A stretch of DNA of 64,000 nucleotides, taken from Nitzschia sp. pyKryTriq1 (Eukaryota > Bacillariophyta > Bacillariophyceae > Bacillariales > Bacillariaceae). Positions within the stretch are counted from its first letter, which is position 1, and each line of letters starts with the position of its first letter. This document shows positions 1 through 64,000 of the stretch, piece after piece. The notes under the pieces are model-generated. The model did no database searches and was not told where the DNA came from. It saw only the letters and a list, made by a program, of their open reading frames with translations. The DNA lies in the NCBI GenBank assembly GCA_956465555.1, contig OY101116.1:992001-1056000 (forward strand). Reading direction: 5' to 3'. The translations under genes were made by a program, and so were the position numbers.

Positions 1-410
1 GCCGTATTACTAACCTTAAACGTGTCACAGAGTTCCTCACCAGAGGCCGTACAGTCCACGTCGCCGATCAACACGGAGGATGAAGCTGCGTATTCATCTC
101 CCAGTTGGTCCCAAGCGGGCTTCATGGACTTACAGTGGCCTCACCTTCGAGATGTTATGGAGGGGTACGCGATAAAACGTGAGAAAAAGCTATGAAAAGG
201 TCGCCTCATCCTGGCATTGTACAGTACATTATCGAATACAGTACATTGAACATGATAGTTTCATACTTACCAAGGAGCCAGAAACTTGATGAAGGAATTC
301 TTTCCCGCCATCATGTCACTGTAGTTGTCAGAGGTGAGTTCGGTTGCCCCTCCACTGACTGGAGTCAGAGTGGACAACACCGCAAGGATGGTAAAAAGGG
401 ACTTGGTCAT
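1..410 (-). CDS. Protein disulfide isomerase-like protein, 5' end only; TGA at the first active-site position (candidate selenoprotein)
   Basis: An ER thiol-disulfide oxidoreductase, partial: it runs off the left edge. Exon 1 (271-410) encodes a signal peptide (MTKSLFTILAVLSTLTPVSG) and the start of a thioredoxin fold ending F-I-K-F-L-A-P-W. Intron 145-270 begins GTAAGT and ends AAG. Exon 2 (15-144) continues G-H-C-K-S-M-K-P-A-W-D-Q-L-G and D-V-D-C-T, and a new intron starts at 14 (GTTAGT). The only join that keeps the thioredoxin frame reads W-(TGA)-G-H-C, with TGA at 141-143 exactly where the first Cys of the C-G-H-C active site belongs. Sec-containing PDI-family proteins are known in algae such as Emiliania huxleyi, so selenocysteine is the natural reading. 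The SECIS element would lie outside the window. An in-frame ATG at 464 is possible, but 410 begins the signal peptide. Identity is sure; Sec decoding is inferred. Confidence 0.85.
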
Positions 411-464
411 GGCTGCAATGTGCTTTTTATGGTGGGCTTTCGGTTTATTGTAATAATTGGGCAT

Positions 465-1120
465 TCCTGTTGTTGTTCTCGCCGGCCGTCGCTCGTGGAG
501 CGGAGAGGGGGCGCGGCGGCGCGGCGGCGGGTCGGGACAGTATTACCGGTACATACCGGTACCTGGTAATGTACCGGGAACATCCAAGGATCGAGCGATC
601 ACGCGCGCTCCACCTTGCTCCACTGAACTCAAATATTGTAACAGAATTGAAACAGATTTGGTTTTCTGATAATTGTGAGCCTATTTTTATTGTCTATTTT
701 GCTACTCTTGATTTTCCAGAAAAACTTCCAGTAGTAATTGCAATTGCATTTCCCAGTAGTAAATCCACAGGATTCTACTGTTTTTCATCTTGCCACCTCG
801 TTGGTACTGACTCAGGATATGCATCTCTTCATTCCTACTGGGAACTAAAAGGATGTAGGTCCTAGTACTTGATCTAGTATCTGATCTAGCCACATCAGTA
901 AGTGGGACGCTAGAACATGTAATTTCGCTCGGGCGCTCGTGGCTGGGAGTGCTCGAACGTGCGCGTGGTTCAGCGCGTGATTTCCTCGATCAGGACAGAA
1001 GGACATACTGATGACGTCATACGCCAGTCGTCATCAAACCTTGTCGAACATATACGGACGTACACAACATCGTACGTCATTACTATTATACAACATGTAA
1101 CGGTTGAACAGTACGTACTT
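465..1120. other. Intergenic region upstream of the PDI-like gene
   Basis: No supportable gene. It holds a GC-rich run around 480-535 (CGG-type repeats) followed by a GTAC/CCGGTA patch at about 540-580, both likely in the promoter of the minus-strand PDI-like gene. The stretch 640-1120 shows only short unconvincing frames. Confidence 0.5.
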
Positions 1121-1129
1121 CTACTATTC

Positions 1130-3330
1130 TGTTCTAATACTCCCCTTAATGGCGGAAGTAGTTGTGTCTTCTTAGTTGCTATCAGTAGACGATCTTCCGG
1201 TAGCTTGTAAAAGTGCATCAGGCTTACGGAACATGTACTGATCAAGAAGGCGATGGAAGTCTGTTCCATTTAAGGGCTTGGTGCATACATCTGCTACATT
1301 GAGCTTGGTATCTATATGCCCAAAGGTCAAGTATCCGCTGGCAATTGCTTCGCGTACACGGTGGTAGTTGCACGCTTGATGTTTCTTCTTAAGCTGCGAA
1401 GAAGGCAAGGTGGTATTTACCACTACTGCTAGGTTATCGCCTACTATCATGGAAGTGTCTTCAACTGGGACACCAAGCATGCGGAGTTTGTAACGAAATT
1501 CAATCAGTATATCAACGGCCGTACGGGCTGCCACGATCTCTGATCCATAAGTGCAGGTCGAACATGTCGTACTTCGTGGGACACGACGATGAACCGTGAC
1601 GTCCGGTAAGTCTGCCTCTGCGGCATCATATTGATCCATCGAGTCGGCAATCTTCTTCTCTCGTTCTGCCGGACTCGGGCATATCTCCCCTCCATGTGAG
1701 GCCGTAGTACGGATAGGGGCTGTAGCGAATTGCGGGTCCCATTGGACGCGCTTGTTGCGGTTAAATGGGCGTACGACACTACGGGTAACGATTTTCTTAG
1801 TCTGGTCGTCGTAAATAAGGAACGTTAAGGCGTCTCCCACGTTGGAAGCGATTCCTACCCAGTGTCCGGGGCGTTCATTGGTACTCGGGAAAGATTTTTC
1901 ATGTCCAGCGTATAACACGGGTTCCCAAAAGGAGAACTGCAGGAATGCAGAGATGTCTGGGGTAATGCCGGTACGTTTTTGCTTTGGTGTCATATTTATA
2001 CGTTTATGCCAACAATGGTTATGGATATCCGCTAGGTACTTAATGGCAAAATACCACGCAGGGTCCGGTGCGCCATGTCGATCCATAAGTGTATGGGAGG
2101 ACATTTTCAACCACCGAATTGCGGAATTCTCTACGGGGTTCTGGTTCTGGTAGTAGTCTTCGGAGAAGGCGTCGCCAATGCGATATTTGCGTTGTATCTC
2201 AGTAACTCGTTTACTTCGCTCAGAATTAGCATTATCCCGTCGGAGAATTTTCATGGGTCCGTGTTCTCGTATGAAGTCTTCCAAAGTGTCGGGGAATTCG
2301 CTTTCCTGTTTGAACCCGTATACGTCAATTGCCTTCGAGGTCAAACCATAATAGATTTGGGCACCTGAGTAATTATCGTGAAGACTGGGGCAATTGGCAA
2401 ACATGGGATCGGTTGAGACCACTTCATCCAGGCGTGTACCATCCATCCATGGAGTGCGTGGCAGGAGGTGGCGGCGCATCGGGTAATTAATGACCATTCG
2501 GGCTAATTGGGTTGTCACGTCTAACGTCTTCTTAATGACCCGTGTCGGTCGCCAACCAAAGAACGGTTGAAGTTTCCCTGGATCGAGTTCTTCTGGGTGT
2601 GTCCTATGCCACGAACGAGTTGCGAAGGCGTAAGAAGGAGGCACATCTCCATCTCGAGTGAAGGTGAGAAAGGCGAGTTCTTGGTCGGTACACTTTACTA
2701 GGGGATCGAATTGGACGTTTAAATCCACAAAGTCGTCGTTATATGTTGGGTTGAACCTTTCCTTGCCTACTAGTTCGTCCCATGTGTTACAGTCAAGTAG
2801 CTTATCGACCATGGACTTGGGGTTTTCCGTGCCCTCCCCCTCTTGGCTAGCGACATCTACCCTGGCGGTTGTGCTATTTTGTGCGACTATTACGGGGGGA
2901 AGCTCTACGAAATTGGGATCCTTCCTATGTGCGTTGGCGCGATGGTTATAGGGCTTCCATGTAGAAGGGGCAGTAATTTCAAACACATCGTAGAGTGGTT
3001 CGCCATCAGGGGAGAAATCTTTCTCGGTGTCGATTGGGAGAATTTCAAAACCCATCATTGCTCCCCTATTCTCGAAAGGGATATGTACCCATTCGTTTAA
3101 GTCGAAACGTTGCATTCCATATCCGGTAGGTGTGCGAGCTCTATGGTATTTAGAGGTCGAATCGAGAATATAACCATGGTCTCGGATTTGGTACTCCGAT
3201 AAGAGGGTGACGCAGTTGTTCTCTAAATATGGGGCTTCGTTGACTTTTACACAGATGAAGGTTTGGAAGAAGTATGAAGCGCCAGGGTCGTGAACGGAAG
3301 TTTCATAGCATGAGGCAAAGGTAGATCTTT
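1130..3330 (-). mobile_element. Ty1/copia-type LTR retrotransposon fossil (broken)
   Basis: A pol-derived frame of about 650 codons runs on the minus strand from roughly 3115 to 1172. Its upstream half looks like the integrase side of a copia polyprotein (a conserved H-N-H-C-W-H-K-R-I-N-M-T-P-K stretch). Its downstream end carries a copia RNase H signature (G-S-E-I-V-A-A-R, D-N-L-A-V-V and K-L-N-V-A-D-V-C-T-K-P-L). A purine-rich tract near 1137-1150 could be the polypurine tract. I found no convincing pair of long terminal repeats, so the ends are approximate and age cannot be estimated from LTR divergence. The element is incomplete, with at least one break, and is treated as a fossil. Diatom genomes carry many copia lineages (CoDi groups). 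Confidence 0.8.
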
Positions 3331-3702
3331 TCTTCAGCCTAAAACAGTTCGACTCGATTGACTCTGTTGGACAGGTTCGACTGAAGTTTCGAGGTCAGGT
3401 GGACAGACTGCCTCGATTCCGATCTGAGATCTCCCGATCTAAACTCTGCACTCTGCCCCCAAAAACAATACATAAAATAATAACGACCATGTGACGAGCC
3501 AGGAGCCAGAGACCAAAGCAAAGAGCAAAAAGGATAGCGGACCGGGGACCAAGGACCAACAACAAAAAAGCGGCACACAACAAAAAAGGGTCAAAGGTCA
3601 AGGGAGGAACACTCGATCTCTTTCCAAAACGAACCCCCTCATAATTGCTATCAATCAAAGAAGGGTCCCTCTTCTTGCGAAGAAATTTGACGAGCAAATA
3701 AT
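3331..3702. other. Intergenic region between the copia fossil and the NUP50-like gene
   Basis: Presumed promoter and 5' leader of the nucleoporin gene. It contains AAAC/AAAG-rich sequence at about 3460-3640 and no supportable gene or RNA. Confidence 0.4.
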
Positions 3703-5136
3703 ATGGGAAAACGAGGGAATGAAAACGCGCAGATGAGCAAAGAGGATTACGAAGCTCTCGAGAGCCGTGGATCCAGTGAAGCTGCCCCTAGTGGCGGCTT
3801 CGCGAGAGCGACGCCCGAAGAAATGGCGAAACGACGCATCGTCCGACGTACAAAAAAGTAAGTTTCGAAATCAGGTCTCGATGTATTAGCTTTCGTGCTA
3901 GTAGGGTCTTACGTCTGTTTTCATGTTGCTTCGGTGATCGTCACCATCATCGTCAGTCCGGTGGGATCCTCGGCACCGCCTCCTCCTACTGGAGGCGGCT
4001 ATGGGGGGCCGAGTAGCAGTGGTGGGGGGCTATTTTCCAATATCAATTTTGCTGCTCCTGTATCAGCGGCTGCCGCTCCCCCCTCGTCCTCCAGCAAACC
4101 TAAGTTCGCCTTGCCTACCTTGTCAGAGGATTCCCAGAAAACAGGGCCAGCGGGCGCACAAAGCAAGAATCCGTTCGGTAACATCAACTTGGCGCCTTCC
4201 AATGCTGGAGGTAACAAAGCAACTGGTCCAGTGTCTGAGAGCACGAAATTCTCGCAGAAATTTCAAGAATGGGCTCAAACTTGTAGTCTTGACGAAGTTC
4301 ATGGTTTGGCGATGAAGCGATATCTGACAACTGCGATCGCGCTCTTGGAAAGCGAAAAAGACCAAAAGAAGAAAGACACAACAGCTTCCGCGAGCAGTAC
4401 TAGTACTGGTCCACCTACCGGGAGCACCGTTGCCACTTCTAGCACTGCAGCTCCAAAGTCGCTATTTCCCTCATCGTCATCGCCAGCTCCTGTGGCCTTT
4501 GCTTTCGGCTCCACTGCTCCCCAAGCATCCCCGGCCGCTGCGCCAGCCTCCCAGCCAACCTTTGCTTTCGGATCAACGAGTGCTACTGCTGCGGCTCCTT
4601 CGCCAGCAGCATCTTCTGGTTTCAGTTTTGCGCCAGCTGCGGTGTCAGCGGCACCAACACCAGGGGCCAACGTCAAAATTTCTCTCACGCCTGTACCGAC
4701 ACATTCCGAAAGTGGCAGCGGCGACGTTGATGACACACAGCTGGCACCAGAAGAGAAGACGGAACTGGAAAGTGCTGATGGCGACTGGAATGAACTCATG
4801 AACGTCAAAGTCAGGGCCTATCACTATCGTCATGAAGGCGGCCCGAAGAAGTTTGCAAGCGGGGGTCTAAAAATACAGCAGCTCAAGGCCAATCCGAAAA
4901 TTCACCGCATGGTCCTGCGTGATGCAGCCGGAAAAGTGCTACTCAATATTGGGATTTCAACGGGCATGTCCTTTCAGAAAGTTGACCAGAAAACGAAACC
5001 GGGGAGCAGGCCTGCGGCTGTTATCATATTTTTTGGGATAAATGACCAAGAAAGGGGCGTTGAGAAGTTCTCTCTTGTCAGTACTCTCGAGGACGCAACA
5101 AAACTCCTTGAAAAATTCCAGCAATTGAGTAAATGA
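3703..5136 (+). CDS. NUP50: NUP50/Nup2-like nucleoporin with FG motifs and a C-terminal Ran-binding domain
   Basis: A nuclear-basket nucleoporin that helps release importin-alpha cargo and recycle importins. Two exons: 3703-3857 and 3957-5136, intron 99 bp (GTAAGT...CGTCAG, phase 2), giving about 444 residues. The N-terminus M-G-K-R-G-N with T-P-E-E-M-A-K-R-R-I-V-R-R-T-K-K resembles the importin-alpha-binding segment of NUP50. The middle is Ser/Ala/Pro-rich and disordered with scattered FG-type motifs (F-G-N-I-N-L, two F-A-F-G-S, F-S-F-A-P). Residues about 334-444 form a RanBP1-type domain (V-K-V-R-A-Y-H-Y-R, K-I-H-R-M-V-L-R-D, F-F-G-I-N-D). The start is chosen because the first exon supplies the family N-terminus and splices in frame. 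It is convergent with the DUF1289 gene downstream. Confidence 0.88.
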
Positions 5137-5299
5137 GTCAAATATGAAACTCTTCGTAAAGGCACCCCTCTATCATCGAACACTACTATTACACATCTCC
5201 TAAACATCCAGGAAAAGTTCCTCCATTGCAACGCAATTCTTATAGAGAGCTGCTGCGTCATAAATCGCAAATTCTCGACATTTTGCAAATATTATGTCA

Positions 5300-5773
5300 T
5301 TAGTCGGTGCGAGCTGCCTCGACTTTCCAATATTCTGCCTGACGTAGCAGTTCTTGACGCGAGGTACCAGTGGCTGACTCGTCTATCGTCGGTTCTTGCA
5401 CTAATTCCTCCAGCCTGTCGACAGCATCAAGAAGAGTATAATACTTTTCCATTGGAGCCATACCCTCCCAGCTTCCGATTTCATAGGTCTCGCGAAAGCA
5501 TCCAACGCACACTTTTCCATCAAAGACATTGGCATTGTAGCGGCAAATCCGCGTACAGGGAGTGATGGGTACGGGAGGTAGTATGTCTGAATTCTCTGTG
5601 TTTGTGTTTCGAAGTAGCAAGCCAGAGGATCGATAGTTCTGCGGCTGTATGGAAGGCGAAAAGGCTTGAGCCAACATCTTACTGCACCATGTCTCTTTCA
5701 TCATCGATGCTGACACCATCATCATCAGAAAGACTGCCCAAACTTGCATCCGACTCCTCCGACACCTCATCAT
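5300..5773 (-). CDS. DUF1289 (Cys-rich) protein with probable plastid leader
   Basis: A small protein of about 157 residues whose function is not established. The Cys spacing C-T-R-I-C-R-Y...C-V-G-C-F-R-E-T-Y-E-I-G-S-W matches DUF1289, a short putative metal-binding domain common in bacteria and plastid-bearing algae. The N-terminus is hydrophobic and Met-rich (V-W-A-V-F-L-M-M-M-V-S-A-S) and is followed by L-A-Q-A-F-S-P-S, close to the diatom ASAF-AP cleavage motif, so import into the complex plastid is likely. The C-terminal third is acidic and probably helical. Start 5773 is the first ATG of an ATG-ATG pair; the frame is open a little further upstream but without an ATG. It ends 163 bp from the NUP50-like gene, tail to tail. 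Confidence 0.75.
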   Translation of the reverse strand: MMRCRRSRMQVWAVFLMMMVSASMMKETWCSKMLAQAFSPSIQPQNYRSSGLLLRNTNTENSDILPPVPITPCTRICRYNANVFDGKVCVGCFRETYEIGSWEGMAPMEKYYTLLDAVDRLEELVQEPTIDESATGTSRQELLRQAEYWKVEAARTD

Positions 5774-6304
5774 GGTGTGCACGTTAGTCTGCCCCTGAAC
5801 GATAGAAGGCTAGCAAGCATCAAAATCCAGCGGTGGCCGCAAGCATCAAATTGTGGTGGTAGCATGCGTTTTTACGGCAGGCCACTTACCGGTACAGTAC
5901 TTTGACTTTCCACCGCCATTGTCAAATCGAGATGCAGATTGAGATCGAGCGACCCCGTTGCCTACACGTACGACGGCTAGGCGATCTTCGGACCACTCCG
6001 ATCCGATCCCACCACCACGCGCGCACGACACAACACACTAACCACTAACCACGAACCACGAACGGTCGTGCCTTCGTCCGCCTTGCTGATTGGCGGCAAT
6101 TCTTTGGTGGCTCTCTGGTAGCCACTCCAAAAACTCCGTCGATCCCACCGACCACCGATCGGTCGACCATGATCCATGATCCATGATCCATTATCATGAC
6201 ATCTCAAACTCACTTATTAGATGGCATGAAATGATGCCAAGACTCTACTGCTACTCTGGAGAAATCCATCCAGCTGCCATTTCTGCTTGATTTAGTAGTC
6301 CATC
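5774..6304. other. Divergent promoter region between the DUF1289 gene and the acidic-protein gene
   Basis: 531 bp without a supportable gene. Simple repeats include AACCAC units around 6035-6060 and about four tandem copies of a CATGATC-type heptamer at 6168-6193. It probably holds the promoters of both flanking divergent genes. Confidence 0.45.
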
Positions 6305-7285
6305 ATGTCCGATCTGCGACCTCAAGTCCGAACAGCCATTCAGACTTTTCTGAGCAGCCAAGAGGATCGTCACATGCCAAGTGATATTCTCCGAGTGATC
6401 CAAGAAGAAGCAACGCTGATGAAAGAAACTGAAGACGTCCGAGATGCTTTGACCTCTGATCCCTATGAACATTTTCAAGAAGTACCTACCAAGGCTCTGG
6501 AACGATTTAAACGGCTGCTCCGAGTGACAGAGTGTGAACGCGTACGTTGTGGGGCCGACTTTGCTAGAACGCATGCCGTCGTGGTTTGGCCCACGTCGAA
6601 CAATATGGAATTGACGTTTCTGTATGAACGAACACCACGACGAGGATTCCCGCCGGGTGAAAATGGAGAATATCCTTGCCAAATCTCTTATACAATAGAA
6701 TTAGCCTATAATCATGGGCAGCGACAACGGCTGTTGGAAGTGCAGGTGTGGGCAGCCTCGAGTTGTCCATCCACCGAGCCTGCAGTTTGTATTCAGAATG
6801 ATTTTGAAGGTGACAGCGACGGCGACAACGATGAGGACGAAAATGGGTGGGAAGACATTGATGATGACGCTGAGGCCCAAACAGATCAAAAACCGACAAA
6901 TGGTGGAAAGAAGACAAGAGAGGAGACTGCCAAAACCATCGACAATCGTAAAACGGCTTGCTCGCCTGAAGTATTGCAAGCCCAGAAGAAGCAAAAGACC
7001 AGCAAAAATGGCAATGATGCTGACAGTGAAGGCGAGGCAGATGAAACAAATGATCAGGATATTGATCGACGTGACCAATATGTTTCCTTTTTGGATGCCG
7101 ATGTAGTGCAATCCTTTTTGGACTCGGCTGGTTTACTTCCAATGCATGACGGGACAGCATTTTTCCTGCTAATGACGTTCCCATTCTTTGAACATGAGTG
7201 GGACATTGTCGGATTTGTCTTGGATCAGTTCTTTGGGGGTGATAGTGACGACGACGAAGAAGAACAAGAAGAAGAAGAGCAATAG
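6305..7285 (+). CDS. Acidic protein of unknown function
   Basis: An intronless frame of 326 residues that I do not recognise. Residues 1-60 look helical (R-P-Q-V-R-T-A-I-Q-T-F-L), and 85-150 form a mixed globular part with W-P-T-S-N-N and Y-T-I-E-L-A-Y. Residues 165-240 are strongly acidic and Lys-rich (disordered). Residues 250-310 are hydrophobic and aromatic (Y-V-S-F-L-D-A-D-V-V and F-F-L-L-M-T-F-P-F-F), and the protein ends in an Asp/Glu tail. There is no signal peptide and no clear membrane segment. Such acidic proteins are often nuclear or chaperone-like, but that is only a guess. It is convergent with COX10, 119 bp away. Codon use and a sharply defined ATG-to-stop frame support it as a real gene. 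Confidence 0.7.
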   Translation: MSDLRPQVRTAIQTFLSSQEDRHMPSDILRVIQEEATLMKETEDVRDALTSDPYEHFQEVPTKALERFKRLLRVTECERVRCGADFARTHAVVVWPTSNNMELTFLYERTPRRGFPPGENGEYPCQISYTIELAYNHGQRQRLLEVQVWAASSCPSTEPAVCIQNDFEGDSDGDNDEDENGWEDIDDDAEAQTDQKPTNGGKKTREETAKTIDNRKTACSPEVLQAQKKQKTSKNGNDADSEGEADETNDQDIDRRDQYVSFLDADVVQSFLDSAGLLPMHDGTAFFLLMTFPFFEHEWDIVGFVLDQFFGGDSDDDEEEQEEEEQ

Positions 7286-7404
7286 TACGGTGATGTTTAT
7301 AGCTGATGTTAAATCCGAAATGCGTGTGGCTTGGGAGAGTGGTGCGAAGGGCACAGTGGTAAAATACAATGCAGTAGCAATCGAGAAAAATGTGCGGTTT
7401 TCTG

Positions 7405-8889
7405 TTATGCATTTTGTTCCTGCAGTTCCCTTTGGTGCTTTAATTCGATCGACACCGCTGCCGTAGCCTGTTGCACAACCGCCGAGGTTTTTCTTGTCAG
7501 TGTCACGGGGCACTTGTCCTCCCCGACCACTGGGTTTTGTGCCACGGCATGCTCATGGAGACACATTTGTCGTCCTTGGTCTCGAATAGTATGCACCATG
7601 TTGGAAACAGCGTCTCGCAGGACATCTTTATCGTGTTCTTCATCCCATACTTTGGAATGCAACAAGAACAAGACCAACCAACTGGGCAAATACCAAAGCG
7701 AGGTCAAGAAAACCTTGCGCGCGTTGGCATTGGTCCTTTCCTGTCGAAATTTATACGCCACATACAAAGCATACGCATTCAAGGCGACCCCTTCCAAAGC
7801 AAACATGCTGCTCGTAACGCCTGAATAAGTGGCCACGAACGGCACAGTCGATAGATAGGCCGCATATCGCAAGACTACTTGTGACGTCTTGTCTCCATCA
7901 CCCTCTAAGACGGGTAACATGGCGAATCCACCCCGTTTGTAATCCACCCGGTGCATGAAACTGAGAGCAAAGAAATGTGGCATTTGCCAGAGGTAGAGTG
8001 TTGTTCCAAGAATCATGGCATCCAAATCCAATAAACTTCCTCCTGTGGCAGCGGTCCATCCCATCACTGGAGGGATGGCACCTACGACAGCTCCCACCCA
8101 CGTGTTGTAAATACTCCGAGGTTTCATGTAGGTGTAAAGACCCGCATATAGTCCAATATTGGACAGTCCCAACATGGTCGTCACAGGATCCGTCCCGACA
8201 TATAGCAAGCCTGTCCCAGCGACTCCCCAAGCCGTCGCCGCATATGTGGCCTCCGATACAGTCAAATGATGTTGCACCAAGGGTCGCTGTTGGGTTCGTT
8301 TCATCTGAGCATCCCGATCCCGTTCCAAAATTTGATTCCAGCCCGCTGCCGACGAACTGCAGAGTGCGGTTCCAACCACACAACACGCCGCAACAGACGC
8401 TTGTTCCGACAAGGGTCCACCCGCAGCCACAAAACCAGCAGCGGTAGTGGCTACTACAAGGGCACTTAGTTTGGCCTTGGCAAGATCCAAATAGCATTTT
8501 ATTTTGCTGGGAATATTGCTTTTGGCATCCTCTGTGTTGATATTATTATTGTCGTCGTTGTCAAGGATGGGGATATTGGCACTAGTCGCTGTGACTCGCG
8601 GGGGGGTGGAGAGATATCGCGAAGAAATAATATTTACGCTCTCGTCTCCTCGGCGCTGCCGCCGTGTCGAATGGCGGAAAGTGATACTCGATCTAGACGT
8701 CTTGGATAACAATAAAAGAACCGTCATGACGTATATTTCTTTCAACAAACTACAACAACAACAGCAAGGCGCTACTCTAGCTAGTAGAGCACGAATTGAG
8801 GTACGGTACAGTAGTGGTACTGTGGCTTCTTGTTCCTGTTGTTGCTTGTGCCTTATGCGTGCCGTTGTTGTCTGCCGATCATTATTCAT
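7405..8889 (-). CDS. COX10: COX10, protoheme IX farnesyltransferase (heme O synthase)
   Basis: It transfers a farnesyl group to heme b to make heme o, the precursor of heme a for cytochrome c oxidase, in the mitochondrial inner membrane. 494 residues, no intron. The first ~120 residues are Arg/Ser/Thr/Gln-rich with a Cys run and fit a mitochondrial presequence. The UbiA core follows: L-A-K-A-K-L-S-A-L-V-V, then the prenyl-diphosphate motif W-N-Q-I-L-E-R-D-R-D-A-Q-M with R-T-Q-Q-R-P-L, and the second motif W-Q-M-P-H-F-F-A-L-S...D-Y-K-R-G-G-F-A-M-L-P-V. Several hydrophobic helices lie between them. A C-terminal extension of about 100 residues beyond the bacterial length is hydrophilic. It is divergent from the F-box/kelch gene and convergent with the acidic-protein gene. 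Confidence 0.95.
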   Translation of the reverse strand: MNNDRQTTTARIRHKQQQEQEATVPLLYRTSIRALLARVAPCCCCCSLLKEIYVMTVLLLLSKTSRSSITFRHSTRRQRRGDESVNIISSRYLSTPPRVTATSANIPILDNDDNNNINTEDAKSNIPSKIKCYLDLAKAKLSALVVATTAAGFVAAGGPLSEQASVAACCVVGTALCSSSAAGWNQILERDRDAQMKRTQQRPLVQHHLTVSEATYAATAWGVAGTGLLYVGTDPVTTMLGLSNIGLYAGLYTYMKPRSIYNTWVGAVVGAIPPVMGWTAATGGSLLDLDAMILGTTLYLWQMPHFFALSFMHRVDYKRGGFAMLPVLEGDGDKTSQVVLRYAAYLSTVPFVATYSGVTSSMFALEGVALNAYALYVAYKFRQERTNANARKVFLTSLWYLPSWLVLFLLHSKVWDEEHDKDVLRDAVSNMVHTIRDQGRQMCLHEHAVAQNPVVGEDKCPVTLTRKTSAVVQQATAAVSIELKHQRELQEQNA

Positions 8890-9313
8890 ACAGTACTGGT
8901 ACTGTAAATTCTGCCGGTGCGGGTGACCAGCTACTCGTGGCGAGGGTGATGCGTGCGGCCACGCAGTGCGCGTGGCGATGCGGGAGGAGGACAGACATCA
9001 AAAATGGACTAGTAAGACTAAAACGTGGCATCCCATTGACACACAACATTATTATTTGTGCGGGCCTCCCAGCAGGCCGCGGGGAGTTCGATGAGAACAG
9101 TGAGAAGATACCAGATAGAGCAGTACCAGTACAGGTAGTACCGGTATGAGTATAGTCAGTATACCGGTAGTCTCTACTGTAGAGTATTACTGTATTCTGC
9201 CAGCTACCAGCTATCTACACTGCTATTGCTACTTTCTCTCTCTCTTTTTCTCTCTAGAAACACCCTTACCGGTACCCTTTCGCTAAGCACCGGTCTCACT
9301 GTTCGAGTATAGT
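8890..9313. promoter_or_regulatory. Divergent promoter region (COX10 / F-box-kelch) with GTAC/CCGGTA patch
   Basis: 424 bp between two divergent start codons. The part at about 9115-9290 is rich in overlapping GTAC and ACCGGT units and ends in a CT-rich run (9236-9256) just before the F-box gene. No gene is seen. The regulatory role is inferred from position only. Confidence 0.4.
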
Positions 9314-11107
9314 ATGGCGTCATCGTTGTTGGAGTTGCCAGAAGATGTCTGGCGTCACATTTCCGCGAATCTTGCCACTCCGGATCTTTTGCACTTTCTT
9401 TCTTCGCATCGACGGTTGCATGAGGGGCTAGGAAGATCCCCAGCCTTTTGGAAGTTTTTGCTTCAAGAGGACGAGGAGACCATAATTGGCTCTTCTCCTC
9501 GTGATAAGTACATGTTGCAAGCGTATCGAAGACACTTGCCGGCGGTGCAGTGGTATCCAGTGCAGCGGCTCTACAACGCAGGCGTTTCGCCACGTGAAGG
9601 ACACATCGCCTGCGTCTTTTCGACGCCCACCGAGGAGCGAATTTGTATTACGGGTGGATTCACTGACGATTCGACAGTCTATCTTTGCCAAGTTCCCTCT
9701 ACTGCTCATCCCAGTAGTACTACTCGTAGTAGCAGAGACGAGGAACAACGATCGTCTACTTGGACGTGGAGTCGACTCCACCCATCGGGCCCCCGAACGT
9801 TCGTTTACGGGTCCACATTGACCGCGTTGGATGAGACTCGAGCCATACGCTTTGGAGGATTTCTATCGGGTGGCTATTCCGCCGAGACGAACGACGTCGC
9901 GCTCTTGACTGTCGAAGAACAAGCGGACCAGCCAAACCGATTTTCCGCCCAGTGCCGAGTCATCCCTACACAGAATCCGCAATTTGGAGTGGGGCGCGCG
10001 TATCATAGTGCGACACTGCTCGCTGGGCGCTATTTGTTAATCTTGGGCGGAATGACAGGAAGTGGATGTATTGTGAGCGAAGCCATTTTGGATACACAAA
10101 CATGGACTTGGTTGGATCCTTCGCGGATTATGAGTGGAGCAGCATTGAGCAGTGGAGATTACAGACCGAGTGGACGACATGGACATTCCGTTATTTTGGA
10201 TGACCGACGGAATCGACTGCTGCTCTTTGGAGGGGGAAGTGGGACGGACTTGTTGCGATCAGGGAAGGATAATGCCGAAGTATGGCAGTTACAAATGAGG
10301 GATGGCTGGGCGACAGATCTAGAGGCTTCGTTCCCGTGGACTTGGAAGAAAATTCATGGCGAAATTCTCGTAGATGGAGAAGAGAAAGAGGAGGATGCAG
10401 ACGGCGGTGAAGGGCGGGAGAACAGCCAGGGAGAGGGTAGCAGCGTAGCATCTCAACCCATGTTGACTCCTGCCGAAACTCTTTGCCTGGGCCGATGCCA
10501 CAACGGAGTGAAAGTTTCGCCGGATACGGCAGTCTTGCTGTTTGGTTCGGGGAAGCCATCGACAAATGCGGTCCTTGCTTTTGATTTAAGAAACAACATA
10601 TTCATGCGTCCAAAGATCCTTGGGCCTCTCCCCAAGCCTCGATTCACCTTTGCCTCCGCATTCTTGCAGCGACAGGGATACATCCTTGTGCACGGCGGCT
10701 ATTCCTCACAAGAGGGTGATGCCATAGGCGACATGACGGTCTTGGATTTGGCACCCTTTGTTCATAATCGAGAGTTCTCAGGCCTAAGCGTGGATAGAAA
10801 TGCTCGATGCTATGGTCCAGTGACCAATGATGACGCTCGACGAGGGCGAATGGGAAGAGACACCTTCATGCAATACATGTTTGAGACACTTGGTGGAGTT
10901 GCGGACAACCAGCGACAAGGAATGGCAGCAGAAATGTTGGGACAAATGATCGCGAACGGGCAATACGGTGGGAGATCCTTTGCCCTTATGAACATGATTG
11001 CCAATGGATCTATGGTTCTTCGTGTCGGTAGTGAATATGACGATGACGATGACGAAGATGACCCGGACTACCAAGAAGAGAGCGACGATGAAATGGGAGG
11101 CCTGTGA
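9314..11107 (+). CDS. F-box protein with kelch repeats
   Basis: Likely a substrate-recognition subunit of an SCF E3 ubiquitin ligase. 597 residues, single exon. Residues 5-50 are an F-box (L-L-E-L-P-E-D-V-W-R-H-I-S-A-N-L). Then come about five kelch blades, each with a double-Gly strand: I-C-I-T-G-G-F, L-L-I-L-G-G-M-T-G-S-G, L-L-L-F-G-G-G-S-G, V-L-L-F-G-S-G and I-L-V-H-G-G-Y. An acidic, disordered Glu/Asp insertion separates the third and fourth (about 350-375). The C-terminus is an Asp/Glu tail (D-D-D-D-D-E-D-D-P-D). The propeller would bind the substrate, which cannot be predicted. It is convergent with the giant gene, 117 bp apart. Confidence 0.9.
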   Translation: MASSLLELPEDVWRHISANLATPDLLHFLSSHRRLHEGLGRSPAFWKFLLQEDEETIIGSSPRDKYMLQAYRRHLPAVQWYPVQRLYNAGVSPREGHIACVFSTPTEERICITGGFTDDSTVYLCQVPSTAHPSSTTRSSRDEEQRSSTWTWSRLHPSGPRTFVYGSTLTALDETRAIRFGGFLSGGYSAETNDVALLTVEEQADQPNRFSAQCRVIPTQNPQFGVGRAYHSATLLAGRYLLILGGMTGSGCIVSEAILDTQTWTWLDPSRIMSGAALSSGDYRPSGRHGHSVILDDRRNRLLLFGGGSGTDLLRSGKDNAEVWQLQMRDGWATDLEASFPWTWKKIHGEILVDGEEKEEDADGGEGRENSQGEGSSVASQPMLTPAETLCLGRCHNGVKVSPDTAVLLFGSGKPSTNAVLAFDLRNNIFMRPKILGPLPKPRFTFASAFLQRQGYILVHGGYSSQEGDAIGDMTVLDLAPFVHNREFSGLSVDRNARCYGPVTNDDARRGRMGRDTFMQYMFETLGGVADNQRQGMAAEMLGQMIANGQYGGRSFALMNMIANGSMVLRVGSEYDDDDDEDDPDYQEESDDEMGGL

Positions 11108-11224
11108 ATTTTTAACAACAATCATCATGTATATAAACTTTCTAATTTACACATTTCAGTTTGAACCTCTTCGTGTCTTCGATTCTTACAACTGTAGTTG
11201 ATCAAAGACGTGGCTTCGTGCCCA

Positions 11225-14200
11225 TCACTTGGGGTTGATATACCCACCCGCAGCGGGCGCCACATTCTGTTGACTCGTGTCACTGTATTCCTTGAGGAAG
11301 AAACGACGGCTCTTCAAATCCCATCCCTTCTTCCTTGGCGGGTCACTTCCACTCACAAATCCAATCAAATTCATGGTATTGAATACCCAAATACTTCCTT
11401 GTCGGCCACCCGAGCCACTGTCGTCCCAGACCTTTGCAAGATATCCACTGGGCTTGACCCAGTCGACGGGAACGCAGCGCATACAGGTCACATCAGGCTC
11501 CTTGTCCACCTTGCTTCCAATGAATCCAAGGGCAACAAAACCCTCTCCTGGTGGCACCGGTTCCCAGGCGTAAAAAGGGTTGCTTCCATGGGTTACACTC
11601 CATGCTAGGCGGAATCGAGCTGGATGTGGCATGTATCGATCAAGCACATGAGGTAACCAGCTGCTACCTCCCACCCAGCTTCCTGTGGTATCGGTCACTT
11701 CTAAGCACAGGCTGTCCTTATCACTGCGATTCGGGTTATCGTAGTTAGATCCAGCAAAGTGTCCAAGACAAATGGCATCCTTGTTTTGGCGGAATGCACC
11801 TCCGCCAACGTAGGGCTCCCAAATACTGATTTTTTGTCGGCTCATACTACCCTGGCTGTTCCAAACCAGGTTGAATTTAGTAATCTTCCTGACCTTGACC
11901 TTGATCGCAGCAAGAATAGGCGGCGGTATGTTGACAATCTTCTTCTCCTTGTCGGCCGAAGGCATCGGCGGCAAAGGCATGCCACCATTGTATGCTGCAG
12001 CGTTCGATGCCATCGTCCCGTCATCGTCGAATCCAACAGCGCTCTTGAATTCGTCGAGATTTATGTATCCATCGCGGTCCTTGTCTAGCTCTTTCATGAA
12101 TCCGAGGAGCAGTACTTGGTCGAGTTTGAGGCCGAGCCAGTCTAGTCCACGCTTGAGGTCATCATAGTTCAAAAGACCATCGCGATCTCGATCGATAGCA
12201 GCAAAACAATCCCTTGGGTACATTCCTCTTCCCTTCAACAACGCCGTGATCCGTCCAGCGGCGATCTTGTAGTTGAGCAGGTGATGTTCGTCTGCGGTGA
12301 TGAAGACCTTCGATAGGGCAGTTGTGGCTGGATCCTTTTGCTTGCGACGGCGGTTGCTTCTAACTTCCACGAAGAAGTTATAGCGTTTTTCAAGTTCGTT
12401 TTCTTGCAGTGCACGAAGTACGAGACTGACTTCACGGGGCTGGTAGTTGAGTTGACTGTCAATAAATCGGTAGCATGACTGTGAGGTGGAATCCTGGAAT
12501 GCTTGCGCTGGTTTATACCCGTAGGTGGAATCCAAAGTCGTACGATCTGTTCGAAGAGCCACAGCCGTGTCTCGTCCCGGGATCAATGGGAGGTGCGTCT
12601 GTTGGTGCATCACGGCGCGCATGCACTCGGCTTCAAACAGCGACAATGCCACGTAATACCTGCCTGCCTGGATCCTATAGTATAAGCGTTTCTCGAGAAG
12701 CTGCTTTAGCTCGTCAAATGTCACAGGACGGGTTCGAAGCTCTGGCATCTGTTGGAAAAGCTTGTCACCTTCTTCTCCGTCCACGTCAACATCAACGGCC
12801 CGTAGGACCTCTTTCAGTTCTGCGGCGGAGATTGTTCCCGAAGTATTTCCATCGGGTCCAGTGAAAGCTCGTCTCAGCATCTTTTCTTGGGCTCCGCTGA
12901 TGGCCTTTCCTTCAGCTGCAACATCTTGAAGTGCGGCTCTTGACGGGACGAAATCCATAGTGACAATTACATTCTTCAGCCGACGATGAGTTTTGGTGCT
13001 CCACGACTTGTCGTAATAGTTCTTGGATATGTACATGTAGTTTGGAAACTGAAGCGACACTCCTTTGGAGAATAGGTAGTTTTTCACTGAGAACTCGGAC
13101 GCAGGGTAAAAGTACTTTTGCCACGGTGGAGCATCGAACTCGTCCAGCTCCTTGTTCTTCTTCCATTTTCCGTGATCCGCAGAGAAAGGTACAGATAGAG
13201 ACTCCGGCTTCCAAGGATCGGGGTTTTCTCCATCACGTGAATATTTCTTCTTTTTCGGAGACTCATCAACCACTTCTTCCTCTTCCTCCTCTTCTTCCTC
13301 CTCCTCTTCCTCTTCTTCCTCCTCCTCCTGTAACACGAGCACAACAAAGGTTAGAAAAGTTCCCGTGAACCAACAACTTGCAAAAAAGCTTCGAAATGCT
13401 TACCTGCTCTTTGAGCACTTCTTCCTCGGCAGTCTGTTCCTTCTGCATGTTGGCATCCTTTTCTTCCTCCTCAGCTTCTTCAACGACGGCTTGCGGTCCG
13501 AATCGCTTCGACTGCAGCCCTTCGGAATTGACAAGGACGAGCAAGATTTTGTCGATGACAGCCTTGTCGTAATCATTGACAATGAAATCCTTCCGGCGGA
13601 TTACACTGTTTCTAAGCGTGTCGGATAAAGGCACTGGTATGGGAATGCTGTTTTGTACCGTGAAATCGAGACGTTCGGAGAGGATATCAATCGAATTCTG
13701 GATTTTGTCGATACCAACAAGTTTCCCCTTCGAAGCCCCGTGGTTTGGTAGAACAAGAGATTTGATAGCATCAAAGTCGTCCTCGAACAAACGTTCCGAT
13801 CCTCTGAGCCATGCTTCAAACCCAGCAGTGCCATCTTGCTGATCACCAGCGGATGTCTTCGCATTATTTTGCTGTGCGAATTCCTTCAAACGATCAGAGA
13901 ATGCAAGCTGCGTCAATTCTCGGTAGTGGCTGTTTAGGAGGTGGTAAGCCCGCTTTCTTGATACGTTGTCAACACTTTGTTGGCAAAGCATCCTAAACTG
14001 CATGTTTTCGCTCCTCATCCCATTGACTGATAGCCATGCGGCCACATTGATGAGTAACTGTCGTCCACCAGCTGCGACCGTGGGTACCGGGGGAGGGGCC
14101 AACGGGTTGTCAAGAGCAAGGAGATCTGCGCCATAGCTATTCGGTAGTGGGGCGGGTGGTTGGGCCCTTTGGGCAAAGGCTGCCTGATTTTTGGCAAGTT

Positions 14201-17200
14201 TCTCTTGCTGCTCGTTAATCAATTTCATAACCTCAGGGATAATGAAAAGCTCCAGTGTCTGACCCTTTCCGATACCTCGCATTCGGAATGCTCCTTGAGC
14301 ATAGTCTCGGAATGTCATATCCTTGCCAAGCGTGATGGCTGCTCTAGCGTCAATGCACTGGTGAATGTCCATACCAGTGGTGTGAATCTGGTCATAAAAC
14401 GAGAAGCGTCGTTCTGGCGGAATTCCCGCCTGATTCAAGCGCACGACAGTCATGCCATGCCGCATGAGGATCATCTTTCTGTCAGCGTGGTCGAGGAAAG
14501 CAACACCGTCGAATTGTGCCGGGAGTCGGTGGAGTAGGTACTTCGCTACGTCGAAGTTGCTCATGCCGGTGATTAGAGCTCCGCAATCCAGCAGTGCGTG
14601 GAATGGAGGATTCGCTGTAGCAATAGCATCAAGAAGTTTTGTGACACCCCAGTCGGCACCCAGGACGCGACTGGACATAATCGATTCACTTGTTAGGAAA
14701 TGCAAAATTTGTCCATCGACACCTTCGTCATATTGACACTGCCCAAGCTCTTCTGGCAGAAGGTCACTTGGTGTTCCACTAAAACCGACCCGTCTGCTGA
14801 ACAACATCTCTCCCCCCAGATCTTGGCCTGAAGCGCTAATTTTCTCATGATGCATTTCCATTGTCAGAGGGAAGACAAATTCGTGCAGATAATACTGGAT
14901 AACTTCGGGAATGTTTCGAAGGAGGTTGTACGTAACACCCATATGATTTTCATCCTTCAAGTCTAGGAGGTGGAGAGGCCAAATATCATCAGCACCTCTA
15001 CCTCCGATCCGTCGGCCCATCGGGACAAGCGAATACAAACTCATTTCGCCATCAACCTCCTCGCCCCTGTTTTCCTCTCCCTCGCGGGGTCCACGGACCT
15101 TTCCACCTGCTGCCTCTACCCAGGCCTTGTACCGCAAGGCAGAAGGACGCTTGTGATACGGTCCAAACTCAGAGTCAAGCTTCTCTCGCAATTCCATCAA
15201 CACGTTCTCAAAATCAGAAAACCGAAGGCCTTCGTATCTGTATGCCAAAATAGTAAGACCGATGACAATGTCAGGGTGCGAAAATTGACTCGCTCGACTG
15301 GGAATATCCTTTCCAATGAACGGGATTGCCGCCAACTGTCTCGCGAGAGAGATAGTCTTTTCCGTGCTGTTCTTGATATCTGCCTTCGAAAGAAGACCGA
15401 ACGTCACGCGATTGATCTTGCTCATCACATGAGGAATAAAGTTTCGCAGAAGATCGTGGCTCAGATTCAACATCTTCATGTATTCGTCGTCAAGAGCAAC
15501 TTGAACAGCAGATGCAGCTTGTGTATCTTTCAGGGGTCCATTCATCATGTACGAAAGCAGGTGCTTGTCCTCAACTTGGGGAAGACGCTTGTTGCGCAGG
15601 TACTGAAGCTGCCATCGGGCCATCAACGGCTTGAGTTGCTTGTGATAAAATGGCTTATTCAACAGAACCAAGTGCGGAGTATACTGCATGTCTTTGTTCA
15701 TGATACCGTTTCTGATCACCATAGCGATGTTCTCCAAAATTGAGATCGCCTCTCGACTGTCCTTGAATTCGACCGACATCTTCTTAGTAGAACTGTAGAA
15801 GATTGCATCCAGAAGATGCCACTGCATGTCCCACCTGAGGCCGATTCCCATCTTCGAACGTGAATAGTCGATTGGATCCTTGAGCCCGATAGGCCAGTTC
15901 AGCTCGCTCTTGAGGGGATGCAATAAGAGGTCCACTTCGTCAAGAAGGAGAACACCGCTTCCGAAGAGCTTGAGAATTTCTGAGCAATAGTAAACGTCTT
16001 CGGGGTCCACTTGGGTTTGCACAATTTCAGTGCGATCGCGGAACCTTCTCGCGATAGCCGAAACGGAAAATGCGCTGAAAATGCCGTTGTTGGCAGGCTG
16101 CCTGCTTCCGCCGCGTCCGAACTTGGCTTCTTCGAGGATTTTCATCATTTCAATAAATTTGAGCTGGAAAGATTTGATACTTGTTGGAGTGGCACAAATC
16201 ACTGCTCGACTATCACGAGCCTTGCACAATTTCAGGTAAAGATCCTTCGTAATAGTGGAGCCTCTGTTGAAGCTGAAGGTGAAAACGGGTTTACGGACAA
16301 CGGCAGCAAATTTTTCACGCATTACTCCTCGGGAAAATTCAAGAAGAGCATGGGGAACCACTTGAGTGACCAAAGATTTTCCATCAGCAAGCATCAAGGC
16401 AAGCAACGGAGTCACAACAGTGGTCTTGCCCGCACCCATGATCATCTGGTGACACATTGATTGACCGTTACGAAGTGACTCCAAGAATTTGTTCACCAGG
16501 ATCACCTGGCTCTTTCTAAGCATCAATGAGTAGGTGAACTCGAAGACAAGGAATCTAGGATCGAATTCGATGAAGTTTGGATTCTGTGGATTCATCTTCA
16601 TGAAATGACGTTCCGTGGTGATGTCCGTCGCGACCTTCGTGGCTTGAAGATCAATTTCCTTACAGAGTCGCACACGTTGCGCTGGATCATTTGCGGGTTT
16701 CACCCTTCGTAGCAAGCCCATTAGCTTTGACAAACTGTACATAGACAGAGTCCGTGTAAGACTACATGTTTCAACGAGCAATAATAAATCATATCATCTT
16801 CGAGTGCTTACCTTGTCAATGCCCGATCGGTTTGGCTAATACGAATCGATGTCAACATGGCCACAACCGTAAGACTTGTCACAGTCTTGTAGGCGACTCC
16901 AGACATGTAAGGGTTCAACGATCGGATGTCGTGTTCTGCGGTTGTCGAGAGAATGGACGCAACTAGGAGCTCGAACCATGCAGCCGGTTCCCTTTCGCTC
17001 ACTTGACCCAGCCTAAACTTCAAGAAGTTGATTTCACCATAGGGGCCGCCAGCACCTGGAGTATCACTCCTTTCGTCGCTGGTTGCGATGGCCAGTGCTC
17101 GATTCATGAGATTCCAGAGAGACTTACGGTCAAAGTCCATGGCCTGATTCAAACCTCTGATCAAATCGGTTAATCGAGAAATAGCCGAATTCAGGGCTAC

Positions 17201-20200
17201 AGGATTCGAGTGGAAAGCATTCACTTCGCCAGGCGTGAAGCCGATCAGAGTCGGTTTCTTCTCAGAATTCGCCTGTTGAGAGTACTTCAACACGTCTGTT
17301 GCTACCCGCTGCATCGTCGCCTGTGAGCAATGAGTTGTGGCCGACTTATCAACGGACACATCAAATGGCACTGCCCCTGAGACGGGAGGTAGCCCCAGTT
17401 CAGGTCTCGAAAGTTCGATGACAAACTTCTCAAGCTTCATCGGGGCCAGCGGCGTGGTAGCAAAAGCCTGTAGCTGTTTCAATGGAATGTTGACCGCGGC
17501 ACAATTCTGAACGTCTAGGTAAAAGGTAGAACGCGAGTAGTCAGTCAATCGAGGTACAACCCACAACCGGTGCTGAGAGTAATTCTCTGGCCGACTTAAA
17601 ATCATTGCTGTTCTAGGGATCGACTCGTTGAGTGTTTGTGTGTTGATGAGCATCGACTTCACAGACGGCTGGATTAAAAAAGCGTGCAACTCGTCCAGAA
17701 GCCGAGTCACGGCATCCTTTCCTTGGAACATTCCCTTAATCTTGTTCATTCCGCTGTCGATTTTGAATTTCGGAATATTCGGGTGCGAGGCCACCTGGGG
17801 ATTCTCTGCGAGGATTCTGAGGGCGGACATCTCAGCCGTTCCTGATTTGAAATCCCCGGGAGGGATTAAACGGAAAAGCAATCGTCCCCAGTTGTGTGGT
17901 CTGTCATTCGGGTGGAGTTTAAAGCCAACGGTATTTGTCAACAGGTCATACATCAGGGGGAAGCCATACTTGGAGGAAGTCAACTCCACGCCGGATGTGA
18001 GGGCAGCGTTGATGAACTCAAGAGCCTTCAAGCCACCATAAGCAACTTGATCCTATAAGAATTGTTGCAAGTCTTCCGTGAGAATTCGGGCATTTCCACT
18101 GCGATGTGACGAATTGATCATTTTTGATGTCTTACCTCTTCGGGTCGGCTGTAGGCCGCACCGAAAAACTTCGATGTTAGCATAGTCTTTTTTGGATTAT
18201 CGAGGATAGTTGTATCTGGACCAATATCGAAATTGTCAATAGAGGGGGGACGTTCAGTTCCCAGCTTGACAGTCAGACTTTTGTCCTTGGGTAGAGTTGC
18301 AAGGCTGCTCACAGCCGTGACAAAGGCCTTGCGATTAAGCAACGTGAGCGAAAGTCTTCCTCGGGCGTCTGAGCTACAAAGCTGCAGCAAAAGCAGTTCT
18401 TCCTCTGTCGTCAACCGGCACGCTGACGACACAAAAGCATGCTTTTTCGCGTACTCTTCCATCTCTTCGGCCACACTCCACGGGCACTTCATAGTCGTTT
18501 CCTCCCCTAACCCAACGGTCACGACCGACAATTTCAATCTACAAGCGTGTGCATCGGGGTGGTAATCGTTTCCAAGGAACTCCAATTGATTGAATATTTG
18601 TTGCTAGTAGAGCACGAAAAGATGTGAGAAACAGGCAAAACTCCAACATTCGCCAATGGCAGAGGCGACGTACCTCTTCGGGAGTGAGATTCTCACTGAC
18701 ACAAGATTCCACCATCTTGAAAACTTCTTGATACGATCCGGTAATGAAATACATCACCATCAAGTACAGGGATGACGCAAGCGATGGCGTGACAAGAAAC
18801 GACCTTGAGTTGTGAATAGGGTAGAGGTAGCAGCGAACTTCCCCAATATTGTCAATCCATTCCTTGTTTCTGCGGTCAAGAATCACTTGCACAGAGAGCC
18901 GAGTGCCATCTGTGTGCAACCGACGCGGCAACGCACAACCGGGCATCAAAATAAAGAGATCGTTTTCCGCATTCTGCAAGACAATAAAATGGGAAATAGT
19001 TCCAAGAAGCTTATCGGCAATGTCGCGCGACTCGCTGGAAACTGCGATGAACAGGCCATCAAAGTCGTTACTATACAAACGGAACTCTTTCTTGCCTTCA
19101 GTTGTTTCAAATTCCTTCGCTTTGAATGAAAGATTTACTCGAGGCAGTTCAATGTAATCGATCGATGCCGCGGCATGGGCACTTTGGACTTTAGCATAAC
19201 TCCAAACGAGAACATGCGCAAGGTTATCCAATTTCGACAAGAGCATACCAACTCTCTTCAGGAGCGACGAGGGTGGTGCTGAAACGACATTCAGCAGCGT
19301 CATAGAAGGTCTATTTGGATCGATCGTGTCGATCAAGGGGTCGGAGCTCAAGACGGGAATTCGTTGAACCACGGCTTCAGCTTCAGTGTTACAAAACCCA
19401 GTCGTGTCCATGCCAGGATCTTTCGTGAGGACAACTTTCAGTCTCGTCGACGGCTTGTCGGCTTGTTCCTTGTCCTTCTTCGCTTTCTCTAAATCGATTT
19501 CATCATCGTCATCTTCGTCCTTGGGTGCGGGTTTTTCGTATCCAATTAAGTCGTCATTCTCGCTTTGCCAGAAGATGTATTTTTCCACAAGCGCAGCTGG
19601 TAGAAGCCCTGCCAGGAAGCGCTCTGGAATGTAGGTCTGGGTTCCAAGTCGTGCGTTCAAGGCTCGAGTGACGACCAACGAAGGCTTCGGTCCAAAAGTA
19701 GTCATTGGAACACCAGCAGATAAAGACAAGATTCCACCGACACGGTCGGGATATGGCTCGCCGTTTCGCACCTCGTGCAAGGCAATGGATAGGTTCGATG
19801 CATATTCAAGCACCCGGAAATGACGCCTGGCATGTTCGACAACGTTGAAGACTTGGATAGCTGGTGGGTGCTGGGTTAGAATGACCTCTTTCAGAGTATG
19901 GGTGCACATACTTTCATCTTTCTTGTTCTCAATCCAACCCGTCAATAAAGCGAACGGTTCCTCTGAGAAGTCTTTGCTTGACATGTATAGCGTAACGTTC
20001 GGCAGTATAAGTGGTAGCTTGTCTTTAAGGATCTCCGCCATCCACGACTCTCCGGTTCTGAGCCCGTTCGGGAATTTTCGCGAATGTTTTGGGTGCAAGA
20101 ACTCTTTCTTGTCCTTGTAATTTCTCATGTCTGGACTCCATGACTCGACATCATAGCGTCGACCAACCAAACGCCACCAATAGCGGTTTGTAGTGTGCAT

Positions 20201-23200
20201 GACTTCAGCACATGCCACGTCTGTTGCATCCGACATAGCAAGGTGACGAATAGCAGCAAAATCAGGATCTTCCATGATATGTTGATCCAGTAGGGTCATC
20301 TTGTGATTCTGCAAAGTGAAGTCACTCAATTGTACATTGACTTCGATACCGACCGCTTTCGTCGTAACATAGAGCATCCACTGTTCGTAAGTCTGTCCCG
20401 GCTTCGGCTTCCGGTAAGACCCGTCGCGGAGCTTGATATCCTCTGTGTCTGGGACAAATCGACCATAACATGTTGGGTGCCCGATACTCTGCCAGTGACG
20501 CTTGTTGAGCTTGGAGTCCTCAGCATCACGACTTCCGGTACCAGTGGCGATTCTCACAACAGACTCCATCACATGATCACCGTCTTCTGGTTTCTCACGA
20601 ATAAATCTCAGAACATTGTATCGATGAGTTTGAATGAGGTCAAAAATTTCCGATTGGGAAATCTGAATGGAAGGTGGGGGCTTGGTCGGGTTATTCGTAT
20701 CCTGCAAATCATCGTAGACCTTGTTGCTGAATCGAAGGTTGATCGTCAGATAGACTTGCGATGACATCAAGATTGAAACGGCGCGGAAATCCAAATCTTC
20801 GTAGTCGTAATTTTTGAAGAGGTACATCAAGTGGGCGTGCACGAGGCAAGCAACATCAACATCCTTGTTTCGGGTAGGGTCGATCCAGTATTCCAAAGTA
20901 GGAATAGCCTGAGAGTCAAGCATCGTCCGAAGTTTCTTTAGAGCATTCTCAACCACAATGTTATCCAATGTCTCCAATCCTCTGGGGCGAGGCTGCCCAG
21001 GAACACATTTCTTCAGCGCGTACTTCAAGTAACCTTCAACGCGCACCGCAAGGCGAATTGTGTACAAAATCAAGGGCCCAGAGGAAGATTTCTTTGTGTA
21101 TCGTCCAACATCCATGTCGAGGGCACGCTCCAGCATCTTCACGATACATTTGGTGAGTACATCTGGGGATTTCGCAATTTCGTTGAAAAGAGTTCCATGC
21201 GCAGTTGCAAGTAGAGCCTCCAGGCGGTCGAAGTCTTTGACAGGAATTTCGTCGATCACGTCCGTAAAGTCTGATGGCTTCCATCGACCGGGCTCGAAAA
21301 GTGCAGCATCCACAATCATCTGAAGAGACTTGGACTTTAGCGCAGACAGTCTACCAGGGTCTCCATTAGCGAAGAAATCCAAAATAAGCGGAATTCGAAT
21401 GTACGGAACAGTCAAAAATTGAACAAATTTCTCAGAGTCAGAGGGAGACAACACGTGACCAAAAGTAGGCAGCTCTTTGTTATCTAGATGCAAAACATCG
21501 TCCTCTGTTCTGACAGACACATTCTTGGAACTGAAATCAGAGCATTGGGAGAGTCAGCGGAGTTGCTTCGTGGCAAAAGAGTGTGCGAGGGCAATATTAA
21601 CGTACCGTTTGTTCTGGAATTTGTCGCCACAAGAGTTGACAACAGTATTTGGATCCGCGGAGGAAAGACGAGCTCTAACAGCTCGCTGTTTGCTCGAAAA
21701 TAGTGCCATGAAACCTTTGTATTGATTGTCAAACGAGGGAGCTACTGCGATTTTCTCCACATATTCTTGAGGATGGCCATGAAACGCTGTCACATGGTAG
21801 AACAGACGAGGGTCATCCTTGTTGATCTTCTTAACCTTCCAGTGCAAAGTCGCGTCGGCAGGCATCCACGCCTTGTTGTCGGATACATCTCCGGCTGTCT
21901 GGGCTTGTCCGGAGACAGCGAACTTGAAATGAAACACAATATCGCGAAAGTACTCGAACTCTGGCAAAACTTCAATGATGGAGCCGTTGGTTCCAGCGAT
22001 GAGACTAGCCGAATAATTTATCACGTCTTCGTCTGTGGGTGGAAATGGACGCGCGAGCGCCAAATTGATCGCAAGCTGATTGATTAGTTCCGTGTCACCG
22101 TCCATAGGAGTCATGTTGTTGTCAAAGTTAAAAATTGTCTTTCGCTGGAATCCCCGTGAATTCATGGTTGAAGCGCGGAGGTAGTCCAGACATTGGAAAC
22201 GCAACGAGCAAAGATTTGGGTCATAAATCGGCAGATTGGATCCAAGAGAATCAAATGATCCAGCCTCAATGGCAAACGGCTCGGTAGGTCCCTCACACAT
22301 TCCGGAGTAGTGCAACGCAAAGGTGCTCGGGTCATCGCAAGCCTTGACACGACAGATGGCATCAGCGACACAGGCGGCGCAAGCGAAGGAAATAGATCGA
22401 ATCGCCACGAGACCTCGAGATTGCTGCACACATGCAGTGGCAGCTGAGTAAATTCGACAGATACGACGAATCAAGAACAAGAGATTGAGCTGAGTCTCAC
22501 GACGCATCTCATTCTTGCGCCAAAAACAGAATCTTGGGTCCGAATTGGGCATTGGGAGAATAACTGTCATTGCATATTGAGCAGCTGAGGCTGCAAACGC
22601 CGGTGCGTTCTTGATCAGACGCCTCTGTTGCAGCAAGAGACTGCAGGCATCAGCAATACGTTGCAATGACGATGACGCCGTCATGTAGTTCGTTGCAATG
22701 GGAGGCAATTCCTCGTCGGTGATCACAGCTGGGATCAGAATTGGATCGGGTCGAGGCTCTCCCATGAGTTTCTTGACAACATTTTCGTAGTCATCGCGCC
22801 GCAATCGACCAAAGTAGGGATACGCCGCCGACCCCGATTCGGCGCGCAGGGACTTGATGATACCCTTAGAAAAATCGTCTGACAAGGCTGATTTGGAAAG
22901 CCCGTGAGAGTACTGATCAATCTGCTTGGATGCAGTGAAGTTTATCGCTCGATGAAGTTTATCCAATAAATCCCACGTGCTCGACAATGCTGAACCCAGA
23001 GTACCATCCCCCACTTTGTTGCCATCCATGGTAGAAGCAAATCCAGCCAAGTTACGTCCCGTCAATTTCAGAATTCGAGTATCTTCTGGATCCATGGAAT
23101 GAGCAGGTGCATTTTCAATTTCTGCATAGGCTAGATCCACGGCTGCATTCATGAGCAATAGAGACGAATAGTTGGAACCCCGCATACCGTTCTGTGGTGT

Positions 23201-25258
23201 ACTCGTCATGGCCAGCTTCGCTAATGGATGAAACGTTGATGCCGTTACAGGATCGGGGATCTCCAGGAATTCTGCCGGACCCTGATCCTGGTTGGATCTG
23301 AGTGGCTGCGCATTGAGCATTGGGAGCAGTTTGGTGTACAAAAACTCCGCCGTGTTCTTTTTGCTGGGGTACACCTGCATACGGAACAAGACGGTCCAAA
23401 AGGTCGAGTCCATCAGTCTTCGCGATGGGATATTCCATACTGTCAATGCAAGCTGCTTCAGCTCTCGACCAGTTTCGGGATCAAAGGTCGACGGATGATA
23501 CTTGAGACCATCTTTTCCGGTGTTGCAAACGGTAAAGGTGAATTTGTCGTTACCAATCGATCGGACAACGTACAGACACAAGTGGAAGTAATCCGGCTGT
23601 TGCCAACCACCCGGCAATACAAGCTGCTGATTCGGTTGCAAGTTTTCAACCAAAGAAACAAAGACATTGATGAAATTGAGAAAGAGGCCATCCAACACTT
23701 TGCCGGAGGCACCAGCTGAATGGGGAAGGATAGAAATCAATTTGACACAAGCTTCGCAGGCCAGGTGATTGTACTTGAGGAAATGAAGAGGACCCTTCGT
23801 CTTATCACCGCCAGCTCGCAAAGAGGCAAAGCGTCCCACACCTCGTTTTGTGGCCTCTTCTGACTCGGCCACTACGTGGCACAAAAAGGATAGTGCCTTT
23901 GCCAACTGCTGGTACGCAGCCGCTCGATCTGCCATTTGCTCCTTGGTCAAGGCCACCTTTCGGACGTACGTGTCCATGTTCATCAAGGACCAGAAAGGGG
24001 GAACACGAAATATGGGACTAAACTTTCTGGAAGGCAGGGTTCCAGTGGTTCCAGCCAGAAAGTCATAGGGGTTAAAGGTGGGCTCCGTCGATCCAGCCGG
24101 CACTGCAAGACCCACCTCAATTTCCCCAGAGTTAGTTTGCTGTAAGGATACACCACTGGAGCCAATACCAGACGCGGTTGCTTCCCGTTCTAGTCGTAGC
24201 TCTTCCTTTTCCTTTCGCATCTGCGCCTTGAGTCGAGCTTGTTCTTGCTCTCGGGCTTTTTTAGCTTCTAGCTCTTCCTTTGAGGCCTTGGGTTCAATCA
24301 AGGGAGTAGGCGACTTGCTACGATCAGTCTTGGTCGACGACTGTTTCTTAGAAGAGGAGTCCTTCGATTTCTTGCTGTCTTCTTTCGACGGCGACGACGA
24401 CGCGTCCTTCTTGTCAACTTTGGCCGAAGCAGTAGATGGTGGTGCAGGAGACGCAGACGCACTACGAGGAGTGATACCCAGTTGGGACGGCGCCGGTAAC
24501 TCCTTGGAAGAGGGACTGGGGACAGGAGCCGCTACTGGTGTGTCAAATTGGTTCAGGTCCAGAGGCTTGCTCATTGACAGGGGAGTGTTCATGGACAACC
24601 CTGGATGGTGCTGCTGCGACATGTTCAGAGGAGGCGGGCCCCCCATAGTCAAGCTGCCGGAAGGAGTTCCAATCGAGCTATCGGATTTCGCAGTTCCAAC
24701 TGATCCCGACGACGGGAAATTGCTAGGTTGCCCAGCAGCATTCATCGGCTCTAACCCAGCAAAGGGATCGCCAGACTGCTGTTGGAACGATTGCTGCGGG
24801 GGTGGGGACCCAAAGCCTGGCTGTTGCTGAGGAAAGCCTTGACCATAGGAATTAGTTGCGCCTTGCGGCGGTCCAAATCCACCCAGGGACTGCTGAAAGC
24901 CGCCCGATGGCTGGGGAGCGAATCCGCCCAGCCCCCCTTGCTGCTGCTGCATCATGGGAGCTCGTTGCTGCTGCTTCACTGCCGCAGGAGCGAACGAAGC
25001 TTGTTGCATGCGTTGCTGCATGGACATTTGCGGCTGCTGCGGAGCGCCAAAGGCATTCACTGCGGGTTGCTGGGGTGCCATGGCAGTTACGTAGCCGGGA
25101 GGAAACCAACCTTCCTTACCATTGCAAGCCCCCCACCACCAGGCCCCTTCCTGGTTGGCCTTGGCAGTGATGATGGTTCCCTTCTGGAACGAGAGCTGGG
25201 ATTGACGTACGTCTCCCTGGAAGGGATGCTTCGCCGTGTATCTCACGGGCTGCGACAT
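11225..25258 (-). CDS. Giant multidomain protein: SH3, DUF3638/DUF3645 helicase-like ATPase, EF-hands, Vps62-like C-terminus
   Basis: One gene of six exons: 21606-25258, 18674-21530, 18136-18603, 16812-18052, 13404-16761 and 11225-13327. All five introns (75, 70, 83, 50, 76 bp) are GT-AG and keep frame, giving about 4,559 residues. Residues 5-60 are an SH3 domain (A-W-W-W-G-A-C-N-G-K-E-G-W-F-P). Gln/Pro- and Lys/Ser-rich linkers follow to about 390, then a long helical region. Around 2790-3600 lies the DUF3638/DUF3645 core with a Walker A (M-G-A-G-K-T-T, ~2849), a Walker B (L-L-L-D-E-V-D, ~3014) and a late Arg-rich motif (F-R-M-R-G-I-G-K-G-Q, ~3571), an order reminiscent of SF2 helicases. A Glu tract opens exon 6. 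Canonical EF-hand loops lie near 4018, 4238 and 4274. A Vps62/VPS13-like domain (I-W-E-P, A-W-E-P-V-P-P-G) lies at about 4354-4545. DUF3638 proteins are known in fungi and protists; their function is unclear. The frame is open to an ATG at 25360, but 25258 directly precedes SH3. Confidence 0.88.
13274..13327 (-). repeat. GAG/GAA (polyglutamate) tract at the start of exon 6 of the giant gene
   Basis: Eighteen consecutive Glu codons (mixed GAG/GAA) begin immediately after the splice acceptor TTACAG at 13328-13333. Mixed codon use suggests it is old or selected rather than a fresh microsatellite expansion, though length polymorphism is likely. Confidence 0.85.
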
Positions 25259-25907
25259 GGTTAGATGATTGAAAGGAGCAGCCTTGACAACCGCTGGATG
25301 GTTCCCTCCGATAGGTGAGGAAGAGCAGTAGTGTCTCACTACTTTTTTGGTGTCGATCAAAAGATTCGATGTTTACCGCGTCTAGCAAGACAAGAGACGA
25401 CTTGGTTTATCAAAACAGCAATCCCTTCAAGTCTTGCCAAGAGCGTTTTGTGTGTTTCTTCTTGTCGTCCGATCGCAATGCTGGACGCTAGCAAGAGAGG
25501 ATCTTCGTAGCAACTTACAACTAGATAGAGTGGATCAGGTCGGATCGACGATGGCGGATCTTTTCGTTCCTGGAGCATCGTGCCGGATCGTGGTGCTGGC
25601 CCGCGCAGAAGAACTTCGTGACGTGCGCGCTGCTCGTACCACGTGTTAGCCGTTAGGCGTTGGCGAGCGTTACGTAACCTTGATTTAACCGTAATTTAAA
25701 TTTCGGAGAAGCCCGCAATGATCGGTATCTTCCCAATGCGACATAGCTCTCGGCTGACGCACAGACCGGTCCCCCCCTTTTTTGGCTGGGGTATTTTAGG
25801 GGATATCTGCGTTGATAAAAAGCTAACTACTACTCTAATTTCGTCCTTCCTTGTTATGAGGGAAACAAGGCATGGAGGAGAGCATGGTCTTGCTGATCAG
25901 GGTTTCT

Positions 25908-25959
25908 CTTGAAATGGTCGCTGTAGAGCGGTCATTTCGAGAACGAGCCTGCCTCGTTC
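25908..25959. repeat. Two adjacent short hairpins
   Basis: Arms 25908-25922 and 25927-25941 pair over 15 bases with three transition mismatches around a GTAG loop. Directly abutting, GAACGAG (25941-25947) pairs perfectly with CTCGTTC (25953-25959). Confidence 0.55.
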
Positions 25960-26048
25960 GTTCGGCGCCAACCGAGGCGACGGACAGTCCTTCTCCCATC
26001 CCGAGGCCAGTACTGGGCCCAATGAAAACGTTGCCAGAACTCGCGTGG

Positions 26049-26118
26049 CGAATTTTGCCGTACTTCTGGGGTATGGCAATCGTCTGTCCTCACACCCCAG
26101 GAGTATGGTAAAATTCGG
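26049..26118. repeat. Imperfect inverted repeat (24-bp arms, 21/24 matching)
   Basis: The left arm 26049-26072 and right arm 26094-26117 are reverse complements except for three transitions, enclosing a 21-base loop. The arms start C-G-A-A-T-T-T-T and end C-T-G-G-G-G-T. Plus-strand RNA would keep G-U or near pairs at some of the mismatches. This could be a terminal inverted repeat of a tiny fold-back element or a structured RNA. Confidence 0.6.
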
Positions 26119-26328
26119 TTAATCCGATCTGGATTTCGAATTTGGATTTTTTTCTTTTCATTATGGAGCCGCAGTGGTCTTGACCCGCAGGCAGTATCCC
26201 AAACCCAAGCGCGCAAAGCCCATAGATTTGTAGCGTGAGTGGTCTTTGTTCCGGTGTTCTTGTAATCTGTTGCTCGTATCCTTGCAACCGGGTTTGTGCT
26301 GTCCGAATTGGCGTAGAGCCGTCTTTCA

Positions 26329-26658
26329 TTATGCTGGTTCATTGGAGCCGTGTTTGCGAATATATATGTAGATCTCTCTTTGATCAGTAGGAACAACCGC
26401 ATAGCACTCTATTGCATCCCTGAGATTTTCGTCGTAATCGTTCTCTTGGAATGTGTCCTTGTCAAGGACAGTCTCCCCTGTAATAGGTTCTTCCGTAGGG
26501 GTAGTAGCGATCTCTCGATCTTGGATATATGCCAATTTGAGAGACTTGGGACAATCCGTGGACGTCAGGAAATACCGCAGTTGTTTGCAATAATCAGTTG
26601 TCGGGAGTTTGTGTGTGTTACTCCAAGGTTTGTGTATCAGTAATATCAAGCGGGACAA
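26329..26658 (-). pseudogene. Orphan coding fragment, possibly mobile-element derived
   Basis: An open frame of about 110 codons without an in-frame ATG, reading Y-L-S-R-L-I-L-L-I-H-K-P-W and later Y-C-K-Q-L-R-Y-F-L. The spacing of Arg-Leu-hydrophobic-Lys-Pro-Trp is faintly like segments near the helicase part of Helitron-type transposons, but this is weak and the fragment could be chance. No partner domains are seen around it. Confidence 0.3.
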
Positions 26659-26941
26659 ATATTCCGTAAATGGAATTATTCTTAGAAAAAATTCCTATTT
26701 CAACACCTATTTTTTGTGGGACCCACAAAATTCATTGAATGTTATCTCATTCGATCGACCTCTTCAACGGGACCCGGATATGCAAATGACTGGTGTTTCG
26801 TCTGGCGTTCTGTCCCCACTGCGGCTTGAGGGTTGGTCCACCTTGCCAGAGGCACAAACTCCGTCCTTCCCCAACCATCATGCTAAGCTCCAGCGCACCC
26901 TTGTGGTGCAACTTGTTTTCTTCAACAAAAGCCAAGCCACC

Positions 26942-28045
26942 ATGACCGACACTACTGATGATCCAAACAAAAAGAGAAAGCTGGATGCTTCCAGTCTCAG
27001 TCAAATCGAAGAGAAGCACCTGAACTGGACCTCCATTCAGGGGCACTGCCTCACAGGCGGTGGGCGTGCCGAACAGCTCTACACCGCCGATCGAGGATTC
27101 GCCTTTGACAACTCGGAGTTGCCCCACTTTCACTTGCTAAGAGGAGACACGCATACTGTCTTTGGCACTTGGAAGTCCACACTATCTCCCGCTTCTCTTG
27201 TCACTGGAGCTTGGAATCGCCCCTTGTTTTGTGGAGGTTGGCATCACACCACCGACCAAGACGAACGTGTCTATAACCTACAGTCGCACAATCTCTTTGT
27301 CGATTTGCGCATTCCCCGAACACGCGAGCAAGTTATATTCCATGCTACTAGTTTGGACGATTTGACTCCTCGTCAATTGCGGTTGTATGCTCGTCAGCAT
27401 GTCTTTGCTGGGTTTTCTGTCCCGAGTCAAGAAGAGAGGCAGAATTTGTGCACGAGACACCACTGCATCGACTGGAATTTTGTCGGGCACGGTCGCCCTC
27501 GTCCCAACAAGTGGTGGATTCATATGAATGAAGATCAAAGTCAGTGGAAAGAATCGTCCTATGCTACGGATGAACGTGGTCAGTACTACTATTTTGAGAG
27601 GTGGGAGAGACACCAAAACAGTTTACCAAATGGGCCCCGTTTGGCCCTCCGAAAGTCGTCCTCGGAGCAGCGAGACGGGATCTTTGTGTTAGTCGGTGAC
27701 CACTTCAATTACGTGCTTGCTCGGCAGCTCACGGGAGAGGAAAAGGACTACGGCCAAGCCTCTCTGGTTGGGTTGGTCGATGCGGCTGTGGAAGCAAACG
27801 ATCTGGAAACTGCCAAGGCGTTTTTGAGCATCGAAGCGGGCCATGGAACTCTTTCTGGGGAATGGAAACTAGATTGTGCGATACCACCCTGGAACGAAGG
27901 AACCCAACTTTCATGGGATCGATCGTCACTTCGGGTAGTTGGCGATTCCCTCACGGATTCCAAACTTGTGTGGGGAGGAGAATCGTGGGACATCATGGAC
28001 TGCAGTTTTGAATCCGCAGATGAATTGATTTCCTTTCTATCCTAA
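26942..28045 (+). CDS. Conserved protein resembling the HRI1 family
   Basis: 367 residues, single exon. A short Lys-Lys-Arg-Lys basic patch near residue 10 could be a nuclear signal. The body repeats the look of HRI1-type proteins: a segment N-L-F-V-D-L-R-I-P-R, an F-A-G-F-S stretch, a Cys-Ile-Asp-Trp segment, G-Q-Y-Y-Y-F-E-R-W-E-R, and further beta-rich stretches (I-F-V-L-V-G-D-H-F-N-Y-V). Yeast Hri1 is an abundant protein of unknown molecular function that binds the kinase Hrr25; the family likely forms beta-barrels. The assignment rests on pattern memory and is tentative. The ATG at 26942 sits in a good context (ACC-ATG-ACC); the frame is open to the left, but that part is not conserved-looking. 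It ends 24 bp from the poly(A) polymerase stop codon, tail to tail. Confidence 0.6.
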   Translation: MTDTTDDPNKKRKLDASSLSQIEEKHLNWTSIQGHCLTGGGRAEQLYTADRGFAFDNSELPHFHLLRGDTHTVFGTWKSTLSPASLVTGAWNRPLFCGGWHHTTDQDERVYNLQSHNLFVDLRIPRTREQVIFHATSLDDLTPRQLRLYARQHVFAGFSVPSQEERQNLCTRHHCIDWNFVGHGRPRPNKWWIHMNEDQSQWKESSYATDERGQYYYFERWERHQNSLPNGPRLALRKSSSEQRDGIFVLVGDHFNYVLARQLTGEEKDYGQASLVGLVDAAVEANDLETAKAFLSIEAGHGTLSGEWKLDCAIPPWNEGTQLSWDRSSLRVVGDSLTDSKLVWGGESWDIMDCSFESADELISFLS

Positions 28046-28069
28046 ATTTACTATTTCAGATACCGTTCA

Positions 28070-30574
28070 TTAGTAAGCTGTATTAGATGGCACCACGACC
28101 TTCTTCCCCGTTCGGTAATACCCGAGACCACGCTCACCCAGTTTGAATTCGAATCCAGCCTTGCGACCGATCCAAGTCTTACTGGGCATGTAGTCGTCAT
28201 CTCCCTTGTCAATGACGTGACCACTCGCATCTAATTCTACAATATCGAACTTGCTTCGAAATTGGATTTTGACCTTGCCAATCTTGGGCGGCTCTGCATT
28301 GGGGATTTCCCGAAAGGGTGTTGGCTGGTTCCCTCCAAGAATCCGAGATTCAGTCTCCGCATCGCTGACAATCGTGTATCCTGCCTTGCGAAGAATCTCA
28401 GCCTCTTCCTCTGCTAGAGCGAGAGATCGCATGTCTTTATAACCTCCTTGTTTCTTTGGTTGAGCCAGGAATGTCTGCCTTGCATTTTCAAGCGAATAGC
28501 CCAGATCCTCGTCGTCTGCCGCCACATAGTCGTCCTCTTCTGTCATTGCCTCTTGCGCTTCGCCAGCAAGAAGTTTTTGTCGATCCGCTTCCGCTTCTTC
28601 TCGCGTTCTACCACCTTCTGTGTCCTGTTGAAGTGCATCCAGAGCAATTTCTAGTAAATTGGCTTCCACTTCTTCATCTTGGGCCACGTCGGCAGTTTCC
28701 GATAGGTCTTCTTCCTCCTTGGTTTGCGATGATTCCTCTAGCTTGATGACTTTGCTCTCAGTTGCTTCGTCACCTTCGTCCGCATCCGATCTCTTTCGTT
28801 TGCGCTCCACTTCCTCCTCGCCTTCTTGTGCGGCCTTGGTTTTGTCTTTGCGTTTTTGAATCTCTAGCATTTTGGCTTTCAATGCTTCTAGTTTTCGGAG
28901 GCGCTTGCGCTCTTGCCGCTTGGGATCCGCATCACGTAACATCCGACGTCGCTTCATGGCACTTTCTTTTCCATTATCTTCTCCATATATTTCAAAACAG
29001 ATTTTGGGCAAGTTCTTGCACTCAAAAGTTTTGACCAAGATATCCATGCCAGGAATCAACGGCTGGAACCGTGACAGTTCCCACTCTCGGAAGTGTGACA
29101 TTTGCAATTCGATGTTGAGTTGATTGCCTCTCATCCTCAAGGTATCCACTTTAAAGCCAACCATGTAGGTAGCACTATTCTTTCTCTGTCCCAGGGTTAA
29201 AAGTGAGGTTTTGTCGGCAATACAGGCCTCAATCTTCTTGGGCCACAATTGAATTTTGGAAAGAGGAAGAGAGCGTCCCAACATGTCGGATACCAGTTTG
29301 CGGAGTCTCGACTCGACAAACCCGACCCAAGCTTGGGCATCTTCTTGGGTGGGACCAACAATGCAGAGGCTAAGATAATACGGATACGCAATAAAAAAAT
29401 CCGAAGGTCGAAAGAGTTCTGCCCAGTCGAGTGTGGCGGATGGATCCGCATTATGGTCTTTCCACAACCGATCAACAATCTCGTGTCCCCGACAAAATTC
29501 TTCATGCATAATCTGCAAGGTTTGTCTACTGATTGACATGGTACTGTTCATGGCTGGATAGGCGGGTGTGATGATCGGTGCTACTTGTCGAGCATTGTGC
29601 GCCATGGGCGACCAGACTTGGAGGCCATATCCAACGTCATGAGGCTTGGTAAGCATGACAGGATTGGGCCAGCGCCAGGTCCGAAAGACCAAAAAGAATT
29701 TGCGCAGCAGTGCTGCGGGCGATGTGTTGGGATATAGCTGCACACACAGGGCCACGGCAATGTTGATGTTGACACCACCCCAGTATCCCATCTTGTTCGA
29801 GTACAAACCTCGTGCCTTGGCCCACTTACGCACACATCGAACGACCGCCAGAAAGGTCTGATAACGTTCGGGTGTCCCGGACACTAGAGCAGCGATAAGA
29901 TTGGTCACTCGAGGTCCATTGAGAGACTTTTCCGTCGCACTATCGACACCATCCAGCACGGCATCATTATCGATATCAAAATCGGTCGGCACAGTGGGCG
30001 AGTTGAGACGAGCAAAAAGCAAGTCAATATTAATACCTTCCCAGTCAAACGTCAAAATCGGGATCGCGGCTCCTTCCACAGGTACAAAGTTGGTAACATC
30101 TGCATGATGGCGAATCCTCTCTGCCAGCGAGTCAGGATCTCGCTTCGTCTCCTCCTCGTCCGTTGCTGCGGCGATGGTCCCGAAAAAATCCTGTTTACTG
30201 CATACATTCGGAGCCACTAGAATGATATCAATGTCAGCACCCGGCTCGTGTACACCCAGTCGGTAGGACCCCGAAGTAAATAGCTGCCCACCTGCACTCT
30301 CGATGACATCTCGGGGAAGTCCTCGTTTGCGACAAACTGTTTTGACCCATTCGCGGCACAAGGTTCCCATGCGATTCAAGACGCGTTCTCGACGCTGGAT
30401 GCCCTCAGTGGACTCAAGGGGGACATTATGTTTGCAGAACTCCATGAGTTGGTCGTTGAAGGAGACTTCCTTGGCGGACGGGGGACTCGGATCGACTACG
30501 GGCAGCGCGGGTTGAACTATGCGGCCTCCAATTTTGGTCGACATTTCGGAGGAGGTTCCCGATGTAGCCGGCAT
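28070..30574 (-). CDS. PAP: Nuclear poly(A) polymerase
   Basis: It adds the poly(A) tail to cleaved pre-mRNA in the nucleus. 834 residues, no intron. Residues ~70-130 carry the nucleotidyltransferase signature G-S-Y-R-L-G-V-H-E-P-G-A-D-I-D-I-I, supplying two catalytic Asp. The third catalytic Asp is in F-D-W-E-G-I-N-I-D-L-L-F-A-R-L at about 190. The central domain follows (C-V-R-K-W-A-K-A-R-G-L-Y, G-Y-W-G-G-V-N), then the RNA-binding domain at about 390-530 (Y-Y-L-S-L-C-I-V). From about 540 to 660 is a long Lys/Arg/Glu-rich helical stretch rich in R-K-R-K-R-S, probably a nuclear signal and coiled coil. The C-terminal ~150 residues are acidic and then globular (F-E-F-K-L-G-E-R-G-L-G-Y-Y-R-T-G), unlike the Ser/Thr-rich tail of animal enzymes. 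It is divergent from INTS6. Confidence 0.93.
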   Translation of the reverse strand: MPATSGTSSEMSTKIGGRIVQPALPVVDPSPPSAKEVSFNDQLMEFCKHNVPLESTEGIQRRERVLNRMGTLCREWVKTVCRKRGLPRDVIESAGGQLFTSGSYRLGVHEPGADIDIILVAPNVCSKQDFFGTIAAATDEEETKRDPDSLAERIRHHADVTNFVPVEGAAIPILTFDWEGINIDLLFARLNSPTVPTDFDIDNDAVLDGVDSATEKSLNGPRVTNLIAALVSGTPERYQTFLAVVRCVRKWAKARGLYSNKMGYWGGVNINIAVALCVQLYPNTSPAALLRKFFLVFRTWRWPNPVMLTKPHDVGYGLQVWSPMAHNARQVAPIITPAYPAMNSTMSISRQTLQIMHEEFCRGHEIVDRLWKDHNADPSATLDWAELFRPSDFFIAYPYYLSLCIVGPTQEDAQAWVGFVESRLRKLVSDMLGRSLPLSKIQLWPKKIEACIADKTSLLTLGQRKNSATYMVGFKVDTLRMRGNQLNIELQMSHFREWELSRFQPLIPGMDILVKTFECKNLPKICFEIYGEDNGKESAMKRRRMLRDADPKRQERKRLRKLEALKAKMLEIQKRKDKTKAAQEGEEEVERKRKRSDADEGDEATESKVIKLEESSQTKEEEDLSETADVAQDEEVEANLLEIALDALQQDTEGGRTREEAEADRQKLLAGEAQEAMTEEDDYVAADDEDLGYSLENARQTFLAQPKKQGGYKDMRSLALAEEEAEILRKAGYTIVSDAETESRILGGNQPTPFREIPNAEPPKIGKVKIQFRSKFDIVELDASGHVIDKGDDDYMPSKTWIGRKAGFEFKLGERGLGYYRTGKKVVVPSNTAY

Positions 30575-31486
30575 GATGAAAGAAAGAAGCTAGTATAATG
30601 GAAAGCGCACACTGGTCAAGACAACCAGTCAGTCGGTGAGTGAGTTACTAGTAGTCAGCAACGAGTGAGCAGTATGCACTAGCTAGGTTGTATCGGACTC
30701 TCGGAATGAAATGCAACAGTCCAGAATAGACTATGAGAGATCATCTTCTTGTGGACATTATTGCTGGCTAGTGCACGCAAATGGACCCGCGGCGCAAATG
30801 GACTCCTCAAAAGTGGCTCTGGCCGCCGCCCGCCACGCCCAGCAAAGCAAAGCGCTCGATGAGCGTGATAAGTACGTAGACGGACAGGCGCTTTGGCTGA
30901 CGGCCTCGAATTGCTGGGCGTTGTGCGTGAAAAAAAAACGAGTAGTTGTATTTGAGTGTTCTTTGCGACTGTGGCATAGATTATTTTATGAGCTCCTTTT
31001 GAGCAGCTATTAGATGTAGAATTGATCTCTTGATTGTAGTCTTGACGCATGAGTTCTGGATACACTGGGTAGTTTGAGTAGACAGTTACCTTCTCGAATG
31101 TTAGATTGACGATATAGATATGTAATGTAGTTTGGATTCGGGTTACGGGAACGGTACTCGTGATTGATTCCTGACTGTCCGGAAAGGTTCGGGGTACTTG
31201 TACTGTAGTGATGATGGATAAATTTGGGGTTCTCGACGAGGTTCGCCCCGAAATGACCGGTACCAGGTAATGTCACATGTCACAGCGGGCGACGAGCGAC
31301 GACGGGAATGGGAATAATCGCATCATGTGCTGAATCTTGTACTCTTACTTCCTACTCTACCTCCTACTCTTTTGTTGCTACAGTATAGTTGCCATTTGAC
31401 GCATACAACCCAGTTGCTAGAGGCAGACGCAGCCTTGTAGCTTGCTGCCAGAGCGTGCCGTATCAAGGCGCCTCCATCGCGTCACA
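30575..31486. promoter_or_regulatory. Divergent promoter region (poly(A) polymerase / INTS6)
   Basis: 912 bp between divergent start codons. An ACCGGTACCAGGTAATGT element at about 31256-31273 resembles the one at 557-575 near the PDI-like gene. Short frames within it look non-coding. No RNA gene is seen. Confidence 0.4.
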
Positions 31487-34400
31487 ATGATTGTCGTGTT
31501 TGTGATTGACACGTCCCCCTCCATGAGGCTTCCGCTCTCTTCCGATCGATCTGGGGCCGGCGGCATGTCCCGACTTGACTTGGGAAAGATGGCAGTGGAA
31601 GATATCGTCCGTGGTCTCAACAAACGAGTGGCTGAGCACAATGCCTACCTCCAACTGCACCCTGCCAAGCATCCTTCTTTGCGGAACATGGGACTCGGCT
31701 TTAGCCCAAATGACGAGTTTCTACTTTTATCTACGGGGCGCCAGCATACACAACAGCCTGCTACTGCGGCTTGTGGGGCAGGTGGGCGTTTACTGGTGGG
31801 GTATGGGGACCATTTGCACGAACAGGCGACCGATAATCCAAGCGAACAACCCGTTCAGCATCCCTCCAATGTGGACAGTTTTCAGAAGGAACTCAAGACT
31901 CTCCAAGCTACCGACTGGGACCCCAGCAAAATGGGACCAAACAACAGACCCTTGGCTTTTCCAGAGGATGGAGGGGGAAGTGTAGGATTAAATACGGCTC
32001 TTTCCGTGGGACTACAAATGTTGTCGAGGTATCGATTGAGTTTTCGAGCAACCGAAAACTTTGGGATGGGAAGGCTGCCATCTCCTGCCGTATTGAACCC
32101 AAGTGGAGGTCCAGCGATCAACGCGCTTCAGCCCGCTTGTCTAATTCTTATCACCGATGGGGTTTGCTTGCGGTCGCCGCCAAGCGAGGGAGGGGGTTCG
32201 TTGCAGTTGCAGTACGGCAATATGCCACTGAGAGAGTTCTACCAGGAGCCCTTCCGATGGGATCAGCGTATCTTTTGCCTTGGAGTGGGTGGAAAGGAGA
32301 GTGAAACCTCAACACAGTTCCTCCATCCTCATCTTCGAGCCCTGTGTGAGGTCACTGGGGGTAGTCACATGATGCTGAGATCGTCGGGAATGCTAGCCCA
32401 GTCCACTGACTTTTTGCTCAAGCAAATCGCGCCTCCACGGCCCAGGGATCTCCCCGTCCCAGATCCCGTCCAATTGCAGGCCCCACATTCTCCCCTCGTC
32501 GGTGCATTGGGGACATTCGTAAGTGGAGGGCCGGTATGTAGCTTTCAGGCCCTCGAGGGAGATTTGGACACGGCGCAGGCACCTCTGAAACACCGAGCTC
32601 TGCTCTTGTACGTTCCTCACGAACAAGCCAACCCCCAGTCTTCTTCCTCATCTTCTGCAGGCGATGGGGATTCATCGTCAGACATAATATCGCAGCCACC
32701 GACTTGGTGTATACCAGAATCATTTTTCCCGAGCAAAACACTGGAAACGCTTCCACCTCGATCAGCGCAGCCAAATCTTTTGTTTTCGAGGTTTCCTGGA
32801 AGACTTGGCTCAAAGTCCTTTGATCCTTCTCTCATAATCAAAGCTCTCAATCGCCTCGATCAGCTGGTACTTTCGAATCGAAAACACGCTGGTCAAGCTT
32901 CAGGACAGGCGAACGCGTCGATTAAGTTGCTGAGCAGGGATGTCTATGTCTGCGAATGGATATCGACGGATGGAAAACCTGCCAAAGGGCCAACCAGTCC
33001 CATTAGTATGGATTACTTTCCCGTCGTGGTTCCTGGGGCAGCAAGACCGTCATTAGGGGAAGGAGAATTGAGCTATTTGAATATTGGTATACTCCATGTA
33101 CCATCTGGGACATCAACCTTGGCGTCGTTGAGTTCAGGGGTGAGAATATCCACACTGACACTTCTACCGCCAGAACCACACGTTTTACTTCCATTGCTCA
33201 TTCGGGCAGCAGAAGCGGAACATCGAGCACTCAAAAAGGTCACCGCCGCCGACACAAAGGAGTCGGGAGCTGGTCCATCTGTGAATCTCTTAAAAAAGCA
33301 AGCGATGGTATCCCGAAACGTTCACCTCGACGAACACTGGCGGAATGAATTTCGTGCGTACCTTTTTCGAATACCACCCTACTATCAGAACGCTCTTCGA
33401 CGAAGTCTTCGAAATGTCTTGCCTACCAGTGCAAACACGTTGTTGGACGGGACGGAAGGGGCGCTGGCTTCTCAGTGTTTTTCGAAGACCTGCTTGCAGA
33501 AAATCCGTAGTGCAGAGCAAGCCGCCAGGGAGAAGAACGAACACATTGAACGTCAGGAAGCAGAATTACGGCGGAAAGGCTCACAGATATTTGACGTTCC
33601 AATGAGAGCGGAGCAGCAACCTCAGCATACGAAGGCGCTACTGATCGGATATGGACAGTACGACCCAAGGTCTAGCACAGATAGTTACTTGGCAGCCTTG
33701 CGAGGAATGCCTGCGCCATGGCGTGTCGGAGTCGGGGGCAACAAATCTCTAGAATCCGAAGCACGAGATTCATCTCCAGTAAAATCAGCGAATGAGCCAG
33801 GATCGTACAAGGCCGTGGATGCTCTCGGGGATCTTCCTGCCGAGTGCCTTATGGCGTACTACGAATCAAGACGACGGTGGATTTTCGGGGGTTCAGGACT
33901 CACAACTCGAGGGCTTTTCGTCGAAGGCGTCCCGAATGATGGTTCCAACATGCAGCAATGTGGCGCGACAAGGGATGTCATGGATGTATCACTTTTATCA
34001 CTCGCTCGTGTCGGAGCCTCGCAAATGAACGCAACGACAACAGCTAAAATGGGAGAATACAGGGAGCGATTACTTTGGTCAAGGGCTCCAGTGGTTGGTT
34101 ATGGCTCCAATGACGCGACAGGAGTTTCAGCGACGACGGCCGCGGACGGGGGACCGAGGTGGTCAGTGGATGATGATGCCATGCCGATGACTTTTTTCAA
34201 CCCCAAAACAGGAGAATTCGCAGACTCGGTCCAAGCAAGGGTCCGATCACGCCTGATGGTCAACTTTGGAAATCCATATAAGGATAGACGGGCAGATTCG
34301 TTGATCCCAGAGGTTTATTTCAGCCAGAGTCCCTCTAGTAAGAAAGGACTCGACATTGATGATGACGCCATGCCGTTGACACCACCAGGCTCTCCTCCAC

Positions 34401-35182
34401 ACGATTCGTACTCTGCATCAGAGGGAGAAGGCGAAGCAGTTTTCGCCAATCCAATATCACGAGTTCGCAAGTCTCCGTCTCGGAATGATTCGGAAGAGAA
34501 GCTTTTAATGCCGCAGGTGAAAAGGCAGAAGACAGAGCCCGAAGCAGAGGACGATTCTACGGCCACATCGCAAGCTGAAGGTAACTCGGTTCCGAAACCG
34601 CCTCCGCCTAAACCTGACAAAAAGGAAGAAAGAAGCCAGCCGGAAGCCCCCAAACCGCCACCACCACCGAAGGCACCCCCCACCAGCGCTCCAGTGGCGC
34701 CACCACCTCGCCCTCCTCCGAAAGCAGCCCCACCAGCCAAAACACCAATGCCGCCTACCGGAACTGCGAAAGGCCCACCCCCTCCCAAGCCGCCTTCGAA
34801 GGGAATACCACGAAAAGGTTCCATCGGAGAACGGCCTCCTGCTCCACCCAGCCGACCCAATCCGCCTCCACCCAAGCCTCCACAACTCCAACGGAATACT
34901 TCTGGAGGGTCGTCGTCCTCTCAACCTGCTGTACCTTTACCTGTGGCCGTACCTGTGGCTGCACCTGCACCTGCAGTACCTGCGACTGTACCTCTACCTG
35001 CGACTGCGGATGCCAGCAAGCCTCCGCCGCCGCCGTCCGAGGTGGACATGTCAAGTCCTGACAAGAAACCCGAGGTGGATTTACCTCCAGGTTGGATGAC
35101 AGTTTGGTCGAAGAGTCAACAACGCTGGTACTTCTTTTGCACAAAAAGCAACAAGAGTGTATGGCAGTGGCCGCCTCCTTGA
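31487..35182 (+). CDS. INTS6: Integrator complex subunit 6 (vWA domain) with a C-terminal WW domain
   Basis: A subunit of Integrator, the nuclear complex that cleaves nascent snRNAs and attenuates RNA polymerase II transcripts; INTS6 recruits the PP2A phosphatase. 1,231 residues, no intron. The start M-I-V-V-F-V-I-D-T-S-P-S-M places the vWA MIDAS D-T-S-P-S at residues 8-12. Diagnostic INTS6 segments follow: E-P-F-R-W-D-Q-R-I-F-C-L (~254), L-C-E-V-T-G-G-S (~290), W-C-I-P-E-S-F-F-P-S-K-T-L-E-T-L-P-P-R (~405), L-L-P-L-L-I-R (~565) and F-R-I-P-P-Y-Y-Q-N-A-L (~625). Residues ~1020-1190 are a Pro-rich disordered region (P-P-P-P-K-A-P-P). Residues 1199-1229 form a WW domain (L-P-P-G-W...Y-F-F...S-V-W-Q-W-P), which I do not know from animal INTS6. 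An ATG-less extension upstream is ignored. It ends 53 bp from RPC82, tail to tail. Confidence 0.88.
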   Translation: MIVVFVIDTSPSMRLPLSSDRSGAGGMSRLDLGKMAVEDIVRGLNKRVAEHNAYLQLHPAKHPSLRNMGLGFSPNDEFLLLSTGRQHTQQPATAACGAGGRLLVGYGDHLHEQATDNPSEQPVQHPSNVDSFQKELKTLQATDWDPSKMGPNNRPLAFPEDGGGSVGLNTALSVGLQMLSRYRLSFRATENFGMGRLPSPAVLNPSGGPAINALQPACLILITDGVCLRSPPSEGGGSLQLQYGNMPLREFYQEPFRWDQRIFCLGVGGKESETSTQFLHPHLRALCEVTGGSHMMLRSSGMLAQSTDFLLKQIAPPRPRDLPVPDPVQLQAPHSPLVGALGTFVSGGPVCSFQALEGDLDTAQAPLKHRALLLYVPHEQANPQSSSSSSAGDGDSSSDIISQPPTWCIPESFFPSKTLETLPPRSAQPNLLFSRFPGRLGSKSFDPSLIIKALNRLDQLVLSNRKHAGQASGQANASIKLLSRDVYVCEWISTDGKPAKGPTSPISMDYFPVVVPGAARPSLGEGELSYLNIGILHVPSGTSTLASLSSGVRISTLTLLPPEPHVLLPLLIRAAEAEHRALKKVTAADTKESGAGPSVNLLKKQAMVSRNVHLDEHWRNEFRAYLFRIPPYYQNALRRSLRNVLPTSANTLLDGTEGALASQCFSKTCLQKIRSAEQAAREKNEHIERQEAELRRKGSQIFDVPMRAEQQPQHTKALLIGYGQYDPRSSTDSYLAALRGMPAPWRVGVGGNKSLESEARDSSPVKSANEPGSYKAVDALGDLPAECLMAYYESRRRWIFGGSGLTTRGLFVEGVPNDGSNMQQCGATRDVMDVSLLSLARVGASQMNATTTAKMGEYRERLLWSRAPVVGYGSNDATGVSATTAADGGPRWSVDDDAMPMTFFNPKTGEFADSVQARVRSRLMVNFGNPYKDRRADSLIPEVYFSQSPSSKKGLDIDDDAMPLTPPGSPPHDSYSASEGEGEAVFANPISRVRKSPSRNDSEEKLLMPQVKRQKTEPEAEDDSTATSQAEGNSVPKPPPPKPDKKEERSQPEAPKPPPPPKAPPTSAPVAPPPRPPPKAAPPAKTPMPPTGTAKGPPPPKPPSKGIPRKGSIGERPPAPPSRPNPPPPKPPQLQRNTSGGSSSSQPAVPLPVAVPVAAPAPAVPATVPLPATADASKPPPPPSEVDMSSPDKKPEVDLPPGWMTVWSKSQQRWYFFCTKSNKSVWQWPPP

Positions 35183-35235
35183 CTGGTGTAGTATATCCTT
35201 CCTAAAAAAGCTATTGCTGCAAGACCTGCGTTGCT

Positions 35236-37053
35236 CTAATAGTCTTTTAGAACCATCAAGGTCTCGTCTAGCTGCAATGCGGCAATGTCTAGCCGTTCCA
35301 GACCCTGGCAGAATCGCGTGTAGTTGACCTTATCGGCCTCATTTTCGTTCTCGTCAATTGCACCAGCTTCTTTTGCTCGTTCGATCCAATCTTTGCCAAC
35401 TTCGACTTCGTGCTGTCGACGCAGTCTCATATGCAGCAAGGCAGTGCAGACATTATCCGTTGCATGGCGTAAACTCTTGGCCCGGGAAGTTGACCACAAG
35501 TAGAACATACTTGCAGGATTGTGTTGTTTCCCCTGATTCAAGTTGAAAAGATCAATAAAATTATCCCTATACAATCGATGCAACACTTCTCTCGTGTCCT
35601 TGGCCGGCACCATGGCAGCCTCGGCGATAGCATCAGACTCCATATGGCCTTTGAAACGTAGAATAGCGCAAATACGAGCCGCCACTTCTCCATGGCCGTC
35701 ACTGATGATTTGATGAATGATTCGATCTTGTAAGTAGTCAACCAATTTGTTGGCTACAATGTGGAACTTGGACTGCCCAGGCTGTCCATCTGCGACTTCA
35801 ACTTCTTCCACTACCGGTGGATTGGTACAGCTGCAAAGATCTTTCAATGCCCGCGACAAGTTCGGAATCATCCCACCAATTTTCTTCTCAAAGAGTTGCT
35901 GGACTGCCTTTGGCAGATATCGCGTAATATCTTCGGGATGAAAGTAATTCAGTGCTTCAAAATCATGAAGTTGGTGCTGGGCAGACGCGTGTCGTTTGTA
36001 GGCCGCCAGTTTAAGTGCAGCCGTGACGATACTTCCGGCCGATTGAACTTTCGGACCATACCGTTCGGCCACGAGCCAACCGAGGGAGACGGCCCGAAAG
36101 GAATAATGAAACATCTGGATATTTACTTGCCAAACAGCATCACGCGGCAAGATTTTGTAAGGACCGCTCTGTAACAAGGCCACTACGGCGGGATCATCCG
36201 TTTCATCAAAGGCACTAGCTTCGCTCGAGGTGGATTGTGTGCGACGTTTCTTCGCTGGAGGTGGCTCAGTCTCTCCATCCTTGCCAGTCCATTCAAATTC
36301 CGGATCCTCATCGTTTTCGTCTACGATTTCGGGTACTTGATGAATGAACCCTCCTGCTACAAGGCGTCGAAAGCTCTCCAACACGGCCTGACGATTTGTG
36401 TACCGACTGCTATCTGCCGTAACATTGTTGGAAGATTCTCGTAGCTGCTGAAGTCGCTCTACTGTAGAAACAATGGCATCCACCGTTGTCATTCGTCCCT
36501 GTACTAACAGCTCCTCGACAAGAGTCGCCGCCGTTTCATCGAGTGCCTTTTTCGTGTACTCCACAAAACGAGGATACCGCGGGATTATCCGTGCTCGGTC
36601 CGGATCCAACTGATAGTGATAGACAGTTCTTCTGCGCTTTCCACTGGTGCCGGACGCGACGTCTACTATAGACTTGGTCACAGTGACAATGGAGTGTTGA
36701 ATCAATACTAGCAAGGCTGCTCGAACGGCAGGAGTAGAGGGTCCATCGCGAGAGGACGCTGTCTTCAAATGGCTGACCCGAATGATTTCCTGTCGTTCCT
36801 TGGTGCGGCTGTGTACTTTAGAACTGGTGGCGGCATTGCCCATCATTGACTTTTTATGGGATTTCGTGTGTATCATGTTAAGAATTTGCGCCATGGTGGA
36901 GGACCCTCCCCGGGCTTGCAGACCATCGGCTACCAGCTGAACCATGGGGCCGAAGAAATCAAGAATGGCGTTGGACCCCAAACTTACGGGCGGATCATGA
37001 GATATCGAAGAAAGAGGCGACGTATTCACAAACCTAGCAAAGGGATTCGTCAT
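35236..37053 (-). CDS. RPC82: RNA polymerase III subunit C82 (RPC3/POLR3C)
   Basis: A subunit of the Pol III C82-C34-C31 initiation subcomplex, which helps open promoters of tRNA and 5S genes. 605 residues, single exon. It shows the family's string of winged-helix segments: F-F-G-P-M-V-Q-L-V-A-D-G-L near residue 33, then V-R-A-A-L-L-V-L-I-Q-H-S-I-V (~110), Y-P-R-F-V-E-Y-T-K-K-A-L (~155), V-E-E-L-L-V-Q-G-R-M-T (~175), and a C-terminal winged helix with A-R-I-C-A-I-L-R-F-K-G-H and E-V-L-H-R-L-Y-R-D-N-F-I (~480-500). The acidic R-R-T-Q-S-T loop near 270 is disordered. Divergent from the GDPFF-repeat gene. Confidence 0.88.
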   Translation of the reverse strand: MTNPFARFVNTSPLSSISHDPPVSLGSNAILDFFGPMVQLVADGLQARGGSSTMAQILNMIHTKSHKKSMMGNAATSSKVHSRTKERQEIIRVSHLKTASSRDGPSTPAVRAALLVLIQHSIVTVTKSIVDVASGTSGKRRRTVYHYQLDPDRARIIPRYPRFVEYTKKALDETAATLVEELLVQGRMTTVDAIVSTVERLQQLRESSNNVTADSSRYTNRQAVLESFRRLVAGGFIHQVPEIVDENDEDPEFEWTGKDGETEPPPAKKRRTQSTSSEASAFDETDDPAVVALLQSGPYKILPRDAVWQVNIQMFHYSFRAVSLGWLVAERYGPKVQSAGSIVTAALKLAAYKRHASAQHQLHDFEALNYFHPEDITRYLPKAVQQLFEKKIGGMIPNLSRALKDLCSCTNPPVVEEVEVADGQPGQSKFHIVANKLVDYLQDRIIHQIISDGHGEVAARICAILRFKGHMESDAIAEAAMVPAKDTREVLHRLYRDNFIDLFNLNQGKQHNPASMFYLWSTSRAKSLRHATDNVCTALLHMRLRRQHEVEVGKDWIERAKEAGAIDENENEADKVNYTRFCQGLERLDIAALQLDETLMVLKDY

Positions 37054-37487
37054 AGTGGTAGCTATTTCTGATGGAAAATGAATGACCTATGGCATAGAAA
37101 GTGTCATGGGTCATGGTTCATGGTCAAACGTCAAACGTAAAATAATAATGTAAAATATTTTTTTGTGGCGCAATATCGCAGCTTCACATCACGGAAGACG
37201 TACGAACGTGAAATCTTGTCGTTTTGAGTTTTGATGCGTGTTGCGCCCGCGCGCCGCGCGGGCTGGAGACCCATAAGTACCGGTATGCACAAGTACAGTA
37301 CTGGTAATAGCTTGTAGTCTACCCGGCCGACCCTGTGGTAAGTGCAACTTGGGGAACCTGAGACTGGTGCGAGGAGGAGGAGGAGGAGGAGTCGAGGCAA
37401 GAAAAGCAGTGAAGAAGAAGTAGTAGTGGTGTTGCATGTTGCTCCCTTGTACCATTACGCACATCCTCCTCACTCACCAAAATTCTC
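37054..37487. promoter_or_regulatory. Divergent promoter region (RPC82 / GDPFF-repeat gene)
   Basis: 434 bp between divergent start codons. It contains a GTACCGGTA-type patch at about 37277-37305 and a GGA/GAG triplet run at 37371-37392. No gene is seen. The regulatory role is inferred from position. Confidence 0.4.
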
Positions 37488-38684
37488 ATGAAGTTTCGGG
37501 AAGAGCCGATGATGAAATTGCTGTTTTCGCAGCTCGTGCCACTTCTCCTGTTGTTCGTTGCGCACCGAACGACGGCCTTTGGCGGACTATCCGCCTGGCC
37601 AAATACATTTTTTCAGCGCAAGTGGAAGCTTCGAAAATCCAACAATGAAGATGCAGATTTCTCCAATCGAATAAATGAAATCGAAACAATCGGGGGTGAT
37701 CCCTTCTTTTTGAGCGACGACGACAATGACAGCAGAACAATCACATCTGCGGAGGGGTTGTCCAGAGAGGATACGGGAAGTGCGATTGATTCCTTCAGAG
37801 TCGACGAGATCGAAGCAATGGGCGGCGATCCTTTTTTTCTAGCAGACGACAATATGGAGAGTGAGGAGGAAATCGATACTGTGGAAAGCGATGAGCTCTC
37901 ACCACTCGAACTGCTTTCGCAAATGTCATTATTGGCCTCAAATAGCGGTTCTGGGGCTACGAGTATCTTACAGGAGTTGGACGAGAAAGCATCTAAGCCC
38001 ACCGCCTCGAATAAGGACGGTGAAAATGTAGTAGGTGAAATTCTTGCGCTAAGAGGTGATCCCTTCTTTCGTTCTGAAAGGGGTGATGATCTTAGTGAGA
38101 ATAGGATGGTGGTGGACGATAGAAGTGAGGATAACGCATACGATGAAATTCTGGCATCGGGTGGGGATCCGTTCTTTCTTCAGGACGATAGTTATGCCTC
38201 TTCCCAGATCAATAAGCAGAAGGACCGAGCAACGCCAGAAAACAGCCACACAGATCAAGAAGAGAACGATCTGTCACCGATGGAGATACTTTCAAAAATG
38301 ACCTCCCTATCAGCAAATCAAAACAGTGGTGATGCCAGGGGAATCCTCCAAGAGTTGCTGGCAAGAGCTGATTCTAGCCATGACGATACTTCTCTTTCAG
38401 AGGTAGATCTTTTGGAAGACGTTGAAGCCATCGGAGGTGACCCATTTTTCTTGGACATATCAGAAAGAGATGAATGTCCAAAGGAGGAGACCTCTGAGTC
38501 AAGCGCACGCCTAGTACTAGCAGTGCCCGAATCATCTACCGGTAGCATTCAAAGTGGCGGTAGGTACGTCACAGACGGGCAAGGCCCCATCCCCCAAATC
38601 GCAAAGGATAAGAAATTGGAAGACGGCCATGATTGGAACTGGGATGGCACCATAGATGAAGACGCGCATTTTGATCTAGCGTAA
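37488..38684 (+). CDS. Plastid-targeted acidic protein with five G-D-P-F-F motifs
   Basis: 398 residues, no intron, family not recognised. The N-terminus has a signal peptide (M-M-K-L-L-F-S-Q-L-V-P-L-L-L-L-F-V-A) ending T-T-A-F-G-G-L, a diatom ASAF-type plastid site with the essential Phe. The mature part is acidic, Ser-rich and apparently disordered except for two repeated modules. The short module is (E/D)-(I/V)-x-A-x-G-G-D-P-F-F-L, with G-D-P-F-F at residues 70-74, 113-117, 190-194, 226-230 and 317-321. The longer one, L-S-P-(L/M)-E-(L/I)-L-S-(Q/K)-M...I-L-Q-E-L, occurs at about 137-164 and 262-290 and looks like an amphipathic helix. The order short-short-long is repeated twice, then a final short module, showing an internal duplication of about 110-120 residues. 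The regular short motifs in a disordered chain suggest a multivalent binder inside the plastid; the partner is unknown. Confidence 0.82.
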   Translation: MKFREEPMMKLLFSQLVPLLLLFVAHRTTAFGGLSAWPNTFFQRKWKLRKSNNEDADFSNRINEIETIGGDPFFLSDDDNDSRTITSAEGLSREDTGSAIDSFRVDEIEAMGGDPFFLADDNMESEEEIDTVESDELSPLELLSQMSLLASNSGSGATSILQELDEKASKPTASNKDGENVVGEILALRGDPFFRSERGDDLSENRMVVDDRSEDNAYDEILASGGDPFFLQDDSYASSQINKQKDRATPENSHTDQEENDLSPMEILSKMTSLSANQNSGDARGILQELLARADSSHDDTSLSEVDLLEDVEAIGGDPFFLDISERDECPKEETSESSARLVLAVPESSTGSIQSGGRYVTDGQGPIPQIAKDKKLEDGHDWNWDGTIDEDAHFDLA

Positions 38685-39631
38685 AGGAGAGAGTACCCGG
38701 TACATACTGCAAAACAGAGCAAGTCTCTATAATCATCTGCTGTACTGCTACTAGACTACAGTACTAGTAGATCTATGGAGTTTTTGTCTTTCATAACGTG
38801 TAGGATATACGTCCGTCCGTCAGTCATGCTGAGTCCAAGCGAAAGGACATACAGTTAGTAGTCACCTTGGATCCATGTTCCGATCAGCGATGATCGATAC
38901 CAGCACGACAGCACCTGTCATCCTATTGTATGATAGTCGCCCTCTCACACTTTTGGCATATTCATTGCCCTATTGCAAGTTCTAATCCACCACAAAGCCA
39001 CTCTGAAACTGAGAAAGACCAGGTTCCTACCATTAAGGGCACACACGATTTGGCGGGATTTTGCCTCAAGGACTTGACAAATGTAGAAACTAAAGGCAAT
39101 GCCAGTTATCTGAAGCTGACGGGATATGCTATACTAATAGCTAGTGGTAGTTCACAGTAGTAACAATACAGCTAACCTTACAAGGATAACAGAAAGTGTG
39201 ATACGACAGGCGGACACGGTCCCTTCTCTCTCATACAGTAGTACGGATGACCGTTTCATCCTTTCTCCACGAGAGTGGTGGCCATGGTTCGTCCGATATC
39301 CTTCTGACGTCACTATTGTTCTAACGTACTACGTACACACGTCTACTGCACATACTGTAATATTTCTTAATTCGGTACCACGGTACTTTGAACTTCTGGT
39401 AGGGCGCTCACGCACTTCTGGTTGTCTCGCGAGGACATCGATAGCCCGGTAGACAAGTACATACTCATGTATTGTATGTAATGTACTTGTACAGTACAGG
39501 TACAGGTACAGGCGGTGGGTCTGGCGGGCGGGGGTACAAGTAAGAGTCAGCATTGCGTGTCGCCCCGCCCCCCGCCCTCTGTCTACTACTAGGGTCTACT
39601 GGTAATGGTACGAGTACTACTAGTAGTATGA
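38685..39631. other. Intergenic region between the GDPFF-repeat gene and the Lys/Asp-repeat gene
   Basis: About 950 bp without a supportable gene. GTAC-rich patches occur near 38700 and 39460-39510. An upstream exon with the start codon of the next gene may lie here but could not be placed. Confidence 0.4.
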
Positions 39632-40215
39632 AGAAGAAGAAGTGTCCAAGACCAAGAAGAAGTTGAAGAAGAAGAATCCTCCTCCTCCTCCTGCTAGTGC
39701 CGATGCTGATGATGATGATGAAGATGATGATGAAGAAGAAAAAGAAGAAGAAGCGCCCAAGACCAAGAAGAAGTTGAAGAAGAAGAAGAATCCTCCTCCG
39801 CCTGCTAGTGCCGATGCTGATGCTGATGATGATGATGATGATGAAGACGTAAATGAAGAAGAAGCGCCCAAGAAGAAGTTGAAGAAGAATCCTCCTGCTA
39901 GTGACGACGATGATGATGTTCCTACTCCTCATGATGATGATGATGAGGGTGAGGCCAAGGTGAGTTGTCGACTAGCGTGAAACAGTCTGTTTCCTCCAGA
40001 CTGTTTCTCACAACATCGAATTATTGCAACAGAACAACATGGATGAGGATGGTGCTGATGATGGCCCTCGCCTCTGGTGCACTACCCTCACAGGGCATCC
40101 ATGCAAGGCTGGGATGAAATTGAAGGATTATTGTGCTATGCACTCTTCCCAACGTGTCAAGGCCAAGAGTAGCTGGGAATTATCTGATTTTTCTATTGAA
40201 TTTTCTGATTCCTAA
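39632..40215 (+). CDS. Small Lys/Asp-repeat protein with a C-terminal Cys/His finger (start uncertain)
   Basis: Two joined exons: about 39632-39959 and 40033-40215, intron 73 bp (GTGAGT...CAACAG, phase 0). The first exon holds three diverging copies of a unit: K-T-K-K-K-L-K-K-K, then N-P-P-P-P, then A-S-A-D-A-D and a D/E run. The second exon encodes W-C-T-T-L-T-G-H-P-C-K-A-G...Y-C-A-M-H-S-S, a C-x6-7-C...C-x2-H pattern like the small DUF5763-type zinc finger. A basic-then-acidic repeat with a finger suggests a nucleic-acid or chromatin-associated protein, but no function is known. No in-frame ATG exists in the first exon before an upstream stop, so a further 5' exon or a non-ATG start is needed. 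It lies on the same strand as, and 567 bp before, the SLC4-like gene. Confidence 0.6.
39980..40006 (+). other. Perfect 10-bp hairpin inside the intron of the Lys/Asp-repeat gene
   Basis: AAACAGTCTG (39980-39989) pairs with CAGACTGTTT (39997-40006) around a 7-base loop. Outer bases GTG and CAC, and further out GTTGT and ACAAC, can extend the stem with small bulges. It sits centrally in the 73-base intron and could bring the splice sites together. Confidence 0.6.
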
Positions 40216-40782
40216 TTCCTGATTGGTGAGTGTGCCGGGCGGTCGGAGTACCACTGTTTAGTCGGAGTAGGCCAGGACGAGTTGGTTTGAACAGGACCGG
40301 GCCGGCTACAAAAAGGTGGCATTGAGGGGCTCGTCACTCGCTTCATTACGAGAACTCTTTTCTCGCCTGGGGCATATCTAATCATCATGAATTGATGGAT
40401 ACATCATCATTTTTTACGATTACAGACAGTTAGAAGTACGGGTAGAGTGCAGCAACGACGAAAATCGTATGTATGTAGTAGCTCCATAGCGAGAAGACCG
40501 CGAAGGAATGATATAAAAGGGCTATAATATTCAATTGTCAATCTCGGAAGCCGAACAATCGAATGAGGAAACCTCAAGTTCATTCGAAACAAGGAGTAGG
40601 AAATGTTGTGACGACAGTTTCTTGAGTTTCTTGAAGAATACGAGTACCAGCTACCAAGACACTGTCCATCTCGAACAATTTTTCCTGCCTGTCATGGTTT
40701 CCCGCCACTTGTTCATAAACTAAGAAGCAAAAAAGGTCGACAAACACCTCTCCTAAAAAAAGCGCTGTGGATCAATATTGCC
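40216..40782. other. Intergenic region upstream of the SLC4-like gene
   Basis: 567 bp; no gene seen. It begins with a GC-rich stretch (40230-40310) and becomes AT-rich toward the transporter start. Presumably it holds the 3' UTR of the upstream gene and the transporter promoter. Confidence 0.4.
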
Positions 40783-42658
40783 ATGGCTATCAGGACAGCT
40801 GCAAGAAAGAGTAACAACAACTTGGTCCCCGACGCCGGAAAAGTCTCCATCCGTACGTACGAATTTCGTAGCTCAAACCATTGAAAGAAAAAATGTGCCG
40901 TGCCCAACTGTTTCTTACTGTACTGCCGTGCTTGATTTTCTCGATTGAATACTTCGTACAGGACCAGGCAAGCCATGGGGTCGAAAAATCATCGAAGAAC
41001 TCAGAATCACCATCGGACGCCACTGGGTTGCTCAGTTGACAGACCTCAACCAGAAGACGATCGCCGTTTCTATCCTCATGTTCATCACCGTAATCGCTCC
41101 GACACTTACATTCGGTGCTCTGTACAGTCGAAACACAAATAATGCCATTGGTGCCGTCGAGACTATTCTCGCTACCTGTTGGGTTGGTGTCTTCATGTCA
41201 CTCTTCGGTGGAATGCCAACCATTATTCTCGGATCAACGGGTCCAGTCTTGATCATTAGTACGGTCATATATGATATGAGCACAAACTTGGATATCCCTT
41301 TCTTTCCGTTCTATGCGTGGGTATCTATCTGGACTTTTGGCTACACAGCCTTCACAGCCTTCTTCGACCTCACACGCTATATCAGATACGCTACTCGATT
41401 CACCGACGATATCTTTGCGTTGCTGATTGTATCGATCTTCATTCTGAATGCCATTGGTAGTCCCTTCGGGAACGGCGGAATTCTCCGATACTTGGACCCT
41501 GATAATTCCTTTCACGAAGACAATGAAGATCTTGGGACTGACTACAGCCAGCAAGAGACTGCCTTGTTGAGTATCATTTTGGGCTTTGGCACCACGGCCA
41601 CCATCTTCTTGTTCCGCGGCGTCAAGACTTCTGGATTCTTCTGCAATGATAGCATTCGAAACTCTGTCCATGACTTTGCCGTCACTATCGCGGTTATTCT
41701 CTGGGCCATTATTGCGAACCTTGGCTTCCCTGATATTGAAGTTGCCGAATTGAATGTCCCTGACAAATTCGAGCCCACCTATGCCTGCTGCACTCGCGAG
41801 TGCACCTCTTCCTGGCCAAACGATTGTGAGGGACAACCAAATCCTGTTGGAACACGCTCCTGGTTCGCCAACATGGGTGACTTGAATGGAAAGAGCTGGG
41901 TTCCCTTCATGTCCGCTGGACCAGCTCTTCTTTCGTTCACCTTGTTCTACCTTGATAACGGTATCACCTGGCATTTGATCTACAATCCTGGAAATCACCT
42001 GAAACATGGAGAGTCTTACAACTGGGATCTTTTCTTGAACGGCCTATGTAATATGATCAACGGTATCCTCGGGCTTCCTTGGCTCGTCGCGACCACTGTT
42101 CCTTGCCTCGTCCACTTAGATAACTTGGCTGAAAAGGACAAGGAGGGAAATATCATTCGAGTGCAAGAGACTCGATTGACCTACTTCTTCTCGCACTTGT
42201 TGGTTGGTCTGTCGCTCCTTTTCCTCAACGCATTAAAGAAAATTCCAGTTCCCGTTTTGTTGGGTGTATTCTTGTTCATGGGTCTCTCCACTTTGCAAAT
42301 TATTCAATTCTGGAACCGCATTTTACTCATATTTCAACAACCAAGCATGTTCCCAAAGAAGCCTTTCACCCGGTTCATGACGGCAAGGCGCATCCACATG
42401 TACACCCTCTTCCAGACTGCCTTTTTCCTTGGTGTCTTCTTCGTACAAAACACCCCGTCGATCGCCATCATTTTCCCCTTCATGACTCTTTTGTGTATTC
42501 CCGCCCGCCTGTTCTTTGCGCCCAAGTTCTTCGAGGGCTGGGAGCTTTGCTTGTTAGATGGCTACGACGAAGAAATCAACGAATGGGTTAAAGCGAAGGA
42601 GGCGGAGGTGACGAGAGAGGATCTTGACGAAGAATCCCCCGAGGACAATCAGAGATGA
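40783..42658 (+). CDS. SLC4-family anion (bicarbonate/borate) transporter, BOR1-like
   Basis: A membrane carrier of the HCO3_cotransp family, moving bicarbonate or borate. Two exons: 40783-40852 and 40962-42658, intron 109 bp (GTACGT...GTACAG, phase 1), about 588 residues. Exon 1 gives M-A-I-R-T-A-A-R-K and joins R-P-G-K-P-W-G-R-K-I-I-E-E-L. The core begins at about residue 45 with T-L-T-F-G-A-L-Y-S-R-N-T, then F-G-G-M-P-T-I-I-L-G-S-T-G-P-V-L-I-I, then about ten to twelve hydrophobic helices, among them F-P-F-Y-A-W-V-S-I-W and L-L-G-V-F-L-F-M-G-L-S-T-L-Q. There is no large cytoplasmic N-domain like band 3, as in plant and algal BOR1-type members. Some diatom SLC4 proteins import bicarbonate for photosynthesis; whether this one does is not decided by sequence. 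The tail is acidic. Confidence 0.9.
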
Positions 42659-43320
42659 ACTTTAAAATAGGGAACGACACATTGGGGATTCTTCGTACTG
42701 TACAAGGACTGCGCTAAAATAATGTGCGAGTACTGCTAGGCAAAGAATCATTTGCTGCGTCTGTGACGAAATAGTAGATGTCCGTACAGACCTTACGGTT
42801 GACGTACGGACGCTATCGGTCATTTGGTCATAACCATCACTTTCTCAACTGACGCACGCTCTTCAAGAACAGACAACAACAGGATCGCAACATGTCGATC
42901 AAGATGATATTATAATTCATACTTTCTCCCTATTACTACTCCTATTGTAGTAGTGAGACAGTTGCCCAGAGTATAGGCTAACCCCTGTATTCTCACATGC
43001 GTCATCGCTGTTCTTGCTGCTTTCGTACTGCAGGCAGGCATATGGAGAAAATATATTGCATGCCATTTCAAAATACACGTCGAGTATGGGAAAGGGCGAG
43101 CGCAATCACCACCATCTTGCCCATTTCCAACCCCTCCACATCTGCATGACATGCACATCTCATCGTACTTTTACCGTCACCACCATCGTTCTTCAAAAAG
43201 CGGATGCATTTTTTTCACACTGTAAAGTGAGCATGAAAATTAAAACAGCTCTTTCGTCCGTCGTTCGTCGTAGAACTCTGAGTCGAAGAGGTCAAATAAA
43301 GCGGATCGCGCGACGCTCTG

Positions 43321-43503
43321 GCGCAGGCACCAACCAGCCCTCAACTCTCTCGGACAGTATAGACCGATGAATGTTAGTATAGTCTTTCAAATTTGTTGGC
43401 CTAAGACCCTACTCGACTTCGAACTGCGTTGCGGTTCTCTGTCTTTCGGGTTACCCTTTGGTACATCACCTTGCCTCGTTTCAAGGTGTAAGGGATGGTG
43501 GGC
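43321..43503. repeat. Duplicated block A, copy 1 (183 bp)
   Basis: Matches 43667-43849 with about four differences in 183 bp. It begins GCGCAGGC and ends GATGGTGGG. The flanks of the two copies differ. Confidence 0.9.
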
Positions 43504-43590
43504 GGGTTTTTTAAACTATTCTTACTGGTAACTCGAAGACGAAGCGATGTTCGTTTGATCGATGATCTTGTGTGATCATCGGTCGTCTCT

Positions 43591-43670
43591 CGTCGGTCGG
43601 TTGGAAATTATTTGGCGCACTCTGGTCGACTTCTGGTCTGTCCGTCTCTCGTTGGGGGTGCGAATGGCGC
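43591..43670. repeat. Duplicated block B, copy 1 (80 bp)
   Basis: Matches 44011-44090 with a single difference. It begins CGTCGGTCGG and its last four bases overlap the start of block A copy 2. Confidence 0.9.
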
Positions 43671-43849
43671 AGGCGCCAACCAGCCCTCAACTCTCTCGGA
43701 CAGTATAGACCAATGAATGTTAGTATAGTCTTTCAAATTCGTTGGCCTAAGACCCTACTCGACTTCGAACTGCGTAGCGGTTCTCTGTCTTTCGGGTTAC
43801 CCTTTGGTACATCACCTTGCCTCGTTTCAAGGTGTAAGGGATGGTGGGT
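43667..43849. repeat. Duplicated block A, copy 2 (183 bp)
   Basis: Second copy of the block at 43321-43503, offset 346 bp. It abuts the end of block B copy 1. Confidence 0.9.
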
Positions 43850-44010
43850 GGCCATTGAACTTAGTAGTCCAGTCTCATCTCGTCATCTTGGCTCGTGGCA
43901 TCTGTTCCGGATATGTCGACCATGTCTTCGGCAAGGTTGCTCGTCAATTCAATGATTTGGGGCCGGATGTACGCCATGAAGGCGTTCGATCTCCATCGTC
44001 CTAGGATCAT

Positions 44011-44090
44011 CGTCGGTCGGTTGGAAATTATTTGGCGCACTCTGGTCGACTTCTGGTCTGTCCGTCTCTCGTTGGGGGTGCGAATGACGC
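44011..44090. repeat. Duplicated block B, copy 2 (80 bp)
   Basis: Second copy of the block at 43591-43670, offset 420 bp. It is not followed by block A. Confidence 0.9.
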
Positions 44091-44390
44091 GACACGCGAT
44101 GGACGGGCACGAGATGGCCACACTACGGTACACGTACGTACCATACTGAACACGGCCATACAGTACATCATACATCATACATCAAAATTCGAAAGGGACG
44201 AAGCTCCAAAAGGTTTCATGGTTTATGGTTTCATGCAGGACTAGACCATTATCCTGCATACAAGTGCTGAAGTAACGTACTCATAGAGCATCACGTGTGG
44301 ATACGATCGAGTGGCACTGGAGTTTGTATCGTGGAGAACAATGTCCCAAGAGGGAGCTTTCCACCATTTAGTTTTTGTGACGAAACCCAG

Positions 44391-46757
44391 ATGACTTGTT
44401 CGGTCCGGATTTTGTCTACGACTTCGGTCGACTCGTCGCCGGCGATCCTTCTCGTTGCTCCCAATGGCAACAAAACACTGGTTAATTGTGGGGAAGGCTG
44501 TCAGCGAGTCTTTTTAGAATTTAGTCAGAAGCTATCCACAGTAAATCGGGTGTGCTTGACCCATCTGTCTCATTCAACGTTAGGAGGACTTCCAGGAATG
44601 ATTCTCACGTCGGCAGATGTTATTTCAGCCAGCGCCGTGTCGGCTGCCAAACAAAAAGTCGAAAATGAATTGAAGAATGGCTCGGTAATTTCGTCCAAGA
44701 GACCGATTTCGCCCAGTGACGAGCAACCAGGCTTAGACATAGTAGGTCCCAAGGGGATCGACGCTTTCATCCACTCGCTTCGTCATTTCATGCGACGGGA
44801 AGCTTTTGAGTTACGAATCCATTCCGGTGAATACTATCAACAACAAGAAACGAAAAGCACAACCAAAGCTAAACGACGGAAGTCTTCGAAAAACAACACG
44901 GCAGCCACGGAGGAAGACCTACATGTTCAATCAATCGCCTGCGATTTAGGATCCACTTTTCGGCAAGCCCTGTCTTATATCATCACCACTCCTCCCATTC
45001 AAGGAAAATTCTTGGTAGACAAGGCAAAGAAAATGGGTATTCCACCTGGTCCCTTGTATGGTCAGTTGAAATCAGGTAAAGCTGTAACATTTGTGGATCC
45101 TAACACTGGGAAGGAGCAGCGAGTCGAAAGCAGTGAGGTGGTCGAGGTGGGTTCCCCTGGTGTGGCTGTAGCAATTTTGTACTATCCTGATTTAGACATC
45201 CTCGGACAATTGGAAGATTCAGAATCTCTCTCCAGACTACTACCAGGCAATGCGCAATCCAACAGTGATACTCCTACGATTGAACTCATCATTCACATCA
45301 CATCGCAACCTCATTTCGAATCCACCCGATGCTCTATGTGGCGAGCCAATCTGAGCCAAGATATCCAACATGTATTTCTTGATACCGATCTACCAGCCAG
45401 CCTCGACGAAGACCCTGGGACCCCATATCACTCCACAAGCGCCGGGGCAACTTGTCGATCAAAACTTTCTAGTGATATTTTTGTTCCGCCGATTGCTGCT
45501 TCGGACCCACGCCCGATCTCAACACTATATTCCGAACAAGGGTCTGTAACAAGGGCAGTCCCGTTGCTTGAATACACAATCATTCCAAGGGGTAAGAAAG
45601 GATTCTCGAATCAGCAAAAACATCATCAGCATCGAAAGTACGTTGAGAATAAAATGTTGGAACTCTTGGAAAGTTCTCGTGCAGTCGATCTCGCTCGTCA
45701 GAATGTGCCTGATGGAACTGGCAGCCTCGGGGAGGGTGCTGAAATTATCTTCACTGGGACTGGTTCCGCCATCCCATGCAAGCATCGTAATGTTTCTGGT
45801 ATATATCTGCAAATGTCCAATCGCAATGGGATGCTGCTAGATGTTGGCGAAGGCACCGTAGGCCAGCTAGTTCGGGCAAAACATAACGAGACCCTCGAGA
45901 ATGTGTTGAGCTGTATTCGGGCGGTATGGATATCGCATCCTCATGCAGATCATCATTTAGGGATCCTTCGACTACTGGCAGAGCGGAATACACTATTGGG
46001 GGATCATGAAAAGCCCGTAATGGTCATTGCACCCTCCAGTTTGCGACTTTTTTTGGAAGAATATGAGCTCGTGGATCCTCACGTTTCAGGCAGCTACGTC
46101 TTTTTGGATTGTCAGGACCTTTCCTACAAAGCCGAAGCGATGCGGCTCTCTGTGGAGCAACAACAAAGCAACCAGGCTATACAAAATCGTCTTCGCACGG
46201 AACTCGGGATTACTAGGATTCAGTCCATTCCTGTTCAACACTGCGCGCACTCCTTTGCTGTTGAATTGCAAGGTACTTCCTTTGGAGCCGTAGCTTACAG
46301 CGGAGACTGCCGCCCCTCTCGAAAATTTGCAGACGCTGCCTTGAACGCTGATCTTCTTATTCACGAGGCTACCTTCACAGACGGAATGGAGGCAGAGGCA
46401 TCCTTGAAGCGTCATTGCACCGTCGGAGAAGCTTTAGAGGTGGCGTCGCTCATGAAGGCAAAGTCTGTTGTTCTGACACACTTTTCGCAGCGGTTCCCCA
46501 AAATCCCGCCCGTGTCAAGGAATGACACGTCTTCTTCCAATACGGATATCCCAGTAGTGTTTGCCTTTGACTACATGAAATTGACCCCCAACAATCTCTT
46601 GTCAGCGTCCAGGATCACCCCAGCTCTACGCCTGTTGTACCCTGAAGACACTGCTGCTGCTGTCGATGACGACGACGATGAGGACGACGTCGAAGAGGCC
46701 ATGGGTGCTGAGGTTTTGGCAATCCCTGGATTATTTGCTCAAAAAGAACTTCTTTAA
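44391..46757 (+). CDS. ELAC2: tRNase Z, long form (ELAC2-like)
   Basis: An endonuclease that removes the 3' trailer from precursor tRNAs in nucleus, mitochondrion or plastid. 788 residues from the ATG at 44391, no intron. The N-terminal half is a degenerate metallo-beta-lactamase domain (N-C-G-E-G-C-Q-R, L-T-H-L-S-H-S-T-L-G-G-L-P-G). The C-terminal half is catalytic: G-T-G-S-A-I-P-C-K-H-R-N (the PxKxRN loop), the zinc motif S-H-P-H-A-D-H-H-L-G, Y-S-G-D-C-R-P-S, H-E-A-T-F-T-D-G-M and L-T-H-F-S-Q-R-F. A Lys/Arg/Ser linker sits near 180. It ends with a short acid run and L-F-A-Q-K-E-L-L. The frame stays open about 100 bp further left without an ATG, so a 5' exon carrying an organelle leader cannot be excluded. 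It ends 35 bp from the dienoyl-CoA isomerase, tail to tail. Confidence 0.93.
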   Translation: MTCSVRILSTTSVDSSPAILLVAPNGNKTLVNCGEGCQRVFLEFSQKLSTVNRVCLTHLSHSTLGGLPGMILTSADVISASAVSAAKQKVENELKNGSVISSKRPISPSDEQPGLDIVGPKGIDAFIHSLRHFMRREAFELRIHSGEYYQQQETKSTTKAKRRKSSKNNTAATEEDLHVQSIACDLGSTFRQALSYIITTPPIQGKFLVDKAKKMGIPPGPLYGQLKSGKAVTFVDPNTGKEQRVESSEVVEVGSPGVAVAILYYPDLDILGQLEDSESLSRLLPGNAQSNSDTPTIELIIHITSQPHFESTRCSMWRANLSQDIQHVFLDTDLPASLDEDPGTPYHSTSAGATCRSKLSSDIFVPPIAASDPRPISTLYSEQGSVTRAVPLLEYTIIPRGKKGFSNQQKHHQHRKYVENKMLELLESSRAVDLARQNVPDGTGSLGEGAEIIFTGTGSAIPCKHRNVSGIYLQMSNRNGMLLDVGEGTVGQLVRAKHNETLENVLSCIRAVWISHPHADHHLGILRLLAERNTLLGDHEKPVMVIAPSSLRLFLEEYELVDPHVSGSYVFLDCQDLSYKAEAMRLSVEQQQSNQAIQNRLRTELGITRIQSIPVQHCAHSFAVELQGTSFGAVAYSGDCRPSRKFADAALNADLLIHEATFTDGMEAEASLKRHCTVGEALEVASLMKAKSVVLTHFSQRFPKIPPVSRNDTSSSNTDIPVVFAFDYMKLTPNNLLSASRITPALRLLYPEDTAAAVDDDDDEDDVEEAMGAEVLAIPGLFAQKELL

Positions 46758-46792
46758 AAGTAAAACGTAATGGCTATAGCTAGCTTATTTGT

Positions 46793-47713
46793 TTACAACC
46801 GAGAAATCGCTGGGATGGGGGGAAATTGCGCTTTTTGTTTGTTGGAAGCAGCCACGAAGGCAGCTGGGATATCCGAGGTCATTAAGGCCAGCGCGTTATG
46901 GGAGGCAACGTGCTCCAGACCTTCTGCAACGGTATGATCACGAGAATATACCAACGATCGCTTGGTCCCCGTGACTGCGATTGGACTGCTCGAAGCTATC
47001 CGACTTGCCAAGCTCATGGCATCTGTGTTGACATCCTGGCAAACTCGACTCAAAAAGCCTATTCGCAGAGCTTCGTCGTGGTCGAACATTTCCCCTGTAT
47101 AACACAATTCTCTGACCCTAGAATCATTCCCTGCGATTTTTGGCAGGCGTTGTAGCGTACCCACGTCGGCAGCCAGCCCCAGTTGCACCTCTCGAACCGA
47201 AAAGGTAGAACCTACTTGAGCCAGCCGAATATCGCAGCAAGTTGCCAAGTCCACCCCAGCGCCAATGCAGTTTCCGTGAATGGCGGCAATCACTGGTACG
47301 GGACACTCTTCGATGGCCGTCAAGCATCGTTGCATCTCTAGGATCTTGGGCAGAAACGAGAGTCCCTTGCGAGCAGCATCTACCTGGTCGGACGCCGCCG
47401 CAGAATCGCCGTCGTCGCTCCCGCCTAGAAGAAAAGAAGAATCTGAAATATCAAGCCCCGCCGTGAAGGCCTTGCCTTCTCCTTTGATCACGACACACCG
47501 ACAGTCGTCCCCTATCCGACCGAGAGACGAAAACACTGCACCGATTTCTTTCCACATCGTGGCATTGATAGCGTTTCGTTTCTTTGGTCGATTCAAAGAT
47601 ACCACGACAACATTTGGGCATGCGTCCGGAACACGGACCGACAAGTATCTAAATCTGCCATCAAGGCCATGACTGGCAGTTGACTGATTGATTGACGACT
47701 TTTTCTTCATCAT
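46793..47713 (-). CDS. ECH1: Delta(3,5)-delta(2,4)-dienoyl-CoA isomerase (ECH1-like), peroxisomal
   Basis: An enoyl-CoA hydratase/isomerase superfamily enzyme that shifts double bases in unsaturated fatty acyl-CoA during beta-oxidation. 306 residues, single exon. Seen: L-N-R-P-K-K-R-N-A-I-N (CoA site), the oxyanion segment F-T-A-G-L-D-I-S-D, G-N-C-I-G-A-G-V-D-L-A-T-C-C-D-I-R, and E-V-Q-L-G-L-A-A-D-V-G-T-L-Q-R-L-P-K, which contains the Glu and Asp used for proton shuttling in ECH1. The C-terminus S-R-L is a PTS1 peroxisomal signal. The start at the first Met of M-M-K-K-K-S-S is the only good choice. Divergent from the membrane-protein gene downstream. Confidence 0.92.
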   Translation of the reverse strand: MMKKKSSINQSTASHGLDGRFRYLSVRVPDACPNVVVVSLNRPKKRNAINATMWKEIGAVFSSLGRIGDDCRCVVIKGEGKAFTAGLDISDSSFLLGGSDDGDSAAASDQVDAARKGLSFLPKILEMQRCLTAIEECPVPVIAAIHGNCIGAGVDLATCCDIRLAQVGSTFSVREVQLGLAADVGTLQRLPKIAGNDSRVRELCYTGEMFDHDEALRIGFLSRVCQDVNTDAMSLASRIASSSPIAVTGTKRSLVYSRDHTVAEGLEHVASHNALALMTSDIPAAFVAASNKQKAQFPPIPAISRL

Positions 47714-48523
47714 GAGGATTGGGGATGATAGCCTGTCAGTGTCCTGTTTGTTATTGGTGTTTGATGCTGCTACTACAGTACACGTATTGCTGCACTCGTA
47801 TGTAGCGTCTTCTCTCTTCTCTCTATACTCTACTACTAGCCAGTAGAGCGAGCACTTTTGTTTGGTCTCCCTCCTCTCTCCCTCTACTCTCTCTAGAGAG
47901 AGTAGCTACAAGTACGGACTCTGTAATCTACTCTCTCTACTAGTAGTAGAGAGAGAGAGATGGGACGGAGAGTGTGCGTACGGAGCATCTTCATATTTCA
48001 ACTTTCAAGTACTCGTACAGTACCGGTACCGGTACAGTACTTGCTACCGGTAGTTTTCGGCCGCGCGCTGATCACCACGCGTTGGAAAGTTCAAGAAGGA
48101 TGTTATTATCTTTATGTATCTGATGACTTGCCGAAAATTACGTGTAATAAAACAATGCGACTGTTAGCCCTGGGTTAGCCTGTGTTTTCGACACGTAAGT
48201 GAGTGGGTGAAAGGCTCCCAAGCGCTACCTGCCTGGTACCGGTACGTAGAATACTACCCGATCTTGCAGTCAGTAGCGCGAGTTACGGCGGGAAGAGGGT
48301 GCTCTCATCCGGCGAGTAGACGAGTAAAGAAAAGGCTGTGATTGTTTCGCCTTTCATTTTTCATATAGTCGACTACTCATAGACTAGGATACTACAGTAC
48401 GCTATATCATCATAATACAGCATCTTTATTGTATCTTCTGCTGTTATCCAACTATCAACTCCAAACGGTCGGTACAAAGAGTCCGGGAGGCGGGAAATTA
48501 AATAAACTTGGATCTCGTTGACC
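47714..48523. promoter_or_regulatory. Divergent promoter region (ECH1 / membrane protein)
   Basis: 810 bp without a gene. CT/GA-rich sequence lies at 47815-47960, including a perfect 22-bp palindrome at 47884-47905. A GTACCGGTACCGGTACAGTAC patch lies at about 48012-48050, with another CCGGTACG at 48238. The regulatory role is inferred from position only. Confidence 0.4.
47884..47905. repeat. Perfect 22-bp palindrome in a CT/GA-rich tract
   Basis: CTACTCTCTCT followed by its reverse complement AGAGAGAGTAG. A second TACTAGTAGTAGAGAGAGAG inverted stretch follows at 47925-47960. Confidence 0.8.
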
Positions 48524-51500
48524 ATGTCGTCGTCTCCTCATCACGTTGAAACGGTGGATGAAATGTCGGAGAGTTATGCGACACCTACTGGTAACCCGAA
48601 ACCCAAAGTAAAGGTACCGGCGAGTGCTCCTGGTCGCACTGGCAAGTCCAAAAAGTCTGGTACTTCCAAGAAAAAGCGGACCTCCTCCCTCAGCCCCGTC
48701 CCAGCTTCCACGGACAAAATGAAGAAAACAAAATCCAAGAAGAAGAAAAAGGAGCCTGGGTACGAGGACAATTGGTCGATTTCTTCCGAAGAAGAGAACG
48801 GTAAATCAAACGACTTGAAGAGTTTCAAGGAATTTTCGCAGAATTTGCCCGGGCCTCCTCTGGCGAAGAAGTCAAACTCCACCAAGAAAGGACTCCGCGA
48901 CGAGAAGCTCCCGCGAAAGGAATCCACAAAAACTGCCATGTCGAATGGTGATACAAGTGCCCCCACGCCTGTTTCGAAAGAGAAATCAAATGTCGGCAAT
49001 ACGAGCCCCAGTCCCAGTCGTCGACAGTCTGTGCCAACTCCTGCGACACCCAACGGTATCTTGAAGTCTCCGGGACAGTTGAAACGACGCGCGGGATCTG
49101 CAAGATCCCCCGCCCCCCTGAGTAGAGGCTCATCACGTCGTGGTTCGGTCAATACACCACCCCAATCCCCAGTGGGCTCGTCATCGGCTTATAGAAGCCC
49201 GAAGACGCCCATTCGCCGCTCAGTGGGAGGACCCCCTCTCGCGACAACACCAAGGGCGTCTTCCTCCAAGTCTCCCATGCGATCCACTTCCGTGGCGTCT
49301 AGCATGAGTCCCAAACGTCGGTCGCAATCGCCAGGTGCGCTGACACCAGCAACATCGAAATCAGCTCGTCGGTCACAAATTCCAGTACCGAACAGTCCGA
49401 GGGGAGGGCTACCAGTGGCTCCGTTGACGCCTCGAGGTGGACTGAGATCAGAGATGGTACCACAAACACAATTCCTAGATGATTCGTCGCGGAAGAGCCC
49501 AGGCTCCTTGTCGAGCGAACGGTATAGTATAGCCGCCTCGTCAACCAGAATTATAACTCCTCGTACTCCCAAGAGTCCCGCTAGACGGTCGGTGTTGGGG
49601 GGTCGAAGAGCGACCACGGGACTCGCCGACGAAGACCTCAAGAAGTTGGAAATCGCTCCATTAGATGACGATGCCAAGAAAGGTGCAGGTGACGGCTCTT
49701 CGCCAGGGGAGGAAGGGGGTGAAGAGGAAGAAGTCGTGGTTGTAAAACGAAAACCCTACCCTAAAACTGACGAAGAATGGGAGGAATTTGACGCACCACC
49801 CAAGAGTTTAGTAATTGTTTGGGTGGTTGTGATGGGAGAACTAGTCTTTGATATGGGTACCACCATGATTGCCTTTCGGGCCCTTGGAGAGGAAAGCGAA
49901 TGTTGTGGCTCTCCTGTCACGGTTGGTTCCTTCCCAATGCTCATTACCACTCCTTTCTTTTTGTTGGTATCTTCCGAGATCGCACTTCTTCTTCGTGCCA
50001 TCTTGCTGACAATGTGGCCCGATATGATGAAGCCCATTAATTTATCCTACCTTGATAGTGACGCTGAAAGCGACGCTGAAGATGAGGGAGAAGCAAATAA
50101 GGAAGCTTTAGAGTATGGTGAGGACTTGAAAAGGGAAGGCGCCGCAAAGAAATCTGTGGAAGACAACATTGACGTCTGCGACGAAGACAAAGAGCAAGCC
50201 ACATCCGACGACAAAGAGCAAGCCACACCAGTCAACAATGACGAAAAGAAGCTCGAACACGAAGAACCTTCCGACAGAAACACCGAAGAAGATGACAAGA
50301 AACAGATCCTCAACAAACAGGTCAAAAGACGATTGAAGAGGAGGTTTTTGAAATACTGTTGCTGCTGGTTGCAATGGAAGGCACGAATGTTGATGCATGT
50401 TTTGGATTTCATGGTGCTATTGAACCCCTTCTTTGGTTGCTTTATTGCTTGGGTTCTAATGTATCAATCCGACAAGAACGACGCCTTTGTAGTTTTGGGA
50501 TTTGAAGCAGCCTCGCTGGTCCTGCATTATATCTCTGTGTACATCGAAGGCGGCATCAGCAATGCCTTTGAGTTTTTCATGCAAGGCTTGCTTCCCCTGA
50601 TACCATTTACTGTTGCCATTTCCTTGGTGTTGTATTACCTCAAGCAAGGAGGTGTGTGCTATCTCGTGGAGGACCGGGTTTTCAAGTTTTCTGGCTGTGA
50701 AGTCTGCATCGATGGCTATCCACCTGTTGATGGCATCTGCTATCTGAAAGATGGTACTAATTATACGTTCGTAGCGACTGATCTATTGGACGTTGAGAGC
50801 TACAACACTGTGGACGATTTGCTGTCCAGAACCAACCAGGTTTCGTACTGTGCGGCGCAAAATCCTTCAGGTCCGGACACGAATTTCTGCTTCTTTGATT
50901 TTGAACTTGGTCAGTTGGACGGTCTTGTGATTGAGGCAACCGAAGCCCCAACAAGATTGCCTGCCTTGAGTAGCAGTAAATGTGGAGCAACAGTCGGCCC
51001 TGGTCCGTGGGAGACATCCTGCAGAATGTATCTATGGAATCCGACTCAAGACGAGTCAATGTTTTGCTTCGCCTTCGGCGGCGCAGGAGATCCATGCCAT
51101 TTGAACATTGTGCACGATGGTGTCAACTATGGCCGTTTTAAGGACCCCAGCTCGTGCCGCCTTCAACTTAGACCCGACGGTGATTATTTTTCCCGTGGTG
51201 ACGTATTTTATCTTTGGGACGACCCTTCGCTCTACGGCTTTGATTTTCGATGGGCGGCAAATGCATGGCTGGCCTACAGCTTAACCCGATGGGTCGATCA
51301 GGTGGAGCTACTTCGCAAGGCTGGGTTAAAAGTCACGACACCTTTGGTCACGTTCCAGGACGAAGCACAAGTTGTTCGACAACTCTCTGAATTCTTTGAC
51401 ACTTGCAGTCCCCACTGCGACGATCCTGAAAGCAACGCCTACATAGATCTTTTGGCTGTCAATGTCTTTTGTGATCCCAGCACCGAAACTTGCGCGGACA

Positions 51501-51790
51501 AAGTGGCCGCAGTGACGAATTCCCTGAAAGGCTTGTCCTCGCAGTACGGCGATCGCCCTGTGCATATTACACAGTGGGGAGTCAGAGACTCCTCTGACCC
51601 ACCCGTACTGTTGAGTGCCATGGACAGTACCCCCGGCTTTTTTACCGATGGGTCTACCATAGAGCGCGTCTATTGGTACGGTGGGGACTCGCCCACAACC
51701 ACTAATTTGCGTATTCAGGCACGTCAGAGTCGGCTTGGACTCATTTGGGCGCAGACGTGTGCGAGTATCGATTCTAACAATTCATTGTAG
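48524..51790 (+). CDS. Multi-pass membrane protein with disordered N-terminus and GH128-like C-terminal domain
   Basis: 1,088 residues, no intron. Residues 1-400 are Ser/Pro/Arg/Lys-rich and disordered (many S-P-x and T-P-x sites, likely phosphorylated). Five hydrophobic helices follow at about 428-451, 470-495, 622-648, 655-677 and 689-713, with an acidic, Lys-rich loop between the second and third. The C-terminal ~370 residues are Cys-rich and would be extracellular or lumenal if the N-terminus is cytosolic. The last 180 residues (A-N-A-W-L-A-Y, D-L-L-A-V-N-V-F-C, V-H-I-T-Q-W-G-V, V-Y-W-Y) resemble the glycoside hydrolase 128 (Asl1-type) beta-glucanase fold. The nucleophile position, normally T-E-F/W, reads T-Q-W, so the domain may bind rather than cleave glucan. 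The match is by pattern only. Start 48524 has the context ACC-ATG. Confidence 0.7.
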   Translation: MSSSPHHVETVDEMSESYATPTGNPKPKVKVPASAPGRTGKSKKSGTSKKKRTSSLSPVPASTDKMKKTKSKKKKKEPGYEDNWSISSEEENGKSNDLKSFKEFSQNLPGPPLAKKSNSTKKGLRDEKLPRKESTKTAMSNGDTSAPTPVSKEKSNVGNTSPSPSRRQSVPTPATPNGILKSPGQLKRRAGSARSPAPLSRGSSRRGSVNTPPQSPVGSSSAYRSPKTPIRRSVGGPPLATTPRASSSKSPMRSTSVASSMSPKRRSQSPGALTPATSKSARRSQIPVPNSPRGGLPVAPLTPRGGLRSEMVPQTQFLDDSSRKSPGSLSSERYSIAASSTRIITPRTPKSPARRSVLGGRRATTGLADEDLKKLEIAPLDDDAKKGAGDGSSPGEEGGEEEEVVVVKRKPYPKTDEEWEEFDAPPKSLVIVWVVVMGELVFDMGTTMIAFRALGEESECCGSPVTVGSFPMLITTPFFLLVSSEIALLLRAILLTMWPDMMKPINLSYLDSDAESDAEDEGEANKEALEYGEDLKREGAAKKSVEDNIDVCDEDKEQATSDDKEQATPVNNDEKKLEHEEPSDRNTEEDDKKQILNKQVKRRLKRRFLKYCCCWLQWKARMLMHVLDFMVLLNPFFGCFIAWVLMYQSDKNDAFVVLGFEAASLVLHYISVYIEGGISNAFEFFMQGLLPLIPFTVAISLVLYYLKQGGVCYLVEDRVFKFSGCEVCIDGYPPVDGICYLKDGTNYTFVATDLLDVESYNTVDDLLSRTNQVSYCAAQNPSGPDTNFCFFDFELGQLDGLVIEATEAPTRLPALSSSKCGATVGPGPWETSCRMYLWNPTQDESMFCFAFGGAGDPCHLNIVHDGVNYGRFKDPSSCRLQLRPDGDYFSRGDVFYLWDDPSLYGFDFRWAANAWLAYSLTRWVDQVELLRKAGLKVTTPLVTFQDEAQVVRQLSEFFDTCSPHCDDPESNAYIDLLAVNVFCDPSTETCADKVAAVTNSLKGLSSQYGDRPVHITQWGVRDSSDPPVLLSAMDSTPGFFTDGSTIERVYWYGGDSPTTTNLRIQARQSRLGLIWAQTCASIDSNNSL

Positions 51791-52255
51791 ACAGGAACCA
51801 GTGCATGATGGCATTAGTGATGGACCGCAAGAGGGTAGAATGTATTAGTTCCTTTTTAGGGGATGATTGAGTCTCAAGTCTAGTCAGTAGGAATCTCGAT
51901 TTTGTACGAGATGGATAATTCCTCTTGTAGAGATAGTATTCTATTCTATTCTATCGCATCGTACAAGTAGCGTACCAACAGCACGATGTTGTACCTCAGC
52001 GTACTCGGAATGATCATTCGATCGGATCAGTTATTTCTGTTTGTGAGGGATGCCTCCGAAGTTCTAGTATAAGAGAAACTGACTGTCTCGTAACGACTCT
52101 TTGATCTGGTGAATCTTGATCACTGATTGACTGACGACGAAGACTCCTCAAAAGGTCGACTAAACTCCTCTCTCATCTCCGACTTGCTTGATTGGGTCTT
52201 GTACATGATCTACAAGTAGGCACCTGCAATATAGGAGTAGAAAACAACTTGCTTT
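51791..52255. other. 3' intergenic region between convergent genes
   Basis: 465 bp separating the membrane-protein stop codon from the end of the acyltransferase gene. AT-rich; a TATTCTATTC run occurs at 51935-51955. No gene is seen. Confidence 0.4.
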
Positions 52256-53970
52256 TCATGCGTTTTTAGATCCATCTCCTTTTGATCCACTTCCAATGAC
52301 GCTCTTCTGCATCAACAACTCGGTCAGTTCCACATTGGTCTCTGTCTCAAAATCTATGAATTGTGTCACGGCTTGACGTAAGCCTGGATGACAAATAAAG
52401 TGTGCTGAATGAATGACGGCGGGGTCAAAGCCTCTTGCCCATTTGTAGTCTTTGATGCCAGGAGCACAAGTACAGTGCAGCAGTGATAGTGTTAGGAGAG
52501 AAGATCAAAACGACGTAATTATTTTTTGAGAAATGTACGTACCTCCCCCGCCAGCTCCAGGCTCCATTCGCCTCAAACCATTATTTATACAGTACTCTAT
52601 GGCAGCCCAATAGCCTGTACGAAGAAGTAAAAACAATATTCTCTGTGAGCGCCACCATCGGAGCAAAGCAATAAAAACAACAACAGCAGTTTTCAATTCT
52701 TACATGTCTCAAAGTGTAGATTCTTGACCTCCTCAGTACAACCCCAGTACCTGCCATAAAACACCCCGTTCTTCACGATATTAAACGTCCCAGCGATGAC
52801 ATCTGCTGCTTTCAAAATTTCTCCCGATGACTTTCGCCTCGCACACATAAAACAGAGGTTGTCGAGGAAATCGCTTTTGGCCAGAAGATTAAAAAAATCA
52901 AGAGAGAGATATTGACGTCCCCAGAACATTTTGTCAACTGTCGATAGATAGATGTGGAACATGCGCTCTACCAAGCCATCACATTTCAAGATGTCTTTCC
53001 CAACCACGGCGTCTATTCGTATATCCTCGTCGTCTTGCACTTTGGCACGTTCCCTCTTGATAGAAATCCTCCGCTTACTCTTGAAGCAGGACAGATATTC
53101 TTCAAAATCGGTGTATGGCAGACCCTGATTCATTGAGTTTGAATTTGACCAGTGGTATTGAAGAGATGTTCTTCGAATGTAGCCTTCATCAAGATCGCTT
53201 TGCGTGAGCTTGTTCATGAAAGATCGAAACGTTTGCTGGATGCTTGGATCTTGGATGTTCTCTGGTTGGAGTGGCTGCACTTTCCCAGCAATGTCTACGG
53301 CTTCTTCTTCCGTCAAGAAGTTGATGTGAACACTCGACAAATTGTTGTTGCGTGCTATTTGCTTCAAAAATGCTGCCAGCATTTTTCGTAAGGAAGAAAT
53401 TCGTTCCCGTCGGAACTTCTGACGAACTTTCGGGTGGAGAAGTATTCTTCGACCGGAAGCCGGCGTGAACGGCACGGCAACCAAAAGTTTAGGATAATAT
53501 TCTATCCCATTGGCGAGAGCTGCATCGGCCCAGGTACTATCAAAAATGAATTCGCCCATGGAGTGGGACTTGACATATAATGGCACGAAACCCAAAAAGG
53601 ACTCCCCATCGACGGATATCGATACGTGCTGGGGCATCCATCCCGTCTCTTTTGAGACACATTGCGACTCCTCCAGACATCGCAGCCAAGAGTGTTGCAT
53701 GAAAGGTGAAGCGCTCGGGTCATCAACCAAGCAACTGTCCCATTTGTCGCTGGGTATGTCTGAGATCGAAGAATGAAGCTTGAATTGAATGTCTCCTTCG
53801 ATTTTGTAGGGCTCGTCCCTTCTTTGTCGACCCAATGCGAATAAACTCGATTCTCTACTCGAAATTATGCACCCCGGGCTATTCCTCGGGCAGTACTGGA
53901 ACAAGAGTGATCTGCTTGGGAAAGATATCGCCGAAAGTACCGAGAGAAAATACAACGTGGGCCTAAACAT
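52256..53970 (-). CDS. FemAB/GNAT-like N-acyltransferase (PF04339-type), secreted or organellar
   Basis: Three exons: 52704-53970, 52543-52614 and 52256-52449 (introns 89 and 93 bp, GT-AG, in frame), about 510 residues. The family is found in proteobacteria, plants and algae and is annotated as a peptidogalycan-biosynthesis or GNAT-type acyltransferase; its substrate is unknown. Seen: S-P-F-M-Q-H-S-W-L-R-C-L-E-E-S near 85, P-L-Y-V-K-S-H-S-M-G-E-F-I-F-D, and the Arg/Lys-rich F-K-S-K-R-R-I-S-I-K-R-E-R. The highly conserved C-terminal run is split by both introns: G-R-Y-W-G-C...H-F-E-T-C, Y-W-A-A-I-E-Y-C-I...M-E-P-G-A-G-G-G-D, Y-K-W-A-R-G-F-D-P and S-A-H-F-I-C-H-P. The hydrophobic start M-F-R-P-T-L-Y-F-L-S-V-L-S-A suggests a signal peptide. 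An earlier frame lacks an ATG. Confidence 0.85.
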
Positions 53971-55677
53971 GCTACGAATAAGTTTGCTTCGTGGTTCGTG
54001 GGCCTTCCCTCTCAATCCGGGCTTTTGTAAAACCCCGATGGTCAGTACACGTAGTGCAAACGAAGGCTCTAGAGCGCTGCCGGTGCCAACTTCGCTATCT
54101 TGTTAAGTTCGGGCTTGAAGAGGGAAGGTGTTGATAATGAAGAAATGAAAATTTTCCATACCGCCGTCGTCCGACCCATCTCTCATCTCTCTACTCTTTA
54201 TCCACTACTACTACGAGTAGTAGTAGAGACTACTGGTACAGTACCAGTACTTTACTGGCACTGTACACAGTACAGTATGTACCGGTATTAGAGACTGCCG
54301 GTACCTGTGGTACAAGTACATACATAGTCTCTACGGCAAAAGATTTCTTCATCTTCGGCGGCAGAAAAGGAGAGCGTATTCGTACGCCGGTACCGGTATG
54401 GACACTTCGTGCGCGGAGGGGGTTTGTACTATGAGTCTACTCTAGTAGTAGTAGAGAACGCAGGTCCTACGAAACGTACGCGTCTTTTGCATATCCAATG
54501 GATAAGCGAACATTCAGGATTCTCCACATCCGAATACTTTTTATGATATATCCAATGGTTAGTGTCTGTCGTGTCTGCGGCGTCTGTTTGTTCTTCTCCT
54601 CCCTTTTCGTCCTTTTTCCGTCTGTCATCCCTTTCTTCGGTAAAATGTGACCGATCCGATCACTTCTCATCCGAGCGGGGTAATGCAATAAAATGCGATC
54701 AACAAAATTCATGCCAAAACAGAAAATATTCCATCCGCTTCACAAAATCCATTGTATGTATACTCATGAAGTGCTAAAGAAAAAGTAAAGTAAAAGTAAA
54801 GTAACAACGCAGCTCTAGTAATCCTTAGTTATTTACACTTCGACCCATTCTTGTCAACTACCTCGTGCATAGAGCACAAGACGGTGGCCAGAACCCTTGA
54901 TGTAACATGTGAAAGTCATGCAAGACTTATATTTCGCCAAGTCAGCGCAATATATTTTCTCAACAATTGATTTTGAAACAAGTAGTTCCAAAATGACAAT
55001 TCATTTCTAGCTTATAATTTTCACTTTCAATCATTCTTGTCGACTACCTCGTGCATAGGGCAGGACGGATGGACGCGTCTGTACATCAGCCGAAACCGGT
55101 ACCGGCACTGTAGCTAAAGAGTGCGTCGTCGTTACCTGGTATCCTTGTCGTGAAGAGTGAAGAGTCGTGATGTCGTGCGTCGTCGTTCGACGTCAGTCGT
55201 CCTACCGTTCTGGTACAGTACTGTACCTTGTACCTTGCTTGTACTGCACTGTACGAGTACAGTACCACGGTACTACTGGTACCAGTCCGCGCTTATTATT
55301 TTATCCGTGTGTCAGTTTATCAGAAATACTGAAATGTATATATACATTCAGACGGAGCGTCATTTTCATATCCAGTATCGTATACTTGACAGGAAATCTA
55401 CTTAGATATTTTAACGCTCTATTAACCATAAAAATAGTGGCGAAAGTCGTGATATCGCTCACAATTTGGAGCCGATCGAGCTACATTGAGCGAAGCTTGG
55501 CAATCTCAATGAACAACGAAGACGCAACAAGATAGGAGAAGAGGATTTTGTTTATCTCGTTGTTGATAGCGTACAAGGGGGCTGCTAAAGTTATATTTCA
55601 TTGTTGCTGTTGAGTGTAGACAGGGAAGACGTTTTATTGCTCGTTTTAGTTAATTGTGGACACGACTTGGCTACAAG
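53971..55677. promoter_or_regulatory. Divergent region between the acyltransferase and PH-like genes
   Basis: About 1.7 kb without a supportable gene. Dense GTAC/ACCGGT patches lie at 54230-54312, 54388-54402 and 55090-55290. An imperfect direct repeat of about 37 bp occurs at 54846-54882 and 55032-55068. A TACTAGTAG-like inverted stretch is at 54205-54225. The last 400 bp before 55678 are AT-rich. Confidence 0.4.
54846..55068. repeat. Imperfect direct repeat, about 37 bp, copies 186 bp apart
   Basis: CATTCTTGTC(A/G)ACTACCTCGTGCATAG is shared by both copies (54846 and 55032), followed by weaker similarity (GAGCACAAGACGG against GGCAGGACGG). Confidence 0.7.
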
Positions 55678-58333
55678 ATGAATATTCTTTGTGGAGGAAT
55701 AGCAAACCTGACGGAGCCAGAGCAGCTACTGCTAGAAATTCCTGATGAAAAGTTCCAAATGACCCCACGGAGGAAGGCGTCTTCCTCGTTGCCAACTCGT
55801 AGACGGAACGGAGATCTGGGATCGATCGAGACTGACAGAAAGACTCCGACAGAACGCCGAAGTTCTTCTCGCCCTTTGTCCGCAAGGAGCAGAGCCCGTT
55901 CGTCGGCAAGTCCTATCGCAACACCGAGTCCGACCTTTTTGAATCCACTCTCTAAGGATGATCTGAAAAAGTCAATGACCCGAAGACCAGTTGGACCTCC
56001 CCCCCAACACATATCAAAGAGTGCTTTGGATCTGATGAAGAAGCTTGAAGCAGGTTTCAATGTGGTAAGTTCCGCGGTCCACTTGCTTTCACAAAGATAT
56101 ATGGCTGCATACTTAGCTCACTGCTGTATTGTTCCACCTGGATTTCTTTCAGACTCTACTGGGGGATGATGGGGGGAAGCGAATGATGCTTCTCGATGTA
56201 AGCCCGGAGAGGGCTCATTTGCGCGTGCGGGCACGCGAAGAAAGTACGAGTGACAACGAAAACGACGGATTGAAGTCAAATTTTTCACAGATTATGCTGA
56301 AAGTCACGGATATTACCCGCCTTGAAGTTGGCAGAGAAAAGACCACAAAGAAGAGCAGTTCGTCTCCTAAGCAGGTAAAGAGTTTCTCTATAGTTATGAG
56401 AAAGCCGGTAGGCAAATCAAACACGTTCAACTTTGAAGCAGAATCGCCTGCAGAAAGAGATTCTATTATCGGTGGAATCAAAAGCGTCCTCGATCTTACT
56501 AAGATTCCATCAGAAAGTCACCGGCGACGATCATCCCAGTCGCCTCACTTGCAGGATACCAAAAGTAAGAGTGAACGGCAGCAGTCTTCGTCTTCTTCCC
56601 GAAGAGAGCGAATGACCGGCAACAAGGAGAAGGAAAGTGTTCAAAGCACAACCAACACTAAAAGTGACGATATTGCAGGAAATGCTGCGGTCTACTTTGA
56701 TTTTGATCTTCCAAACGATGGTCCTGAGGCAGCAATCGAGGCTGAAGTTCGAAACGACTCTGGAGAACGAGGCTCGGACGACGAGCGTGAGGCAGCAGCC
56801 GACGAACTCGGCATTACAGTAATCGAAAATCCTCCTGCAAGGAGAAATACTTCCATTCAAGTTGCAGGCATTAACTGGTCTGTTGATGATATTTTCTGCG
56901 GAATCGCAATCGGAGGAGGGGACTTGTCGCCACGCGAAACGTCTCCAAACAACAAGGAAAGGGGATTGCAAGGGAAATATGGCGAACGGATTTTATCGAA
57001 CCCTTTTCAAGGATGCGACTCAAATGCATTGTCCGCTGTTGACGACGTCGATTTATCAGCTATCGGCGGAAATGAGATCTCAGCTGGGCCTTTCTGTACT
57101 GACGATGTCTGTACTTCTACCCTCAAAGATTTCACGGATACTATGAAGGGAATTTTTGAGATGAAACAACATTCTCGGGAAGGTCAGCAGAGTGATGAAA
57201 AACAACGACTGATGGCAGAGGACTACATCGCAAATGTGCTGGGAGCTCCAACAACTGTTGCCGCGAACCTTCTATCGGTGAAAGACATGTTTGCTGCTAA
57301 GCCCGAGAAGCCACCTGCGCCAAAGAAGAAGAGTTTCCAGAATCGCTCCCGTAACAGGGGAGCCCAGGCAGTGCGTTTGGCTCGGCTTCGACGTCAGATG
57401 ACTTTTCACTTTGCTGATTCAAGCGAAAAGATGCCTTTTGTCCAGATAGTCAGCTCTTACGATGATGTGGAAAGAGGAGGGCGCTTTGGAAAGAAACTTA
57501 CATCCGGAATGATTACAAAAGGACCACAGAGTGATTCCTCGCAATTTCTCAAAACAGTTGTAGACAACATGGAGCGTAACGGATCTGACGATGCTGAACA
57601 GGAAATCCTTTACTATGATAGTGACCCAGAAGATGTACGAGAGATGGCACTTCGGCGAGGTCCCCGAAGAGCTATTGCGGAGCTTGAAAACGCTCCCACG
57701 AGGGCAAAACCCCGGAGGGAAGCCCTTAGCGACATTTCGATGTCACGAATCAATTTGTCTCGAAGACTAAGACGAGTGGACGATGATATCGTGAACGAAA
57801 TTATTAACAAAATGAAAAACGAGGAGATGACTCTACTGTGGCACCCATCTCAGAAAAACAATCCCAACAGAGCCCCTTTCTGTTCGAAAGTTTGGATTGA
57901 GTCAGGCATTTACCTTATCGACGGCACTTTCCTTCTTCCAAAGTTGACATGGGTGCCTATCTTTGAAGAGAGCATTCAGTGCAAGGTCCTCAATGTGACA
58001 CTTAGCAACCCCGGCACGATTGACCTACTAGATGTCTGCCGCGTTCGAGAATGCAACAAGATCGACCGAAAGATCCATCCATTTGCAAATTTGGAATGCA
58101 GTTTTGTCGTCCAGACGCAAAAGGACGTTCAATTGTTTGAGGCACGGACTAAGCAAGAGTGCACTCGAATTGTCAATGGATTACGATTGGTAATCGCACG
58201 CCTAGCGTCCCTGCTTATGCTTCGCGATCTTCGGGCTGTCGATGAATTCTTTGGTGGGAATTCAGTTCCAGGTGAGGCCCCAGCATGGGCCCAAGGGAAG
58301 AACGAAGGCCCTGAGCCTGCCAGGGCACCCTAG
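55678..58333 (+). CDS. Protein with two PH-like domains and a disordered middle; function unknown
   Basis: Two exons: 55678-56064 and 56153-58333, intron 88 bp (GTAAGT...TTTCAG, phase 0), 855 residues. Residues 1-110 are Ser/Arg/Pro-rich. About 112-245 contain a first PH-like unit: K-L-E-A-G-F-N-V joined to T-L-L-G-D-D-G-G-K-R-M-M-L-L-D-V, then D-I-T-R-L-E-V-G and F-S-I-V-M-R, ending in the helix A-E-R-D-S-I-I-G-G-I-K. Residues 250-600 are charged and disordered with an R-R-R-S repeat. About 700-835 form a second similar unit: C-S-K-V-W-I-E-S-G-I-Y-L-I, then L-E-C-S-F-V-V-Q-T, ending in E-C-T-R-I-V-N-G-L-R-L-V-I-A-R-L. The PH assignment is by strand/helix pattern only. The gene family is unrecognised. 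Confidence 0.75.
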
Positions 58334-58730
58334 ACTCAACTCTAGAGCTAATATGATCAGGATAAACCTTCAAACATCAATCTTACAGACAGTAGCACTC
58401 TAGTAGGGTTCCCCACGGCAGTGAGAGCTCTACATGCTCGAGATTGCAATGAGTACGATTGCAACGGTTTCTCACGCTACAAGAAGCCGTCTGTTCCGGT
58501 ATGAGTACTGGTACTTTTACTGGTACAGAACCAGGTACCTGCTGCTCTAAAGAGCATCATTGCCCGTCTACCGGAGTTGATGTTGCGAGTACGTACTCAG
58601 GTACGGTACAGTAAGCATGCAATCAACCAATATCAAGTAGGAGTAGCAAATTATTCTGAAGAAAACCGAATCTTCTATTGAAGAATATAAATATATGTAT
58701 TCAATATAGGTAGCCAAAAGTATCCTTTGT
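58334..58730. other. 3' intergenic region between convergent genes
   Basis: 397 bp. A GTAC/TACTGGTAC patch lies at about 58497-58545 and another at 58590-58612. The last 70 bp are AT-rich. No gene is seen. Confidence 0.4.
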
Positions 58731-59901
58731 TTAGTCATCGTAGTGAAGCGTTTTCACTCCGTATCCCCCGAGAGCAGCGTCGTTTGGATCATTGCGATTC
58801 GCGAGTAGCTTGCGCATCGACGTGATTCCGATTGGCATTCGACCGGAATCGGAGTATTCGCTCATTGGCGTTTCGACACCACTGTCCATATCCGAGTTTC
58901 GTGATCTCGCAGGAGTCATCTTGACGCCAAGCCCTTCAAATGTCCTCGAGGATCTACTTTGATACGGATTAACTCCTAGAATTCCTGACGGGTTCGTAAA
59001 TTGCGTACCGTCGTCGTTTCGTGGACTAAAGTCCTCTTCGGTATCTTCTGTCGGCTTTTGTTCAATACCGTGGGTCATTCGAGTGAGTTCTTCCTCTCGT
59101 TGAATCAAAATTTCGACTTGGCGTCGTAGAGCGAGCCAGCCTCCTGCCACCCAAATCAGGATGACAGATAGGGCAAATAGGGCAAAGGAGAGGACGGAAA
59201 CGACCACAATAAGCGTCTTCTCGCCCTCCGAGTACTTGCTGTCTCCATCGGCCTGTTGTGCCTGAAGATAGAATGCTTCAAACCCCCCAGCCAGAGCATC
59301 AGATTCTTTCGCATTAGTAAAGGACACCATTCCGACGTTGACCCCCATTCCGATCAAAGAGTCGAGCACGAGGAATTCCTCAGAACCGGTTGTGTTCTTG
59401 TTGGTAACAAATCGCAGAAGATCCGTAAGATCAGCAATTCCAGAATCTCCGATATGGTATACATTGAGCGTCGTTTCGATGACAATGTTATCTCCCGAGA
59501 TGGCTTGCTCTCGAACTGCCACATTCAAATCAACGAATCTGTTTGGGGACTGGAAAGCACTCAGACTCTTCTCGGCCAATAGCTCCGAAAAGTACGTGGT
59601 TGTAGCCTCCTCGATGGTAAAGAGATCACCCGCCGAGTATTCATTGCGAAATACGCCATTGAGCGTCCATTCCAAATCCACGAAAGCAGAGGTTTTGAAA
59701 ATCTAGTGCAAATAATATAACATGAGAATAAGGAACGAAACGAAGACGAAGAACCAACCGTCATCATCGATCACAATCTCGCCCGAAGCGGAGAAAGAAA
59801 CTCACCCCCATGTAATCGGAAGCAACATCCTTGGCAGCAGCCGCAAAATTGAGCGAAACGAGAGCGACTGCAAATTCGGTGACCGGTCTATTCAACATCA
59901 T
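58731..59901 (-). CDS. Single-pass type I membrane protein, function unknown
   Basis: Two exons: 59806-59901 and 58731-59702, intron 103 bp (GTGAGT...GCACTAG, phase 0), 355 residues. Exon 1 encodes a signal peptide (T-E-F-A-V-A-L-V-S-L-N-F-A-A-A-A). A lumenal or extracellular domain of about 180 residues follows (T-T-Y-F-S-E-L-L-A, V-I-E-T-T-L-N-V-Y, F-L-V-L-D-S-L-I-G), whose helix-strand mix is somewhat SEA-like. Next is one membrane helix (T-L-I-V-V-V-S-V-L-S-F-A-L-F-A-L) at about 204-228. A cytosolic tail of about 125 residues carries a short coiled stretch (R-R-Q-V-E-I-L-I-Q-R-E-E-E-L) and then Ser/Thr-rich, probably phosphorylated sequence ending Y-G-V-K-T-L-H-Y-D-D. I considered and dropped TRAP-alpha. 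Divergent from the CLU gene. Confidence 0.75.
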
Positions 59902-60735
59902 TGTATCTATGGCTTATATTGAATGAGAGAAAGTACGAGTACAGCGGTGTAGTTTATGAAGAATGCGGTGGGAAAAGGATGGATCACAACTCACAACGTC
60001 GTCAACGTCCAACGAACAAAATGTGAGCTCATGTGGTGAGAAGAAGAAGATGATGACTTGAAGAAAACGCGCGCGGGAACAATAAATTTAAAAATCGAGC
60101 AAGCGAACGTTAGAAATCCTCAATTTTCTAACGGAACTTTCGTTCCGGCGCGACGGTCTGGCATATGTACGTCCGTGACGTAGGCATGGGCGGGATCGAG
60201 CGAGCGAGCGAAGGAGAACAATGTACGTAGCCAGTAGCCAGGTACCAGGTACCATTGCCGTACATACTGTACGTAATCATCGTCACATGCATCGAATGAG
60301 GAGAGATGAATGAAGCGAAGAAAATGAAAGAAGGCGCGGGGGCGCGGACAGAGCAAATCAAACTCCTCATACCGGTACCGGTACAGTACAAGTACTGTAC
60401 CGGTACAGTACAGTACTCGTAACTGGTGTACTGTAACAACAAACCGAAGAGGTCCCCCAACGGATCCCGTACTGGTACTGGTGCTGTAGGATCTCTACGA
60501 AGAATAGGTACTGAGACCATCCGGCGACCCTCACACCTTCCTGCCGATCCAGATCGCATCGGTAGAGCGAAGCTTCGATGACTTTCGCGCTGCGCCACAA
60601 GATCTTTTCTCTTTCCTCGAGGCGACCTAGAAGAGGAAACAACACATTTTGTTCACAGTTCGCACACACATCTAACCTTTGCATACCATACGGTAGCTGT
60701 TGTGGCGAAGGAAGAAGGAACAACACCGAGGCACC
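59902..60735. promoter_or_regulatory. Divergent promoter region (membrane protein / CLU)
   Basis: 834 bp. A GTACCAGGTACC patch lies at 60240-60275 and a dense ACCGGTACCGGTACAGTAC patch at about 60370-60425, with a TACTGGTACTGG at 60469-60484. GAAGAAGAAG at 60040-60050 and CGAGCGAGCG at 60196-60210 are simple repeats. No gene is seen. Confidence 0.4.
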
Positions 60736-63700
60736 ATGGCTGAAGCTTCACCTCACCTGACCAAGGAGCCAGATGCTCCGGTACCAGCACTGACGGAGGA
60801 AGACAACGCGGAGGCCTATCCTGGCGGCCAGATCCTAAAAAATCTAGTCATTCTCCCGCCGCTGCAAAAATCGGGAACCGTTGCGAAAGAGGATGCTATT
60901 CTTCTTCCTCCCATCCGGGTGGAGGAGCCCGTCTCTTCGATTCGACAGGCACTTAGTGATGTCTGTGGCTACGCCCATCTGACGAACTTTCGTTTTGCGC
61001 TGGAAGAGCCTCCGAAAACAACACCAAAAGTCAACATGGAGCGCCCAACCGTCTCGCCCTATACTGGACGTGATGCTGTCGTATCGGTGCCGGTGGCCAT
61101 TAAATCGCTGGCACAAGAGCCAACAGCGTTAGAGCCAACGGGTGCACTGGATGATTATGGAGACCTACAGGCCATGCTGCCTCAGGGTATTAAAGATGGC
61201 TCTGGTATTCGTATCGTTTTGGAACGCTACGACGTGTCGTTGGTCAAAGATCACCTCATCCGCTTGCGGTCCTTATTGGATGGAAATGCTCCTAGTACTA
61301 TTTCGCTCGATGAAGGGTCCGAAGCCAGAGAAAAATCTGATTCCGCCGAGGAGACACAGGCCGAAGGAGAAGGAGATACCGAAAATGAAGGCGACTCTGG
61401 CGCGAAGGAAAAGGACGGCGAAGGAAAGACCAACGGCAAGGAGGAGGCGGCAGAACCACCAAAAAATATGCCAGTCTACGCATCCGATAAGACGGTAGCC
61501 GCAGATACGTCCAACTTGAAGGACTTTTTCTACCTTGCCTGCGGTGAAGACCCTGCTTTGTATGCTGAAGATTCAAATGATATCACTTCGCAATCCAAGA
61601 AGGAAAATTCTTCCTCCAAGTCCAAAAAAAAGAACAAAAAAGGCAAAGAAAAATCAAATTCGAATAAGGAGGATGCCGAGAAGGAAGATAGGGAAATTCC
61701 AAAAGAACAGATTATGCGGGAAACGATTCCAAAGTTGAATGCGCTGGAAGAAAAAACCAGAGTCGATTGCTCTGTCAGCTTCAGCGGCTTTCACCCTCCT
61801 CCACCCGGACGCAGGCTGATGGGGGACTTGGCATACTTGGAAGTTATTCCGCCAGGAGCGACAGAACATATTCACATCACCGCCATTCCTACGGGGTTTT
61901 ATGTCAATCGTTCTTCTTCCGCGGGTAAGAAACCAAAGTTTGACCCAGCACCTGCCGCCCAACCTTGCTTTTCGCACGAACTCCTGGATTGTCTGCTGCA
62001 ATGCTCAGAATCTTTGCGGGGGAGCTGGGAAGAAGCACTAGCCGCATCCAAGACGCGTGCCCAACTCACGGCAAGGCTCAACGAGGACGGACCCTTTCAA
62101 TCTCTTTTTCGCGTGGCCATCCGCGGCGATTTCTCTGGATACTCTAGCCCATCGACCGCCTCTGCATCCGAAGGTATCGACGCCTTGGTGCAATCACCAT
62201 CATGGCTTGTTCCAATGCCTGACGCTGGTAAAAACGAAGACGACGCGTGGACGAGAAACGGGTCGCATGTGTATAATACTGCCAGGACGGAGGACGCATT
62301 GGCTAACAACTTTGGTATCGACATTCGTAGTGGTACCTTGAGAGACTGGAACGAAGAGCTCCAAGGTGCCCGAGAAATGGTCAGCACGACCCTCCATGAT
62401 CGAATCGAACGAGCCAGAGTAATTTACAAAGTCCTTAACGATTTCGGAGAAGCGGCTCTCTTAGGTGTCAAGGCCATTTGGGAGGGGCAAATTGGACCCA
62501 TGAATCCAAATGAGCCTACGCGGTCGCAAGTGTATCTGCACAACAACATCTTTTTCTCGCGCGCAGTTGATGCCGGGGTAGAAACCTTCAAGATAGCCAA
62601 GGGGGACAAGGCAGCACGCAAGTCTGCTTCACGTGATGTTCATTGTCTTGGCGTTTTGCATCGCATGGAGCGTGTTCGATTGTACACGCTTGCCACTGTC
62701 CTTGTTGATTATCTCGGGACGAGATACGTATGCCAAAGTATTTTGCCGGGAATCTTGAGCGGAGAGAAAACCCACACACTTCTCTACGGAGCCGTGGAGG
62801 CCGGATCACCTCTCATTTGGGACAAAGATATGCACGAACTTCTCGAGGATACCCTTGGTAAAAGTCTTATGATAGCCTCTCGCCCGCTACCACGTGTTCC
62901 GTTGTCGCCGGAGCGCGTGAAAGAAATCGAAGCCGCAAAAGCCAGATTGCCTTTTCCCATTGAAAAGAAAGAGGAAGAGAAAAAGGACGAAAGCCTGGGG
63001 CCCACGATAGAAGCGTGCGCACCAATCGAAGCAAAGGGTATTCGAGGAAGTGACCAACGAAATTACGTGTTGGATATGACCCGCTTGACCCCTCGTGATG
63101 CTAACTGGATACCGGTGTCGAAAGGCGGTACAGGCAATTGGGAAAGTTTGATCAAGGATGATGGAAAAACTGAACTCATTCCAAAGGATATCGAAGATGA
63201 CGAGTGGACTCTCGCTGTACTTCGCTCCGAGCTCGTTACCAGCTACGCCCAAGTGCTAATGTCTCGCTACATCAACGAAAAGAAGGAAAAGGAAGCAAAA
63301 GAGGCGGAGAAGGATGCCCCTAGGAAAGAAGAGTCACAAGATACATCGAAGACTGACGAGACGACAGACGGTAAGGACAGCACGAATGAAGCCACGACTG
63401 AAGATGGAAAGCCAGAGCCTGAAAAGAAGGAACAAAAGAAGACCGCTCTGAATGAGGAAGATATGGAATACCTGAAGTCGTTGCGTTTTAATGTAAATGT
63501 TTTCCTGCCAGACATCAACTCCCTGGCAAGCATCGATGCTGATGCGTACAAACAAATACAGAAAGACGAGGAAATGGCCAGAAATGCTGCCAAGTTTCTT
63601 TGGGACGAAACGTTACCCCGAATCACCCGCATGATTCGTGACGGCTCTTGGCATCAAGTGCCACACGACGGCAAAGGTCTCACCGAAGCTTTGCACCAAC

Positions 63701-64000
63701 ACGGAGTCAACTGTCGATATCTTGGTCGGCTAGCCGCTTTGGCCCAGATCGAGGAGGAAACCGATTGCAAGCGCGAAGAAGTACTGAAGCAAAGCGGCCA
63801 ATTCGACCGCCGAATTATGTCTCACTATTGGTTGGAGTTGCTCGAGTGCGAAATCGTTGCCCGAGCGGCGAAGCACGTTCTGGATGGGTATCTAACAGAA
63901 AACGGTGGTACGGCAGCTCTTAATCCAGCGCAAACGGTAGCTTCATTCTTGAGTGCCCTCGTTTCCGATGGCGAGGAGACGGCAGCCCAAACGGAAAAGC
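60736..64000 (+). CDS. CLU1: Clustered mitochondria protein (CLU1/TIF31, eIF3-associated), 3' end missing
   Basis: A cytosolic RNA-binding protein that keeps mitochondria dispersed and binds mRNAs for mitochondrial proteins; it also co-purifies with eIF3. An uninterrupted frame of 1,088 codons from M-A-E-A-S-P-H-L runs off the right edge (full members are about 1,300-1,600). Residues ~40-160 match the N-terminal CLU domain (D-D-Y-G-D-L-Q-A-M-L-P, I-R-L-R-S-L-L). Low-complexity Lys/Glu/Ser stretches lie at 195-250 and 285-325. The CLU domain at about 440-690 has R-D-W-N-E-E-L-Q, R-A-R-V-I-Y-K-V-L-N-D-F, H-N-N-I-F-F-S-R-A and L-Y-T-L-A-T-V-L-V-D-Y. A second charged insert spans 845-900. The eIF3 p135-type segment begins near 1028 (W-L-E-L-L-E-C-E-I-V-A-R-A-A-K-H-V-L). 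The ATG is in context CACC-ATG-GC. Confidence 0.93.
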   Translation, partial: MAEASPHLTKEPDAPVPALTEEDNAEAYPGGQILKNLVILPPLQKSGTVAKEDAILLPPIRVEEPVSSIRQALSDVCGYAHLTNFRFALEEPPKTTPKVNMERPTVSPYTGRDAVVSVPVAIKSLAQEPTALEPTGALDDYGDLQAMLPQGIKDGSGIRIVLERYDVSLVKDHLIRLRSLLDGNAPSTISLDEGSEAREKSDSAEETQAEGEGDTENEGDSGAKEKDGEGKTNGKEEAAEPPKNMPVYASDKTVAADTSNLKDFFYLACGEDPALYAEDSNDITSQSKKENSSSKSKKKNKKGKEKSNSNKEDAEKEDREIPKEQIMRETIPKLNALEEKTRVDCSVSFSGFHPPPPGRRLMGDLAYLEVIPPGATEHIHITAIPTGFYVNRSSSAGKKPKFDPAPAAQPCFSHELLDCLLQCSESLRGSWEEALAASKTRAQLTARLNEDGPFQSLFRVAIRGDFSGYSSPSTASASEGIDALVQSPSWLVPMPDAGKNEDDAWTRNGSHVYNTARTEDALANNFGIDIRSGTLRDWNEELQGAREMVSTTLHDRIERARVIYKVLNDFGEAALLGVKAIWEGQIGPMNPNEPTRSQVYLHNNIFFSRAVDAGVETFKIAKGDKAARKSASRDVHCLGVLHRMERVRLYTLATVLVDYLGTRYVCQSILPGILSGEKTHTLLYGAVEAGSPLIWDKDMHELLEDTLGKSLMIASRPLPRVPLSPERVKEIEAAKARLPFPIEKKEEEKKDESLGPTIEACAPIEAKGIRGSDQRNYVLDMTRLTPRDANWIPVSKGGTGNWESLIKDDGKTELIPKDIEDDEWTLAVLRSELVTSYAQVLMSRYINEKKEKEAKEAEKDAPRKEESQDTSKTDETTDGKDSTNEATTEDGKPEPEKKEQKKTALNEEDMEYLKSLRFNVNVFLPDINSLASIDADAYKQIQKDEEMARNAAKFLWDETLPRITRMIRDGSWHQVPHDGKGLTEALHQHGVNCRYLGRLAALAQIEEETDCKREEVLKQSGQFDRRIMSHYWLELLECEIVARAAKHVLDGYLTENGGTAALNPAQTVASFLSALVSDGEETAAQTEK

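What the first reader, a model, noticed from the sequence alone, without database searches (positions are those of the whole stretch)
15..410. PDI-like gene with TGA in place of the first active-site Cys codon: candidate selenoprotein
The sequence shows exon 1 ending L-A-P-W and exon 2 continuing G-H-C-K-S-M-K-P-A-W. The only GT-AG join that keeps this frame leaves TGA (141-143) exactly at the first Cys of C-G-H-C. A random stop is unlikely to fall on the one residue where Sec replaces Cys in redox proteins while the downstream thioredoxin fold is intact. Sec-containing PDI-type proteins are known in some algae; having Sec as the N-terminal active-site residue would lower the pKa and change redox potential.
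Basis: partly seen in the sequence, partly recalled or inferred. Interest (0 to 1): 0.85.

Follow-up and report, generated by a model that had tools for sequence, protein, structure and literature searches.

The report
Algal disulfide isomerase gene carrying selenocysteine
A gene at the edge of the window makes a small protein-folding enzyme in which a rare selenium amino acid most likely replaces the key sulfur one; this kind of enzyme is already known from marine algae, so it is a real but not surprising find.

Summary
On the minus strand the gene has three exons (window 410-271, 144-15, and a third left of the window) and encodes 194 aa: signal-like N-terminus, one thioredoxin domain, helical-looking tail. 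An in-frame TGA sits at the first active-site Cys (LAPW-U-GHCK). All 25 single-intron GT/GC-AG joins that keep the frame, FIKF and GHCK retain it. The genome has tRNA-Sec (three genes), SepSecS, eEFSec, a SelD with TGA, three TGA glutathione peroxidases and a SelT-like TGA gene. Three further PDI-like genes carry TGA at the active site. One (L046) has the same U-GHC with the TGA inside an exon, beside a tandem Cys copy, and is under purifying selection after the TGA. A SECIS-like hairpin lies in the 3' UTR, its ATGA core 136 nt after the stop codon. It has two helices but an atypical apex, so it is a candidate, not a proven SECIS. The closest known protein is EhSEP2 of Emiliania huxleyi (one thioredoxin domain, UGHC, selenium-labelled in vivo); Thalassiosira pseudonana has two Sec PDIs. 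Verdict: very probably a genuine selenoprotein gene, a new member of a known kind. Extras: the Sec/Cys tandem pair, and a donor-like sequence overlapping the Sec codon.

The parts
271..410 (-). exon 1 of the Sec-PDI gene (ATG at 410-408; signal-like peptide, then ..NSFIKFLAPW)
   Evidence: protein match at C2:992267-992410
145..270 (-). intron 1, 126 nt, GTAAGT...GAAG, phase 2 in the Trp codon just before the Sec codon
   Evidence: no RNA evidence
15..144 (-). exon 2 (..[W]-U-GHCKSMKPAWDQLGDEYAASSSVLIGDVDCTASGEELCDTFK)
   Evidence: (C2:992006-992146, 1 TGA)
141..143 (-). in-frame TGA, proposed selenocysteine codon 48, at the first Cys of the CGHC active site
1..14 (-). start of intron 2 (85 nt in all, GTTAGT...TTTAAG); exon 3 with the stop TAA and the SECIS candidate lie further left, at C2:991615-991929 and about C2:991400-991486

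Best explanation
The gene encodes a single-thioredoxin-domain, protein disulfide isomerase-like selenoprotein of an alga (probably a diatom). Shown from sequence: the TGA at codon 48 replaces the first Cys codon of the CGHC motif, the reading frame after it is an intact thioredoxin fold, and the genome has Sec-decoding genes. Inferred: a 3' UTR SECIS element recruits the SECIS-binding protein and eEFSec with Sec-tRNA so that the UGA is read as Sec; the signal-like N-terminus sends the protein into the secretory pathway; Sec48 is the attacking residue that forms mixed selenylsulfides with substrate thiols, resolved by Cys51. Also inferred: the UGA has 126 nt of exon 2 after it before the last exon junction, so the mRNA could be lowered by nonsense-mediated decay when selenium is short, if this organism has that pathway.
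For: In-frame TGA exactly at the active-site Cys, not avoidable by single-intron splicing without losing the active site. Intact downstream thioredoxin frame (whole protein with Cys put for Sec). Three tRNA-Sec matches over the cut-off, 74-75 bits, anticodon TCA. SepSecS, eEFSec domain III, a SelD-family gene with TGA in ..KG-U-ACK... TGA in three of four glutathione peroxidase matches and in an Rdx-family, SelT-like gene at CAS-U. Paralogue L046: FIKFLAPW-U-GHC with the TGA inside an exon, tandem to Cys copy L047; after the TGA dN 0.037, dS 0.209. PDI-like L011 (U-GYC) and L052 (GUGUU). SECIS candidate: TAGGA/TCCTA helix, ATGA..TGAC core, GTCGTTG/CAACGAT helix; hits with AATGA and equal or better score in 5 of 2000 shuffles and 3 of 462 native windows. 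GAATGAC occurs in the first 600 nt after the stop in 6 of 9 TGA genes, 0 of 3 Cys paralogues and 15 of 537 other windows. Identity to L046 is similar before (14 of 23) and after (30 of 49) the Sec. EhSEP2 with UGHC is a known 75Se-labelled protein (passages of PMC6254913).
Against: The SECIS candidate is predicted to fold with a three-way apex instead of one long helix with an AA apical loop (textbook form recalled); its folding z-score is only -1.94, with 7 of 200 shuffles as stable. Rfam SECIS_1 does not report it, but reports nothing in this genome at E up to 10, hence neither the peroxidase nor the SelT-like gene. Without the AATGA condition, scores as high occur in 56 of 2000 shuffles and 9 of 462 native windows. 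My scan finds no element in 3 of 9 TGA genes and weak ones (40, 47 and 73 of 200 shuffles as good) in three more, and the L046 candidate folds poorly (z -0.24), so the scan is a weak instrument. GAATGAC was picked after looking at the UTRs, and its background windows are mixed DNA (coding, intergenic, some organelle), not 3' UTRs. SBP2 was not searched. No transcript or protein data; no ortholog from another species was compared.
Confidence: 0.92

Rival explanations
1. A recent nonsense mutation (pseudogene): the TGA truncates a former Cys-PDI.
For: TGT/TGC to TGA is one base change; the SECIS candidate is not textbook.
Against: The rest is intact: 146 open codons after the TGA, two introns with GT-AG ends, thioredoxin score E 3.3e-14 for that part alone. 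Three other PDI-like genes have TGA at the active site, and the genome has Sec-decoding genes. A SECIS-like element is present.
Confidence: 0.04
2. Gene model or assembly error: an unrecognised mini-exon, other splice site or sequencing error restores Cys.
For: No reads or transcripts are available; the TGA lies 1 nt from the exon junction; joins with two introns were not enumerated.
Against: No single-intron GT/GC-AG join gives a stop-free frame with the active site. The paralogue L046 has TGA in the same codon inside an exon.
Confidence: 0.03
3. TGA is reassigned or read through generally in this organism, not as Sec.
For: Several genes have in-frame TGA.
Against: 58 of 61 listed thioredoxin matches have no in-frame stop and both TGA cases fall on the active-site Cys. 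The other TGA genes seen belong to families known to hold selenoproteins. Normal termination at TGA elsewhere was not surveyed.
Confidence: 0.01

Closest known systems
EhSEP2 of Emiliania huxleyi (Sec-PDI; passages of PMC6254913 seen, the original JBC 2005 paper not seen)
   Same: one thioredoxin homology domain, UGHC motif with Sec at the first Cys, PDI-like
   Different: haptophyte, not the same group; 75Se labelling done there, none here; the two sequences were not aligned here
Sec-PDI homologues of Thalassiosira pseudonana (two) and algal PDI_a to PDI_d (PMC2375036, PMC7539508; passages seen)
   Same: PDI-like proteins with one Sec in algae, including a diatom
   Different: their sequences are in figures and supplements that I could not read, so the exact subfamily of this gene is open
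PDI_e with GUGUU motif (PMC7539508; passages seen)
   Same: this genome holds one (L052), whose C-terminal tail resembles that of the window protein (31% over residues 36-190)
   Different: three neighbouring Sec residues instead of one U-GHC
Human-type TXNDC5 and PDI thioredoxin domains (PDB 8eky, 8eoj)
   Same: same domain with an APWCGHC motif
   Different: Cys instead of Sec; several such domains per chain

Membership tests
eukaryotic selenoprotein gene | in-frame TGA aligned with Cys of homologues | tested here: met
eukaryotic selenoprotein gene | conserved coding sequence after the TGA | tested here: met
   identity before and after Sec; dN/dS only for the paralogue pair L046/L047
eukaryotic selenoprotein gene | SECIS element in the 3' UTR | tested here: inconclusive
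   AATGAC core with two helices but atypical apex, z -1.94, no Rfam hit
eukaryotic selenoprotein gene | Sec machinery in the genome | tested here: met
   tRNA-Sec, SepSecS, eEFSec, SelD; SBP2 and PSTK not searched
eukaryotic selenoprotein gene | selenium in the protein | not testable with these tools
   needs 75Se label or mass spectrometry
protein disulfide isomerase family | thioredoxin domain with xGHC active site | tested here: met
   PF00085 E 1.7e-22 with Cys put for Sec; TXNDC5 and PDI chains
protein disulfide isomerase family | ER signal peptide and, in many members, a KDEL-like tail | tested here: inconclusive
   by eye only: hydrophobic N-terminus; C-terminus LERV, no KDEL-like tail, whereas L046 and L047 end in KDEL; no signal-peptide program was run
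EhSEP2-like Sec-PDI | single thioredoxin domain with UGHC | tested here: met
   no direct alignment with EhSEP2

The most novel reading that the evidence does not exclude
In these genes the Trp-Sec-Gly codons (TGG TGA GGY) themselves look like a 5' splice donor (G|GTGAGG). In L046, use of this donor instead of the modelled one 12 nt downstream stays in frame and replaces W-U-G-H-C by a single C (..LAPCKKMKP..), giving a stop-free, selenium-independent isoform; in the window gene the intron sits exactly at this point. The Sec codon could thus double as a splice switch that lets the cell make a Sec enzyme or a one-Cys form according to selenium supply, and could explain the different intron positions around the active site.
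Probability: 0.05. Interest if true: 0.65.

Novelty: new member of a known kind. Interest (0 to 1): 0.3.

Why it matters
It adds a well supported Sec-PDI to a well assembled (20 contigs) algal genome in which Sec and Cys forms of the same enzyme also sit side by side (C1, L046/L047). Such a pair is a natural experiment for asking what Sec buys at a PDI active site. The window gene itself repeats a known theme.

Tried and rejected
Rfam SECIS_1 genome-wide and on the locus: no hit, but it also misses the other TGA genes, so treated as uninformative. Scan of viral contigs with the protein: one 24% relative, not used. The first energy-ranked SECIS search used wrongly placed stretches for the peroxidase loci and was redone from their stop codons; it gave several unlikely candidates, so a scored scan with shuffle and native controls was written. 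A covariance model from the genome's own SECIS candidates was considered and not built: few and variable elements. Structure prediction was not tried: the protein exists only after splicing and the tool asks for letters read from the DNA. Loci L010 and L012 were fetched and not studied. Organism: C20 looks like a plastid and C19 like a mitochondrion of stramenopile type, by frames read by eye; 'diatom' is likely but not proven. Papers: PMC7539508, PMC2375036 and PMC6254913 seen as passages; others as search listings only. The search for Sec codon plus alternative splicing listed three papers, not read.

Full report
What is there. The window is C2:992001-1056000 of a 40.65 Mb, 20-contig genome. 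The gene runs on the minus strand off the left edge. With the flanking DNA (L009 = C2:983001-993000) the model is: exon 1 window 410-271, intron 1 270-145, exon 2 144-15, intron 2 of 85 nt, exon 3 at C2:991615-991929 ending in TAA. It encodes 194 residues with one in-frame TGA at codon 48 (window 143-141): MTKSLFTILAVLSTLTPVSGG..FIKFLAPW-U-GHCKSMKPAW..FKVKGYPTILYF..LERV. With Cys put for Sec, Pfam PF00085 matches residues 24-124 (E 1.7e-22), and the best solved relatives are TXNDC5 and PDI chains, which have APWCGHC here.

Is the TGA unavoidable? I enumerated 322 single-intron GT/GC-AG joins between the ATG and the end of exon 2. Thirty keep the frame without a stop, but none of them keeps both FIKF and GHCK; 25 keep the frame, FIKF and GHCK, and all 25 retain the TGA. 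Of 61 listed thioredoxin matches in the genome, 58 have no stop, two have a TGA, both at the active-site Cys, and one has a TAG.

Does the organism decode Sec? By gene content, yes. There are three matches over the cut-off to tRNA-Sec (one on C5, two on C4 whose starts are 161 bp apart), confirmed by ARAGORN with anticodon TCA; SepSecS; eEFSec domain III in an 813-aa frame; and one SelD-family match with a TGA in ..DLKG-U-ACK... Three of four glutathione peroxidase matches have one TGA, in ..NVA(S/C)x-U-G.., and an Rdx-family, SelT-like gene reads CAS-U. That these are the usual Sec positions of those families is recalled, not looked up.

Relatives in the same genome. A search with the protein gave 27 matches, three of them its own exons. 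L046 (C1) reads FIKFLAPW-U-GHCKKMKPDW and ends in KDEL; its TGA lies inside exon 1, so splicing does not explain it away. Its neighbour L047, 1.7 kb upstream on the same strand, is the same protein with TGT; both are 217 aa. Between the two, dN is 0.037 and dS 0.209 after the TGA, which indicates purifying selection on that part. L052 (C5) carries G-U-G-U-U, the PDI_e motif described in 2020. L011 (C5) carries RVG-U-GYC. L043 and L048 have CGHS with Cys. The window gene is about as similar to L046 before the Sec (14 of 23) as after it (30 of 49).

SECIS. The nearest frame downstream is a convergent 174-aa open frame (L009 7611-8135; not checked as a gene). The best element in the 3' UTR has its ATGA core 136 nt after the stop codon (element about C2:991400-991486): TAGGA-CGA-ATGAC-GTCGTTG ... 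CAACGAT-TGAC-AGA-TCCTA. It scores 29 on my scale; 4 of 200 shuffles reach this. In a larger run 56 of 2000 shuffles do, 5 of 2000 with the AATGA core, and 9 and 3 of 462 native windows respectively. Other genes in the same scan: SelD 0 and SelT-like 1 of 200 shuffles as good, but L011 40, L046 47 and peroxidase L022 73 of 200, nothing found for L052 and peroxidases L023 and L024, and nothing in three Cys paralogues. GAATGAC occurs in 6 of 9 TGA-gene UTRs (600 nt each), 0 of 3 Cys UTRs and 15 of 537 windows of other fetched DNA; the motif was chosen after seeing the UTRs. The predicted apex is a three-way junction without the AA loop of textbook elements (recalled), z -1.94; the L046 candidate folds poorly on its own (z -0.24). 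Rfam SECIS_1 gives nothing here or anywhere in the genome. I therefore call it a good candidate only.

Mechanism. Most likely the UGA is read as Sec and the protein is a secretory-pathway thiol-disulfide oxidoreductase in which Sec48 attacks and Cys51 resolves. Location, redox role and any selenium-dependent mRNA decay are inferred.

Known or new? PMC6254913 (passages) describes EhSEP2 of E. huxleyi: one thioredoxin domain, UGHC, the most abundant selenoprotein found there by 75Se labelling. PMC2375036 (passages) lists two Sec PDIs in the diatom T. pseudonana. PMC7539508 (passages) reports 20-44 selenoprotein genes in diatoms and five PDI subfamilies. So this is a new member of a known kind. 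What I did not find described, in the passages read and in one search listing, is a Sec codon that overlaps a donor-like sequence; in L046 that donor would give an in-frame ..LAPCKKMKP.. form. Modelled intron positions around the active site differ: in the Trp codon here, in the second Cys codon in L046/L047, in the His codon in L043, all phase 2. These are side observations without RNA evidence.

Noticed in passing
L064 5169-7685 (C1:665169-667685), loci L046/L047: Tandem PDI pair, one with TGA (Sec) and one with TGT (Cys) in the same codon, both ending in KDEL; a natural Sec/Cys comparison.
   Followed up: partly
L052 (C5:1809358-1809864, minus): A PDI_e-type gene with three in-frame TGAs in a G-U-G-U-U motif and a tail like that of the window protein; my scan found no SECIS in 600 nt of 3' UTR.
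   Followed up: partly
L011 (C5:563593-563871, minus): A further thioredoxin-like protein with TGA in RVG-U-GYC, 317 aa, with a long SECIS-like hairpin after its stop (40 of 200 shuffles score as well).
   Followed up: partly
L046, exon 1 end: The Trp-Sec-Gly codons form a donor-like GGTGAGG; its use would keep the frame and remove W-U-G-H, leaving one Cys.
   Followed up: partly
L014/L015 (C4:2830576 and 2830737) and L013 (C5:2573652): Three tRNA-Sec genes, two of them in tandem, starts 161 bp apart.
   Followed up: no
C1 about 3.84-4.60 Mb and C3 about 2.70-3.46 Mb: Thioredoxin and MsrA matches recur in the same order near the right ends of C1 and C3; L036 and L037 are 94-97% identical in two aligned pieces. 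A duplicated chromosome arm or an assembly of two haplotypes.
   Followed up: partly
window 1172-3394, minus: A 740-aa frame that looks by eye like a Ty1/copia-type polyprotein, about 0.8 kb upstream of the Sec-PDI start codon.
   Followed up: no
C1:1879555-1879929; C9:1133957-1134166: An MsrA match with one TGA and one TAG and an Rdx-family match with three TGAs; could be selenoproteins, introns read through or pseudogenes.
   Followed up: no
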